Source: a virus
IMG/VR virus record: IMGVR_UViG_3300031997_000016
Coordinates: 1 to 51,076 of that record
Length of the DNA stretch: 51,076 nucleotides
Strand: one strand, 5' to 3'
Shown here: one piece after another, positions 1-51,076 of the stretch
How the letters are laid out: the number at the start of each line of letters is the position of its first letter
How positions within the stretch are numbered: position 1 is the first letter of the stretch
Made by a program: the position numbers and the translations under genes
Notes under the pieces: generated by a model
What the model saw: only the letters and a program-made list of their open reading frames with translations
What the model was told of the DNA's origin: nothing
Databases searched by the model: none

Positions 1-254
1 GGAGATCCTATCCCTGGGTAATGATACTCTACCTTTGGTAGGGAACCTGGGGGATATTCTAATCAGGAAGGGAGGTGAGCCTAATGGATTACATGGAAAG
101 GGAATTAGGTATGATGGAACTGTGTAGGAAGCTAAGAGAACGCTGTAAACAGGAAGCACCTAACTTAGACACACTAAAGACCCTTTTCAGTGAAAACCCG
201 AAGCTTGCTCAACTGGTTGCAGACATTGACGAGACTATTACACAATGGGCATTT
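1..254. repeat. Terminal direct repeat, left copy
   Basis: The first 254 bases recur at 50823-51076, differing only at base 127 (G here, C at 50949). Bases 1-21 are the last codons and TAA stop of the winged-helix gene that begins at 50463, so the gene order reads straight across the junction. The repeat most likely reflects a circular or circularly permuted assembly rather than packaged terminal repeats, but physical ends cannot be told from sequence alone. Confidence 0.95.
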
Positions 255-356
255 AAGGAGGATCAATCTAGGGAATTAGCATTATTGCAAAGAGAGCTGA
301 AAATGGGGGCTAAACACAGGGACTTTGCAAGGCAAAGCTCCAGGAAGTCACCCTAA
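84..356 (+). CDS. Hypothetical phage protein, 90 aa
   Basis: I do not recognise this family. The ATG at 84 is preferred over a GTG at 75 because GGAGG (71-75) lies eight bases before the ATG and overlaps the GTG. The protein is charged and probably helical, with a Cys-Arg-Lys-rich N-terminal third and no membrane segment. It is the third gene of the early block when the circle is closed, 62 bases after the winged-helix gene that ends at 21. The first 171 coding bases are repeated at the window end. Confidence 0.75.
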   Translation: MDYMERELGMMELCRKLRERCKQEAPNLDTLKTLFSENPKLAQLVADIDETITQWAFKEDQSRELALLQRELKMGAKHRDFARQSSRKSP

Positions 357-372
357 CGAAGTAGACTCTCAG

Positions 373-396
373 CTCAATAATTGAGGAGAGAGGAGG
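373..396 (+). promoter_or_regulatory. Palindromic leader hairpin fused to ribosome-binding site
   Basis: CTCAATAATTGAG (373-385) is a perfect short palindrome followed directly by GAGAGGAGG, the ribosome-binding site of the 406 gene. A near-identical arrangement sits before the gene at 5903 (5875-5898), and the palindrome with its GAGAGAG tail occurs again at 49686-49704. A role as an RNA hairpin or operator acting on translation starts is an inference. Confidence 0.45.
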
Positions 397-405
397 TGAG
401 TCAAG

Positions 406-717
406 ATGAGAGATTACATTAGCATAGGGAGCACTCCCTGTGATGAGAGCTGTGCACAAGTTGGGAGTCCTGATTACTATGAGAGATCAAGGAAGGAGTG
501 TACTGCTTTCAAGCATCAACTGGTAAGAGTGTTTGGAGAGCCTCCTGGGAGTGCAATACTGGTTACTAAAACCTTCCCTCATGACTTTGGGGAGTATAGA
601 GAGGTTTGCGTGAGTTATGAAGATGAGTCTGAAGAAGCACTCGATTACGCTTCCAAGTTGGAATGTAACACTCCAGAGAAATGGGATGAGGAGGCGAGGA
701 AGGAACTGGGACTGTAA
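406..717 (+). CDS. Conserved small phage protein of unknown function, 103 aa
   Basis: The sequence has the look of a small acidic protein often seen in phage early regions, with a Cys-containing N-terminus (CAQVGS), a central FGEPPGSA turn and a FPHDFGEYREV block (about residues 64-74). No catalytic motif is evident and I assign no function. ATG at 406 follows AGGAGG with good spacing, directly after the palindromic leader. It sits between two small hypothetical genes in one rightward block. Confidence 0.75.
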   Translation: MRDYISIGSTPCDESCAQVGSPDYYERSRKECTAFKHQLVRVFGEPPGSAILVTKTFPHDFGEYREVCVSYEDESEEALDYASKLECNTPEKWDEEARKELGL

Positions 718-750
718 CTAATACTATATTGCAAGGAGGAGGTGGGTAAG

Positions 751-978
751 ATGCCTAAATGTCCTAAATGTGGAGCAGAGATTCATTACACTCTTGAGTT
801 AGATGCCCAGGGAGATATAGAGAGAGTCTATCAAGGTGACATTGATAACGAAGAGACTTCCTTTGAGTGCTCAATCTGTGGCGAGGAGCTCTTTATCTAC
901 CAGGAGGACGCAGAAGCCTTCCTTAAGGGAGAGCTGGATGAGAGGAAGAAGATGGATAGAGAGAAGGAGAGGATATGA
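751..978 (+). CDS. Small zinc-ribbon protein, 75 aa
   Basis: Two CxxC knuckles are visible, CPKC near the N-terminus (residues 4-7) and CSIC near residue 40, giving a likely zinc ribbon. The C-terminal tail is a charged helix rich in Lys, Arg and Glu. The ATG at 751 is taken as the start because AGGAGG at 736-741 is too close to the upstream in-frame GTG at 742. Its stop overlaps the next start (ATGA), so the two are probably translationally coupled. Zinc ribbons of this kind bind nucleic acid or partners; the exact role is unknown. Confidence 0.75.
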   Translation: MPKCPKCGAEIHYTLELDAQGDIERVYQGDIDNEETSFECSICGEELFIYQEDAEAFLKGELDERKKMDREKERI

Positions 979-1190
979 TAAAGACTATCAAGTTGCTAAG
1001 CTATTGCTACCCAGGAGAAGTCTCCCTCCTAATTGGAGGAGTCATCTACCGCTATCAAACGAGTGAATTCTGGGCGAGACGCTTCCTTAACGCCTGGGAG
1101 CGGGGAGGGAGATTTAACTCGTTGAGCTGGTTTAAGAGAGTAGCAAAGGTAATAGAGAAGGAAGTGATTGGAAAAAATCATGCCAATTAA
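975..1190 (+). CDS. Hypothetical protein, 71 aa
   Basis: This small basic protein starts inside the stop of the zinc-ribbon gene (ATGA overlap). It has an N-terminal beta-like stretch with a GGVIYRY turn and a basic aromatic C-terminal half. I do not recognise the family. It is the last gene before the promoter at 1215, with 24 bases between its stop and the -35 box. Confidence 0.65.
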   Translation: MIKTIKLLSYCYPGEVSLLIGGVIYRYQTSEFWARRFLNAWERGGRFNSLSWFKRVAKVIEKEVIGKNHAN

Positions 1191-1243
1191 TTTGATTGTG
1201 AAAAAATATTTTAATTGACATTCACATTAAAATGTGATATACT
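1180..1243 (+). promoter_or_regulatory. Early promoter P2 with palindromic operator in the spacer
   Basis: A consensus -35 (TTGACA, 1215-1220) and -10 (TATACT, 1238-1243) are separated by exactly 17 bases. The spacer holds a perfect 16-bp palindrome, TCACATTAAAATGTGA (1222-1237), an ideal place for a repressor. Upstream, ATGCCAATTAAT (1180-1191) and GATTGTGAAAA (from 1194) also occur ahead of the other early promoter at 50174. The promoter should drive the gene at 1284 and those after it. The match is read directly; control by a phage or host repressor is inferred. Confidence 0.8.
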
Positions 1244-1283
1244 CACCCTATAATTGATACCACATTACACTGGGAGGTGCGAT

Positions 1284-1640
1284 ATGGAAAATCTGGAAAA
1301 GTTAATTGAGTCGATGTCACTGGAGAAGAAAAGGGAACTCCTCCGCTTAATCCGTCCAACTCCTGCCTCAAAGATTGAGGCGAGAGACTTGGACATCTCT
1401 CACATCCCTTTCAAGGACTGTGGTAACTGTGCTCCGAGTATGGAAGAGGAGCTTGCTAAGGGCATAGTGCGAGGAGGGGTTGAAGCTATTTGTGTTGAAA
1501 CAGATATATTGACGCTTAGGTGGACGTGCCCTCATAGAGAGGAAAGGGTCTGGAGAGAAGAGATTAAGAGGATGATTTGTGAAAGCTGGATGAGGAAGTG
1601 GCCAGGGACTCTGGAGGAGGAGGTGCAAGATGAAAACTAG
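1284..1640 (+). CDS. Hypothetical protein, 118 aa
   Basis: This is the first gene after promoter P2. The ATG at 1284 follows GGGAGG at 1272-1277. The protein is largely alpha-helical and charged, with a Cys pair (CGNC, about residue 49) and further Cys residues that could bind metal. I do not recognise the family. Its 3' end overlaps the start of the truncated gene at 1630 by 11 bases. Confidence 0.7.
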   Translation: MENLEKLIESMSLEKKRELLRLIRPTPASKIEARDLDISHIPFKDCGNCAPSMEEELAKGIVRGGVEAICVETDILTLRWTCPHREERVWREEIKRMICESWMRKWPGTLEEEVQDEN

Positions 1641-1819
1641 TACACTTGCTGCAATCAGTAGATATGTAAAGGATCATACACCCACGGGAGACTTCTTGTA
1701 TGCAGTGCTAACTAATAATCTCAAGGAGACCATTAGCAGAGCGGAACCTCTATAACAAAGTCCCTAGAGCCTGTTGGGGATCAGTAGAGAAAGTTGAAGC
1801 TTGGTTGAGTAATGGATAA
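1630..1819 (+). pseudogene. Frameshifted remnant of a small conserved phage protein
   Basis: From ATG 1630, with GGAGGAGG just before it, 41 codons run to TAA 1755 and contain YVKDHTPTGDFLYAVLTNNL followed by KETISRAE. This resembles the N-terminal half of a common small phage protein. The usual C-terminal half (YN..P..CWGS.EKV..WL) follows in the +1 frame from 1748 to TAA 1819, with YNKVPRACWGSVEKVEAWL. About a dozen residues usually found between the halves appear to be missing, so a short out-of-frame deletion is likely. A programmed frameshift or assembly error is possible but less likely. Confidence 0.55.
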
Positions 1820-2180
1820 AGAGCTCAGAAAAGGTAATGTAATATTGCTGAAAAAGCCACTCGCTGACCTTGTTGGTATAGTTCAATGGGTTGCTGGCGA
1901 AGACATAGGAATACGCCATATTGACGGAGCCCCTGGGGAGAACTGCACAATTAGAGCAAGCGACGTTATCAAATTAGCTGACGAATTCACCAGGGAGCTC
2001 CCCCCAGACGTGCAAGGAGCTATTGAGAAGCAAAGGGAAATAGTCTTTGCCCCACCTAAGAGGGAGCCTGGGAAGAAGAAGGAGAAGTTGACTATCCCAG
2101 TTAACATAATGAGAGACCTGTTGCAAATAATAGAGGAAGATAAACAAGCAAGAGAAAAGGGAGGTACAGACAATGAGTAG
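1812..2180 (+). CDS. Hypothetical protein, 122 aa
   Basis: I do not recognise this protein. The N-terminal half is beta-rich with a KGNVILLKKPLADLVGIVQW segment suggestive of a small barrel. It is followed by a Pro/Lys-rich linker (about residues 80-92) and a C-terminal helix. The start overlaps the end of the frameshifted remnant and no strong ribosome-binding site is visible, so translation may depend on coupling. It overlaps the next gene by eight bases. Confidence 0.65.
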   Translation: MDKELRKGNVILLKKPLADLVGIVQWVAGEDIGIRHIDGAPGENCTIRASDVIKLADEFTRELPPDVQGAIEKQREIVFAPPKREPGKKKEKLTIPVNIMRDLLQIIEEDKQAREKGGTDNE

Positions 2181-2559
2181 AAAAGAGATAATAAATAGGA
2201 TTGAGGAGAGTGTCAACAATGATGTTAGGTTTTTCGAGGAGGTAATCAAGCAGGTGCAAGGAGCTGGAATTATGGCTAAAGAGCTAATCAGTCTAAGTGC
2301 AGAGGAGCTTCCAGCTCCTTCAATACTTACAAGGTGGCACATCTCTTGGGACGAAGCGACAGTCGAAGAAGCAAGAAAGATAGTGGCTCTCTTGACCCCA
2401 ATCAAGGAGTTCGAGAAAGTGTTTACTGGCCCAGGATGGACGTGGGTAGGTAAATGGAAAGATCTCGATGTCTTGATAAAGCCAGCTCCTCCAGCAGAGG
2501 ACTGCGTCCCAGTTGAAGTAACGAGTAGTTTCAAGAGTTGGAAGTGTGAGAGGAGGTAG
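2173..2559 (+). CDS. Hypothetical protein, 128 aa
   Basis: The protein has an acidic helical N-terminus and a Trp/Pro-rich C-terminal half (TGPGWTWVGKWKDLDVLIKP). I do not recognise the family. The start follows AAAGGGAGG within the upstream gene and overlaps it by eight bases, so the two are coupled. It belongs to the run of small genes before the recombination genes. Confidence 0.65.
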   Translation: MSRKEIINRIEESVNNDVRFFEEVIKQVQGAGIMAKELISLSAEELPAPSILTRWHISWDEATVEEARKIVALLTPIKEFEKVFTGPGWTWVGKWKDLDVLIKPAPPAEDCVPVEVTSSFKSWKCERR

Positions 2560-2563
2560 TGTA

Positions 2564-2764
2564 ATGAGAAAATATAAAATAAACTGCACTGAGTGGAATT
2601 CAAGGCATGTAAAGTTTAATGTCTTTGATCCTGCTGGAGCAAACTGTGGTAGACTAACAATAGCTACTGGGGACACTCGCAACTTTGTCAAGTATTCTTG
2701 GAATGGATACGTCTCTTGGGAGGGCAAGTTTCCAGAGGAGGTAGATGATGGAAAGGGAGATTGA
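2564..2764 (+). CDS. Small hypothetical protein, 66 aa
   Basis: ATG 2564 is chosen over a GTG at 2546 because AGGAGG at 2551-2556 fits the former. The protein looks like a compact beta fold (YKINCTEWNSRHVKFNVFDP, then RLTIATGD). No known motif is visible. It overlaps the nuclease gene by about 17 bases, which suggests coupled translation. Confidence 0.65.
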   Translation: MRKYKINCTEWNSRHVKFNVFDPAGANCGRLTIATGDTRNFVKYSWNGYVSWEGKFPEEVDDGKGD

Positions 2765-3632
2765 TAATTTTGCACTGGATTGCTATCGAAATTGTCCAGC
2801 TTATTATAACTGGCGCATAATCAAGGGACTCATCAAGCCTGGAGAGAAGAAAATTGCTGCAAGCTTCGGGAGTGCATTTCACTCTGGCTTGCAGGTTTGG
2901 TATGAGAATAACATGAGCAGTGAGAGCAAAGGAGATGCAATAGCCAAGTTCATTGATGAGTTCGCTCTTGCAGAGTCAGTTGAGGATGACAAGAGGACTC
3001 TTGCAAAGGGACTTGACATCTTGAATAAGTACTACCAGCGCTATGAGCCCGAACCTTATGATGTAGTGAAGGCTGAGGTAGGCATATCATTTGAGTTGGG
3101 AGAGTGGCTTTACAAGGGAAGGATTGATCTGATAATGGAAGAGAGAGGGACTCGTGCCATCTATGGATTCGATCACAAGACAACAAGTGACTTGTCACGC
3201 ACAGTGGTGAAGCCTCACTGCCAAATAACAGGGTATGTTTATGGGCTGGTGCAGCAGTACGAGAATGTATTGGGGTATATGCTGAATATGATTGGAGTTT
3301 ACAAGACGGATAAGAGAAGGGATAAGGATAGTGGGCATTTAGTGGAGAGGGACATATTTCTCAGAATACCAACATCACGATCACTGGAGGAACTAGATGA
3401 GTGGAAGAGAGAAACCCTCTGGTATCTTCACCAGGTGGAAGAGAGCCTGGAACATAATATCTGGCCGAAGCACGCTCCCAGTTATTGCCAAGCTTACAGG
3501 GGCCGCTGTCCTTATCTCGATCTCTGTAATGTAAGCACTCCTGATATGATCGAGAGGATGATTGAGGCAGGGCTTTATGTGATTGAGCCCTGGAAAGCCT
3601 ACGAGCCAGTAGTGATAGGAGAGGAGGAGTGA
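2748..3632 (+). CDS. PD-(D/E)XK nuclease, RecB/Cas4-like
   Basis: The fold is indicated by YKGRIDLIM (about residues 123-131), which carries the metal-binding Asp, followed by GFDHKTTS, the D-x-K core of PD-(D/E)XK nucleases. A Cys near the N-terminus (CPAYY) and a C-terminal cluster YCQAYRGRCPYLDLC look like the iron-sulfur cluster ligands of the RecB/AddB/Cas4 group. Two adjacent ATGs (2745 and 2748) are possible starts; the second has better spacing from GGAGG. The gene lies one base upstream of a Sak4-like ATPase, so it probably acts as an exonuclease in phage recombination or DNA processing. Confidence 0.85.
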   Translation: MEREIDNFALDCYRNCPAYYNWRIIKGLIKPGEKKIAASFGSAFHSGLQVWYENNMSSESKGDAIAKFIDEFALAESVEDDKRTLAKGLDILNKYYQRYEPEPYDVVKAEVGISFELGEWLYKGRIDLIMEERGTRAIYGFDHKTTSDLSRTVVKPHCQITGYVYGLVQQYENVLGYMLNMIGVYKTDKRRDKDSGHLVERDIFLRIPTSRSLEELDEWKRETLWYLHQVEESLEHNIWPKHAPSYCQAYRGRCPYLDLCNVSTPDMIERMIEAGLYVIEPWKAYEPVVIGEEE

Positions 3633-3633
3633 G

Positions 3634-4473
3634 ATGCCTAAAAAGAACATACTGCAGATAGGCCCACCAGGGAGCGGAAAGACGGGCAACTTGGAGACGC
3701 TCCCAGACTCAGTAGTCCACTTGTCATTTGACCCAGGAGGTTGGGAGACTCTCAAGCGAGATATACCAAGACAGGGGAGAAGGAAGCGCAACTTAGTTGG
3801 GCCTCTTACCACGTTTAGGGAGTGGGCAAAGCTCAATCAATCACTAAGCCCAGATGATATACTCGTTGTAGACTATAGCAGCCTACCTGTTCGAGTTAGC
3901 GTAGATAAGTTCCAGCAGTATGAGATCGCTCCTTGGAATAACTTCTTGATGGATTTTAATGAGATTGAGAAGATAGGGGGAGCCCCAGTTATAGAGAGAC
4001 GAGGCATTTGTAACGTGGCTGTAGACTCACTAACCTGGATGCAATGGACTATCTTAGAGGGAGTGGTTTATCTTGAATCTCGTACTGATAAGGGAACCTG
4101 TGTTAATGACTACCGCATTGCAATAGAGAAGATGAAGGAGATAGTCAAGGCGTTTTGCCAACTCCCTTTTAACTTCATCCTCACAGCTCATGTGGAGAGT
4201 GAGAAGGATGATGTAACTGGGAAGATTAAGGAGCAGGTGCTTATCTATGGGAAGAACTTACCTGATCTCATTGTGTCAATGATTAGTGATGTTTATTATT
4301 GTGGTGTAGACATGAGCACAGGGACGATAAGGAGCTACCTTTACACAGCTCCTCAAATGTTCCTGAAGATCGTGAGACAGAGGAGTTTCGATAACCTACC
4401 AATTAAGATGGAGGCAGACTTCTCCAAGCTTTACAAGGCAGGGGGGCTTTACTGTGGAGGAGGAGAGAAATGA
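3634..4473 (+). CDS. Sak4-like P-loop ATPase (AAA_24 type), recombination
   Basis: A Walker A motif GPPGSGKT sits at residues 10-17. The later blocks FNFILTAHVESEKDD and LIVSMISDVYYC resemble the RecA-related AAA_24 proteins that phages use for single-strand annealing (Sak4). The hydrophobic strand ending in Asp, ICNVAVDSLTW (about residues 126-136), fits Walker B. It follows the nuclease gene by one base and precedes a possible ssDNA-binding protein at 5278, the usual Sak4 arrangement. The family assignment is strong; the annealing role is inferred from the family. Confidence 0.8.
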   Translation: MPKKNILQIGPPGSGKTGNLETLPDSVVHLSFDPGGWETLKRDIPRQGRRKRNLVGPLTTFREWAKLNQSLSPDDILVVDYSSLPVRVSVDKFQQYEIAPWNNFLMDFNEIEKIGGAPVIERRGICNVAVDSLTWMQWTILEGVVYLESRTDKGTCVNDYRIAIEKMKEIVKAFCQLPFNFILTAHVESEKDDVTGKIKEQVLIYGKNLPDLIVSMISDVYYCGVDMSTGTIRSYLYTAPQMFLKIVRQRSFDNLPIKMEADFSKLYKAGGLYCGGGEK

Positions 4474-4589
4474 CTTTCATTTGTGAAAGGTGCCATATAG
4501 AGGTTCACTATGATGAGTCCTTTTATACTCCTCTAGAGGAGCTTCTCTGTGAGGATTGTTACTTGGACACAATAGAGGAGGGAGAATAG
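4470..4589 (+). CDS. Tiny zinc-finger protein, 39 aa
   Basis: The ATG overlaps the TGA of the ATPase gene (ATGA). The 39 codons encode CERCHIEVHYDES and CEDCYLDTIEEGE, two CxxC pairs 27 residues apart that form a likely zinc finger. GGAGGAGAG lies just before the start. The next gene also begins with a zinc-ribbon motif, so this may be one of a set of small adaptor-type proteins. Confidence 0.7.
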   Translation: MTFICERCHIEVHYDESFYTPLEELLCEDCYLDTIEEGE

Positions 4590-4593
4590 AAAA

Positions 4594-4911
4594 ATGGATC
4601 ACTCATGCTCCTATTGTGGAGGCGAGGAGGTAGTCCTCATCTCAGGTAAAGACTATTGCCAGAGGTGTCTCTACCACTACGATACTCCTCAAATAGTCAA
4701 AATGATCGGGCACTACATGGCTACTCCTCTCATTGTAGTGGAGTTCCTCAAGTGGGCATTTGGAACAGTTCACCCTACCTTCTCAATGTTTCCACTTGCC
4801 TATGGGAAGGTGAAGAGGGAAGAGTGGTTGGAGGAGGAGAGGAGGTTTGAGACGAGTCAGGAGACTTGGATTAATGCACTCTTTACTAAGTTCATAAGTG
4901 GAAGGAGGTAA
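4594..4911 (+). CDS. Zinc-ribbon protein, 105 aa
   Basis: The N-terminus carries CSYC and CQRC (about residues 5-8 and 23-26), a zinc ribbon. It is followed by a hydrophobic, Trp-containing central region and a charged C-terminal helix. It follows the 39-aa zinc-finger gene by four bases. I do not recognise the family beyond the zinc ribbon. Confidence 0.7.
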   Translation: MDHSCSYCGGEEVVLISGKDYCQRCLYHYDTPQIVKMIGHYMATPLIVVEFLKWAFGTVHPTFSMFPLAYGKVKREEWLEEERRFETSQETWINALFTKFISGRR

Positions 4912-4914
4912 CTC

Positions 4915-5139
4915 ATGTCAGGAAAGAAGCCATTCAAGCAGAGACTAATCGAGGAGCAAGCAGATAAGATTTTAGCCCAGGGACTTCTCCTCAGCAAGCG
5001 ATTCGTGATGCAAGCAATCCTTGTCGCTTACAATCAGGGCTTGCTAGATGGAATGGCTGAGGAGCGAAGCCTAATCAAAGAGGAGGAAACGATGGGCAAG
5101 GTTAGAGGAAGAGAGGAGGTGAGAAGGGATGCGAGCTAA
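4915..5139 (+). CDS. Hypothetical helical protein, 74 aa
   Basis: A short, charged, probably all-helical protein with GGAAGGAGG upstream of its ATG. The C-terminal part is Glu/Arg-rich. No recognised motif. Its last 11 bases overlap the start of the coiled-coil gene at 5129. Confidence 0.65.
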   Translation: MSGKKPFKQRLIEEQADKILAQGLLLSKRFVMQAILVAYNQGLLDGMAEERSLIKEEETMGKVRGREEVRRDAS

Positions 5140-5278
5140 GAAGGAGGCAGCACTGAGAGAGTTGCTCAGGGAGTTAACAGATGAGCGCAAGGAGTTGGTG
5201 CTCAGAAAGGAGGAGATTGAGGAGAGGATTGTTGATAAGGAAGTAGAGATTGGAGAAGTAAAGAGGATGATGCATTAA
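5129..5278 (+). CDS. Small coiled-coil protein, 49 aa
   Basis: Starting at ATG 5129 after GAGAGGAGG, this gene encodes a continuous charged heptad-like helix of Leu, Glu, Arg and Lys (ELLRELTDERKELVLRKEEI). It shares one base with the next start (TAATG), so it is translationally coupled on both sides. A coiled-coil partner for a neighbouring protein is plausible; no function is assigned. Confidence 0.65.
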   Translation: MRAKKEAALRELLRELTDERKELVLRKEEIEERIVDKEVEIGEVKRMMH

Positions 5279-5775
5279 TGATGCAGACACTAACAAAAAA
5301 GGAGGATCAATCTATGGTGTTGGATTTAGGAATTGGTCAAGAGGAGATGGAGGCTCTAGGTCGCATCAAACCTATTGATGATGGAACCTACGAGTTTGTA
5401 ATTGAGAGACCGGAGATAGGGAGCAGCAACGACAGCCGACCGATGTGGATATTCTACCTGAGAGTAGTCAATAACACCAAGTATCCTAATCGGAGTATTA
5501 GGTATGGGGTAGTTGTCCCTCACATAGGGCCAGATGGAAAGGTAGATATGGGAACAACACCAGGGTTCCTAGTCCCTCTTAACAATGAGATAGGAGCGTT
5601 TATTGACTGGCACAACTTCCCTGATCCGCAAGACCTTCCCTGGGTTAAATCTACCTATGAAGGGAAGGGAGGATTTATGGCTGTAGGGCATAAGCCGAGA
5701 AAGGGAGATCCGGAGACTATTGATAATACCTGCAAATTCCCTAAGTGGGAGGCTTACAAGAGGCGGAAAAAATAA
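5278..5775 (+). CDS. Possible ssDNA-binding/annealing partner, 165 aa
   Basis: The predicted fold is beta-rich, with a DDGTYEFVIERPEI strand, WIFYLRVVNN and KYPNRSIRYGVVVP. It resembles the small OB-like or DUF669-like proteins that follow Sak4 ATPases in phages. I cannot show nucleic-acid-binding residues. The downstream KGGFMAVGHKPRKGDP and basic C-terminus (YKRRKK) fit DNA binding. Location after the nuclease and Sak4-like genes is the main reason for the call; the family is uncertain. Confidence 0.55.
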   Translation: MMQTLTKKEDQSMVLDLGIGQEEMEALGRIKPIDDGTYEFVIERPEIGSSNDSRPMWIFYLRVVNNTKYPNRSIRYGVVVPHIGPDGKVDMGTTPGFLVPLNNEIGAFIDWHNFPDPQDLPWVKSTYEGKGGFMAVGHKPRKGDPETIDNTCKFPKWEAYKRRKK

Positions 5776-5784
5776 GGACTGGCT

Positions 5785-5860
5785 CAGCCCCTTTCTCTCT
5801 CTCACCTATCATTCACCCCCATGAATGAAGCACCTCCCACAAGAAGGGAGAGAGGGGCTG
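5785..5860 (+). other. Structured intergenic element with nested hairpins
   Basis: Bases 5785-5800 can pair with 5845-5860 in a 16-bp stem (CAGCCCC with GGGGCTG, then a Py-rich strand against GGGAGAGA, allowing two G-U pairs). An inner hairpin, CATTCA with TGAATG (5810-5815 and 5822-5827), lies in the loop. No U tract follows on the + strand, so it is not a simple terminator. It sits between the 5278 gene and the leader hairpin of the 5903 gene and could be a structured RNA, an attenuator or a processing site. Confidence 0.5.
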
Positions 5861-5874
5861 ACATTTACTCACAC

Positions 5875-5898
5875 CTCAATTATTGAGGAGAGAGGAGG
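5875..5898 (+). promoter_or_regulatory. Second copy of palindromic leader hairpin plus RBS
   Basis: CTCAATTATTGAG (5875-5887) is followed by GAGAGGAGG, matching the element at 373-396 at all but one base. ATG 5903 follows at normal spacing. Repeated use of the same hairpin-RBS block before unrelated genes suggests shared translational or transcript-level control; this is inference. Confidence 0.45.
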
Positions 5899-5902
5899 GA
5901 AG

Positions 5903-6217
5903 ATGTATATCTTTATAGCAGCTCCTTACGAGAGACCAGATCCTTGCTTCAATGTAAGGAAAGCAGTATTGATAGCAGAGGAACTTATCAAGAAAGGCCA
6001 CGTTCCTTTCATCCCACATCTCTGCCATCTCTGGCACTTGGTCTCTCCTCATGAGAGGAAGTATTATCTTGACTATGACTTCAAGTGGTTGAAGAACTGT
6101 GATGCCCTATTCAGAGTACCAGGAGAATCTCAAGGAGCTGATCAGGAGGTCATAGAAGCACGTGAATGGGGGATGACTGTTTATGAAAGAATGGAAGACG
6201 TTCCTAATTGGAAGTGA
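5903..6217 (+). CDS. DUF4406-like / nucleoside 2-deoxyribosyltransferase-fold protein
   Basis: The 104-residue product has MYIFIAAPYERPDP at its start, LIKKGHVPFIPHLCHLWH in the middle, and CDALFRVPGESQGADQEVIE near residues 68-87. These match the conserved blocks of small Rossmann-like proteins (DUF4406) related to nucleoside 2-deoxyribosyltransferases. The GESQGAD.E stretch corresponds to the catalytic/nucleotide-binding end. A role in nucleotide metabolism or base modification is inferred from the fold. The true start is ATG 5903; upstream in-frame codons run through the structured element and lack a binding site. Confidence 0.75.
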   Translation: MYIFIAAPYERPDPCFNVRKAVLIAEELIKKGHVPFIPHLCHLWHLVSPHERKYYLDYDFKWLKNCDALFRVPGESQGADQEVIEAREWGMTVYERMEDVPNWK

Positions 6218-6266
6218 GCTCTCTCAACTCACAACACCAATCAAGTAACAAGGAGGTAACAAGAAG

Positions 6267-6566
6267 ATGAAGAAAGTTACAGTCGAGATTAAGAGTAAAG
6301 GAAAGGTACTTGGGAAGGCTGAGGCCCCCCAGTTCGATAACTGTGCTGATGCTCTCAAGAATATCACTGATGAGAAAGCAACCGCTCTCATCAATAGGAT
6401 GATTAAGATTGACGTTAGCAATAAGAACAGGGCCGACCTCACAGCGAAAACACCGAGTCTGGAGAAACAGATTGCGAAGTCCTTCAAGGAGATGTCTCCT
6501 GAGGGGAAGAAAAAAGCCCTTGCGAAGTTCGCAGAGGCTGGCATCAAGATTGATTTAGCAGAGTAA
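6267..6566 (+). CDS. Hypothetical protein, 99 aa
   Basis: A Lys/Ala-rich protein with a beta N-terminus (MKKVTVEIKSKGKVLG) and a helical C-terminus ending in KKALAKFAEAGIKIDLAE. AAGGAGG precedes the ATG. Composition suggests nucleic-acid binding, but I recognise no domain. The 135 bases after it hold only a doubtful 25-codon frame. Confidence 0.65.
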   Translation: MKKVTVEIKSKGKVLGKAEAPQFDNCADALKNITDEKATALINRMIKIDVSNKNRADLTAKTPSLEKQIAKSFKEMSPEGKKKALAKFAEAGIKIDLAE

Positions 6567-6701
6567 GAGGAAGATGAGAGAGCTCAGTTATTGGAGGCAG
6601 GTTGGGCATAGCCTACACTGGTTGGCCTATCAACCGAATCAGCGTAGTTGACGGATTGACAGATCCTGCTCGACCTGCTTTTCTTTTAGAGAGGAGGAGT
6701 C

Positions 6702-6869
6702 ATGTTTCTAACAGAAGAATCATCATTTCTGGTCTTTATTATAATCTTGTTAACGCTCATGCTCTGTCTCGGATGCGTGGGGCTGTGTATTAAAATCTAC
6801 ACTGAGATTACAAAGGAATTTACTATTAGGAGGAGGTACGAGAACCAGGGCAAGGGAGGTGGAGCATGA
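6702..6869 (+). CDS. Small single-pass membrane protein, 55 aa
   Basis: GAGGAGGAG lies just upstream of ATG 6702. Residues 8-29 form a strong hydrophobic segment (FLVFIIILLTLMLCLGCVGL), followed by a basic tail (TIRRRYENQGKGGG), giving a likely N-out/C-in single-pass inner-membrane protein. Its TGA overlaps the next start (ATGA). Function unknown; possible roles are superinfection exclusion or host takeover. Confidence 0.65.
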   Translation: MFLTEESSFLVFIIILLTLMLCLGCVGLCIKIYTEITKEFTIRRRYENQGKGGGA

Positions 6870-7072
6870 GTGAAGGAGCCGAGGTAGAGGATCTTATAGA
6901 CGGCTTGATAAAGGCCCTAGGAATAGCTCCAAAGCTGCGAAAGGCTGCTGCATCCGCCTTTTGCATAATCTATAACAAGGGTAAAATAGATGCAAGCCAT
7001 CAAGCAATTAAAACTATCATGGAACTCGGAGAAGGAGGAACCAATGCAAAAACAAGCACTACCAGAAAATGA
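6866..7072 (+). CDS. Hypothetical protein, 68 aa
   Basis: A small helical protein with EVEDLIDGLIKALGIAPKLR near the N-terminus, started by coupling to the membrane protein stop, with GGGAGGTGGAG before it. It overlaps the next gene by 29 bases in another frame. No recognised domain. Confidence 0.6.
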   Translation: MSEGAEVEDLIDGLIKALGIAPKLRKAAASAFCIIYNKGKIDASHQAIKTIMELGEGGTNAKTSTTRK

Positions 7073-7268
7073 TCCTATACAAGCAGCTCTAGACGCAAAG
7101 AGGAGAGCAGACAATTGCCTCATAGCTATAGAGAATGAGTGCAAGAGGTGGAATTGTGTTATCAGCCCAATGATTACTATTTCGGGAAGAGGCATAACGC
7201 CTAACTTTGAGGTAGTCCCCTTACCAATGATAAAGCTACCAGTTGGAGGAGGAGATGGACACCGCTAA
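7044..7268 (+). CDS. Hypothetical protein, 74 aa
   Basis: ATG 7044 follows AGGAGG (7034-7039). The N-terminal half is helical (PIQAALDAKRRADNCLIAIE) and the C-terminal half beta-rich (ISPMITISGRGITPNFEVVP). It overlaps the ParB-methyltransferase gene by 14 bases and may be coupled to it. Family unknown. Confidence 0.65.
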   Translation: MQKQALPENDPIQAALDAKRRADNCLIAIENECKRWNCVISPMITISGRGITPNFEVVPLPMIKLPVGGGDGHR

Positions 7269-8580
7269 TATTGAGATCTCTCAAGTCAAGATGAGTGAGA
7301 GAGGTAGGAAGAAGTACAGGAGAATAGAAGAGCTTGCAGAGTCCCTGAAAACACATACTCTTATCGAACCAGTGGTGGTAGATGAGGACTTCGGATTGAT
7401 AGCAGGTGGTCGTAGGCTCCTCGCTGCACAGATGGCAGGCTGGACTCATATAGATGTGGTTATCAAGAGTGGCCTAGATGCGTGGGGCAAGAAAGCTATG
7501 GAGCTAGAGGAGAATATTCAACGAGAGCCTCTGGACTATGATGAGGAGGTAGCTGAGTTGAAGGAGCTCCATGAGCTTTATAAGGAGAAGTTTGGCAAGG
7601 TAGACATGTCCCAGTGGCGCAAAGGGGAGGAGATTCCTGGATGGAAGATAACAGACACAGCGAGACTATTGCATAGGTCAGAAGGTAGCGTGACAATGGA
7701 CTTGCAACTAGCAGATGCTATTGAGCAAGACCCAGCACTCGCAGAGATGGAGACGAAGACTGGGGCTTACAAGATGATGAGAGCCAAGAGAGATAGAGGG
7801 GTAAGAGAGATACTCGCTGGAATAATGGCAAAGGAAGCTCCCAAGCAAGACGAGCGCATACAAGTGTGGCTGGGAGATAGTGCAGAGTTGCTTAAACAAG
7901 TGAGGGATGAGAGTGTGGATTTTTGCATAACTGATCCTCCTTATGGAATAGAGTTTGATGATAACAAGAGGATACAGAAAGATGCAGGAGGGAATTGGAT
8001 AGGGACGGAGATAGGTGATGAGGATAATGTAGAGTGGCAGGTTCCTATATTTAGGGAGATTTACAGAGTACTCAAACCTGGAGCACATCTTTACCTCTTC
8101 TTTGCAATAGCGCAGTATGAGGCTAATCTTATAATGCTAATGGAAACTGGATTTAGAGTAGCCAAGGTTCCTCTTATCTGGCATCATTCTCCAAGTGGCA
8201 ACCAGACACCCTATTCATCTTATACTCTGTGCTATGATCCTATATTCTTTGCAAGCAAAGGAAGCCCTAAACCTCTTCAAGTCCCAGGGGCTTTTAACAT
8301 TCTACATCATCCATCAGTCATTAATAAAGTTCACCCCAATCAAAAGCCCCTGAGTTTAATAGAGTGCTTAATTAAGCTGGCTAGCGTCCCTAATGAGTTA
8401 GGGATTGACCCCTTCTGTGGGAGTGGAGTATTCGGGTTAGCCTGCAGGATGATGAATAGGAGAGCAATCGAGATAGAGAAGGATAGTGCATTCTACTATG
8501 AGGCTCAGCAAGTAGCAAGTATGGGAATTGCTGAGTTTACTTGTGATGTTGAGAAGGGAGGAGGAGGAGAAGAAGTATGA
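7255..8580 (+). CDS. ParB-like N-terminal domain fused to DNA methyltransferase
   Basis: Residues 1-100 form a ParB/sulfiredoxin-type domain: LAESLKTHTLIEPVVVDEDF, then GLIAGGRRLLAAQMAGW (the GxRR box) and LEENIQREPL. The C-terminal half (from about residue 205) is an amino-methyltransferase with motif IV DPPYG in FCITDPPYGIEF and the AdoMet-binding motif DPFCGSGVFGLA near the C-terminus, an order typical of class beta enzymes. It probably methylates adenine N6 or cytosine N4 in phage DNA, protecting it from host restriction. ATG 7255 is preferred to the upstream TTG. The stop overlaps the next start. Confidence 0.88.
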   Translation: MDTANIEISQVKMSERGRKKYRRIEELAESLKTHTLIEPVVVDEDFGLIAGGRRLLAAQMAGWTHIDVVIKSGLDAWGKKAMELEENIQREPLDYDEEVAELKELHELYKEKFGKVDMSQWRKGEEIPGWKITDTARLLHRSEGSVTMDLQLADAIEQDPALAEMETKTGAYKMMRAKRDRGVREILAGIMAKEAPKQDERIQVWLGDSAELLKQVRDESVDFCITDPPYGIEFDDNKRIQKDAGGNWIGTEIGDEDNVEWQVPIFREIYRVLKPGAHLYLFFAIAQYEANLIMLMETGFRVAKVPLIWHHSPSGNQTPYSSYTLCYDPIFFASKGSPKPLQVPGAFNILHHPSVINKVHPNQKPLSLIECLIKLASVPNELGIDPFCGSGVFGLACRMMNRRAIEIEKDSAFYYEAQQVASMGIAEFTCDVEKGGGGEEV

Positions 8581-8765
8581 TCTATTTATCCTCAATAGTT
8601 TACAATGGAGGCTGTGTTCTAGACTTTCACCTTCCTCTTATCATAGGGCCTGAAAGCGTTTTAGAGATTAGAGGAGATGGAATTATAAAATTCAGAGGGA
8701 TAGAACCTGCAATAGTTAGGATAGAATCAATTAGGGAGAAGAAAGATGAGCTGCCCCAAGTGTAA
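8577..8765 (+). CDS. Hypothetical protein, 62 aa
   Basis: A short, mostly beta protein coupled to the methyltransferase stop (ATGA). It contains LIIGPESVLEIRGDGIIKFR, a run of alternating strands. It overlaps the next gene by 20 bases in another frame. No known family. Confidence 0.6.
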   Translation: MIYLSSIVYNGGCVLDFHLPLIIGPESVLEIRGDGIIKFRGIEPAIVRIESIREKKDELPQV

Positions 8766-8958
8766 TGGTCTACTCCAAATTCACTTCCTCATCCTTGAAA
8801 ATGAATGGGAGACTAGGTGTATAATATGTGGAGAGATATTCTTCTCTGCAGAGATGGAGAGACAAAGAGACCACAACAAGCATCTCTATGAGAAGTATTA
8901 CTCCAAACGAGTTCGCTCAGGGGCGTTGAGGAAGAGGGATCAAATGGGGAGGCTATAA
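8746..8958 (+). CDS. Small zinc-ribbon protein, 70 aa
   Basis: CPKC at residues 3-6 and CIIC near residue 26 form a zinc ribbon, followed by a basic helical tail (EKYYSKRVRSGALRKRD). Such proteins usually bind nucleic acid or RNA polymerase, but no specific role can be assigned here. It is the last gene before the collagen-like gene. Confidence 0.7.
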   Translation: MSCPKCNGLLQIHFLILENEWETRCIICGEIFFSAEMERQRDHNKHLYEKYYSKRVRSGALRKRDQMGRL

Positions 8959-9042
8959 ATAATAAAGGAGGTGATGCTTACATCTTGGGGTTGCGTGTAG
9001 GGTAAAACAAGCATAATCTAATTAAACTAAAAGGAGGACAAA

Positions 9043-9837
9043 ATGAAAAAGATTAAATTGGTAATTGCATTGAGTGTGATTTTGTTGACTAGTGTTGCAC
9101 TTGCAGATGAAATTGGTTTATGTAAGAACAGTAAGGGAGTATTAAGATTCTTACCAGCAACAGGGAAATGTTTGAAATCTGAGACTTTTCTTACAATCAA
9201 CAGCTTAGGTATTCCTGGGCTACAAGGGCCAGTAGGAGCACAGGGAGCTAAAGGAGACCAGGGCTTACAAGGAGTAGCTGGGCCAACGGGAGCTACAGGA
9301 GCAACTGGTTTACAAGGAGAAAAGGGAGAAGTAGCTAAGGCATTTGATGCTAATAATCAGAACTTAGGTACTCTCGTAGGGATGAGAGAGATACCCGAAA
9401 TGAATAGTCAGAACATGGTTACAGAGTATAGAGATGGGTATACAATCAAACATCCTACTCTTAATAAAATCTACTATCTCATCTCTGAATTAGGAATAGG
9501 AAAGATTGTTACTCCTCCAATTTCCGATCCTTCAGACAACCAGTTTAGGTTCTACTTTGACAATGTAGCATGTACGGGAAAAGCTTATGTAAAAGACTCT
9601 TTAAAGTTTGCAGATACTATTATCCCTGTTCCTCTTCAGTGCTTCATTGGACCCTGTGGGCCACAGCAGTATACGTATTATATTGAGCTGTGTGAAAATG
9701 TAGCAGTTGTGATTAAGTCAGCAAGTGATGGAATTGGCTGTACTTCTGTTCCGGAGTTACCATCTACGGACTTTTGTAAGTTGGTAAATGTGAATCTTGG
9801 ATTTGAGGAGATCAGATTCCCTCTGAGATTTGAATAA
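9043..9837 (+). CDS. Secreted collagen-like protein, 264 aa
   Basis: Residues 1-21 are a classic signal peptide (MKKIKLVIALSVILLTSVALA) with cleavage after ALA. Residues 56-97 are 14 consecutive Gly-X-Y triplets (GIP GLQ GPV GAQ and so on), a collagen-like stalk. The C-terminal domain is about 165 residues with several Cys (VACTGKA, CFIGPCGP), possibly a disulfide-bonded head. GGAGG precedes the ATG. It should leave the cytoplasm, which is unusual for a gene amid replication functions. A moron-type surface or secreted factor altering the infected cell is possible; host origin by transfer is likely. Confidence 0.8.
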   Translation: MKKIKLVIALSVILLTSVALADEIGLCKNSKGVLRFLPATGKCLKSETFLTINSLGIPGLQGPVGAQGAKGDQGLQGVAGPTGATGATGLQGEKGEVAKAFDANNQNLGTLVGMREIPEMNSQNMVTEYRDGYTIKHPTLNKIYYLISELGIGKIVTPPISDPSDNQFRFYFDNVACTGKAYVKDSLKFADTIIPVPLQCFIGPCGPQQYTYYIELCENVAVVIKSASDGIGCTSVPELPSTDFCKLVNVNLGFEEIRFPLRFE

Positions 9838-9846
9838 GAATGAAAG

Positions 9847-10308
9847 TTGGTGGTCAGTATCTATCCAAACGTAGCAACACCAGGCCCGCAAAGTCCCTGC
9901 GCTCGCTATGAGATGCTGGCCGCCAACTTGATGGAGGAGAAAGTGGATATAAAAGAGATTGGGGAGCGTAAAGTAGGCCATAAAGCATTACGAGTAAAAA
10001 AAGGTAAACTGGAATCCTTTGACCCACACCCACAAGAGATTCCCAAATTAGGACTTGCCTTTAAGGATAATGAGTTTTCTGGAATTGTAGTTGGAGAATC
10101 CCTTATAGAAGAGGGAGAAGTTATAGATTATATCAAAGCTCTCCTCTTCAAAGTGAAAGGGTTGCAACAAATTATGACAGCCGACCCTGATCATTGGGAT
10201 GGAGTTTATGTTAAATGGGCAACTGAGAAAGCCGAATCTCGTATCAAGGAGTTAGAGATGCAACTTGATGCGATAAGGAGAGACAGTAATGCCAAAACTC
10301 GAACCTGA
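9847..10308 (+). CDS. Hypothetical protein, about 153 aa
   Basis: The frame is open from a GTG at 9847 but no clear ribosome-binding site lies before it, so the start is uncertain; an ATG at 9913 is possible. The protein has beta stretches (LGLAFKDNEFSGIVVGES) and a C-terminal coiled coil (ATEKAESRIKELEMQLDAIR). No recognised family. It overlaps the next gene by 20 bases. Confidence 0.55.
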   Translation: MVVSIYPNVATPGPQSPCARYEMLAANLMEEKVDIKEIGERKVGHKALRVKKGKLESFDPHPQEIPKLGLAFKDNEFSGIVVGESLIEEGEVIDYIKALLFKVKGLQQIMTADPDHWDGVYVKWATEKAESRIKELEMQLDAIRRDSNAKTRT

Positions 10309-10435
10309 TTCAGTAAATCCTAAATGTCTTGAGTGTGGAGAGTTGCTAGAGGACGTTGCTCATTGGAGTAAAGGGAAGGGGACTCACTATATTCTAAGAT
10401 GCCCTAATTGTGAAAGGAGTGAACGAGATGATTAA
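10289..10435 (+). CDS. Tiny zinc-ribbon protein, 48 aa
   Basis: Starting at ATG 10289 after AAGGAG, it encodes CLEC and CPNC pairs 26 residues apart, a zinc ribbon. The stop overlaps the start of the membrane protein. This is the fifth or sixth very small zinc-binding protein in the early block. Confidence 0.65.
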   Translation: MPKLEPDSVNPKCLECGELLEDVAHWSKGKGTHYILRCPNCERSERDD

Positions 10436-10640
10436 TTGGGATGGTATTAGACAATATATAATTATCTTTCTCTTAGGCTTGTGTATAGGGATAGGAGTGG
10501 GATATATAAGGGGAAGAGATGAAGTAGATAACTATCTAACTAAGGTTTACGAGAGAGAAGTATATACGTTGAAAGAATGGAACAAGACACTACTCCAGTC
10601 GCTTATAGGGGTAACGGAGAGAGGAGGAGGGAAGAGGTGA
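10428..10640 (+). CDS. Small membrane protein, 70 aa
   Basis: ATG 10428 lies after AAGGAG. Residues 10-27 form one hydrophobic segment (YIIIFLLGLCIGIGVGYI), followed by a basic and acidic cytoplasmic tail. Single-pass membrane topology is likely. It overlaps the ribbon-helix-helix gene. Function unknown. Confidence 0.65.
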   Translation: MINWDGIRQYIIIFLLGLCIGIGVGYIRGRDEVDNYLTKVYEREVYTLKEWNKTLLQSLIGVTERGGGKR

Positions 10641-10819
10641 AAAGGAAGCCAATTAGAGTCGTGCTCCCAGAGGACTTAGAGGAGAAACTCCGAGCGCACT
10701 TAAAGCGCCCTTATGGAGATCTTTCCTTTATAGTGAGAACTGCATTGATTAGGTATTTCAAGGAGAAAGAAAAAGATGAGAAAAGAACTAATGAAGGAAG
10801 AAGCGAAAAGAATCTTTGA
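10637..10819 (+). CDS. Ribbon-helix-helix DNA-binding protein, 60 aa
   Basis: The N-terminus KPIRVVLPEDLEEKLRAHL is the beta-strand and first helix of the Arc/CopG ribbon-helix-helix fold, and DLSFIVRTALIRYF the second helix. The GTG at 10637 is the likely start: it overlaps the previous stop and follows GAGGAGGGAAGAG. Such proteins act as dimeric repressors and could bind one of the palindromic operators in this genome; no target is shown. It overlaps the HNH gene by 44 bases. Confidence 0.7.
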   Translation: MKRKPIRVVLPEDLEEKLRAHLKRPYGDLSFIVRTALIRYFKEKEKDEKRTNEGRSEKNL

Positions 10820-11363
10820 GCGAAGTATTAAGCCAAGACTTGTTCTAGACCCAAGGAGCAAGTGTTGGAACTTTACTGGGTATACTGCACGTGGATATGG
10901 ACAAGTGAGCTCCAAGAGTGAATTATTCTTGGCTCATAGGGTCTCTTATCTTGCCTTCTCAGATCTCTCTTCATTACCTCTTGCTTATCCATTAGTGTGT
11001 CACAGCTGTGATAACCGGAGCTGTTGTAATCCAGAGCATCTCTTCCTTGGAGATCACTCAATTAATATGAAGGACGCAGCAGACAAGGGATTCTTATCTG
11101 GGCGAAGAAAGCTATCAAATAAGGAGGATGAAGTCTGGTGCTCTAGATGTAAGAAGTTTCTTCCTAAGGAAGAGTTCTACAGAAGCTCTAGACACTGGAC
11201 TGGACTACAGACTCATTGTAGAAAATGTGGGAAAGAGATAAAGGAGCTCAACAATGCTAGAGAAGGTAAAGTCCCTGGGACTGAAAGTGGTAGGGGGAGA
11301 CGGGCCAAAGAATCCACGACTAGTGATAGTGGGGGAGAGTCTAGGTCAGGAGGAAGAGAGTGA
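10776..11363 (+). CDS. HNH homing endonuclease
   Basis: The core block AHRVSYLAF, then LVCHSCDNRSCCNPEHLFLG and DHSINMKDAADKGF, is the HNH_3-type nuclease centre with catalytic His and zinc-binding Cys. A second Cys cluster, CSRCKKFLPKEEFY with CRKCGKEI, looks like a DNA-binding zinc finger. After about residue 160 the reading continues in a low-complexity Ser/Gly/Arg tail that overlaps the polymerase start by 110 bases, so the tail is probably overprinted. Freestanding HNH endonucleases often lodge beside polymerase genes. Confidence 0.85.
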   Translation: MRKELMKEEAKRIFERSIKPRLVLDPRSKCWNFTGYTARGYGQVSSKSELFLAHRVSYLAFSDLSSLPLAYPLVCHSCDNRSCCNPEHLFLGDHSINMKDAADKGFLSGRRKLSNKEDEVWCSRCKKFLPKEEFYRSSRHWTGLQTHCRKCGKEIKELNNAREGKVPGTESGRGRRAKESTTSDSGGESRSGGRE

Positions 11364-13569
11364 AGGTAAGCCTTTTGTGGGAACAGATGGCAAGATACTT
11401 ATGGAGATTCTTGCATCAACAGGGCTATCAAGAGAGAGCTTGTACATTACTAATGTGGTTAAGGTTAGGCCACCAGGGAACAAGGTTGAGAGGCTTGGAG
11501 ATCTCGGGCTTGGAGTTGAAGACTTTATCCCCTTCCTTAAAGAGGAACTGGAAGGCATTGATTGTAGAGTTTGTGTTCCGCTTGGTGACTTGGCCCTTAA
11601 TGTACTCACAGGTAAAGATGGCATTACGAAACATAGAGGATCAATTTACCCCTCAACACTTATACCAGGTTATACCTGCTTGCCAACCCTCCACCCTGGT
11701 TTTGTCAGAGAGGTATGGTCTGCTAGAGGAGTTGTTATTGCAGACATTAAAAAGGCTCTCCGAGTTGCAAACTCTGGCCACACGACGGAGACATTTTCCA
11801 CTATCACAAGGCCCACACTTGGCCAAGTCCACGATTACACTAGAATACTTGGGGCTCTTGACAGATTCACCTTCGACATTGAGGTAGTTGGTGGTAAGCA
11901 GATTGCATGTGTAGGATTAGGAGGTTGGATAAATGGTAAGAGGTCTTCTCTCTGTATTCCTTTTAAACATGGCTATCGTAATTACTACTCACGGGAAGAG
12001 GAGAGTATTATTTGGAGTCTCCTTGAGCAACTATTTCAGAGTGATGCTCTTAAGATTGGTCAGAATATTAACTACGATTTAACTTTCCTCTTCCCTTTTA
12101 TAGGGGAAGCAAGCCCACCTTGGTATGATCTAATGGTAGCACACTACGTGCTTGATCCAGAGCTTCCCCATTCACTAGCCTTCCTAACCTCAATCTACAC
12201 AGACATCCCCTATTACAAAGATGATCCTAAAGATGAAGGGGAGACTTGGGCAACCTATACCCCAAGTGAGAGGCTGTGGGATTATAATGGGAAAGACTGT
12301 GAGGGGCCACTGATAATAGAGTCCAAGCTCACGACAGAGTTGAGGAAAGAAGGGTTATATAACTTCTTTACAGGTTATGAGATGAACAGGGTTAGAGCCA
12401 CTTTCCGCTTGTCACAAAGGGGGATGCACTGTGATGAGGAGATGAAGCAGAGAATCCTCCAAGAACGCACAGAGGAGCTCGCCCTCCTTAATATAGATCT
12501 AGCAACTAAAATAGGCTACGCAATCAATGTAGAGTCCCCTAAACAGATCATGAAATTCTTGTATGAGGACTTGAAGATACCCACTCAATATCACAGGAAG
12601 ACTCACCGCCCTACAGCCAACAAAGAGACCTTGGAGAAACTATTTGCTCGCTACCCTGATGAGAGATTTAAAATGTTTATGGAGGCGAGAGGGATCAGTA
12701 AAGAGATTGGGGCTTACCTCAAGGCAAGGCCCTCTCCTGATGGTAAGTATAGGGGGCTTTACAAGCCATGTGGGACTAAGACAGGGAGATCATCTTGTGA
12801 ACAAATGTTTGGAGGAGTAGGGCTTGACTTCCAAAACGTACCTCCTGCAAAAAATGGAAGGACAGATATTAGGGCTATGTTTATCCCAGGGACGGGGAAA
12901 GAGTTCACAATGTATGATCTGTGGCAAGCAGAGGCTTGGCCTGTAGCGATAATGTCTCAGTCGAGAAGATTCTTGGAGAAGTTGAATAAGCACGAGAAAA
13001 TACACACTATGGTAGCAGGGTGGATCTATGCGAAGGAAGAGAAGGCAATCACGCAGGAGGAGTATGATGTTGGCAAGAGAACAGTTCATGCGAGAAACTA
13101 TGGACTCGGACCAAACCTCTTTGCAACAATTATCAAGAAGCCTGTGGCAGAGGCTAAGAGGATACTTGCAACGTATGATAGGTATGCTCCGGAGATCGAA
13201 TCAGTCTGGCACGCAGAGGTGAGAAGGGTGCTACAAGAGTCCAGAAAGCTAGTCACTCCGTTTGGTAGGGTTAGGTACTTTAGGGAGAGGTGGGGAGAGG
13301 ATATGTTCCGAGAAGCCTATGCTCACACCCCTCAATCAACAGTAGCGGAGCTTGCTCATCAGGCACAGTGTAGATTGGAATTTGAACTCCCCTCTCATGC
13401 GAAGATAGTGCAAGAGGGATTTGATTCACTGGTGATTGAGCACGATAAGGGGAAGGGGGAAGAGGTAGATGAGTTGGTGACTAGGGCGTTTGATAAAGAG
13501 ATATTCTGGAAAGGGACATCTTTTAAAATTCCTGTAGAGGGAAAACGAGGTGAAAGATGGGAAAAGTAA
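11254..13569 (+). CDS. Uracil-glycosylase-like domain fused to family A DNA polymerase
   Basis: Residues 1-165 resemble the family 4/5 uracil-DNA glycosylase fold (IVGESLGQEE, KPFVGTDGK, YITNVVKVRPPGN, LPTLHPGFV). A 3'-5' exonuclease follows, with FDIE (D208, E210), NINYD and YNGKD. The C-terminal polymerase has motif A at YDLWQAEAW (D555), motif B GKRTVHARNYG (K608) and motif C GFDSLVIE (D724). Motifs A and C depart from the usual DYSQIELR and VHDE, so this is a divergent replicative polymerase. SPO1-like phage polymerases are known to carry a similar N-terminal domain. ATG 11254 has AAGGAG before it. Confidence 0.88.
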   Translation: MLEKVKSLGLKVVGGDGPKNPRLVIVGESLGQEEESEGKPFVGTDGKILMEILASTGLSRESLYITNVVKVRPPGNKVERLGDLGLGVEDFIPFLKEELEGIDCRVCVPLGDLALNVLTGKDGITKHRGSIYPSTLIPGYTCLPTLHPGFVREVWSARGVVIADIKKALRVANSGHTTETFSTITRPTLGQVHDYTRILGALDRFTFDIEVVGGKQIACVGLGGWINGKRSSLCIPFKHGYRNYYSREEESIIWSLLEQLFQSDALKIGQNINYDLTFLFPFIGEASPPWYDLMVAHYVLDPELPHSLAFLTSIYTDIPYYKDDPKDEGETWATYTPSERLWDYNGKDCEGPLIIESKLTTELRKEGLYNFFTGYEMNRVRATFRLSQRGMHCDEEMKQRILQERTEELALLNIDLATKIGYAINVESPKQIMKFLYEDLKIPTQYHRKTHRPTANKETLEKLFARYPDERFKMFMEARGISKEIGAYLKARPSPDGKYRGLYKPCGTKTGRSSCEQMFGGVGLDFQNVPPAKNGRTDIRAMFIPGTGKEFTMYDLWQAEAWPVAIMSQSRRFLEKLNKHEKIHTMVAGWIYAKEEKAITQEEYDVGKRTVHARNYGLGPNLFATIIKKPVAEAKRILATYDRYAPEIESVWHAEVRRVLQESRKLVTPFGRVRYFRERWGEDMFREAYAHTPQSTVAELAHQAQCRLEFELPSHAKIVQEGFDSLVIEHDKGKGEEVDELVTRAFDKEIFWKGTSFKIPVEGKRGERWEK

Positions 13570-14166
13570 CATTTGAGGAACTCCATGAAAGAGTATATCG
13601 ACCGATGTTTGGAGAAAGATGCATGGATCATAAAGAAAATCCAAAATGAGAATAGCTCCCAATTAATGAAATGGGGCGTTCAAATTCATACCTCGTTTGA
13701 ATGGCTTACCTATACGACCGAAGAACTTGGAGAATTAGCCAAGGCCATCGGAGAATATGAATACCGAAACGGAACCAAGGATGAGGTAGTTAAAGAAGCG
13801 ATCCAGGTTGCAACCTTGGCTCTAAAAATTGCCGAAATGTTTGATGCGGAAATATAACGACTGAACTCAGCGGCGTTTTGAACGTCCGCTGGAGTGATTG
13901 GTTATATTTCTTTTCTCCATTATGAGGAACTCCAAGTAGTATACGTGGAGTGAATAGATGCTGATACGACAGAAGGCTGGCACCAACAAGACGTGATAAG
14001 TGAGCCTGGGAAGGTGAAGTCCATAGGGATACTTGCCAAGAGCGAAGCTGACTATGTTGTTATAAGCACCAGTATGAGCCAAGATGGAGACTTCTTGGAT
14101 GCTATATCTATTCCAATGGGAGCAATAACTTTGTTAAAGGTAGTTGAAGAATTGGTATTTAAATGA
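13557..14166 (+). pseudogene. Small conserved phage gene interrupted by a MazG-like cassette
   Basis: ATG 13557 with GAGG upstream begins MGKVTFEEL. If bases 13586-13934 are removed, the frame continues QVVYVE, a TGA where Trp is expected, then IDADTTEGWHQQDVISEPG and on to LLKVVEELVFK, ending at TGA 14166. The pattern W.DA...GW with a later IP-containing block is that of a common small phage protein. The 12-bp repeat TGAGGAACTCCA flanks the removed segment (13574-13585 and 13923-13934). The stop overlaps the start of the 14163 gene. A restart at GTG 13993 could still give 57 residues. Confidence 0.6.
13585..13857 (+). CDS. MazG-like pyrophosphohydrolase, 90 aa
   Basis: KWGVQIHTSFEWLTYTTEEL and GELAKAIGEYE form the first helices of the MazG/all-alpha NTP pyrophosphohydrolase fold, with the EExxE-type metal site (TEELGELAKAIGE). 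DEVVKEAIQVATLALKIAEM supplies the second half. It would hydrolyse a (d)NTP or (p)ppGpp-like substrate to the monophosphate and pyrophosphate. The start follows GAGGAACTCC. Codon choice (CGA, GCC, ACC, GAA) differs from the AGR/GAG-rich neighbours, and 12-bp repeats flank it, so it looks recently inserted. Confidence 0.75.
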   Translation: MKEYIDRCLEKDAWIIKKIQNENSSQLMKWGVQIHTSFEWLTYTTEELGELAKAIGEYEYRNGTKDEVVKEAIQVATLALKIAEMFDAEI

Positions 14167-15374
14167 CCCGTAAGTGTAACGAAGGCTTCATCCAATCATA
14201 CCTAATCTACACTAGTAAGCAAGGCTCCCCTCCTGTCTTCAAGATCTGGAGTGCCCTCGGAGCTATCTCTGCGGTATTGAAGAGAAATGTTTGGATGGAG
14301 TCTAGTGGTGCAATCGAGCAGACAGGCTATTACCGACTCCATCCAAATATCTACATGGTGCTAGTCTCTCCAGCTGGAGTAGGTTATAAATCTACCTCTA
14401 TTCAACTAGCCCTAGAACTAATAGAGAAGGCCGAGATAGACATTAACGTGTTACAGGGAGCTATCACTCTTCCTAGATTATTCTCTAGACTGGCCGTAGC
14501 CTCTGGCAAGAGCCCAGTTAATGTAGGAGATTTATATATTCACATTACCGAGTTCAAGGTACTAGTTAAGGGAATAATCAGGGACTCTGCTTTAATAGAG
14601 AATCTCACCAATATGTATGATGGGAGGCGGTGTCAGTACGAGACGCAAAACATGGGGCAGTATGATATTAAGAATCCCTGTGTAGCCATTGCTGGAGCAA
14701 GCACTCCTGAGTGGTTGTCCCTGGGAAGCGTTGATGTGATGACTGGAGGGTTGGGAGCGAGGATAATCCCTATAGCAGTCCCTGATTGGGAGCAAGAAGA
14801 GTTTTGGCCTACTAAAATACAATTAGTGTTGGAAGAGGAGGAAAAGTTGCTCAGGGACTTGCAGAGCATTGCATCTCTTAATGGGAGTTACTTTGTCTCT
14901 CAAGAGACCAAAGCTCTGTTTACGACTTGGGGCAAGACTATACGTAAGACGAGGAATGAGGATAGGAGGCTAGACCCTTACTATAGCAAAAAGCACGATT
15001 TGGTAAGGAAGGTAGCAATGCTACTAGCTGCCTCTGAATCAGATGATATGGCGGTTAATACAGATCATATTGAGCAGTCTATTGAGTTGTTTGATGAGCT
15101 GGAAAAGACAATGCTATTTGCACATCAAGGGACAGTTGCATCTCCTAGGTTGACTTATCTAGATACGGTGCTAGAGGATATAAAGAATGAAGGGGAGTTA
15201 TCAAGGAGGACACTATTGAAAAGATTTAAGCATTGTTTGATAGGGGAGGATTTTGAGGGTATTATTAAGCAGCTTAAAGAAATGGGAGAGATCAAGGAGC
15301 ATTGCACAAGTGAAGGAGGAGTTGGAGATGTAGTTTATAAGTATCTTGACTCAAAAATTGAGGAAGGAGATTAA
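14163..15374 (+). CDS. DUF3987-like primase/helicase ATPase with C-terminal winged helix
   Basis: The N-terminal WSALGAISAVLKRNVW and the P-loop SPAGVGYKSTS (about residues 67-77) are typical of phage DUF3987 proteins, thought to act as primase-linked helicases. LYIHITEF and CVAIAGASTPEWL follow as Walker-B-like strands. Residues from about 325 carry LTYLDTVLEDIKNEGELSRR and a winged-helix domain almost the same as the separate 67-aa protein at 50258. A role in replication with the polymerase upstream is likely. Confidence 0.75.
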   Translation: MTRKCNEGFIQSYLIYTSKQGSPPVFKIWSALGAISAVLKRNVWMESSGAIEQTGYYRLHPNIYMVLVSPAGVGYKSTSIQLALELIEKAEIDINVLQGAITLPRLFSRLAVASGKSPVNVGDLYIHITEFKVLVKGIIRDSALIENLTNMYDGRRCQYETQNMGQYDIKNPCVAIAGASTPEWLSLGSVDVMTGGLGARIIPIAVPDWEQEEFWPTKIQLVLEEEEKLLRDLQSIASLNGSYFVSQETKALFTTWGKTIRKTRNEDRRLDPYYSKKHDLVRKVAMLLAASESDDMAVNTDHIEQSIELFDELEKTMLFAHQGTVASPRLTYLDTVLEDIKNEGELSRRTLLKRFKHCLIGEDFEGIIKQLKEMGEIKEHCTSEGGVGDVVYKYLDSKIEEGD

Positions 15375-15376
15375 CA

Positions 15377-15562
15377 ATGACAGAGGATAGAAAATTCTCA
15401 GTCTACCTAGATAAAGACTGCGAGTGCATCAGGATAATAGTGCTCAATACTAAGTTCTCTTTTAATGATACTAGAGCTCTGCAAAAGGCTCTCCAAGATG
15501 CTCAGTTTGAGTTTGCAGACTGGAAAAGGGAACAGGGATTAACAATCGAGGGCGTAAGATAG
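15377..15562 (+). CDS. Small hypothetical protein, 61 aa
   Basis: The last rightward gene, two bases after the helicase gene. It encodes a small acidic protein with alternating strands (FSVYLDKDCECIRIIVLNTK) and a C-terminal helix. Its stop touches the stop of the leftward gene with no intervening base. No family recognised. Confidence 0.65.
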   Translation: MTEDRKFSVYLDKDCECIRIIVLNTKFSFNDTRALQKALQDAQFEFADWKREQGLTIEGVR

Positions 15563-16243
15563 TTAGTAAACCCCTGCCTTCAACTTTCTCAGATTAACAA
15601 TAAGTTGATAAATCTCATCCTGGCTCCTCCCACTTCTAGCCATTGCAAGAGCTGCTTCCTCTTCCTGTGGAGTGAGCATTATTCCCTTCCCCTTTTGAGT
15701 GGATATTCTCTCAACAGGAGCAGTTGAGAGGAAAGTCTCCTTAGCCCCTTCTCCGCTATACCTCCTTTTAGCACCTGGCCCCTTGTATTCTTGAGTAGGA
15801 GCTGATGGTATTGCTGGAGGTGGAGTACGAGTCATGCTAACCTGAGGAGCTTTCTTTGCTATCTTCTTTACCTTCTCCCACCACTTTCCCTCTGGAGGCA
15901 GATCACTTGGAGGAGGAAGGGGAGTCTCCTTGATAGGAGGAATAACAGGAGCTTCTTCTCCCTGTGGAGGAATTGGTATCAGGGACGTTGCTCCTCTGCG
16001 CTGGAGGGCTGGAGTCTTGTAAACACCTTCTGTTCCTCCTACTGCTTCTCTAAGCCCGAGGTTCTTTCCTAGTTGTGGCATCCCTGTCCACTTTCCCAAT
16101 ATCGTTCCCATGTTAGCTCCAATGGCTGCCCAGGGATTCTCACTGGCCAGGGCTCCCGCAGCCTTACTCGCTGCTCCAGGGATTCCTAGTTGCGAGCCAA
16201 ACCCTTTACCAAGTCCACCGAATAAACTAGCTATCTGCGTCAT
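15563..16243 (-). CDS. Hypothetical virion-associated protein, 226 aa
   Basis: The last late gene. The N-terminus is Gly/Ala-rich and mildly hydrophobic (FGGLGKGFGSQLGIPGAASK), the middle is Pro-rich, and the C-terminus is a helix (DEIYQLIVNLRKLKAGVY). Composition suggests an internal virion or ejected protein, in line with its neighbours. AAGGAG precedes the ATG at 16243. No catalytic motif is seen. Confidence 0.65.
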   Translation of the reverse strand: MTQIASLFGGLGKGFGSQLGIPGAASKAAGALASENPWAAIGANMGTILGKWTGMPQLGKNLGLREAVGGTEGVYKTPALQRRGATSLIPIPPQGEEAPVIPPIKETPLPPPSDLPPEGKWWEKVKKIAKKAPQVSMTRTPPPAIPSAPTQEYKGPGAKRRYSGEGAKETFLSTAPVERISTQKGKGIMLTPQEEEAALAMARSGRSQDEIYQLIVNLRKLKAGVY

Positions 16244-16261
16244 ATTATCTCCTTTTAAGTC

Positions 16262-16337
16262 AAATTAAAACCGCACTCCTTTGTAAAGAGAGGAGGTGGC
16301 CCTTTACGAGCAGTAAAGAATGAGGAAGGAGTGCGGT
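16262..16337 (-). terminator. Hairpin terminator-like element in the late operon
   Basis: A perfect 12-bp inverted repeat, ACCGCACTCCTT (16270-16281 and 16326-16337), encloses an inner hairpin (TTTAC with GTAAA). Read leftward, the stem ends in GGTTTTAATTT, a short U tract. It lies directly after the stop of the 846-aa gene and before the last late gene. It could reduce, not abolish, transcription into the last gene, or be a processing site. Confidence 0.55.
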
Positions 16338-16338
16338 C

Positions 16339-18879
16339 TCATTTAACTTTCTCTGGCCTCTGTGGTCTCATTCCTCTTCTAGCTTTCTTTCTCTCTTTCT
16401 CGGCTGCCTCTTCACTAGTCTGCCCTGGCCTCCCAATCCCAACTCCACTCAAGATGTAACTCCAAGGGTCTTCCTCTCCTTTATAATACTCCCTAATATT
16501 CTGTCCCAGCCCAAATGGGATAGGGCCAGAGGTAGTATAAGCATACTTCAAGAAGGATTTGGTATTCTCTAGCCAATCTTTCTCGAAGCTATAAATCTTC
16601 CTAGAATAAGGATCAACATTCCCCAGTAAGCCCACCGCACCTCTAACAAATGGAGCAGCCTTTCCTGCTACGAACTTGGTTAGCCCAGCAAGTGGGCCTA
16701 GCTCCCTCGTTAATCCAACCGCTCTCATCAAATCTCCAACTCCTCCCTTAAAGAGTGAAACATAAATTCCTGGCCTTACCTCTACCTCGAATTGATGCCC
16801 AGGAGCATTTCCATTCGTGTAGTGACCAGTTATCAACTTGTTAAGCCCTTCTGTTATAATGCCTGCTCCAGTCAATGCTGAGACATAATGGGCTCTAGCC
16901 ATTGCTCCACCTGGCCCTCCTTGGAAGGCTTGCTTAGCCAAGATTACATTACTCCAAGTCCAATCAGGGGCGAGGAAGAGTATTCTATTAAGGGCTACAA
17001 AGCTTGGGGTTCTTCCTAGGGACTCCCAGTTAAGCCCTCCATAAACTGCGTTAATCTCATGAGCTATACTTCTCTTGGCCACTGCTATTTCCTCATTACT
17101 TGCACCAAGATGCTTTCCTAACCACTTGCTAGTTGACTTTCCATAACTCATTACCTTAAGCCAGCGCTGTAGCTTCTCAAATAAGAACTCGTTATTCTTC
17201 CTCATCAACCAGAATCCATATCTCAATCCAGGAGCATTGACTATCCTTGCCAACCCTTCGTTCCCCTTAGAGAGTTTCCTCATTATATCCATGTTAGCAT
17301 CAACATTAGCAGTCATAAGAGTATGCTGTAAGCCATCTAGTTCGAGTGCCCTAAAATCTACCCCTTTAACAAACTTCCAGAGCTTGGGATTAAGGAGCTC
17401 CAAGCCAAACTTAGTCTCGTAAAGGGACTGCATGGTCATTGCGAAGTGGTGAAAAAAGGAAAGGGATAGATCAACTGTCTTCACGAATCCTTGATATTTA
17501 GGGATACCTCTTAGCATATCAATTCTGCTTACAAAGTTAGGCTCAATTATCGCCTTCAACCCTGTAGCAAGATAATCAGGGACTGCAGTATTAGTATTAC
17601 CAATTCTTACATATCCCTCTGGCAAGCCTTTCTTCACTGTCGTCTTAATGGCTAAACCAGTCCTCTCTAATCCCTTTAACAACTTATTATTTACAAGCAC
17701 ACTAGCAAACTCTCTGCTGTGAATGTTGACTAGATCCGCTGCATCCAGAGTGACTGGCTTGCCTCCACCTTGGATACCTTGGAGGAGGGTTTTCCACTTT
17801 CTCTGCAGAGCATGAGGAGTGGTTTTAGGTAGGCCAGTTCTGGGGGTCTTACCAGTAACAAGTCTAGTTACAGGTTCCCTTGCCCACCATCTATTAATGT
17901 AATTGTCTAGCATCTCTTTAAGGAAGCCATTCTTTACTCCAGCCCTTCCAGTCTCTCTGAAATACTTATCTAGGAGAGTATTTGCTTGCTTAGCATTCTC
18001 AGGAAGATTGATTGCTCTTCCAAGGATAGCCTCATAGCCCTTGAACTTGTCACTCTTCAAAGCATTGGAGAGCTTGGTAGTATTACCTCCAACGTCCCTA
18101 TAGAGAGCCAGTGCTTGCCTATCAATTAAGTCTGGAACGAGTTTCTTTACATCTTCAGCTACGTAATTGCCTCTCATTATCTGAGAATGCTTAGCTCCAG
18201 AGAAGACATCTCTAATCTCCTTGGGAGTTGCTCCCTCTCTTAATGCAAGGGGAGAGTCATCTACAAGAGTGCTAACAGAGGAAGGAGGTCTAACTGCAGC
18301 TTGCTTAGCAGCCTTTACTCCCTTCCCTAGGGGCTTTGTAGCCGGAGCTACCTTCTCTGCAGCAGCAGTCACCTTCCCAATAGGAAGAGCAAGAGGCTCA
18401 ATAGGCCTCAGCGCCTTGGGAATTAGCTTCTTGCCAATAGCCTTCCCCAGCCCCCATCCCATATACATTAGAGGGTCAGTTGCTTCTCTAATAAATGGCT
18501 CCGCTAGCAACCCAGGTCTCTCTGCACGAGGTTGAGTTCCTGCAACATATTTGGCTGCTCTCCCTATCCCTCTTGCCCAGGGCATACCAATAGCTTCCTT
18601 TATGCCAGTAATGGGCTCCTCTGCTTGGCCCTTTGCTGTCTGGAGAGCGACCTGCTCAGGGAACTCAAGCAAGCGAAGGGGGGCTCGGTAAAGCTCTCTC
18701 CAACCTCCCTCTTGCTCAGGGATGGGGGTCGAGGCACTTGGCTCAATATTTGAGGTAGGAGGCTTAATCGGAGTCCCTGGAATTAATCCTCTCCTCCTTG
18801 CCTCTTCCAGGAGAGCTCTCTTCTCCTCTGGGAGGATACCTCTTTTTTCTGCTTCTAGTAGGAGGTTGATATTTGGCAT
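16339..18879 (-). CDS. Large probable internal virion (ejection) protein, 846 aa
   Basis: A long protein with a helical N-terminus (LLEAEKRGILPEEKRALLEE), a Pro/Ser linker, then mixed helices with Ala/Gly-rich and amphipathic stretches such as LSLSFFHHFAMTMQSL, LNRILFLAPDWTW and GLNKLITGH. No lytic transglycosylase or protease motif was found. Size, composition and place at the end of the late operon fit the ejection proteins of short-tailed phages. The start overlaps the upstream stop region closely and has a weak binding site, so it may be coupled. Confidence 0.6.
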   Translation of the reverse strand: MPNINLLLEAEKRGILPEEKRALLEEARRRGLIPGTPIKPPTSNIEPSASTPIPEQEGGWRELYRAPLRLLEFPEQVALQTAKGQAEEPITGIKEAIGMPWARGIGRAAKYVAGTQPRAERPGLLAEPFIREATDPLMYMGWGLGKAIGKKLIPKALRPIEPLALPIGKVTAAAEKVAPATKPLGKGVKAAKQAAVRPPSSVSTLVDDSPLALREGATPKEIRDVFSGAKHSQIMRGNYVAEDVKKLVPDLIDRQALALYRDVGGNTTKLSNALKSDKFKGYEAILGRAINLPENAKQANTLLDKYFRETGRAGVKNGFLKEMLDNYINRWWAREPVTRLVTGKTPRTGLPKTTPHALQRKWKTLLQGIQGGGKPVTLDAADLVNIHSREFASVLVNNKLLKGLERTGLAIKTTVKKGLPEGYVRIGNTNTAVPDYLATGLKAIIEPNFVSRIDMLRGIPKYQGFVKTVDLSLSFFHHFAMTMQSLYETKFGLELLNPKLWKFVKGVDFRALELDGLQHTLMTANVDANMDIMRKLSKGNEGLARIVNAPGLRYGFWLMRKNNEFLFEKLQRWLKVMSYGKSTSKWLGKHLGASNEEIAVAKRSIAHEINAVYGGLNWESLGRTPSFVALNRILFLAPDWTWSNVILAKQAFQGGPGGAMARAHYVSALTGAGIITEGLNKLITGHYTNGNAPGHQFEVEVRPGIYVSLFKGGVGDLMRAVGLTRELGPLAGLTKFVAGKAAPFVRGAVGLLGNVDPYSRKIYSFEKDWLENTKSFLKYAYTTSGPIPFGLGQNIREYYKGEEDPWSYILSGVGIGRPGQTSEEAAEKERKKARRGMRPQRPEKVK

Positions 18880-18881
18880 AG

Positions 18882-19568
18882 TTATCTCGCTAACTTGTGT
18901 TGCTGCTTAATTACATGCCTGAAGAACTCAGGAAGCTCCTTGAAAGCAGGGTGCCTTTTACCTGATAAATAAGCACCATATCCCTCAGAGAATAGCTCAC
19001 TTGCATCATGTAAACTTACCTGAAACATATCCGTTAGATCTTCAAGATGCTCAATGGTCAGCTTCCTATAAGATTTAGTTAGCAACCCTCGCAAGTCCTC
19101 AGATAGTCGAAAATACAAGTCATGCGCAGGCTCGTGCCCCACAGTTGTTGTTCCTTCCCATGATTTAATAGCACTTGGCCTGAAGGCAATTTTGGTTTGA
19201 GAAATAGGAAATGAAGGTAATGAAGGTCTTGCCTTAGACCATATAGAGGCTGATGCCCTCCCTCCCCACCCAGGTGTCTTGCCCAGTTCTTCAAAAGTAC
19301 CTACTACATCTATGTTCTTTAATACCTTTCTTGCTACTCTATTAGCAGCCTGTTGCACCTCAGGAGACGCTCCCATCTCAGCTAGCTTCTTTACATATTG
19401 CATCTTGGTCATCCCAAGAGGCACCATCCCAATATCTGCTCCAGGAGTCTCGGCAATCTGAGTAGCTAACTCAGAGAGCTTCCTAATCCAAGGGTACTCT
19501 GCAGCTGTTCTCTTAGCTGCCCTCTGTGGAGACTTTAATAAGTCTTTTACTTCTTCCCAAAAAGCCAT
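18882..19568 (-). CDS. Virion protein with HEPAH metalloprotease-like motif, 228 aa
   Basis: Residues 139-155 contain a zincin signature, TTTVGHEPAHDLYFRL, with HExxH as HEPAH (145-149). A downstream helix ELFSEGYGAYLSGK (191-204) offers the third zinc ligand, Glu. The N-terminal 120 residues are helical. A virion-borne peptidase could process virion proteins or aid DNA entry. It is started by TAATG coupling to a decayed gene and sits among likely ejection proteins. The motif is clear; activity is inferred. Confidence 0.65.
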   Translation of the reverse strand: MAFWEEVKDLLKSPQRAAKRTAAEYPWIRKLSELATQIAETPGADIGMVPLGMTKMQYVKKLAEMGASPEVQQAANRVARKVLKNIDVVGTFEELGKTPGWGGRASASIWSKARPSLPSFPISQTKIAFRPSAIKSWEGTTTVGHEPAHDLYFRLSEDLRGLLTKSYRKLTIEHLEDLTDMFQVSLHDASELFSEGYGAYLSGKRHPAFKELPEFFRHVIKQQHKLAR

Positions 19569-19840
19569 TACTGCCTCATTAGGTCTTGTAAAAATCTATA
19601 AACATTCATGTAAGGGTTTTTTGATGGCATTTTTGATAACTGTTTAAAGGCCTGTTCTTGTTCACTACCGTGACCAATATATGTTCAATTGCTTTCCTTG
19701 GAGTAGCTTCAACTACTCTTACTAAATCTGCAAATTGCTCCAGGTTGAATAGGAGGGTTCTCTCCGTATTCCATTAGCTAGCGAGGATTACCTTTATTCT
19801 TCTCAGCTATTTGTTGGAGCAACTTGAATACATTAGTCAT
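19568..19840 (-). pseudogene. Decayed small virion gene
   Basis: ATG 19840 to TAA 19568 spans 91 codons and meets both neighbours by stop-start overlap, as an intact gene would. The reading frame has a TAG at codon 21 and two TGAs farther on. The middle is better read in a second frame as LEQFADLVRVVEATPRKAIE, and the end returns to the first frame as EQEQAFKQLSKMPSKNPYMN followed by VYRFLQDLMRQ. A nonsense change plus two compensating indels explains this. Base-calling errors in an assembly are an alternative. Confidence 0.6.
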
Positions 19841-20826
19841 TATTTCCCAAGCTCCTTCAATATATCTGCATCAGACATACCTGAATAAGGGCTAGTAGCT
19901 GAGGACTGAGGTCTCTGAGGAACACCCCCTTGGCCTCTAGCTGCATTATAATCTTTAATAGCCTGATTCACCGCTCCTAGTACTCCTAGCTTCTTGACAT
20001 ACTGCTCTGCCATCCCTGCGATTATGTCAAAAGCACGTTGACCCTCTGGAGCTAGTACCTTGGTGAACATATCCAGTGCTTGATCTGGGGATGGAGTACC
20101 TGTCTTTGTGGAACCTTTTAGGCTTGTCATCAACTCGTTGTATGTTTCCTTGTTAAGCCCTCCTAGATAGCGAGTTGGGTCAGTGAGGTAGAGCCTCATT
20201 AATTGCTTTCTGACATCTTTCCTAGTAGCAGGATTTATACTAGAGGGTTTATCAGGCTTAACCTTAAGTTTGGCTTTCTCCTTCTCAAACTCGAGAGCTT
20301 CTTTTTCTGTCTTAGGTTGCCATCTTCCAGGAGGCTTTAATCCAGCTTTCTCCTTCTCAAGTGCTATCAACTCTTCCCTAGTTGTAGGGTGATACGCTCC
20401 TGGAGGCCTCAAGCCAGCTTTTGCCTTCTCGAATCCAAGTGCCTCTTCTTGGCTAGTTGGAACCCACTTTACTGGCTTGGTAGGAGTCTCCCAACTCTCC
20501 ATAAAATTCTTCATAAATGGGCCTTCTTTAACTCTCCCCTTGAGTGGAGTCTTAATCTTAGCCCCCTCAGTCCCAGGGACTTCAAACAAGTAATCCTCCC
20601 CTCTCTCACTTGGCCTAAATATGCTCCTCAGCACCCCAGGATCATATTGAAATGATTTAAGATACTCCTCTTGCATCTCTTGTGGCCAGCTACCCGCTTT
20701 TAACTGAGCTAGCTTCTCCATAGCGCCTTGCTTCTGTTTAGCCCTTCTCTTCTCTTTAGGCTCAGCAAGCTCACTTATCATATTAAAAAGAGGCCCTAGA
20801 TCTAGTTGAAACTGATTGAAAGCCAT
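19840..20826 (-). CDS. Virion protein with tandem charged repeats, 328 aa
   Basis: Residues about 120-190 hold three imperfect repeats of a T..EAL.FEKEKAGL.PPG type unit (EEALGFEKAKAGLRPPG, EELIALEKEKAGLKPPG, KEALEFEKEKAKLK). The rest is helical, with an acidic C-terminus (SDADILKELGK). The repeats suggest an extended or oligomeric internal virion protein. AAGGAGG precedes the ATG and its stop overlaps the decayed gene start. No enzymatic motif. Confidence 0.65.
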   Translation of the reverse strand: MAFNQFQLDLGPLFNMISELAEPKEKRRAKQKQGAMEKLAQLKAGSWPQEMQEEYLKSFQYDPGVLRSIFRPSERGEDYLFEVPGTEGAKIKTPLKGRVKEGPFMKNFMESWETPTKPVKWVPTSQEEALGFEKAKAGLRPPGAYHPTTREELIALEKEKAGLKPPGRWQPKTEKEALEFEKEKAKLKVKPDKPSSINPATRKDVRKQLMRLYLTDPTRYLGGLNKETYNELMTSLKGSTKTGTPSPDQALDMFTKVLAPEGQRAFDIIAGMAEQYVKKLGVLGAVNQAIKDYNAARGQGGVPQRPQSSATSPYSGMSDADILKELGK

Positions 20827-20829
20827 TTT

Positions 20830-21474
20830 TTACCTCCTTGGATAAGTTCTCTCTCTCATCCCGTAAGCAATAGTTTTACTATTTAATACAACTTTAATTG
20901 GCTGTTCTGAGTATAATAGCCCAAACTTAGGGGTGAATATAATCTCCTCAGCCAAAGGAATTATCTCCCCTTTCATGTTCAGCTTACTTCCCGTACTATA
21001 TTTACCTGTTGCTTTCACACTATAATCTCCATTTAGATATTTAACACTTATCCAATCCCAAGAGAACTTATGTTTAGATATAGTAGGATTAAAGTACTCA
21101 TGGTCAAACCAAGCTTCTATTATTCTACCTTTAGTATCTACCCCTCTTAAGAAGGGAATAGAGTAGTACTTCTCATCTAGGGTATCTTTATGCACAACAG
21201 GGTCACAGCAAGGCCGCAAAGTAGTACGAAGATAATTATTGTTAATAAAAAACCTACCCATCCTAAAGCCAGTAGAGTAACCATAATTGCTAACCTCCTC
21301 CTCATTATATTCCTTGAACTCATCATCTAGTGAACAGTGAAGGTATAGCCTCTGTTCTCTTCCTACTCTATTCTTAAACAAAACGTGGTGAAAGAAAGAG
21401 TTGCCTATCTTACCCCAAAAGTACCACCACTCTAGAGTCAACTCGTGTTGAAAGTGATCTTCAGGGAATAGCAT
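20830..21474 (-). CDS. CrtC/AttH lipocalin-like protein, 214 aa
   Basis: The N-terminus LFPEDHFQHELTLEWWYFWG and the later EAWFDHEYFN and KFSWDWISVKYLNG are the hallmark blocks of the CrtC/AttH superfamily: EWWYF, then aWxDHE, then WDW. That group includes carotenoid 1,2-hydratase and kievitone hydratase. The fold is a double lipocalin-like beta barrel; about 214 residues is short for it, so this may be one compact version. It sits between virion genes, overlapping the upstream gene by 14 bases. Substrate, if any, is unknown; a ligand- or lipid-binding role is equally possible. Confidence 0.65.
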   Translation of the reverse strand: MLFPEDHFQHELTLEWWYFWGKIGNSFFHHVLFKNRVGREQRLYLHCSLDDEFKEYNEEEVSNYGYSTGFRMGRFFINNNYLRTTLRPCCDPVVHKDTLDEKYYSIPFLRGVDTKGRIIEAWFDHEYFNPTISKHKFSWDWISVKYLNGDYSVKATGKYSTGSKLNMKGEIIPLAEEIIFTPKFGLLYSEQPIKVVLNSKTIAYGMRERTYPRR

Positions 21475-22174
21475 ATTTAATCCTCGCTGTTAAGCTCCAT
21501 GTGGCTACCCAGAAGTAGCAAATTGGAAGATATAACATGGCTCTTGGATTCTTGCCATAGTAAAGCTTGGCAAACTTAGCCATAGGCTTCAACATGAGTA
21601 GCCTAGTCAACTTCCTAATAATCCTAGATCTCAGCATCAAGGGCACCAGCCAACTAGCCATCATCTTGTAGCCTAGCGACACAAATGAGGTTGGCAAGTA
21701 ATGATCGTCTCTGAACTTTCTCACCCGACTTTCTAGCTCTCTCGTCCAATCCTCAGTGAAGATTCTACATTGACAGCCAACTCCATAACTTGAGCCAGTC
21801 GAAGAAGTACTAGTCTGTCCAGACGGTTGAAGGAAGCTCGTAAGTTCATCTCTCAACTTCCCCCAAATCTGAGTAGGTACTCCTGCTGCAGCAGTGACTG
21901 CTTGGCTCGCTAGCCCAGAGACTGCAGCTGTCTTAGCTGGAGATGACATTCCTCTTTGCCCTTCTAGACTAGCCATCTCCTCTCTTTTCTTCTTACTCGC
22001 TTCCCCTTCAGAGAGCTTGTAAAGGGTTCTCGCAAGAGGGCTAGAGAAGTCACCAGAGAAAGCCATTGGCCAGATTTGCCCCAACATCTGCTCTCCCATC
22101 TTCTTCGTCTTGCCTCTCCCCAACAACCAAGTAGGTGCTGAGGAAGATTTACTGCCTCCACCAAATTGTACCAT
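21461..22174 (-). CDS. Conserved tail-region protein, 237 aa
   Basis: It starts with a Gly/Ser-rich segment (MVQFGGGSKSSSAPTW) and has a CQCRIF motif near residue 133. The basic helical stretch VRKFRDDHYLPTSFVSLGYK and MMASWLVPLMLRSRIIRKL resembles a small family found beside tail genes of short-tailed phages. The C-terminal third is hydrophobic and aromatic. Function unknown. GGAGG lies before the ATG. Confidence 0.6.
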   Translation of the reverse strand: MVQFGGGSKSSSAPTWLLGRGKTKKMGEQMLGQIWPMAFSGDFSSPLARTLYKLSEGEASKKKREEMASLEGQRGMSSPAKTAAVSGLASQAVTAAAGVPTQIWGKLRDELTSFLQPSGQTSTSSTGSSYGVGCQCRIFTEDWTRELESRVRKFRDDHYLPTSFVSLGYKMMASWLVPLMLRSRIIRKLTRLLMLKPMAKFAKLYYGKNPRAMLYLPICYFWVATWSLTARIKYAIP

Positions 22175-22175
22175 A

Positions 22176-22571
22176 TTAGCCTCCGAGTTCTTTACTCAAC
22201 AAGAACCGTGAAAAGTTAAAACCATACTTCTTGAATATTCTAGGATTACATTTGCAGTGCAAGAGTATCCTCTTATATCCCAAGTCTTGCAACTTATTCT
22301 CCAGGGACTTGTAAAGGAGCATAGTAACCCCAGGGTCTTTGGATAGTGACTGTGAAATCATGAAGTTCTCTCCCTGCAAGGGAGCCCCACAGATATAAGC
22401 AATCGGTAACTCTTCTCTCTCATAAAAGATCACAAACGTTGCTCCATGCATAGCAAGCGTAACCTCGTGTAGGTTCTGCCACAAGGGGGACTCAGTCCTA
22501 GTTGAGAACTCCTCCACCAATGGGATTAGCTTCTTAAACTCTTCTCCAGTTGATAAGAATTTCACGCTCAT
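22176..22571 (-). CDS. GNAT-like acetyltransferase-fold protein, 131 aa
   Basis: Strand-helix order and the block LPIAYICGAPLQGENFMISQ, followed by GVTMLLYKSLENKLQDLGYK and FKKYGFNFSRFLLSKEL, fit a small GNAT fold with a Y-G-F end motif. The canonical Q/RxxGxG/A CoA loop is not clear, so catalytic activity is doubtful. Similar GNAT-like proteins occur beside tail genes of many phages. The start overlaps the stop of the fibre gene (ATGA-type). Confidence 0.55.
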   Translation of the reverse strand: MSVKFLSTGEEFKKLIPLVEEFSTRTESPLWQNLHEVTLAMHGATFVIFYEREELPIAYICGAPLQGENFMISQSLSKDPGVTMLLYKSLENKLQDLGYKRILLHCKCNPRIFKKYGFNFSRFLLSKELGG

Positions 22572-23566
22572 ACGTCGTCAATATACTCCCTAACACTAAC
22601 ATAGAACTTAGCCACCTTGTCCAATCCCTTCCAGTAAAGTCTTTGTGAAGTGAGCAGCGGGATGATATAAGTTACTGCAGACGCAGGATAGTAGTCATTC
22701 ACTCCTATCGTTATTACTTCTATAACAGTCGCCCAGTAGTAAAGCCCTGTAATAGAAGCAGCTACTATTAATCCTGTTCTCCCTGCGATAGTAGAACTTG
22801 CTCCCATTTGACCAGAGACAACTTTCGCTGTTGGAGGTACAGCATCTGAGATATCATGCTCCTCAAAGATATCAGCGACTGCTGGCTCAGCATCAATAAG
22901 CACGTCAGTAGATCTGTAACAGCGATCATTAAACTGTGCACTACCAGACATCACTTCACCACTAGTCACGTAGCTCGCTCCAACATACATGAAGTAATCA
23001 TATCCAGTTGGAAGGGTTGGAGCAGTATTACTCAAGCTTGATAATGTTCCAACTGTTCGCATGGCGGAGTTATAAATGACAAAGAAATAAATCCAAGTAG
23101 AAGCGAAAGCAGCTGATTGATCTCTCCCATTGACAATGGGGCCAGCGGTGGTAATGACATTAGTAAGATCCACAGTTGACAATCCAAGTGTTTGCCAAGG
23201 AGAAGAATTATCATGCAAGGACAACCAATTTGCTGTAATGTGCCTTATGGTAGTAGAGTCATCATACAATCTCAAGTCAAGATAGAAGCTACTCGGTATG
23301 ACACTCCCTGCAAGAGTCCCTCCCACATAAACCGTTGGAGGAATAATCTTTGGAAAATCTGGGCCTGGGATAGCAATAATGGGTGCTTTTATCTGCCCAG
23401 GAGCTGTTACAGCTTGGATTACCCTCAGGGACGGTTGAGCAACAGTTGAAACAGGAGCTGCTTGTACCGCTCCTATTCTATCATAAACGTCAGAGATAAT
23501 CCCTCTTAACACTTTCTCCGTCTCCTTATTATCCTTCCCAAAGGTAAAGTTCATTGGAGGTTTCAT
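22568..23566 (-). CDS. Tail fibre or tail-associated protein, 332 aa
   Basis: The N-terminal third is a short helix followed by a Pro-rich, flexible linker (PGQIKAPIIAIPGPDFPKII). The remainder is beta-rich and Ser/Thr/Asn-rich, as in receptor-binding or fibre proteins (SLSSLSNTAPTLPTGYDYFM). It overlaps both neighbours by a few bases within one operon and directly follows the nozzle-like gene. No enzyme motif. Confidence 0.6.
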   Translation of the reverse strand: MKPPMNFTFGKDNKETEKVLRGIISDVYDRIGAVQAAPVSTVAQPSLRVIQAVTAPGQIKAPIIAIPGPDFPKIIPPTVYVGGTLAGSVIPSSFYLDLRLYDDSTTIRHITANWLSLHDNSSPWQTLGLSTVDLTNVITTAGPIVNGRDQSAAFASTWIYFFVIYNSAMRTVGTLSSLSNTAPTLPTGYDYFMYVGASYVTSGEVMSGSAQFNDRCYRSTDVLIDAEPAVADIFEEHDISDAVPPTAKVVSGQMGASSTIAGRTGLIVAASITGLYYWATVIEVITIGVNDYYPASAVTYIIPLLTSQRLYWKGLDKVAKFYVSVREYIDDV

Positions 23567-26500
23567 CTTCTTGCCTCATCCCTTCTAGAATATGCAAGCG
23601 ACCTAATTGCTACCCTTGCCGTCCCTGTGGTAATCTTGAATCCCATATAGGTGGGCCAGTAGGCAGGAGATGGCACGCCCATTTCTTCTCTCTTATGAGT
23701 ATCGTCATCCACAGCGCAACTAATGTTGTTTCCAGAGTCTGCTAAATCATACCAGGGCTCAATCAATATGGTTCCACTGGTTGAGGACAGCTTCCTGGAG
23801 ACTAGATACAGAGTGGCTAGTTGCCCAGTTATGGTTGGGTCAGGTGATCTATCTGCTGTCTTAATTATCCCTACTATAACCGTTGTATTATCAGTCTGCC
23901 CACTTAGCAAGGTAAAGAGTAACCCATTCATATCCTCTACTCCCCCTATCAAGGAAGTCTCTCCAGCATAAGATTTAACATGGAAGATGGAAGTAGGCCA
24001 GCCTAAGAATACTGAGTTGCACTGATTTATCATATCTAAAACGAGGATAGTAGTATTAGTTATGTCTCCATATTGAGGCATAGAGAAATACACAACACCG
24101 TTAAAATACTCTCCCACTACCCTCCCCACATGAGTATCTGGGATGAGAGCAGTATAGTTGCCAAGCTTGGTATTCAAGCTATCGTCTGGGCTGGATGTTC
24201 CATTAAAGGTATAAATCTCTTTATCCGTTCCAATAAAGATTATCACTCCTCTAATAGGATCAACTGCCCAAGCAAAGGGATTGAGTATGCCAATCTCTCT
24301 AGAGTACCAAATAGGTCTTTGGGCCAGATTATAGGGATCAAAGGATCCTATCCCTTTCTCCTTGAACACGTATATCCTATCCTGAAATGGAATTAGCGCT
24401 AGTATCTCATACCCATCCTCTTTCCCCACATCGAAGATGGAAAGAGCATCTACCTCATCAATAGACTCCTCAACTCCAATGGCTACAGCTGTCTTGTGCC
24501 TATACCCTCCAGATAGCTCGATTAGGTTAGCCCTAATAACTAGGTTGTTATAAATGCAGAAAGTCTTTGCTATCATTGGTTGGGCATAGAGAATTGGAAG
24601 GTCTACCCCCAACTCATCCTCAGTAAGGAAGCTCTCAAAGTAGGTAGACTCATCATCTCCTATTATCCCTGCTAACTTCCAACTCGGAATGAGACCACCA
24701 ATCTGCCAGACCTCTCTAATGCAGCCAGAGGATACAGGGACGTTGGAGAGCATCACGCCACCACCTTTTACCTCAACAGGAGCGGAGATATTAGAAAGCT
24801 CAGATCGTGCTCCTCTAGCATTACGATAGGTGACAGCAAATTGAAATCTGCCAGAAGGCGCATCTCCTCTCTGGATTAACCACTGATCTAGATACAACTC
24901 CACTCCTGCATCTTTCGTAGTAGCAATTCTAACCCTAACCTTATTAACTGTAGCCCATGTTCCAACTGGGCTAGAAGAGGGGATTTGTGTATGCTCTCTC
25001 TTTTGAAATCTTGCCTCAAACCAGTTCTTTTTAATCTCTGGTATCTGACCAGCCCCTCTAAGCAGCTGCTTACTATAATATTCAGCAAACGTCCCTCCAG
25101 AGGTATCATAAAATATGCTAATCTCTTCAATATACTTGGAGTTAGAAATCCATATCCAGAGGCCAAGCATATCTGAGTCTTGAGTGCCTATCCCACTTGC
25201 ATAAGCAGAGAGATCAAGGGCTGCTGTAACATCAATAGTGCACTCAGTTAAAGCCTTTATGCTAACATGAAAGGATTCAGTTGAACCTTCATCTGTCCTA
25301 ATTTTATCTGTATCAGCACGTTTGTCCGACCACTTACCTACGCCATTAGTTACAACTGGAGAGGCATCAGTAGATTCAAAATTAACTATGATCTTCTTAT
25401 CCTTAGCCCTAACAAGCTTGACTTCATCCACGTAGTAGATTCCTGCATGATTGCTAGCAGTCAGCGTTACCCTATCTATACTAGCCCAATTAATAGTATC
25501 CCCATTAGTGAAGTAAGGAGCTACACTTGCGAACTTCCTAATAACGAAAGTCTGGAAGACAAGAGTTGGGTCTTGTAATCCATTAGCAGCGCTAGTCCCA
25601 ATTCTTGGAGTGAGTATGCTTTCTGCATTAATAGCATAACTCGCAGTCACAGGGGAACCTGCAGTGTCCCTAAAAGCAATGGTCAACGTACCTGCTACCT
25701 TGGAGCTGTTCCTTGCCACTCTCAACTCGATTGCATCTATTGTATCCGCAGATCTTCCACTATCCATAGTTGTAAGGTCTAACACGGGGCTATATGCACG
25801 GTAGGTAGCTGTAGCCTGAGCAACCTTCATTGAGCGAGCAAGGCTAGTCTTATAAGTGTAATCGAAACTCTCAACTGACCAAGTTTCATCACTTTCAAAG
25901 TCAGTTATCTTCTTCCCATACTCCTTGGTAATAGGGCCACTCCTCTCTAGTCTCAACCAATCTACAATGATAAAAGGCTGCTTACCAGTAGGAGCTTCAA
26001 TATCAAACCCAGTTACAGTGATGTTCGCCCAATTCAGAGTCCCAGCTCCTGTAATAAAGGAATCCTTTCTAATAAAGAGGTCAAATAGTAATCCTGGCCC
26101 ATCATTGTTAACCCACTCAGGGAGCTCCGAGATTCTGAAATAAGACCAGTTATTGGTCGTAGATTGTAATACAAGATCACAATTAGTGAAGTCTGCTTTG
26201 AAAGATCTAACCAGTTGCAACCTGATAAAGTCCTTCATAGTAGAAGCAGCCGCATCTCCTATTGGAGCAGCTGGGAAAGCTGTTAAACTAACAGATATAA
26301 TCGTCCTACGGGGAGAATAAGTAGCTCCTGAATCCGTCTTAAACTTAATCCCATGCCTACCATGAAGGACAGTTGTATCGTCAAGAGTGGCTGTGCCATT
26401 AGTGACAGACCAACCAGTTATTGTTTCATAATCCTCTATCAACTTATTCTCTTTAGGTGAAGGAATCCCACACCATCCTACATCAACCCCATCATACCAA

Positions 26501-26892
26501 GCCATCCCCTTAGCCGGATCATTAACTAACATCCTCCCATTGAAGGGAGCCAATCTCATCAGAGTTGATGCCGACAAAGCTAAGTTAGTATTGGTAAGAG
26601 GAAAGGATGGCCCTGCATAAAGGCGAGCATTACAAACCGCTACATAGTGTGTAGTAGTTGAGTCTAGCGGCCTAAAAGTAGATAACCCATAACACTCTGC
26701 TGGAGGCCCGAGTGGGTATCCTGCATTCAAGACAGTCTTTCCTAATCTCACCTCAAATACTCCATTATTCTTTACAAAGTTTTGGAGCAGAGCAACCTCA
26801 TTCTCCTTGAGAGCAGTAGGATCATCATGAGAGTTCATGGTAGTGGCTTTGGTTATGAACTCGATTGGTTGCTCAGAATAATTCTGGCTCAT
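23563..26892 (-). CDS. Nozzle-like large tail protein, 1109 aa
   Basis: The N-terminus EFITKATTMNSHDDPTALKE and NEVALLQNFVKNNGVFEVRL resemble the start of short-tail nozzle/stabilisation proteins (P22 gp10 type). Late blocks such as LALIPFQDRIYVFKEKGIGS, FAWAVDPIRGVIIFIGTDKE and VGEYFNGVVYFSMPQ look like beta-propeller blades. Central jelly-roll-like domains hold several FDIEAPTG and WLRLERSG strands. At over 1100 residues it is longer than P22 gp10, so extra domains are likely. Tail tip placement is inferred from family and position. Confidence 0.65.
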   Translation of the reverse strand: MSQNYSEQPIEFITKATTMNSHDDPTALKENEVALLQNFVKNNGVFEVRLGKTVLNAGYPLGPPAECYGLSTFRPLDSTTTHYVAVCNARLYAGPSFPLTNTNLALSASTLMRLAPFNGRMLVNDPAKGMAWYDGVDVGWCGIPSPKENKLIEDYETITGWSVTNGTATLDDTTVLHGRHGIKFKTDSGATYSPRRTIISVSLTAFPAAPIGDAAASTMKDFIRLQLVRSFKADFTNCDLVLQSTTNNWSYFRISELPEWVNNDGPGLLFDLFIRKDSFITGAGTLNWANITVTGFDIEAPTGKQPFIIVDWLRLERSGPITKEYGKKITDFESDETWSVESFDYTYKTSLARSMKVAQATATYRAYSPVLDLTTMDSGRSADTIDAIELRVARNSSKVAGTLTIAFRDTAGSPVTASYAINAESILTPRIGTSAANGLQDPTLVFQTFVIRKFASVAPYFTNGDTINWASIDRVTLTASNHAGIYYVDEVKLVRAKDKKIIVNFESTDASPVVTNGVGKWSDKRADTDKIRTDEGSTESFHVSIKALTECTIDVTAALDLSAYASGIGTQDSDMLGLWIWISNSKYIEEISIFYDTSGGTFAEYYSKQLLRGAGQIPEIKKNWFEARFQKREHTQIPSSSPVGTWATVNKVRVRIATTKDAGVELYLDQWLIQRGDAPSGRFQFAVTYRNARGARSELSNISAPVEVKGGGVMLSNVPVSSGCIREVWQIGGLIPSWKLAGIIGDDESTYFESFLTEDELGVDLPILYAQPMIAKTFCIYNNLVIRANLIELSGGYRHKTAVAIGVEESIDEVDALSIFDVGKEDGYEILALIPFQDRIYVFKEKGIGSFDPYNLAQRPIWYSREIGILNPFAWAVDPIRGVIIFIGTDKEIYTFNGTSSPDDSLNTKLGNYTALIPDTHVGRVVGEYFNGVVYFSMPQYGDITNTTILVLDMINQCNSVFLGWPTSIFHVKSYAGETSLIGGVEDMNGLLFTLLSGQTDNTTVIVGIIKTADRSPDPTITGQLATLYLVSRKLSSTSGTILIEPWYDLADSGNNISCAVDDDTHKREEMGVPSPAYWPTYMGFKITTGTARVAIRSLAYSRRDEARR

Positions 26893-27698
26893 CCTTGTGC
26901 TCCTCCTCCAATGTAATCAGCAACATTAAGACCGAGATTCTTTGCATAATTAGTGATAAAGGGTATTCCATCTCTAGTCTGTCTAGTACTAGACAACGCC
27001 CTCCAGCAAGCAAAATCTACCAAGAAATGGTGTTTGTCCCAGGGGAAGTTGGGAGCGTCGGTGTCTACATAGAGACCTTCATCGAGTGCATTATAGATTA
27101 GGGTATATGTACCAGTTCCTGCTCCAGTTGTAGTTGGAGTATCCACTAACGTGAAGGCATAGAGATAGGTAATAAGCTCTCTACAGGCAACAGTTGCTGT
27201 CCCATCTGCAACAGCCGTCCCTGGGTCTATTGGATAAGTGGGGCTAGGAGTGTCACTATTAAGGGTCTTCCCAGCTACAGTCACTTCATACATGAAGCCA
27301 TTAGCTGTTATAAGAACGAGGAGAGCGGTCTTAGCATAGCTGTAGTCTTTAGCTCTAGTCACAAGTGTAGCAAGAGTTTGGCTCTCATAATAATAAAGTG
27401 GGTATCCAGTGACTATATACCTAGTCCCTACCTCAGCCGGAGAGATTGGAATGATGGGCAAACTAGAAGGATTGAGGAGACTAATCGTCCTCAGATAATC
27501 AAATGGAAGAGGATAAGATGCAACTGTTGTGCTCACAGTGACAGTTTTAGTCTTGCTAAACGCTAGCCCCTTTATGCAGATATCCTTAATCCCCTCATTA
27601 ATAAACTTATTCCCATCTGCATCAGTGAAGGCAGACTTAGTTGCAGATGTCTCTCTTAATGCTCTTCTCCATTCTGCTCTTAACTCGGATAAGTTCAT
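26889..27698 (-). CDS. Head-tail adaptor-like protein, 269 aa
   Basis: The N-terminal RAEWRRALRETSATKSAFTD and FINEGIKDICIKG have the helix pattern of podovirus tail adaptor proteins. A C-terminal helix DKHHFLVDFACWRALSSTRQ recalls the same family. The middle is a beta-rich insert. It is coupled to the nozzle-like gene by a four-base overlap, which fits an adaptor-nozzle pair. A second adaptor-like gene is at 34887. Confidence 0.6.
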   Translation of the reverse strand: MNLSELRAEWRRALRETSATKSAFTDADGNKFINEGIKDICIKGLAFSKTKTVTVSTTVASYPLPFDYLRTISLLNPSSLPIIPISPAEVGTRYIVTGYPLYYYESQTLATLVTRAKDYSYAKTALLVLITANGFMYEVTVAGKTLNSDTPSPTYPIDPGTAVADGTATVACRELITYLYAFTLVDTPTTTGAGTGTYTLIYNALDEGLYVDTDAPNFPWDKHHFLVDFACWRALSSTRQTRDGIPFITNYAKNLGLNVADYIGGGAQG

Positions 27699-27949
27699 TT
27701 CTTCTCTCCTGGGGTTGGGGGAGTCTCAGCCCTCTTCTTTGCTTGTTCCATCAAGAAGTCTTGTTGTTTCTTTACTAGATCAATCAAGTCTCTTCTAGTC
27801 AACTCGAATTCTGCCTGCAACCTCCCAATCCTTTCTTGCAGCAACTGAATGTCCTTGTCATAAGGAGTAGTGGGCTGCTGGAGAGGTTGAGCACAAACAC
27901 TTCCTGCCAGCAATAATACTAAACAGACTGCAATAATTAAAGCTTTCAT
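27695..27949 (-). CDS. Small exported coiled-coil protein, 84 aa
   Basis: A signal peptide (MKALIIAVCLVLLLAGSVCA) with likely cleavage before QP is followed by a heptad-rich helix, DKDIQLLQERIGRLQAEFEL and LIDLVKKQQDFLMEQ. It lacks a consensus lipobox (GSVC). It may be a periplasmic partner in lysis or spanin-like, together with the next membrane protein, but this is tentative. AAGGAGG precedes the ATG. Confidence 0.6.
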   Translation of the reverse strand: MKALIIAVCLVLLLAGSVCAQPLQQPTTPYDKDIQLLQERIGRLQAEFELTRRDLIDLVKKQQDFLMEQAKKRAETPPTPGEKK

Positions 27950-27960
27950 AATACCTCCTT

Positions 27961-28257
27961 TTACTTCTTGGTATCTTTTACTTGCTTCTTTATATCAAGG
28001 AGAATATTGAACCACTTATCTTTATCTTCTTGCGCTTTCTTATTCTGTTCTTTTAACTCATCCCTGATGGCTTTCACATCTCCCTTTACTACTTCAACAT
28101 CTTTAGAGATTTGTTTTGTGACTTCTCCAGCTATAGCTTCTGCCTGCTTTCCAGAGTATATTCCATTCGTAACCCAGATCACCCATAAGATAGCAAATCC
28201 TAAACAAGAGCTGATTATTGCTGAAGCTAATTTATTTTCTTTAATGAATTTTTTCAT
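27961..28257 (-). CDS. Membrane-anchored coiled-coil protein, 98 aa
   Basis: One membrane segment (about residues 12-31, SAIISSCLGFAILWVIWVTN) is followed by a long charged coiled coil (ISKDVEVVKGDVKAIRDELK). Topology suggests N-in with the coil outside. Together with the exported coiled-coil protein downstream it may form a spanin-like pair, or it may be an unrelated envelope protein. AGGAGC precedes the ATG. Confidence 0.55.
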   Translation of the reverse strand: MKKFIKENKLASAIISSCLGFAILWVIWVTNGIYSGKQAEAIAGEVTKQISKDVEVVKGDVKAIRDELKEQNKKAQEDKDKWFNILLDIKKQVKDTKK

Positions 28258-28265
28258 ATAAGCTC

Positions 28266-31200
28266 CTATTCTATGTTATGTACTACTTCTTTGTGAGAAC
28301 CTCCCCCATCTAATTTACTACCTGCTGTATTACCCCTTATATTATTAGAAGTAATAACGTAGTAATCAGCACCTGTCGTTGTAACTATCCCATATCCCGT
28401 ATTTCCAACAATTCTATTTCCTGAGATTATAAAATCTCCTATATCTGCTGGAACATTAATCCCATCACCACCACAACCTTTTATTGAATTTCCAACTATT
28501 ACTATATTCTTGGTGGAGTTAGCAGTCTGGAGAGCAATTCCTTGAGCTTGTTGACCATAAATAGTATTGCCAGTTATAGTCATGTTTCTGCTATCAACTT
28601 CAATTCCACTTGCTGCACTACCTCCTCCAGTACCAATGGTATTATTAGAAATAATGATATTATAATTTGCAGTGTCATCTTTAACTGCAATCTGACCACC
28701 TCCAGTTGGAGATGATTGGCGATGATTATTAACAAAATGATTATCTATAATTTTAAGATTCAGTCCTGTCCCAAAGTAGGCATTAGTATTTACATTCTTA
28801 AATGTTGACTTAGTAATTGTAATTCCATTTGCAGGTGTTCCCGTACCAGGATCAGACCATATACCGTAAGTACCTCTTGTTCCTGAAGTAGCTGCAATAA
28901 ATCTGCAGGTTTCTACTGTAGTGTTCGTTCCGCCTATAGACATTCCCGTGTCATAAAAATTATTAAACTCAACGTTTCTAATTAGAGTAGCATCGGCTCC
29001 TGAAGCAATTTCTAAATCTGCATTTGCATTAGCTGTATTTTGACTCCCATCAAACTTCAAATCTTCTACTACACAATTGCTTCCACTAATTGATATGGGA
29101 GGAATAGTCAAACCAGATGTTCTTTGTATAATCGTAGATAAACGCCCCATCCCTTTTAGATGAACACCAGCAGTTGAGATTGCAACTTGAGTTCCAACTG
29201 CAAAGGTTCCAGCAGGGATTAATAAATATAACTTTCCTGCTGCAATCGCAGCGTCAATACCAGTTTTTAGGTCTGAAGTAGTACCCCCATAAGCCCTAAT
29301 ATCAGCCCAGGGAGCTTTAACTACAAGATCATCTGTTGTGACTGTAGGGTAGATAGTTCCATCATTTCGAGTCCAATTACTACCTCCACCACTAGCAGGA
29401 GTATCCCAACTATATGCACTCCCACTCCATTTAAGGTATGTGTTGATTCCTGTTGGTGGGATTGAAACTAAATACTTGGAAGCATCTGTACGAACTACTG
29501 AGGATGCACTTAATGATGGAATATTAACATTACCACTTAAATCTATATATAATCTTTGATGTCCCTCTCCATCTGCTATGATAACTGTGTTGCTCAATGA
29601 CGAAGATAAACCAGTTACATTTCCTCCTAAAATTGTATTATAAGAACCTGTTGTAATTCCTAGACCTGTGTTTTCTCCTATTGCTGTATTACCATAACCT
29701 GTTGTTAAATTAAACAAAGCATACGTTCCTACTCCAACATTACTATATCCAGTAGTATTCACATTAAGAGCCTGCGTTCCTAAGGCTAGATTATGGTCAC
29801 CCGTGGTATTATGTTGAAGAGTTTCAAGTCCCAATCCCACATTACGAGATCCAATAGTATTAATAGCGAGAGAACTAACTCCTATTGCTATATTAGAATA
29901 ACCTTTAGTATTAAAACGTAGAGTATCGTCTCCTAATCCTATATTAGTACTTGATTGATAGCTTTGCGTTGCAGTACTACCCATTGTAAAATTACCAGAG
30001 TTTTTACCAATAAATACATTATACCCATCAGTTGTTACTGCTCCATTATAGCCATAATTAAAGTTATGAATAAACCAATCTGTACCTTTGTAGATAATAC
30101 CATTTGTAGAACTTTGAGTATTATTAACTAATGTAAGATAACCCTCAATAAAGACATTTCGATCTACAAGAAGGTCTCCTCCTGTGATGCTGACAACACC
30201 AGAACCATTTATAGTTAACCGATCAATACTATTTGTGGTCAGTGCCAGACTACGATTGCCAATTTCCATAACTCTTAATACATTATCTGTACCAACTCCA
30301 ACATATGCTACGGGTGTATTACTTTCACTAAAAGTTATGAGTCTGTTAACACCTGAAGCCGCATTTATGGTTGCTTCTGAACCCAGATAAATTTTCCCCT
30401 TAGTTGAATGAGAAGTAGAACCTAATGTAAGGTTTCCCCCAGATGTACTATTTCCGTACAGAGTATACCCAGCAGCATTAATATCACTTGTCCAAGGAGT
30501 TTGATTGTCTCCTTCTGCTCTCCAATCAGGATTCCCTAAAGCATCCGTCTTCCAAACCTTAGAAACATAACTTGCTCCAGCTGCTACGATTCCAGCAAAG
30601 TCCTTCGTATTCGAGCGAAGATAAAGAGGCTCTATTATCGTTCCGTGCCAAACTCCATAAGCAATGGTTCCAAGAGTAGTTATTGACGTTGCACCTAACC
30701 AAGTACCAAGAGAAATAGCCTTGAGATTAATATGATAGTCCTGTTTTTCATAAAAAGTATTCCAATCATTCGAAGTAAGATAACCTGATTGTCCTGTAGC
30801 TGCCTGCTTAATAGTTATCGTTGTTCCGGCACCTATAACCGAACCAGTTTCACCACTAAGTGTTGCAATAGAAGTAGGTAATACAGCAAGATTACCCCTA
30901 GTTACTGTTGGTTCAAATCCTGCATGACCTGAAGCAGCATAAGTAAGATGTGAAAGGGAAGCATGATCGGTAATGGCTCCAGCACTTATTCCTCCACCCA
31001 CTACAGCTTTTCCAGCCTTATCACTAGAGAAGGTTATGGTACACTGATTTGGGCCATCCCAAGTTTTAGAAGCGGGTATAATCTCTACATCATTCTCATC
31101 AACAACATAAATCATAACCTCTTTTATACCAAGATTATGAGGTATAACCCAGGCTGAGTCAGCTACTACTTGAGTATAAATATACATTCCAGCTCCGCTT

Positions 31201-31823
31201 CCACCACTTCCACCACTTTGAACAATCCACGATCTAACTCCTGCAATCGTACTGGATAGAACATAATCATTTACTGAGGGATTACCTAATGTACGTTCAA
31301 AATTCGTATGACCTGCTGAATCATAATCAAGATGGGTGAGTACTGCATGATCTGTCGTTCCTCCACCTCCCCCTCCAACCACCGTCCCTCCAAAGACAGT
31401 CCTATCAGAGAGGAAGAGAATATAATAAGTTAAAGCAGCTATAGCATTATTGGCTGATGCATCATCTCCCCACCATTGGTAGTAAATCTCTCGTTGCTTA
31501 GAGGTAGCTCCAAAGGCGACTACTCCGCTTCCAGAGTAGTTGAATATCTTATAACCAATTGCTGTTACAGTTCCATTGATTGTTATGCTATAATTGCCAA
31601 GGGAGATTATCCCTCCTTCCAAGAAATATAAGTTCACATTAGCAGGGACGGTGACAGACTTGGTTAAGTTGTAAGGGGAAGCAATAATGAGGGTCTTCTC
31701 TGCTGATCCTATTGTAGAGATAGCAACAGCGAAGTCTGTGTAGGTAGTTGTAATAGGCTGCGAATAAGCACTATCACAGAGAAGGAAGATTGATATGAGT
31801 ATAGCGGATAGATACCGCTTCAC
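28266..31823 (-). CDS. Tailspike-like protein with signal peptide, 1185 aa
   Basis: GTG 31823 is chosen since GGAGG lies seven bases before it. The protein opens with a signal-peptide-like stretch (MKRYLSAILISIFLLCDSAY, then S|QPI). The middle has repeats of the TTGYSNVGVGTYALFNLTTG and NTAIGENTGLGITTGSYNT kind, as in trimeric adhesin heads. The C-terminal part begins WADIRAYGGTTSDLKTGIDA and AIAAGKLYLLIPAGTFAVG, the pectate-lyase-3 entry motif of right-handed beta-helix tailspikes. It probably binds or cleaves surface glycans. A signal peptide is unusual for a tail protein. Confidence 0.75.
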   Translation of the reverse strand: MKRYLSAILISIFLLCDSAYSQPITTTYTDFAVAISTIGSAEKTLIIASPYNLTKSVTVPANVNLYFLEGGIISLGNYSITINGTVTAIGYKIFNYSGSGVVAFGATSKQREIYYQWWGDDASANNAIAALTYYILFLSDRTVFGGTVVGGGGGGTTDHAVLTHLDYDSAGHTNFERTLGNPSVNDYVLSSTIAGVRSWIVQSGGSGGSGAGMYIYTQVVADSAWVIPHNLGIKEVMIYVVDENDVEIIPASKTWDGPNQCTITFSSDKAGKAVVGGGISAGAITDHASLSHLTYAASGHAGFEPTVTRGNLAVLPTSIATLSGETGSVIGAGTTITIKQAATGQSGYLTSNDWNTFYEKQDYHINLKAISLGTWLGATSITTLGTIAYGVWHGTIIEPLYLRSNTKDFAGIVAAGASYVSKVWKTDALGNPDWRAEGDNQTPWTSDINAAGYTLYGNSTSGGNLTLGSTSHSTKGKIYLGSEATINAASGVNRLITFSESNTPVAYVGVGTDNVLRVMEIGNRSLALTTNSIDRLTINGSGVVSITGGDLLVDRNVFIEGYLTLVNNTQSSTNGIIYKGTDWFIHNFNYGYNGAVTTDGYNVFIGKNSGNFTMGSTATQSYQSSTNIGLGDDTLRFNTKGYSNIAIGVSSLAINTIGSRNVGLGLETLQHNTTGDHNLALGTQALNVNTTGYSNVGVGTYALFNLTTGYGNTAIGENTGLGITTGSYNTILGGNVTGLSSSLSNTVIIADGEGHQRLYIDLSGNVNIPSLSASSVVRTDASKYLVSIPPTGINTYLKWSGSAYSWDTPASGGGSNWTRNDGTIYPTVTTDDLVVKAPWADIRAYGGTTSDLKTGIDAAIAAGKLYLLIPAGTFAVGTQVAISTAGVHLKGMGRLSTIIQRTSGLTIPPISISGSNCVVEDLKFDGSQNTANANADLEIASGADATLIRNVEFNNFYDTGMSIGGTNTTVETCRFIAATSGTRGTYGIWSDPGTGTPANGITITKSTFKNVNTNAYFGTGLNLKIIDNHFVNNHRQSSPTGGGQIAVKDDTANYNIIISNNTIGTGGGSAASGIEVDSRNMTITGNTIYGQQAQGIALQTANSTKNIVIVGNSIKGCGGDGINVPADIGDFIISGNRIVGNTGYGIVTTTGADYYVITSNNIRGNTAGSKLDGGGSHKEVVHNIE

Positions 31824-32515
31824 AGGTTCACCTCCGTCCAAGGAGCAACGTTAAGAGTTGCTTCTAGCCAGGGGATAAGAGGATCAACTGTGAACATTCC
31901 CTCAACTGTGAACATATCTTCTACAGTAAACACTCCCTTTTCAATAATAACATCTAACCACTCCTGGAAAGATAACAGGGACTCTGATAAAGTAACTCCA
32001 GGGATTGTCACGTCTTCATAAGCGACAGCCCCTGGGACTGCTTCACCAAACACTACATTATCAACCTGACGCTCAACGAAAGTACCAAGAGCACTTATAG
32101 CCTCCTCATAAACAACTCCATTCATTGTGAGCTCTGCTAAGCTAACAGGAGGTAGAAGGGGCTCTGCAAAGATGTCAGAAGGTAATGAAGGTTCTAAAAA
32201 TGGAATTGGGAGTAAAACTGGCTCTTGCCAAATTATTACTGATACTCCTCTACTCTTTAACCAGAACTCGAAACGGTTCTCTTGGTCATCTAAGAGTAAA
32301 TACGGTCGACCTCTTTTATAACCCAGCGAGACTGGAATTATTACAGGAATTGTTGGCCAAAACTCAAAACGGCTTTCCTCATCATCTAAGAATAGGTATG
32401 ATCGACCTCTCTTATAACCGATTTCGTAAGGGACGTATGACACTAACAGAGATTCGAATCTAATCTCTTCATCATCAAAAAGTAGGTAATTTCTGTTTAA
32501 TACTCTTGTAGTCAT
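31820..32515 (-). CDS. Repeat protein with LDDEExRFEFW units, 231 aa
   Basis: Three tandem units occupy residues 7-85: YLLFDDEEIRFESL, GYKRGRSYLFLDDEESRFEF and GYKRGRPYLLLDDQENRFEF, at 30-32-residue spacing. Near the C-terminus a second small repeat FTVEDMFTVEGMFTVDP appears. The centre is rich in Pro, Ile, Val and Glu. It is coupled to the tailspike gene by overlap, so a tail-fibre chaperone or fibre-base protein is possible. I do not recognise a family. Confidence 0.65.
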   Translation of the reverse strand: MTTRVLNRNYLLFDDEEIRFESLLVSYVPYEIGYKRGRSYLFLDDEESRFEFWPTIPVIIPVSLGYKRGRPYLLLDDQENRFEFWLKSRGVSVIIWQEPVLLPIPFLEPSLPSDIFAEPLLPPVSLAELTMNGVVYEEAISALGTFVERQVDNVVFGEAVPGAVAYEDVTIPGVTLSESLLSFQEWLDVIIEKGVFTVEDMFTVEGMFTVDPLIPWLEATLNVAPWTEVNL

Positions 32516-33936
32516 TAAGCTGTACTATCCCTTCCAACTGGTTGATACCAGATTCGAGTTCCAGCATCAATTGTAGCTGTGACTTTAGCTATATATGAAA
32601 CTCCACCTATCATTCGATCAGTGGCTTCGTCATATTTGTAAAGACCTAAAGCTCCAATTTGGGTTAGATCATCTTCTGCTATAAGATCACCACCATCAGC
32701 AGACTTTATAACCTGGATTTTGGGATCTGTTATGCCAGCAGTAATAGGTTGGCCATTTTTGAAAAAGACAACTTCATATCTATCAAAACCTCCAAAATTA
32801 TCATCAAATACCCAGAGCTTAGCTTGGTAGGTGTCTGTGACCTCGCCAGTTCCAAAGCCAGTTTTTATTGTAACTTTTGGATATCCAGCAGTGTCAGGAG
32901 TTGCAAGGGGCTCTCCCTTCCAAGTGTAGACGTTTGAGTCAACTTTATTCGTAACTGTAAAAATTAATTTATCAGTCTGGGCCTTGATTGCATCAATCTC
33001 ATCATCTTTATCTGTTGTGACTGAGCTACCCATGATATAATTAGTGGGGAGCTTGTCTCGAATGGTATCAAGAAGGCTTGCTCCATTCTCCTCCATCTCT
33101 GCTTGAATTGCTGCTGCAGTAGGGTTGTCAATGGTTTGATTAATACATGCGCAGGTGAACACTGGAGATGCTACATTAAACATTGTCGTAAACGCTGCAG
33201 CTAACTGTCCTGACGTTTCTGTTAGAGCTGAACCATGAATTTTAGTAACATCAGCGATCATCTCTGATCCAACAATAGCCAACCCACTTGCTGCTCCTGC
33301 TACTGCATTTGGAACGATCCCTGTGAGTAAGGCAATAAGAGGGGCAATAGCAACGTCGGTCATGTAGACATCATAGGTACTTGTACTCGCTGTTGGAGCA
33401 GCATCAAGTGCCAAATTTAATGTTGCGAGTTTTGTACTTGCAACATAGTCAGTTATCATCCGGCACTCATCATTACCTGATCCATTCATGTGAAGTACAC
33501 AACCATTATAGAAATCGTTGATTGCTACTCCATCTGGAATATGAACGTGAGTGGTATCATTGCCAGTAGCTCCAACCGTTCCTGAGAGAATCTTAGGAAG
33601 TTTTTTTGGATAAAGGACGACGCACGTTGCCTGAGACGTTGTGGCTCCGGTATAAATCGTAACTGCAACTACATCTGCAACGGTTTCTGTTCCGGTATGT
33701 GATCCTGTTAGGTCAAGATAGTACATTCCCTTATTAGTTGATGTATCAAAGGCAATCTCAACCCCTTCATTATGACAGTCAACTGCTGTGTTCCCGTTTT
33801 TGCTGACCTCAGAATCACAAGTTAAACCAGTGACTGGATCACCATCTTCATCCAGGAGTGGGAAGGATATTACATATGGCAATCCATAGATTGGATATCC
33901 TAATACATTGTTCCTCATCCGAGTGTATTCAGCCAT
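32515..33936 (-). CDS. Structural beta-rich protein, 473 aa
   Basis: The N-terminal part VISFPLLDEDGDPVTGLTCD and IAFDTSTNKGMYYLDLTGSH looks like an Ig-like/baseplate-fibre domain (BppU-type arrangement). The following segment is helical and Ala-rich (LTGIVPNAVAGAASGLAIVG), then Ile/Asp-rich heptads (KDDEIDAIKAQTDKL), then another beta domain. A fibre-anchoring or receptor-binding structural role is likely. AGGAG precedes the ATG. Confidence 0.6.
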   Translation of the reverse strand: MAEYTRMRNNVLGYPIYGLPYVISFPLLDEDGDPVTGLTCDSEVSKNGNTAVDCHNEGVEIAFDTSTNKGMYYLDLTGSHTGTETVADVVAVTIYTGATTSQATCVVLYPKKLPKILSGTVGATGNDTTHVHIPDGVAINDFYNGCVLHMNGSGNDECRMITDYVASTKLATLNLALDAAPTASTSTYDVYMTDVAIAPLIALLTGIVPNAVAGAASGLAIVGSEMIADVTKIHGSALTETSGQLAAAFTTMFNVASPVFTCACINQTIDNPTAAAIQAEMEENGASLLDTIRDKLPTNYIMGSSVTTDKDDEIDAIKAQTDKLIFTVTNKVDSNVYTWKGEPLATPDTAGYPKVTIKTGFGTGEVTDTYQAKLWVFDDNFGGFDRYEVVFFKNGQPITAGITDPKIQVIKSADGGDLIAEDDLTQIGALGLYKYDEATDRMIGGVSYIAKVTATIDAGTRIWYQPVGRDSTA

Positions 33937-33937
33937 T

Positions 33938-34759
33938 TTACCACACTCCTATATTATATTTTAAAATTTCTCTCATTGTTGGAGTTACTAATTTGGGTGG
34001 CCTATGCCACACTCCTCTGTTTGGTGTCACGAAGGGCACTCCACCAAAACGTTTTACTGTTGGGTGACCTTCCGACCATTCCCCCGTTGGTAAAGAAGAA
34101 GAAAAATTCGCTGTCCAACGAGCAATACCTTTAGAAATACGAAGTTCGTCAATCCAACCATTAAAATAATGGAGTGCCGCACTAAACGTACCTATGTAAA
34201 GCGGCTGAGCTAAATTTCCTAAATCATTTGTACCAATTGCAGTTGCTTCTATAAGGGTTTGAGATACTCCATCTATATATATATTTAGTGATGTTCCATT
34301 CCTTACAACAGCTATGTGATACCAAGTATTTATCACCCCACCCCAATCATTAGTCATTATATAATTTGCTTTTGCCACTCCGCCAACTGCGGCATAAAAT
34401 CCAAGCTTATTACCACTATTGTTTCTAAAAATACCCCACATATAATCAGCACTACCATCGTCTTGAGCAACTAAATAGTCGTAGTCATTTGGTAGTGCGA
34501 GAAACCTCACCCAAAAATCTATAGTAAAATTGCCTGCCGCAAAATACCAATCATCACTATCAGGAGTAGATAAATAATCTCCATCTCCAGCAAATAACCC
34601 GCTTGCTCCACCAAATTTAGATTGAGCAGTGTCTATCTGGGCGTTCCCATAAGTAGTCCAGGTATGAGTTCCGCCAAAAGCCCCATCGGTGAATACGACA
34701 GAAGCATCGACCCCATTCATGTGAAGTAATGATACAGTATAAGAATCGTTACCTGCCAT
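33938..34759 (-). CDS. LamG/concanavalin A-like domain protein, 273 aa
   Basis: Nearly the whole length is a laminin-G-type beta sandwich: FTIDFWVRFLALPNDYDYLV, NTWYHIAVVRNGTSLNIYID and FNGWIDELRISKGIARWTAN are the signature strands. Such domains bind sugars or proteins on cell surfaces, and on a phage would help host attachment or capsid decoration. A 55-base leader carries the CTCAATTATTGAG palindrome at 34814-34826. Confidence 0.75.
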   Translation of the reverse strand: MAGNDSYTVSLLHMNGVDASVVFTDGAFGGTHTWTTYGNAQIDTAQSKFGGASGLFAGDGDYLSTPDSDDWYFAAGNFTIDFWVRFLALPNDYDYLVAQDDGSADYMWGIFRNNSGNKLGFYAAVGGVAKANYIMTNDWGGVINTWYHIAVVRNGTSLNIYIDGVSQTLIEATAIGTNDLGNLAQPLYIGTFSAALHYFNGWIDELRISKGIARWTANFSSSLPTGEWSEGHPTVKRFGGVPFVTPNRGVWHRPPKLVTPTMREILKYNIGVW

Positions 34760-34886
34760 ATTTTAAACCCCTTGGTAATACAAGATTGGGAATGATAATT
34801 CCATGTCTCATGCCTCAATTATTGAGCTAGGAGGCTTATTGAATATCATCTCTCGCAACGTGCACCCACCTCCCTGCAATCTCCCT
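34760..34886 (-). other. Intergenic spacer with palindrome CTCAATTATTGAG
   Basis: A 127-base gap in the late operon. It holds one copy of the CTCAATTATTGAG palindrome (34814-34826), here 54 bases upstream of the LamG gene, and AAGGGG before the LamG start. No strong promoter or terminator is seen. Confidence 0.35.
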
Positions 34887-35816
34887 TCACTCTATGCTAT
34901 CACGAGCAACCCAATAGTCATCTCCGAGCATCCCTTCCCCTGTGGAGACATCTTTAACTCTATCTGGAAAATCTTCCCTTGCCCAATCCTCAAGCTGGTA
35001 ATCAGTGAGTATTTGATTGTAGTGCTCCTTGTGCTCCTTGAGAATGGCCCCCCAGCCAGCTTCAATTACTCCTCTCCAATGCCCACCAGTCATAGTTCCT
35101 TCTGCTTTACCTAGCTCATCTCTAATCTTCATGAGCAAGCACCTAATAGTTGCATGCTCCTCCACTAAGTCCTCTGGAAGGACAGGAGAGTCACTATCTC
35201 CAAGCGTGGCTACCTTGAGCTTACCAAACACTCTACAGGGATAAACCTGATCACTAGGAGGGTAGATCTCTATCTGAGTAAGCCCAGAGCTATCATTCTG
35301 TCCATAAGCCCAATATGCTGGTGGGCCATTAAGAGTGCGCCCAGGATCAATCGAGTTGAAGTAGGCTTGATTCTTTTTGGGAAGCCTATTCTCATAAGAG
35401 ACTACATTGCTAACTATACCTACTGTAAGAGGAACGGTATAGAGCAGCTGCATTATAGTGAAAGCTTCCGGAGTAGTAACCGCCACACTAGGCCAATCTT
35501 GCAGGAGAAGAGTGGTCGTAGGAGTAACAGTCGATATTAGGAATAGGCTATCTGTATAGTGAAATCTCATATATCTCCCAGCCATTCCTGCAACGAAGGT
35601 AGCCCCTCCACTTCCAGTGACTATCCCTCCAGTAGTGATTGCAGCTAGGCCAGTGGAGTAAATAGCAGCAGTCGCAACCAATCGCACTCCCTTCAGCATA
35701 TTCCAATCCATGCTGGCGAGTTGCTTATAACTGTTCTGTATCTCGGCTGAGATAATGGCAGGATGGATGCCAGGGACAAGGCGCAGGATATCATTCTTCA
35801 TTGTAGTCAGGGACAT
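34887..35816 (-). CDS. Adaptor-like head-tail joining protein, about 309 aa
   Basis: MKNDILRLVPGIHPAIISAE and NSYKQLASMDWNMLKGVRL give the helical start of adaptor proteins in short-tailed phages. A beta-rich insert follows, then helices near the C-terminus (LPEDLVEEHATIRCLLMKIR). ATG 35816 fits the GGAG spacing better than the ATG at 35822. The start overlaps the stop of the 43-residue gene. Confidence 0.6.
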   Translation of the reverse strand: MSLTTMKNDILRLVPGIHPAIISAEIQNSYKQLASMDWNMLKGVRLVATAAIYSTGLAAITTGGIVTGSGGATFVAGMAGRYMRFHYTDSLFLISTVTPTTTLLLQDWPSVAVTTPEAFTIMQLLYTVPLTVGIVSNVVSYENRLPKKNQAYFNSIDPGRTLNGPPAYWAYGQNDSSGLTQIEIYPPSDQVYPCRVFGKLKVATLGDSDSPVLPEDLVEEHATIRCLLMKIRDELGKAEGTMTGGHWRGVIEAGWGAILKEHKEHYNQILTDYQLEDWAREDFPDRVKDVSTGEGMLGDDYWVARDSIE

Positions 35817-35947
35817 TACCATCTCCTATGGATAAGTTTGCAGGTCCAGTTAAAGGTTGTACCACCCTTAGCTGAACAGATTGTCACTCCTGTGGCGGAG
35901 GGGTTATTGATCATCTTTGCTATGATCGTAGGAGCTACCTTAAACAT
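35816..35947 (-). CDS. Tiny hypothetical protein, 43 aa
   Basis: ATG 35947, with AAGGG seven bases before it, opens 43 codons ending in a TAA that overlaps the next ATG. The product (FKVAPTIIAKMINNPSATGV and TICSAKGGTTFNWTCKLIH) is beta-like with two Cys. Tight stop-start linkage to both neighbours supports that it is real. Function unknown. Confidence 0.55.
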   Translation of the reverse strand: MFKVAPTIIAKMINNPSATGVTICSAKGGTTFNWTCKLIHRRW

Positions 35948-35948
35948 A

Positions 35949-36236
35949 TCATACCCTTGCTATCAACAGAGCACCACTACTAAGTAGAGATAGATTTAAT
36001 GGCCCTGTAAAAGGCTGCCCCTTGTCACCGAACCATTTACTATTCCCCATACCAGCAACGATACAGGTAAAGGAGCACACAACAGCCCCATCTGCATCGA
36101 GAAGTAAAGCCTTATCCCCTATAGCAGTAGGATTAACCCACTCAACTGACTTGAAAATGTTAACTACTCTCCCAGTGACTATTGGATTAGCAGCTTGATC
36201 TAGGTAGATTGGATCAACTTGAATATTATTAGCCAT
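35949..36236 (-). CDS. Small structural protein, 95 aa
   Basis: A beta-rich protein (KSVEWVNPTAIGDKALLLD, VVCSFTCIVAGMGNSKWFG) preceded by GGGAGGAG. Size and position, just after the transcription terminator, suggest a head or connector accessory protein. I do not recognise the family. Confidence 0.6.
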   Translation of the reverse strand: MANNIQVDPIYLDQAANPIVTGRVVNIFKSVEWVNPTAIGDKALLLDADGAVVCSFTCIVAGMGNSKWFGDKGQPFTGPLNLSLLSSGALLIARV

Positions 36237-36311
36237 TTTGCTCCTCCCTTAAATAATTACTTCTATAATTGCGCCTTGCTAATGGGTCTTGTATGTCTAG
36301 CATAGAATGAG

Positions 36312-36341
36312 AAAAAGAGGAGAGCAACTAGCACTCTCCTC
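36312..36341 (-). terminator. Rho-independent terminator after head genes
   Basis: Read leftward, GAGGAGAG and CTCTCCTC form a perfect 8-bp stem (36334-36341 with 36317-36324) and a nine-base loop, followed at once by TTTTTCTC. It follows the stop of the 36354 gene. It would separate the highly expressed capsid and decoration genes from the downstream tail genes, giving polar expression. Confidence 0.85.
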
Positions 36342-36353
36342 TCTGTTAATTGA

Positions 36354-37097
36354 TTACTTCTCCCACCAGCCCATCTCAAATTCAAACTGAGAGGCAGCAG
36401 CACACGCTGATCCATACATATGGAGCACAAAATTCTGATTAGGCCCGATTACACAAGGAGGAACACCATAAGATACACTCATGATCGCTGCTGAGTTAAC
36501 GGGAGCAACATCTCCTTCAATCTTACCAAAGATAATTGTAATCTGATCTTTGATAATCATTAATCGAGGTAATGCTAATAAATTGAACAGCAATCTCCGA
36601 CTGGCAGGGATAGCACAGACCAGAGCTCCAAAGTACACGGTTGCAATGGAAGCAAGACTCGAATCTCCATTCACGTTTACTGGAGTAATCTGGCTACCTC
36701 CAGAGGTATACCTGGTTGCTGAATAATCAAGCACCCCTACCATATACCAATCTGTTGCAGAAGTTGGTGCTCCAGTGACGTTCCTGATACGCAGAAAATC
36801 AAGATACACTCTCTTCGAGGCGTTTCCTGTTCCAACTTCTGTGTTCTTAACTAAGAGACAGTTGGTCTTGCTGTTAGCAGCCTCATCAAAAGCAATCCCT
36901 GAACTGGTGATTGCAATACCAGTTGCAGGAGTGGGATTGGTTCCTACAAAATAGCAACCCTGCTCAGCAAAGGCATGCTTCGCACCATACATGGGTTGAA
37001 CAATCTGAGCCCCATACCTATCTGCCCAATTCGATGTCTCTGCTCCATCAGCAATGGCTGATGGTAGACCTTTTCTTACAAGACTTGTATTAGCCAT
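36354..37097 (-). CDS. Head structural or decoration protein, 247 aa
   Basis: A hydrophobic, Ala/Gly/Ser/Thr-rich beta protein (ASIATVYFGALVCAIPASRR, PPCVIGPNQNFVLHMYG), consistent with a structural protein. It is the last gene before the terminator and lies in the group that follows the capsid gene. AAGGAGT precedes the ATG. Decoration or head-fibre role is inferred from position. Confidence 0.55.
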   Translation of the reverse strand: MANTSLVRKGLPSAIADGAETSNWADRYGAQIVQPMYGAKHAFAEQGCYFVGTNPTPATGIAITSSGIAFDEAANSKTNCLLVKNTEVGTGNASKRVYLDFLRIRNVTGAPTSATDWYMVGVLDYSATRYTSGGSQITPVNVNGDSSLASIATVYFGALVCAIPASRRLLFNLLALPRLMIIKDQITIIFGKIEGDVAPVNSAAIMSVSYGVPPCVIGPNQNFVLHMYGSACAAASQFEFEMGWWEK

Positions 37098-37120
37098 TTT
37101 TTACTCCTTCCTTAATTTAG

Positions 37121-37444
37121 TTACGAGCCGATTGCAAGAGCGTAGATGTAACCGGCTGACGTTACGTTAACTGCGCCGATTCCTGCCTCTGAAGACTTGA
37201 ACAGTAGTAAGACTCCACCCGTGGAATCCCACCAAGCTGAGACTGGGGCAGCATTTCCTGCGATTACTCCATCCCCTACATAAAAGGGAATCAAGTAATC
37301 AAGATTAGTCAGCCCACAGTCTCTAGCTGAGACAAGAATCCCATCTGTACCATAGTCGGTGCAAGAGATCTTAATAATGTTAACTCTCTCAGCACCCCAA
37401 ACCATGAACTTATCTATCGTTATTGTTCTTGTTGAAGCTCCCAT
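37121..37444 (-). CDS. Small structural protein, 107 aa
   Basis: Almost entirely beta-strands (TRTITIDKFMVWGAERVNII, YLIPFYVGDGVIAGNAAPVS), like a small capsid-decoration or tail-subunit fold. AAGGAGG precedes the ATG. Close to the capsid gene, so a decoration protein is likely, but no family is recognised. Confidence 0.6.
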   Translation of the reverse strand: MGASTRTITIDKFMVWGAERVNIIKISCTDYGTDGILVSARDCGLTNLDYLIPFYVGDGVIAGNAAPVSAWWDSTGGVLLLFKSSEAGIGAVNVTSAGYIYALAIGS

Positions 37445-37456
37445 AGCGTCACCTCC

Positions 37457-38209
37457 TTATGGTGCTATCTTAAGGTCGATGAGTGAATACTCTTGCGACG
37501 CATTGACCTGCATCACCCATCCTACGACCGCTGTGGTGGAAGCTGTAATAGGCCCAATAGCACCATCCGCTGTGCCACCTAACCCCACAGGCGCACCAAT
37601 TACTACTGTGCCCTGTGTCAACACTGGGCATGGCCCCCAGGTCTGAACCCAAGAGTAGTATCCTATAGTAACATCTATAAGGGACACTCCAATAGGAAGT
37701 GCAGTGAGACCTGATAAAAGAGCAACTGTCACTGAGTCATACTTGGCCTTTGTTAGGGTAACCTGGCTAGAGGATATAACCATTGCTTTAACAAGAGGGT
37801 CATAAAGCTCCACCCACATAGCGAGGCTGCCTGCATTGGAAAGGTGACTCTTGATCTTGTAGAGTGTACCTTCAGGGACTTCATCATTAGCGTGCATGTA
37901 ACCGTTGGCATAGTAATTAATTGTTGCTGGGGTAGCTCCAAGAGTTACACTAACTCTAGTATCTCCAATAGCAGCGCCAGCTGCAACGGTACAGTTGAGG
38001 TGATTTGGAAGAGGTATAGCACCCTGTAACAATAGACCATCACCTAGGGCTGCTGCACCATTTTTAGCGTAGTAGAAGATTCTTCCATCGCCAAATGGCT
38101 CTATGCTGTCTCCAATATTGTGAAGCGCAGTTGCAGACTGCTCATAGATTGATTGACGAGGAATTACTCTTCCACCTCTCATACTTGTTACAACATCACC
38201 TATTGCCAT
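37457..38209 (-). CDS. Head structural protein, 250 aa
   Basis: A Gly/Ala/Val/Thr-rich protein beginning MAIGDVVTSMRGGRVIPRQS, with many beta-strands (TVTLTKAKYDSVTVALLSGL-like segments). It lies directly downstream of the capsid gene in the same operon; phage head-decoration proteins commonly sit here. AAGGAG lies before the ATG. Confidence 0.6.
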   Translation of the reverse strand: MAIGDVVTSMRGGRVIPRQSIYEQSATALHNIGDSIEPFGDGRIFYYAKNGAAALGDGLLLQGAIPLPNHLNCTVAAGAAIGDTRVSVTLGATPATINYYANGYMHANDEVPEGTLYKIKSHLSNAGSLAMWVELYDPLVKAMVISSSQVTLTKAKYDSVTVALLSGLTALPIGVSLIDVTIGYYSWVQTWGPCPVLTQGTVVIGAPVGLGGTADGAIGPITASTTAVVGWVMQVNASQEYSLIDLKIAP

Positions 38210-38267
38210 TTTATTCTCCTTTCGCCTCTGTCAGGCTCAGAGCCAGCATTGTCTTGCCAGCTAAGGT

Positions 38268-39057
38268 TTAAGTTAATCCTGTTAACATGAAGTTAGCTCT
38301 TGGCTCGATACAGAGAAAGTTTCCGCCAAGAAGTAACTGCCTCACATACATATCAGCGTTTACAGGTGTCTTGGGTTCCGTCCACTGGAAGTTTTTGTTC
38401 TTATTAATGACTACCTTCCAGCGATCTGTGTTAAGACCGAAGAAATAACCTGCTGGGCAGTGATTGTCAACAATAATCACAAAATGATTGTTGAACTCTA
38501 TCCCAGTAGCTCCTACCTTAAACAAATCACTATTCTTCCCACCACCTTGGATAAAACGCTGTTGTGGCTGAACACGAGCCCAGATCTTATCATAAAGAGT
38601 CTGGGTAGTAATGCCCATATCAGGCAGCTTATCGTCAAAGGTACACTGACCAATGGCTGCGTTAATCATGTCGAGAGTGATTGCTCCACCTGTGGTGTTG
38701 TTGTAAGCATTCCACCACGTATTAGCAGAACGATCAATCCCTCCGTAAGTTGTGAAGTTTGTGTAATCGAGAGCATTTAAAAGGCCCTCGAAATCCTTAC
38801 TACTGTTACCTGTCCCATTTCCAAAGAACGCTGTTGACAACATATCATTCATCGTCATGCTAGCTCCCTGCATTTCACTCTCTAGATGAGAGATGATCTG
38901 CTGGTCACTATCAGTCTCTGCCAACTCCGTCCCTGTTAGCGTAACATTTACCCAATGATACTTCCACGACCACTTAGCCAAGGTTTTCTTTGGCTTAAAA
39001 CCAATATCAAAGGTATCTGCTCCACTATAGGAACCAGATGCGTGCTTTCCGTAGAGG
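38268..39057 (-). CDS. Major capsid protein, exon 2
   Basis: Exon 2 supplies codons 52-314 of the capsid protein, read after splicing from CTC TAC GGA AAG (L-Y-G-K). It encodes the HK97-like body with ASGSYSGADTFDIGFKPKK, KWSWKYHWVNVTLTGTELAE and, near the end, LLLGGNFLCIEPRANFMLTG. In the unspliced copy it has no start of its own. The 263-codon length, with 51 in exon 1, gives a protein of normal capsid size. It is expected to assemble the shell around the scaffold encoded upstream. Confidence 0.85.
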
Positions 39058-39775
39058 CGATCATGTTATCGCTGAGTGCTTTATCTCAGCTTCTCATAGT
39101 TTCCTATGAGTCCAGACTATGTCATCACTCTCAACTCAAGAGTGCCGGAGGCTCTTGCTCAAGATTATCGTTGGGACTCACCTGAGTAGTCGTTACACCT
39201 TCCTCAGAACCTTTGCCCCCTGAGGCTTGGCTCGGCGTTAGCATGCCTACCAACTCCTTGCCTAGTAGGTTTAGCTGTTCACCGAATTCATCCGGTTTTC
39301 CATGAAAGAGAAGAGACTCTTCATTATTGAGTTGCTTACTTATCTCATAACTAAGCTCCCTCATTTTGATAAGCTCATCCGATAGTCTGTAGCCTCCCCT
39401 TGTCATAAGGTTCTCCTGAAACCACATCACAAAGGAGGCTCTCTTTTTCTTTGTTATGAGATAAGGAAAAATTTCTCTCAGAAAAGCTATAGCCTGCTTG
39501 GAGTATAACCTCGCTGTCCAACCACCCTCCTGCTTATCAAACTTGGCACCGGCCTTAGAAGCAAAGTACTCTATTGTCTCCTTAGAATTCATGCCAATTT
39601 TAACACAAACGTAGTGAGCAAGAGTAGTCTTAGAAAGAGCTCTTCTAACTCCACTTCTTACATAATGCGATCTGTAACCCTTACAGATTATAACAGAGCC
39701 CTCTCCGTCAATCAAACCAGCAAGATATGCTTTTTCTGTTTCAGTCATCCTCTCCTCCACGCTGCTCTCTAAAGA
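39058..39775 (-). ncRNA. Group I intron in the major capsid gene
   Basis: P1 is CTGT|TCT paired with AGAGCAG, with the splice after the U of the U-G pair. P7 strands are read as AACGACTACTC and ACATAGTCT (GACTA with TAGTC). P8-like CACTCT/AGAGTG, P9 CTCATAG-GAAA-CTATGAG and a GCTGAG/CTCAGC hairpin follow. The intron ends in G at 39058. Removing 718 nt joins GT to C, restoring Q-P-V-L-Y-G-K in frame over 315 codons including the stop. The core resembles the IA-type introns of T-even-like phage genes. It carries the endonuclease gene in its 5' part, with the core overlapping its C-terminal codons. Confidence 0.88.
39131..39748 (-). CDS. LAGLIDADG homing endonuclease inside the intron
   Basis: The N-terminus TEKAYLAGLIDGEGSVIICK holds a LAGLIDADG motif (LAGLIDGEG), and VRRALSKTTLAHYVCVKIGM with SKETIEYFASKAGAKFDKQE complete the single-motif fold (dimeric type). 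The ATG at 39748 follows GGAGG at 39754-39758, only 28 bases into the intron. The last ~45 residues are encoded by the conserved intron core and are probably a free C-terminal tail. The enzyme would cut intronless capsid alleles and promote intron spread. Confidence 0.9.
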   Translation of the reverse strand: MTETEKAYLAGLIDGEGSVIICKGYRSHYVRSGVRRALSKTTLAHYVCVKIGMNSKETIEYFASKAGAKFDKQEGGWTARLYSKQAIAFLREIFPYLITKKKRASFVMWFQENLMTRGGYRLSDELIKMRELSYEISKQLNNEESLLFHGKPDEFGEQLNLLGKELVGMLTPSQASGGKGSEEGVTTTQVSPNDNLEQEPPALLS

Positions 39776-39930
39776 ACAGGCTGATCAATCATCCTACCAC
39801 CTTTGAGTTCGACCTTAGCCTTAGCCATCATCCTGGTTAGGAACTTGTTAGCTATAAAGACCTGGTCGATCAAGTGTGGCAAGTACTGATCTTTTACTGC
39901 GGTATCTAGATCCGTAAAAGGTACTGCCAT
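39776..39930 (-). CDS. Major capsid protein, exon 1
   Basis: From ATG 39930 with GGAGG just before it, 51 codons plus GT run MAVPFTDLDTAVKDQYLPHL to RMIDQPV, ending at the 5' splice site. The start FTDLDT with NKFLTRMMAKAKVELKGGR is typical of short-tailed phage HK97-fold capsid proteins. Translation of unspliced RNA would stop at a TAG three codons later, so intron removal is required for capsid production. Confidence 0.85.
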
Positions 39931-40011
39931 ATTATCCTCCATCCTTAAAGTATTTGGAGCACCCAGTTACTGTAAATATATAGGGTTAGAAAGACGGAGG
40001 TTGCTCCTAGT

Positions 40012-40791
40012 CTAATCCTTCTTGACCCCAAGGCTGGCGTTAACTCGAGAGGTTCTCTCTTCCCACGAGGCTGCTGGTTTATCTTCACTGGGACGTCGAA
40101 AAAGCGTAGCTTCGGGTTTACCTGATTCTACATCAGTGTCACGCTTAGCTTTCTCTGAGTCAAGCTGAGCTTTGACTTGAGTGTCTACCTCTTTCTTGAT
40201 TATAGAATCATGATAAGTATCCTTGTACGATAATCCCAGGTCATCATACCCTTTCTTAAGGGCTGTCTCCAGTACCTTGTTGATATCGAAGTCTTTGTCA
40301 TTGATATGAGCTAGACGCAGGTCAAATGCTTGAGCCATAAGATCAGTCATTCTATCACGCTTAGCTAACTCTTCTCCAAAGAATTTCTCTCTACCTGCCA
40401 ACCTCTCTACCAAAGAGCCAAGTTGTTTTTGGAGCTTCTCGAGTGCGAGTTCTGCTCCAGTCGTCTTGACCTTCTTTCCCTTGTCTGCTACCTCATCACC
40501 ATCTCCACCTTCCCCTGTGAGTGCTTCTGGATTAGCAGTTACATAGTCGCTCCACTCTTCCCATTGCTGAATGCGAGCATCTCGAGTCTGGACTCCTTCC
40601 TGTAATTGGGCAAGTTGAGTCTCGAGTTGCTTCTTCTCACCAGCAGTTGTTTGGGATTTCTTGGTATAACCTGCTTGCAGAGACTTTGCGAGCTTGGAGA
40701 GCTTCTCATCCCTTCTGATAAAGTCAATCTCTTCCTTAGTCAAACCTTCTGCGAACTCCTCAATCTTGTCTAGAATCTCTTCCGGTGGCAT
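40012..40791 (-). CDS. Scaffolding protein, 259 aa
   Basis: A highly charged helical protein: acidic N-terminus (PPEEILDKIEEFAEGLTKEE), coiled coil (KKQLETQLAQLQEGVQTRD), Gly/Asp linker, second coiled coil (ALEKLQKQLGSLVERLAGRE), and a basic C-terminal tail ending ASLGVKKD, which fits a capsid-binding tail. Between portal and capsid genes this is the classic scaffold position. GGGAGGAGG lies before the ATG. Confidence 0.75.
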   Translation of the reverse strand: MPPEEILDKIEEFAEGLTKEEIDFIRRDEKLSKLAKSLQAGYTKKSQTTAGEKKQLETQLAQLQEGVQTRDARIQQWEEWSDYVTANPEALTGEGGDGDEVADKGKKVKTTGAELALEKLQKQLGSLVERLAGREKFFGEELAKRDRMTDLMAQAFDLRLAHINDKDFDINKVLETALKKGYDDLGLSYKDTYHDSIIKKEVDTQVKAQLDSEKAKRDTDVESGKPEATLFRRPSEDKPAASWEERTSRVNASLGVKKD

Positions 40792-40873
40792 GATTTCCTC
40801 CTCCCTTATTCTTCAGTCTCTTACCTCAACATTTGAGGAAAGAATTATTGAAGAGTGGTAGTTTAATTATTAA

Positions 40874-41263
40874 CTACAACATCATTCTTGCTTCCTCTTC
40901 CCCAGGTTGCCCTTCCTCTTGTTTAGGGGGGCGCTTGGTCTGCTTGGACTTGCGAGGTGGACGCTCTCCAGGTTGGGGCTCACTAGCCATTCCTTGCACA
41001 GCACTCTGGATCATAGTGAGAGCTTGTCTAACCGCCTCTACTAGTTGTGGGCTACCACTCTGCTCAGCTGATTGCATGAGCATCTGGGCTCCCTGCATGA
41101 TTCCCTGAGCCGCTGCTTGTGGCCCTTGTCCCTGTTCTTGTCCTCTCCTCCCTCCCCCTCTAGCTGCAAGTTGCCGCATCATGGAAGAGGTATCAGGTCT
41201 CTCTCCCTCTGGTATGCCTCCCTGTCCTGGAAGTGGCCCAGGAATGGGTTGTTCTCTTGGCAT
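40874..41263 (-). CDS. Gln/Pro-rich protein, 129 aa
   Basis: Low-complexity Pro/Gly/Gln/Arg sequence: PREQPIPGPLPGQGGIPEGE, RGGGRRGQEQGQGPQAAAQG and a helical centre (MLMQSAEQSGSPQLVEAVRQ), ending with basic and acidic residues. It lies between portal-side small genes and the scaffold. Probably a disordered accessory capsid or scaffold-linked protein. AAAGGAG precedes the ATG. Confidence 0.6.
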   Translation of the reverse strand: MPREQPIPGPLPGQGGIPEGERPDTSSMMRQLAARGGGRRGQEQGQGPQAAAQGIMQGAQMLMQSAEQSGSPQLVEAVRQALTMIQSAVQGMASEPQPGERPPRKSKQTKRPPKQEEGQPGEEEARMML

Positions 41264-41369
41264 GGTTTCTCTCCTTTCATTCTTTATTTTAAACTGCCTC
41301 CTGAGCTCCCACTACCCTTGTACTAGGCAAGTAACTGGGAAGCCCAGGAGACCCTAGTTGTGTTGGGAT

Positions 41370-41456
41370 CTAGGCAATCAAACCTCGCCCTTTCTTGCCC
41401 CTTCTCCCCTTAGCCTTTCGACCTCGTTTCCTACCTCTTTTGCCTTTTCTGGCCAT
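41370..41456 (-). CDS. Tiny Arg/Lys-rich protein, 28 aa
   Basis: ATG 41456, after GGAGGGAGG, opens 28 codons reading MARKGKRGRKRGRKAKGRRG and ending KKGRGLIA. More than half the residues are Arg or Lys. Such a protein could bind packaged DNA or neutralise its charge. It precedes the 129-aa gene, and the homing endonuclease gene lies upstream. Confidence 0.65.
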   Translation of the reverse strand: MARKGKRGRKRGRKAKGRRGKKGRGLIA

Positions 41457-41525
41457 GCGCAACGCCTCCCTCCGAGCTGAGACTTACTAGCTCAAGTCGC
41501 CTCACTTGAGCCTACCTCCTTTATT

Positions 41526-41939
41526 TTACTGTTCTTGTTCCTCATACTGAACACCTGGCTTGTTAATCACTCGCATTCTAGTACGTATAGCATCTCTTAA
41601 CTTATCATTCTCCTCTGTATGCCTATGTCCACAATCCCCAACAGGAAAAGTAATGGCCAACTCTGCTTGCTCTCTCTTGATAATGAGTTTATTCACAACC
41701 TTTACAAGAACCTCCTTAGCTACTTTACCCATCCACACTAGTCTCCCATAGTCGCGCCACTGCAAATCAGGCCCTTTGCTAAAATACAAATGTCCACCAA
41801 ATTGCCTCTGCAAAAACTCTAAGGATTCCTTGTTCGTATTGGTAATACTGAGTTGCAAGTTGTATCGAAGCCCAATGAAAATACATCCCTCTCCATCTAT
41901 CATTCCGGCAAGATAGAATAAATTACAATTTTCGCACAT
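41526..41939 (-). CDS. Freestanding LAGLIDADG homing endonuclease, 137 aa
   Basis: The motif FYLAGMIDGEGCIFIGLRYN (residues 8-27) is LAGLIDADG (LAGMIDGEG) and NTNKESLEFLQRQFGGHLYF follows as in the intron-encoded enzyme. Single motif, so likely a homodimer. No group I core was found on either side, so it appears to stand alone in the portal-scaffold interval. It begins 19 bases after the 43-aa basic gene and has a weak ribosome-binding site. Confidence 0.85.
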   Translation of the reverse strand: MCENCNLFYLAGMIDGEGCIFIGLRYNLQLSITNTNKESLEFLQRQFGGHLYFSKGPDLQWRDYGRLVWMGKVAKEVLVKVVNKLIIKREQAELAITFPVGDCGHRHTEENDKLRDAIRTRMRVINKPGVQYEEQEQ

Positions 41940-41958
41940 TACGTTGTCTCACTTGGGT

Positions 41959-42090
41959 CTATCTTTTAGATGATAATGCTTTCCTAGTTACATCTCTACC
42001 CTTGTGAACTCTCCGCCCATGCTTATCGTAGAGCTTGCCTTCCTTAAACTTGCGCTTGAGATAACGGAGCTTTTTAGACATTCTTCCCAT
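41959..42090 (-). CDS. Small basic protein, 43 aa
   Basis: ATG 42090 is one base beyond the portal stop, after GAGGGGAAG. The product (MGRMSKKLRYLKRKFKEGKL through KALSSKR) is strongly basic and helical. Like the 28-aa protein it could contact DNA or RNA. The endonuclease gene separates the two, suggesting insertion between former neighbours. Confidence 0.6.
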   Translation of the reverse strand: MGRMSKKLRYLKRKFKEGKLYDKHGRRVHKGRDVTRKALSSKR

Positions 42091-42091
42091 G

Positions 42092-43846
42092 CTACTTCCC
42101 CCTCGGCTTTTGCATTGCTTGCTCGCTCCCACCACCTAGCATTTGCTTGCTCATCTTCTGTCTAGTTGGCTGGCGAGGTGGCATAGTACCACTAGCCTTC
42201 TTCTCCATAACTCTCTTCATCACAGCTGCTCGATTAGGCCACTCAATTACCTCTAACACCTCTTCATCATCTATTATCTGAGAGTTGAATAACTGCATCG
42301 CTATTAAACCCTTCTGCCATTTAGTAGTGGCTAGAGAAGAGGTTGGCACTACTTTAAAAATAAAGTGCTCGTGAGCGGACTTGAGGGGGATATTGTGCTT
42401 ATCGAGAGATTCGAGTATATTCTTGCGTAGGTAGATAAACTGTTCATATCCCTCTCCCCCTCCCCAGAGATGGAATACTCTATCCTCACTAAAATACTCA
42501 AAAATACGAGAAATTAACTTCTGACCTATCTTCTTCTCCAGGGACTCCAGTTGTCTCGCCTTTAATCTAATCGCTGTTTGAGCTGCAGTCTGCAAGCTAT
42601 CTATTGCATTGCCACTGGTTACTTGACCAGGCTTCCTGCCCTCCATTACTTCTGTAATAGTAGAGATCTTCTCCATTGCTTGGGGAAGCATTTCCAGGAC
42701 TCTCATAATATAAGAGGGCATGGAAGGAGGATCTTTCCTATCAATCTTAGTCCCTGGGCGATACTTAACTAGTTGACCAGGGGCATTATTGAGCTTATTC
42801 CACTCATCTGGAGAAAGTGCAGTCTTCTCCCCCATCCAGATTCCATTCCCCATCGCTATGATATTCTCAACTACCCCAGCTAGTATCTTATTAAACATAA
42901 CCTGGGGCATCTCGTGCTTCATAATCTCGTTGAGACCGTAGGCATCGTCTACATTGAAATCCCAACTCATTGCATCATAAGGGAGATCACCATCCCAATA
43001 GGGGTTGACACTATCACTAACTATGCACCCTCCAGCGACCCTGATTACTCTCCAGTTAGGGTAGACTCTTACCATCTTTCCTTTTTCGTCTTTCTCCTTC
43101 TTCCTATCCTTAATCCAATACTCTCTCTTAATTGATCTAGGGATGGTACTTACTCGAGTTCTACCTTCTGTGCTCTTACCAAGAATCTTCCTAATTTTCA
43201 CATAAAGAGAATCACTCTTCTCAGTAGCTTGCTCAGAGAAGTCAGCTTTAATGTCATCTGCTCGCTTAGAATAGGTATCACGGAGCTCCTCTGTGGGGCA
43301 GACACCTTCAATAGCGAAATACTCCCCTGTATTAAGGGCATAAGTTCTCCTCACAAAGGGATCGAAGACACACATTCTAGGATCAACTATTACTGTATCA
43401 ATATCCCCTTTGCCAAAATTCAGGGACTTTACCCAAGGGACATTGGTATAAGCCATGCCGAAATACTGCTCATAGAATACCAACTCTGTGAGTTTATCCT
43501 CAAACATTCCCTCATCAAGGATGCCCATTATGGTAGAGGTGAGCACCTTGGCTACTTCTCCAAGGTCATCATCTTGGCCCATTACTACTGGCTTGCGGGA
43601 GAGCACTTGCATAGTAGGGCGGCCATCTGTGAGTAGGGCTGTCTTCTTCTCCACTATCGGGCCGATGAAGTTCATTACAGCATCGACTTTGTAACTGGGA
43701 CGTCGATCAGGCCACATCTTCCCCCTCTGGCCTAGGTCAACGTGACGCTTCCAGTCTACTGCGGCATCATCCCTAGCGGCAGCTCCTTCTTTCCAATAGC
43801 TACCTAGCTTATCTAAGAGTTCCTGCTCCCCTCTACTTATGCTCAT
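42092..43846 (-). CDS. Portal protein, 584 aa
   Basis: The length, position between terminase and scaffold, and blocks such as AAVDWKRHVDLGQRGKMWPD, DLPYDAMSWDFNVDDAYGLN, NKILAGVVENIIAMGNGIWM and VTSGNAIDSLQTAAQTAIRL match podovirus-type portal proteins. The C-terminus is Gln/Lys/Pro-rich. It should form the dodecameric ring at the capsid vertex for DNA packaging. The start overlaps the DUF2283-like gene by 14 bases. Confidence 0.85.
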   Translation of the reverse strand: MSISRGEQELLDKLGSYWKEGAAARDDAAVDWKRHVDLGQRGKMWPDRRPSYKVDAVMNFIGPIVEKKTALLTDGRPTMQVLSRKPVVMGQDDDLGEVAKVLTSTIMGILDEGMFEDKLTELVFYEQYFGMAYTNVPWVKSLNFGKGDIDTVIVDPRMCVFDPFVRRTYALNTGEYFAIEGVCPTEELRDTYSKRADDIKADFSEQATEKSDSLYVKIRKILGKSTEGRTRVSTIPRSIKREYWIKDRKKEKDEKGKMVRVYPNWRVIRVAGGCIVSDSVNPYWDGDLPYDAMSWDFNVDDAYGLNEIMKHEMPQVMFNKILAGVVENIIAMGNGIWMGEKTALSPDEWNKLNNAPGQLVKYRPGTKIDRKDPPSMPSYIMRVLEMLPQAMEKISTITEVMEGRKPGQVTSGNAIDSLQTAAQTAIRLKARQLESLEKKIGQKLISRIFEYFSEDRVFHLWGGGEGYEQFIYLRKNILESLDKHNIPLKSAHEHFIFKVVPTSSLATTKWQKGLIAMQLFNSQIIDDEEVLEVIEWPNRAAVMKRVMEKKASGTMPPRQPTRQKMSKQMLGGGSEQAMQKPRGK

Positions 43847-44027
43847 TAAACCTCTTTGGCTTAATATCTTTCAGATTTAAAATTGTTATTCCCACAACCT
43901 TACCTATTTTTTGCTTATATCGGACTAAGACAGGGATCATCATTTCTTCACAAATTGCAGGAGTTGGCTTGTTAAAGCTTATATATAGAACGTCTGCATG
44001 ATTGTCATAGTCACAAGTTACTTTCAC
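43833..44027 (-). CDS. DUF2283-like protein, 64 aa
   Basis: The core YDNHADVLYISFNKPTPAIC and KIGKVVGITILNLKDI match the compact DUF2283 pattern of unknown function (DVLYI.F then VGI.ILN). A GTG start at 44027 overlaps the previous stop. Both neighbours overlap, so all three are probably coupled. A structural or regulatory accessory role is not known. Confidence 0.75.
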   Translation of the reverse strand: MKVTCDYDNHADVLYISFNKPTPAICEEMMIPVLVRYKQKIGKVVGITILNLKDIKPKRFNEHK

Positions 44028-44278
44028 AGCTCCAACCAGCTCCTCTCAGGGACACTCTTTCCCTTTTTAGTGAAGTAATCACTCTCCACTTTCCAAGCAC
44101 GCTCTTCGCTATTGATCTCTTCCCTGTACTCCCTTTCATGAGGCAAGCTTACACTTCCCTCTGGACTGGGAAAGAGCTCCCTTGTTGCATCCTCATCAAT
44201 ATGGAGCTGGGAGAGATTCAGTTTCAATAGCTTCAGGAGTGCTTTTGCTAGCTTCAATCTCAGCTTTGAGTTGCTCAT
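44024..44278 (-). CDS. Hypothetical protein, 84 aa
   Basis: The N-terminus is a Lys/Leu-rich helix (LRLKLAKALLKLLKLNLSQL) followed by an acidic, charged tail. It overlaps the upstream gene by 83 bases in another frame, so the ATG at 44278 is only moderately supported; no later Met exists. The stop is coupled to the DUF2283-like start. No known family. Confidence 0.5.
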   Translation of the reverse strand: MSNSKLRLKLAKALLKLLKLNLSQLHIDEDATRELFPSPEGSVSLPHEREYREEINSEERAWKVESDYFTKKGKSVPERSWLEL

Positions 44279-44654
44279 CTCGTTTCTCTTTTGCTCTCTT
44301 ATCTCTCTCTACTCCACACTTCTCACCACAGACCTCTTGGCCTAGGCGAGTAGGGGTGAACTCCACTTGACAGATTGAGCATTGTTTAGAACTCGCCCCT
44401 GCCACTCCCCACTTCCAACTTCCATCAAGCATGGGAGAGGTAGCTGTGTTGCCCCTCAGTTCTGCTACCAAGAGTCCACAGACCAAGTGCCACTTAGGGA
44501 TGTGCAGGACGAAATCTGCAATCTCTACCAAGAACTCCTGATCTGGAACCTGGAGTTGAGATAGCAGCAGATTGGCTGCTTCCTCTAGCTCATCAAAACT
44601 AGGCCCAGGGACTTCGACAACTGGATTTAATGAGATAACCTGCTCCTCTACCAT
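44196..44654 (-). CDS. Zinc-binding protein near terminase, 152 aa
   Basis: CSIC and CGEKC (about residues 93-96 and 109-113) with an intervening TPTRLGQEV form a probable zinc finger, flanked by an acidic N-terminus and a basic helix (KRAKEKRDEQLKAEIEASKS). AGGAGG precedes the ATG. It lies right after the large terminase gene and before portal, a place where packaging accessory genes sit. No specific role is known. Confidence 0.6.
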   Translation of the reverse strand: MVEEQVISLNPVVEVPGPSFDELEEAANLLLSQLQVPDQEFLVEIADFVLHIPKWHLVCGLLVAELRGNTATSPMLDGSWKWGVAGASSKQCSICQVEFTPTRLGQEVCGEKCGVERDKRAKEKRDEQLKAEIEASKSTPEAIETESLPAPY

Positions 44655-44690
44655 TTTACCTCCTCTTACCTCAAATCTTGAGTTGAGAGC

Positions 44691-46472
44691 TCACATATTT
44701 AACCAAGCATTCTTCCCTTGATAGTAATCATCTGACTCGTGCATAGTTACATCTCTCATCCAACTATCATCATCCTCAGGCTTCTTAAACTTCATCTCTG
44801 GAGGATTGGAGAGAGCTTCCACAGTAAATGGTTTTAGCTTAGCTGCCATCGTCCTTAACAGGGATGACTCATCAAAAGAGTGACCTAGCACAAAGGTAGC
44901 TATCATAAATGCTATAACTAGATCATCCTCCCCTCCCCTATCGGCTGTGCCAGAGTCCCTGCCACTCTCATAGAGGACACGGATGAAAGAGTACATTTGG
45001 TCAATCAAATCACTAGACCTAATAACTAAGTAGTCCAAGTTGAGGCAGGCGCTCGTATAGTCACAGAGAAAGGACTTGGTAGACATATTATTATCCCACC
45101 CGAGTTTATCGGTGTGGTACTTTCCAAGCTTGTCAAAGTATTGCCATCTATAAAGATTCCAGTAGATGTCTTTGAGTTGGGTAAGGGTTGTAAGACCATG
45201 ATTGTTAATCTCCGGAGAGGCCAGGGCCTCATTATAGTAATTGCCGAGGAGAGCTATCTTTCTTGCAAATAGCACAGGATCAATTATCTCTTTATACTCG
45301 GCAACCTGTGTGACTACAAAATCTCCTTGTGGCACGAGTACCACTTCCATTCCAGCACAGTTGCCACCTTCCACTCCTCCAGTAGTGTCTGCCCCTAACA
45401 CATAGTCTCTACCAGGAAGGGGCATTTCCCAAATCTTAAGAGGGCCATCCTCATTCTCTATTAATCCATATTCTGAGATGTCTCCAATAAAGATAGGATC
45501 AATGATTGTGGACTCCCTGAGCTTCACAAGTTTATTTCTATTGAAGTAACACTTCCCACTTGAGATAAATGCTTCCTTATCAGTAGTGGGATACTCCTGA
45601 TGGAATAATTCCACATCTCCATCAAACTCCTTAATCATAAACCTTCTCCAGAATAACTGCTCTGGAGTAGCTTTATACTTCTTGATGAGATAACCTTCCT
45701 CTGGTTCAAGGGTAGCGAGTAGGTCACCCTTCATCTCGATAGAGGGAAAGGGCATCGAGTATTTAGGGAACTCAAGCCAGGAGAAGAAGATAGGATAGAA
45801 GTTATTTCTCTTCTTCTTGGCTTCCTTCCACTTCTCATGGAAATAATCTCCTTGCCCATTAGCTGTGGACTCAATAGCGAGGAAGGTACCTGGAGAATTG
45901 GGGATGGTAGGGATTACATTAGCGGCTACCTCACTACCATCTGGGTAGAAAGCAGCCTCACTTAGGTGACCATAGGTGTAGCCAGCAGAGCGAAGATCTT
46001 CCATCCTTCTAGCGGAGTATACTTCTATCTGTGAGCGCAGTCCTGGCTCGATTAACCTATTCTTGTCACTGGGATTCTCGAAGACTAGCTCATTCTTGGA
46101 GTAGAACCTAGTCATTGGACGCAGGGACGCCGGCAAGCACTCATAAAATAACTTGCTCATAGAGAAGATAGTATTCAGGGACTTTTTATTATGAGCGATT
46201 ATAAATGCTTGAGTGTTGGAGGTAGTGTGGACTCTGTGGAAGATTCTTGACTCAATATAGGTAGATAAGCCCTCTCTCCTTGCCTTGAGCACCATTATCT
46301 TAACATAACCAACTGTTTTGAATAGGTGCTCTACTGTTGCATCTAGTCTAACCTGGATGGGATTGAGAGCAAAGGGGATAATGGACTCAGGGTCGAGAAT
46401 CTTGATCTTGAGAAGGTTCTCTGCGTAGTATCTATACTCCCTGATTCTGGATAGGTCAAATTGAGTTATCAT
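44691..46472 (-). CDS. Terminase large subunit, 593 aa
   Basis: The Walker-A-like ATPase loop KARREGLST is at residues 63-71, and GHLSEAAFYPD carries the Walker B acidic pair. The nuclease domain shows VLGADTTGGVEGGNC (about residue 357-371), the NHGLTTL region and DRGGEDDLVIAFMIATF with the last acidic cluster. It packages DNA through the portal. No intron or intein interrupts it. TerL type suggests headful packaging is possible, but pac versus cos cannot be set from this alone. Confidence 0.93.
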   Translation of the reverse strand: MITQFDLSRIREYRYYAENLLKIKILDPESIIPFALNPIQVRLDATVEHLFKTVGYVKIMVLKARREGLSTYIESRIFHRVHTTSNTQAFIIAHNKKSLNTIFSMSKLFYECLPASLRPMTRFYSKNELVFENPSDKNRLIEPGLRSQIEVYSARRMEDLRSAGYTYGHLSEAAFYPDGSEVAANVIPTIPNSPGTFLAIESTANGQGDYFHEKWKEAKKKRNNFYPIFFSWLEFPKYSMPFPSIEMKGDLLATLEPEEGYLIKKYKATPEQLFWRRFMIKEFDGDVELFHQEYPTTDKEAFISSGKCYFNRNKLVKLRESTIIDPIFIGDISEYGLIENEDGPLKIWEMPLPGRDYVLGADTTGGVEGGNCAGMEVVLVPQGDFVVTQVAEYKEIIDPVLFARKIALLGNYYNEALASPEINNHGLTTLTQLKDIYWNLYRWQYFDKLGKYHTDKLGWDNNMSTKSFLCDYTSACLNLDYLVIRSSDLIDQMYSFIRVLYESGRDSGTADRGGEDDLVIAFMIATFVLGHSFDESSLLRTMAAKLKPFTVEALSNPPEMKFKKPEDDDSWMRDVTMHESDDYYQGKNAWLNM

Positions 46473-46475
46473 CTC

Positions 46476-46679
46476 TCACTTAATGGGAAGCTTCCCCAAG
46501 CAATCTTGCAGTTGAGACTTGGTAGTTGCACACTTCTCCATCACGTCAGCTAACACATCCTTCTTAATCAAGACATAACCCACAGGGACGGTTGCTCCAG
46601 TTGGAGTAGCAACTGGCGTGTGGACACAACTACATGCTATCAAGAAGCTGAGAGTAAGCAATAACAAGATCCGAGACAT
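46476..46679 (-). CDS. Small lipoprotein, possible o-spanin, 67 aa
   Basis: A signal sequence ending in a lipobox, LSFLIAC, places Cys 15 at the lipid-attachment site. The mature part is short and polar with VPVGYVLIKKDVLADVMEKC. A membrane-bound small lipoprotein close to a holin-like gene fits an outer spanin, but the pairing partner is not obvious. ATG 46679 is preferred over an upstream GTG. Confidence 0.55.
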   Translation of the reverse strand: MSRILLLLTLSFLIACSCVHTPVATPTGATVPVGYVLIKKDVLADVMEKCATTKSQLQDCLGKLPIK

Positions 46680-46887
46680 CTGCACCTTGGACACTTTCTC
46701 TAACCTCCCTTGCTAAGGTTAATAGTTGCATTAGATATTGGCGGCTAGCCTTAGCTTGCTTCACAGGGTCATCTTGAGTGAGATGGTTAATGAGCTTCAA
46801 TCCCTGCTCCAGAGCCCCTGCGATTGAAGTTACTCCTCCTCCCATGAGAGAGGAGGATACCATTTTCAATACATCTGATGCGTCCAT
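46630..46887 (-). CDS. Hypothetical protein, 85 aa
   Basis: The N-terminus is a Gly/Ser/Ala-rich amphipathic stretch (DVLKMVSSSLMGGGVTSIAG), followed by helices (KLINHLTQDDPVKQAKASRQ). It overlaps the lipoprotein gene by 50 bases and follows the holin-like gene by six bases. It may be a membrane-associated lysis accessory; no family is recognised. GAGG precedes the ATG. Confidence 0.6.
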   Translation of the reverse strand: MDASDVLKMVSSSLMGGGVTSIAGALEQGLKLINHLTQDDPVKQAKASRQYLMQLLTLAREVRESVQGADVSDLVIAYSQLLDSM

Positions 46888-46893
46888 GTTACC

Positions 46894-47073
46894 TCACTTT
46901 GTTGCTAGCGTACTCTTACTCGTGAAGTATCCAATCACTGCTCCACCTACGCAGACTAGAAAGGTTATCCAATTAAAGGGCTGAGAGCCTAGATAGGAAC
47001 GAACTGGCTCCAGGATCGCTAACAAGACAGCAATAATGTTCGTGATAATGTTAATGATCTTAGGACTTAACAT
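46894..47073 (-). CDS. Holin-like membrane protein, 59 aa
   Basis: Two hydrophobic segments, IINIITNIIAVLLAIL and FNWITFLVCVGGAVIGYFTS, are joined by a short loop, and a basic end follows. This size and topology are typical of class II-like holins. ATG 47073 follows AAAGGAGG. It lies beside the DUF5675-like gene, the usual place for lysis genes. Confidence 0.65.
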   Translation of the reverse strand: MLSPKIINIITNIIAVLLAILEPVRSYLGSQPFNWITFLVCVGGAVIGYFTSKSTLATK

Positions 47074-47093
47074 CTAGATCACCTCCTTTTTCT

Positions 47094-47474
47094 TTAACCT
47101 TCTTCCACAATCACTAACTCAACAGGTTCCTTCCTCAACCAAGCAGGGACGATGTACTTGAGCATGAGTCTCAGGAAAGCAGCAATGGAGCTACCTACCC
47201 AATCTTGTGCCCTTGATTCTCCTACCAAGATACAGTCCTGAGTATCCTTGGGAGCATTACCAATGTGAATCTCTATAAAATCATGCCCAGGGACTCCACC
47301 AAGCAAGGGCACTATCATATCATTATGAGGGGAGAAATAAGGTTCAAGGGGATAGATACCAATAGGGATAGGGGAAGATGGCTCGAGAGTAAAACACAAA
47401 TGGAGATCTCCTAGTAACAACTCTCCACTAGTTGAGTGCAAGCCACTAATCTTTCTAACAAGTTGAAGCCTCAT
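47094..47474 (-). CDS. DUF5675-like protein, candidate lysis enzyme, 126 aa
   Basis: GELLLGDLHLCFTLEP, PIGIYPLEPYFSPHNDMIVP and HDFIEIHIGNAPKDTQDCIL with VGESRAQDW match the DUF5675 pattern (IH.GN..~DT.GCI.VG), a family related to L,D-transpeptidase-like folds and often seen in phage lysis regions. The conserved His and Cys could be catalytic. No classical lysozyme, amidase or transglycosylase is found elsewhere, so this is the main endolysin candidate, but the family activity is not firmly known. Confidence 0.65.
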   Translation of the reverse strand: MRLQLVRKISGLHSTSGELLLGDLHLCFTLEPSSPIPIGIYPLEPYFSPHNDMIVPLLGGVPGHDFIEIHIGNAPKDTQDCILVGESRAQDWVGSSIAAFLRLMLKYIVPAWLRKEPVELVIVEEG

Positions 47475-47493
47475 ACTATCCTCCTAGAGATGT

Positions 47494-47522
47494 GGAGTCC
47501 CTGTGAGGAGTACAGGGACTCC
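47494..47522 (-). other. Perfect 11-bp hairpin between TerS and DUF5675 genes
   Basis: GGAGTCCCTGT and ACAGGGACTCC (47494-47504 and 47512-47522) form a perfect hairpin with a 7-base loop. No U run follows, so it is not a simple terminator. It may be a processing site, an attenuator or protect the ribosome-binding site of the DUF5675-like gene. Confidence 0.45.
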
Positions 47523-47540
47523 GAGAAAGGAGAAGGGAGA

Positions 47541-48161
47541 TCAATCCTTTACTGGCTCATTATCTTCTCCAGGTTCATCTTCAATTACATCTGGCTCCTG
47601 TTCATCTTCAGGAATATCTTCTTCCTCTACTTCTCCCTCCATAAAGGGAGATTCAAGAGAGAGTGGCTCCTCTTCCTTAGCTACGATGGGAGTCCTAATC
47701 TCTTCCCTTATAGTCGTGATTTCCCTCAACCTAGACTCATATCCTCCCTCTTCACCACCCTCTAGTGATCTAGCCGGCTTCATTATTCTAGCCGCAATGC
47801 TAACCATTGCAGTAGCACTTGATTGACGAGAGGGGAGGGGAATCTCATCATTATCAATAGTGGCATTATGCAAGTCTGCTCCCTTAAGAGCTCCCTCAAA
47901 TATCTTATTCTGGAGCTCGAAGATTTGCTCCTCCCTTCTCTTTTGCATCCTTCTCAATTCGAGTTGGAAGAGAGGGGACTGGATTATTTGAGAGAGTCTA
48001 GACTCATTAATCCCCATATCCCTGGCAATGTCCCTGTGTTTAATCCCTAGGCACAATCTCCTAGCAATTTCTAGATGTTTAGGGAGTATCTTGGTTAGAG
48101 GTTGCTGAGGGCTTCCCATTTCCTTCTTGGCAATAACTGTTTGCAGTTCTCCATTACTCAT
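47541..48161 (-). CDS. Small terminase subunit-like protein, 206 aa
   Basis: An N-terminal helix-turn-helix, HLEIARRLCLGIKHRDIARD then GINESRLSQIIQSPLF, is followed by a coiled coil (RRMQKRREEQIFELQNKIFE) and an acidic C-terminal tail (EEEDIPEDEQEPDVIEDEP). That layout, first in the late block and upstream of TerL, fits the DNA-recognising terminase subunit. ATG 48161 is the start; the alternate GTG at 48170 overlaps the -10 box. The ATG is about where transcription should begin, so the mRNA may be leaderless. Confidence 0.65.
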   Translation of the reverse strand: MSNGELQTVIAKKEMGSPQQPLTKILPKHLEIARRLCLGIKHRDIARDMGINESRLSQIIQSPLFQLELRRMQKRREEQIFELQNKIFEGALKGADLHNATIDNDEIPLPSRQSSATAMVSIAARIMKPARSLEGGEEGGYESRLREITTIREEIRTPIVAKEEEPLSLESPFMEGEVEEEDIPEDEQEPDVIEDEPGEDNEPVKD

Positions 48162-48168
48162 ACCAGTC

Positions 48169-48197
48169 ACTATAACTCATTGATTGGGGAATGTCAA
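48169..48197 (-). promoter_or_regulatory. Late promoter, TTGACA/TATAGT with 17-base spacer
   Basis: Read leftward, TTGACA (48197-48192) and TATAGT (48174-48169) are separated by 17 bases, a near-ideal sigma-70-type promoter. The next gene, terS, begins eight bases later, so its transcript may be leaderless. It is the only strong promoter seen ahead of the roughly 32-kb late block, and should drive lysis, packaging and structural genes. Confidence 0.8.
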
Positions 48198-48222
48198 GAT
48201 AATAATAAGGGAAGGGAGAGAT

Positions 48223-48284
48223 TGATAGCACTTGATGGCACTTGTTAGCAATAAGCGGATGGGGTTAGCACTTGATAGCACTTC
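48223..48284. repeat. Phased decamer (iteron-like) array upstream of the late promoter
   Basis: GCACTT occurs at 48228, 48238, 48268 and 48278, inside decamers of the form TTGATAGCAC and TTGATGGCAC, with TTGTTAGCAA as a third unit. Each pair is 10 bases apart and the two pairs 40 apart, placing all four on one helical face. The array starts about 30 bases before the -35 box. Its layout suggests binding of an activator of late transcription, or of the TerS protein as a packaging site. Confidence 0.65.
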
Positions 48285-48357
48285 CTACCCTCTAATCCAC
48301 AACTCAAAACTAGCCCGTAATTGCTGGCTAGAAAATTTTCTGAGTTATAGTGACTGG

Positions 48358-48575
48358 AAATTCTGGGCCAAATCTGGGCCAAATCTGGGTGAGGAATCCC
48401 TTGCCGTAGTTTTTCGCCAACCCAATCTACCCAATGGTAAGGAGGGTATTGTTGCATAAATCAAACAGGGGATAGTTGAATATCTCGTACAGGGTACAAA
48501 TAAACCTGTTGGTTAATTGAGACAATTATCTAGGATACACAGGAAGATGTGAAAACTTTCACTTATTGAAGGATT
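48358..48575. other. Non-coding spacer with short tandem repeat
   Basis: No convincing gene on either strand. It contains a 2.5-fold tandem repeat of ATCTGGGCCAA starting near 48363, and GATGTGAAAACTTTCAC at 48546-48562, whose TGTGAAAA motif recurs at 1197, 49391, 49480 and 50158. A regulatory role for these motifs is inferred. Confidence 0.4.
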
Positions 48576-48614
48576 AAAAATGGCACAAGCCTTGCAAGAT
48601 GCAAAGCCTGTGCC
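48576..48614 (-). terminator. Rho-independent terminator of the leftward control operon
   Basis: GGCACAGGCTTTGCA and TGCAAGGCTTGTGCC form a 15-bp stem with two G-U pairs and a 3-base loop, followed by ATTTTTAATC, reading leftward. It lies about 50 bases after the stop of the 48666 gene and insulates the late promoter from that operon. Confidence 0.88.
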
Positions 48615-48665
48615 AGTCTCTCAATTCGGGCAGTTTACCGACATACCCAGGTCATTCAGGATAGG

Positions 48666-49205
48666 TTACTTTGTCTTGATTGACTTTTCAAGACTGGCGA
48701 ACTGTACGGCCTTCAATCTCTTAGCAATCTCATTGATGTCTTTTTCAGGCTTGCCTGTTACATAGGCTTGCGTCAATTCAGCCATGATCTGCTTGGCATC
48801 TTGGCTCATTCCTTTGGTAGTGTCAAGAATTGCCCTATCTGTGGCATCAATTTTCTTGCCAGGGGATGGGACAATTTGCTCATGATCTGCTTCTACCCTT
48901 CTTGCATTGACATAGCCATCAAGAATGTTATCTTTGCTAACACTTGCCAAGAGGGCATCAAACGTTACAGGAAGGGGAAGGTCATATAAACAGGCTTCAG
49001 CTTGGTTCCCCCATTTGAATACTCGGCGCTCTACTACGATACCATTACTCTCACTGACCAAGCCTTTCTTACATACTAGATTCTTTTCGCCTTTCTTGTT
49101 ACTCGTGAATAACAGGCTTGACAAATCGCTTTTCACGAGCTCACGGATTAATTTCTTACTACCATCTACCATTTCAACTACTGCATCAGACTTTGCCTTT
49201 TCCAT
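48666..49205 (-). CDS. Hypothetical control-region protein, 179 aa
   Basis: ATG 49205 follows GGAGGT. The protein is charged and mostly helical: MEKAKSDAVVEMVDGSKKLI, a middle block NARRVEADHEQIVPSPGKK and a basic C-terminal helix (EIAKRLKAVQFASLEKSIKT). No DNA-binding motif was recognised. Sole placement between the early and late promoters, with its own terminator, suggests a regulator. Its base make-up is less purine-biased than neighbouring genes, so it may be an acquired element. Confidence 0.65.
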   Translation of the reverse strand: MEKAKSDAVVEMVDGSKKLIRELVKSDLSSLLFTSNKKGEKNLVCKKGLVSESNGIVVERRVFKWGNQAEACLYDLPLPVTFDALLASVSKDNILDGYVNARRVEADHEQIVPSPGKKIDATDRAILDTTKGMSQDAKQIMAELTQAYVTGKPEKDINEIAKRLKAVQFASLEKSIKTK

Positions 49206-49218
49206 AACATACCTCCAG

Positions 49219-49323
49219 TTAGATTGCAGGACTATCCTTGTCCAGGAAGGGATGGTAACAAGGCATACCATCAAGGCACTTGGAGAATTTTTCAACCCAT
49301 GCCTTTTTAGATGCAAACACCAT
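49219..49323 (-). CDS. Tiny hypothetical protein, 34 aa
   Basis: ATG 49323, after GGAG, opens MVFASKKAWVEKFSKCLDGM and ends PCYHPFLDKDSPAI at a TAA 13 bases before the 179-aa start. Two Cys are present. Coupling and coding bias support a real gene, but its size keeps this uncertain. Confidence 0.45.
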   Translation of the reverse strand: MVFASKKAWVEKFSKCLDGMPCYHPFLDKDSPAI

Positions 49324-49759
49324 GCCAAACTCCAACCCTTGTCCAGCCCATTGAAATTGTTAAGCTTTTTAAAAATGGGGATTCTTTAGATGTGAAAAGT
49401 TTTCATACCACTTTTTACCACAAACTCGAAAACATCAATAATGTTGGTGGCTTGGCGAGTTTTTACCATTTTTACCACCTGTGAAAAAATTGCATACCCT
49501 CACCATCACTACTCAATAATAAACTCTTGCCTCACCTAATTGCAGTATTTAAAATGCGACAGGAGATAAACTGTGGCGACTGGTAGGGGGCTACTCTGAT
49601 GAGGAGCGATATCACTACCCTCAACTATCACTACTCAATAGTGAACTCTTGCCTCAATTATCACTACTCAATAATAAACTCTTGCCTCAATTATTGAGGA
49701 GAGAGTCTCTCCAACCACTCTTGACACTACACAAGCTGGGAGAGAGGGTAGGCTTAATA
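49324..49759. repeat. Control region with three 30-bp direct repeats
   Basis: A 30-base sequence beginning ATCACTACTCAATA and ending CTCTTGCCTCA occurs at 49505-49534, 49627-49656 (two changes) and 49660-49689. The third copy runs into the CTCAATTATTGAG palindrome (49686-49698). The rest holds GGTAAAAA-type motifs on the opposite strand and GATGTGAAAAGTTTTCA at 49389-49405. No gene was found. A direct repeat array beside an AT-rich tract is consistent with a replication-initiator site. Confidence 0.6.
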
Positions 49760-50068
<309 letters not shown>

Positions 50069-50080
50069 CCTGCAAGCATA

Positions 50081-50130
50081 AATCATGCCAAATCATGCCA
50101 AATCATGCCAATTAATATTAAAAAATGCCA
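50081..50130 (+). repeat. Phased ATGCCA decamer array upstream of early promoter
   Basis: AATCATGCCA is repeated three times (50081-50110), and ATGCCA occurs again at 50125 after a 20-base step, so all copies sit at 10-bp multiples. ATTAATATTAAAAAA is duplicated beside them. One copy, ATGCCAATTAAT, also precedes P2 at 1180. The pattern suggests a cooperative activator or repressor site 44-89 bases before the -35 box. Confidence 0.65.
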
Positions 50131-50173
50131 ATTAATATTAAAAAATTTTAATGTGATTGTGAAAAGATTCATA

Positions 50174-50202
50174 TTGACATTGGGGATTATTTATGTTATT
50201 AT
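50174..50202 (+). promoter_or_regulatory. Early promoter P1, TTGACA/TATTAT with 17-base spacer
   Basis: TTGACA (50174-50179) and TATTAT (50197-50202) are 17 bases apart. GATTGTGAAAAG lies just upstream (50155), as at P2, and AATGTGA, half of the P2 palindrome, is at 50150. The promoter drives the winged-helix genes and, around the circle, the first early genes. The 55 bases before the first start carry AAGGGAG as the ribosome-binding site. Confidence 0.78.
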
Positions 50203-50257
50203 TACCACAGATAAAGAGATAACATGAGCTGGTAGAGAATAAAGGGAGATGATACTA

Positions 50258-50461
50258 ATGGAAGAGCAAAGACTAACCTATCTTGATACAGTATTAGAAG
50301 ATATAAAGAACGAGTCCTTTATAAGTAGGAGGACGCTATTGAAGAGATTCAAACACTGTGTGAGTGAGAGAGATCTTGATGAGATAATAAAAGAGTTAAA
50401 ACAATGGGGAGAGATAAAGGAACAAGCTATTGAAATTGGATATATGTACATAGGAGACTAA
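50258..50461 (+). CDS. Small winged-helix protein, 67 aa
   Basis: RLTYLDTVLEDIKNESFISR, then RTLLKRFKHCVSERDLDEII and KELKQWGEIKE, is a winged-helix domain. It is close to the C-terminal domain of the DUF3987-like helicase at 14163 (LTYLDTVLEDIKNEGELSRR, RTLLKRFKHCLIGEDFEGII), so the two share recent ancestry. It is the first gene after P1. It could bind DNA, perhaps the ATGCCA or palindromic sites, or compete with the helicase domain. ATG 50258 has better spacing than 50249. Confidence 0.7.
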   Translation: MEEQRLTYLDTVLEDIKNESFISRRTLLKRFKHCVSERDLDEIIKELKQWGEIKEQAIEIGYMYIGD

Positions 50462-50462
50462 A

Positions 50463-50843
50463 ATGCAACTATCACCAGAGCAGAAAAGGGAAAGAGTATT
50501 GAAGGCAATTAGAGTGGCAACTAATGCTACCGTAACAAGAACGCAGCTTTACTACCAGCTCCACCATATTATTAACTCAGAGGAGTTGACAGAGGCAGTA
50601 AGAGAACTGAAAAAGATGGGACTGATAGAGCAGAAAGAGACACAATCCCCCACTAAGGCAGGGGTAGCATATACGTCCTGTCCTCTGATGAGAAACACAG
50701 GGACTTCACAAGAGAAAGGAACAATCCAACCAAAGCCCTCTAATGAGGGATTAAAGGAAGGAGAGAGTTGGGGCAGGATAGCTACACCAAGTGGATCAAG
50801 ATGGGTTAAGGTAGATGAAGAGGGAGATCCTATCCCTGGGTAA
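50463..50843 (+). CDS. Winged-helix protein, 126 aa
   Basis: The N-terminal 70 residues (EQKRERVLKAIRVATNATVT, RTQLYYQLHHIINSEELTEA, VRELKKMGLIEQKE) form a second winged-helix domain; the C-terminus is a polar, Pro/Gly-rich tail. It starts two bases after the preceding gene. Its last 21 bases reappear as bases 1-21, confirming the circular join. A regulatory or replication role is inferred. Confidence 0.65.
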   Translation: MQLSPEQKRERVLKAIRVATNATVTRTQLYYQLHHIINSEELTEAVRELKKMGLIEQKETQSPTKAGVAYTSCPLMRNTGTSQEKGTIQPKPSNEGLKEGESWGRIATPSGSRWVKVDEEGDPIPG

Positions 50844-51076
50844 TGATACTCTACCTTTGGTAGGGAACCTGGGGGATATTCTAATCAGGAAGGGAGGTGA
50901 GCCTAATGGATTACATGGAAAGGGAATTAGGTATGATGGAACTGTGTACGAAGCTAAGAGAACGCTGTAAACAGGAAGCACCTAACTTAGACACACTAAA
51001 GACCCTTTTCAGTGAAAACCCGAAGCTTGCTCAACTGGTTGCAGACATTGACGAGACTATTACACAATGGGCATTT
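50823..51076. repeat. Terminal direct repeat, right copy
   Basis: This stretch repeats bases 1-254 with one substitution at 50949. It includes the end of the 50463 gene and the first 57 codons of the gene that starts at base 84 (here 50906), which is why that gene appears twice. At codon 15 of that gene the change gives ACG in place of AGG, so Thr replaces Arg. Confidence 0.95.

Follow-up and report, generated by a model that had tools for sequence, protein, structure and literature searches.

In mycobacteriophage LittleE, the major capsid gene is interrupted by a group I intron of about 0.8 kb whose splicing was demonstrated by RT-PCR and N-terminal sequencing (PMC3706429, which also cites the lactococcal phage Tuc2009). 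The exon ends in U, the intron ends in G, and the intron contains an I-CreI-like LAGLIDADG endonuclease. The split capsid gene, both boundary bases and the type of endonuclease recur at the locus described here. In LittleE, however, the endonuclease is encoded on the opposite strand, whereas here its gene has the orientation of the capsid gene and its frame continues across the ribozyme core; the LittleE capsid protein is HK97-like, and the one studied here is of SU10 type (PMC3706429).

In crAss-like phages, which belong to a different phage order than our virus, the major capsid gene is one of several core genes reported to contain group I introns, and LAGLIDADG domains, such as that in the present intron, have been reported in some crAss-like genes (PMC7886860). 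At the DNA level, the P7-P9 region of our intron matches intron-bearing genes of staphylococcal phages (Twort/Sep1-like, group IA). Unlike the capsid intron studied here with its LAGLIDADG gene, the introns of Twort/Sep1-like phages and of Bastillevirinae reside mostly in genes for polymerases, lysis and nucleotide metabolism, and the enzymes they encode are mostly of the HNH or GIY-YIG type (PMC11878797). On the protein side, I-CreI, I-MsoI and I-CvuI share with our predicted enzyme a single LAGLIDADG motif and a homologous fold; it is about 16-18% identical to these solved enzymes and differs from them by a tail of about 64 residues encoded in the ribozyme core.

An earlier note on this DNA had presented an intron in a structural gene as unusual. 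This view needs tempering: with LittleE and crAss-like phages on record and dozens of candidates in our survey, the surprise was only partly warranted. Capsid-gene group I introns with a LAGLIDADG enzyme are known already; coding through the whole core and frequent insertion into capsid genes are the aspects that merit follow-up.

The interrupted capsid gene and its intron

The sequence studied, referred to below as the window, is a 51,076-base virus record from IMG/VR. The capsid gene is found on the minus strand in two open stretches, flanked by a scaffold-like gene at 40791-40012 and by another gene at 38209-37457. The features of the locus are as follows.

39776..39930, minus strand: exon 1 of the major capsid gene, 155 nt, ATG start, ending in ...CAGCCTGT; N-terminus matching the uninterrupted homologues of loci L003 and L237
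38268..39057, minus strand: exon 2 of the major capsid gene, 790 nt including the stop; PHROG 9953 match of the joined protein
39058..39775, minus strand: predicted group I intron, 718 nt, last base G39058; RF00028 match, junction and P1/P10
39093..39380, minus strand: group I catalytic core, P2-P9; RF00028, 66.1 bits
39762..39779, minus strand: P1, exon CUGU and intron UCU with AGAGCAG; 7/7 pairs, U.G at the 5′ splice site
39767..39771, minus strand: P10 guide strand UAGAG, holding the UAG (39771-39769) that closes exon 1 on unspliced RNA
39187..39191, minus strand: P7 5′ strand GACUA; Rfam alignment
39115..39119, minus strand: P7 3′ strand UAGUC; Rfam alignment
39093..39110, minus strand: P9 hairpin CUCAUAG-GAAA-CUAUGAG, 7 bp, GAAA tetraloop; Rfam alignment and folding
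39131..39748, minus strand: LAGLIDADG endonuclease ORF of 205 aa, beginning at ATG 39748; frame uninterrupted across P2-P8 of the core
39752..39758, minus strand: Shine-Dalgarno-like GGAGGAG before the endonuclease ATG; read directly from the sequence

Translation of exon 1 from the ATG at 39930 would, on unspliced RNA, run into the UAG just beyond the proposed 5′ splice site, in line with the stop described in the earlier note. Exon 2 is open down to 38268, and its earliest possible start, TTG 38981, omits the conserved N-terminal part of the protein. Joining the exons after U39776 and after G39058 gives 314 amino acids plus a stop, which accounts for the 315 in-frame codons proposed before. 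The joined protein matches the major head protein family PHROG 9953 over residues 5-311 (E = 1.4e-45) and scores 28.5 bits against the Pfam model SU10_MCP (cut-off 24.1), so that the capsid identity first put forward from the letters alone holds. A portal gene (43846-42092) and a terminase-like gene (46472-44691) lie upstream; in annotated relatives, too, the portal gene is followed by a small gene, a scaffold-type gene and then the capsid gene. Both its sequence profile and its position after portal and scaffold genes thus mark the product as an SU10-type major capsid protein. No second capsid gene was recognised among the scanned head-module genes (Pfam, PHROG), and the capsid protein had no match in a scan of bacterial genomes.

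The earlier note had also claimed a group I core and proposed a covariance-model search, which we carried out. Rfam RF00028 is matched over its full length at 39380-39093 with 66.1 bits (gathering score 50; E = 1.2e-14 for the whole window), the sole RNA match in the capsid region. The P3-P8 core includes P7, P1 places U39776 in a U.G pair, and the element ends in G39058; the P1, P7, GAAA-capped P9 and final G that had been pointed out all fit the proposed boundaries. An open frame alone is insufficient to fix the junction, since 15 U/G junction pairs near the boundaries keep the frame open. What fixes it at 39776/39057, as previously claimed, is the U.G pair of P1, a 5-bp P10 between the guide UAGAG and exon 2 bases +2 to +6 (39056-39052), and a gap-free match to intronless relatives. 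Two points speak against the intron reading: two of the P3 pairs are non-standard as aligned by Rfam, and P10 is mismatched at +1. Between P7 and P3, where subgroup IA introns have the extra helices P7.1/P7.2, lies a 33-nt insert that may form two short hairpins, as judged from folding and from an alignment to the general RF00028 model.

Two homologues are continuous at the insertion site. The capsid protein of L003 is 48% identical, encoded in a single open frame and gap-free at the junction. That of L237 is 52-55% identical and continuous across the site; the L237 gene has its own group I core (71.8 bits) and LAGLIDADG gene elsewhere, between the equivalents of residues 86 and 87. The same intron is present in another IMG/VR contig, which is 99.97% identical and derives from the same virus. 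No intronless allele with more than 60% protein identity was found that would point to recent homing.

We conclude, with a probability of roughly 95%, that the major capsid gene contains a group I intron that would be spliced out and be mobile through its LAGLIDADG endonuclease.

The encoded enzyme, a proposed mechanism and other readings

The intron ORF contains the motif YLAGLIDGEG with its acidic residue. Although no Pfam model matched above its cut-off, a profile built from seven sequences matched I-MsoI (E = 1e-20) as well as I-CreI chains (about 1e-9 or better); the single sequence found I-MsoI at 4.5e-5. In the AlphaFold model (mean pLDDT 81.9), a LAGLIDADG fold extends to about residue 115 and is followed by helices as far as residue 170 and by 35 disordered residues at the end; its best Foldseek match is I-CvuI (E = 6e-7), with I-MsoI and I-CreI also found. 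The LAGLIDADG assignment of the earlier note is borne out: the predicted enzyme is an I-CreI/I-MsoI-like LAGLIDADG endonuclease with a homodimer-type fold.

A paralogous LAGLIDADG ORF, 26% identical to the intron ORF, is present at 41526-41939 (minus strand), between the portal gene and a small Pro/Gln-rich gene. No group I core was found near it with Rfam. No match to it was found in L003, where portal and capsid genes are both present, and for this reason the ORF appears to have been inserted as a freestanding gene.

What can be read in the DNA is the core, helices, reading frames, uninterrupted relatives and enzyme family; that the RNA is spliced, that the enzyme is translated from the precursor and that it cuts and homes we infer. 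Most likely, the intron excises itself from the late transcript, which would join GU to CC and restore the 314-aa capsid protein. As long as the RNA is unspliced, ribosomes leaving exon 1 would stop at the UAG, which lies about 20 nt ahead of the endonuclease start codon with its strong ribosome-binding site, a spacing that would permit coupled translation of the endonuclease from the precursor. The enzyme should then cut intronless capsid alleles at the exon junction, so that the intron is copied across.

Other readings of the locus differ in which part of this scheme they give up. If the intron splices while its endonuclease is now mainly a maturase, or inactive, the element would be resident and no longer mobile. 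Maturase function is frequent among LAGLIDADG intron proteins (PMC3073962, PMC3984707), and the core-encoded tail, modelled as a helix at residues 153-170, could contact RNA. This tail is however acidic (net charge -8), which is not what one expects of a segment that binds RNA, and the model shows the final 35 residues as disordered. The fold, the strong ribosome-binding site and the LAGLIDGEG motif, including its acidic residue, are all intact. We therefore regard loss of mobility as unlikely, and a splicing and mobile intron as the preferred reading.

A decayed intron or an assembly chimera, in which the capsid gene is broken here and the shell is made from another gene, is suggested by the fact that the contig is a metagenomic virus record read from DNA. 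We consider it very improbable, as the intron occurs in the two nearly identical contigs, has an intact core, P1 and P10 and separates two exons that are open and conserved; the scan of head-module genes recognised no other capsid gene. Still less probable is that the insertion is something other than an intron. An intein is ruled out by stops in the capsid frame of the insert. A freestanding endonuclease gene followed by re-initiation in exon 2, giving a capsid protein in two pieces, could draw on TTG 38981; it was rejected because starting there would lose the conserved region GG..I..P...YG..SGSYSG. The group I core within the insertion argues against both.

LAGLIDADG introns in other capsid genes

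Three scans of IMG/VR with LAGLIDADG profiles yielded 240 loci, some of them common to several scans. The endonuclease gene lies at the start of or inside a capsid gene in 31 of the first 80. The capsid families in these 31 are PHROG 267/283 (T7-like), 1357, 334, 9953 and 14242; identities were taken from PHROG matches for representatives and extended by similarity clusters. In 26 distinct loci the endonuclease frame runs into an RF00028 core, and in about 20 of them the exon next to it codes for a capsid protein (15 by direct PHROG match, 5 by similarity to these). As endonucleases from capsid introns had served as seeds for the scans, the share of capsid genes is biased upwards. Insertion sites vary between and within capsid families. 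Related predicted LAGLIDADG introns thus occupy unrelated capsid-gene families at several sites, which suggests that capsid genes are a common home for such introns in uncultured phages. The tree of the endonuclease domain is poorly resolved and does not separate a single from multiple invasions of capsid genes. Weak RF00028 matches on the antisense strand at L146, L148 and L150 were set aside as probably spurious.

Several loci deserve separate mention. In about 22 T7-like loci (L036, L041, L042, L092, L058, L048 and others), a LAGLIDADG gene separates a short N-terminal capsid exon (e.g. MASAAYPGG...FIPSL) from EIWSDE...; a P7/P9-like sequence (GACUAA...GAUAGUC plus a hairpin) is found 3′, without an RF00028 match. 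These are probably group I introns that escape Rfam on account of the inserted gene, and they are treated here as candidates. L051 (2795-4430) has tandem LAGLIDADG genes in one capsid gene, the first with a single motif and the second with two, each followed by P7/P9-like sequence. L129 (reverse strand, 4290-4540) has an 86-bit group I core with no recognised endonuclease, and the frame of the upstream capsid-like exon stays open into this core for 84% of its length. Several group I introns surround one gene (...MKNSLDAAMQGIEGLI...IDQIP...) in L121, L124, L126 and L134; no PHROG or Pfam model recognises its product, possibly an undescribed capsid protein. Finally, Stenotrophomonas phage StenR_269 (L109, OR838459.1) carries at 2977-3426 an annotated 'intron homing endonuclease' placed directly between its scaffold and major capsid genes. 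RF00028 had no match in this record. As a cultured phage, StenR_269 is a possible laboratory model for a capsid-gene intron.

An endonuclease frame through the ribozyme core

Overlap between endonuclease and core has been discussed as 'core creep', the longest case listed being 81 nt (PMC3073962); a paper on Bastillevirinae introns mentions such overlap as well (PMC11878797). We found no report in the open-access literature of overlap with the whole core as a rule. In the window, the endonuclease frame remains open for 250 nt past the core start, that is 87% of the core length; the other two frames stop 3 and 17 nt into it.

We surveyed 34 cores with a LAGLIDADG frame 5′ to them. The endonuclease frame is open through at least 78% of the core in 33 of the 34. 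Its first stop lies at a median of 191 nt into the core, compared with a median of 24 nt and a maximum of 112 nt for the other frames. With one core counted per locus, it is the last frame to close in 25 of 26 loci. When the first 75 and last 25 nt of the core are removed, stops make up 7 of 787 codons in the endonuclease frame versus 155 of 1568 in the others. Counted from the BLAST-defined end of the enzyme domain, the endonuclease frame is last to close in only 27 of 34 cores, so that part of the effect comes from the enzyme domain itself reaching into the core. Most cores that have no endonuclease upstream close early. An open frame was nevertheless seen in two HNH-bearing introns, and the pattern may therefore not be limited to LAGLIDADG enzymes.

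Why the frame stays open may be explained in several ways: ribosomes may act as a switch between enzyme and splicing, the late transcript may gain protection from being translated, the protein tail may be useful in itself, or the arrangement may be inherited and drifting. We tentatively propose, at somewhat less than even odds, that in phage capsid introns of this kind selection keeps the endonuclease frame open through nearly the whole ribozyme, leaving about 200 bases that would serve both as core and as coding sequence. The likely reason would be that ribosomes choose between making the enzyme and allowing capsid splicing, or that translation prevents an early end of late-operon transcription.

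Capsid genes split in this manner are easily mis-annotated as two broken ORFs. Overlap with the whole core offers a concrete test of 'core creep' and of how one RNA is shared between enzyme translation and splicing. The locus described here provides a well-defined case in which assembly of a virus shell appears to depend on RNA self-splicing.
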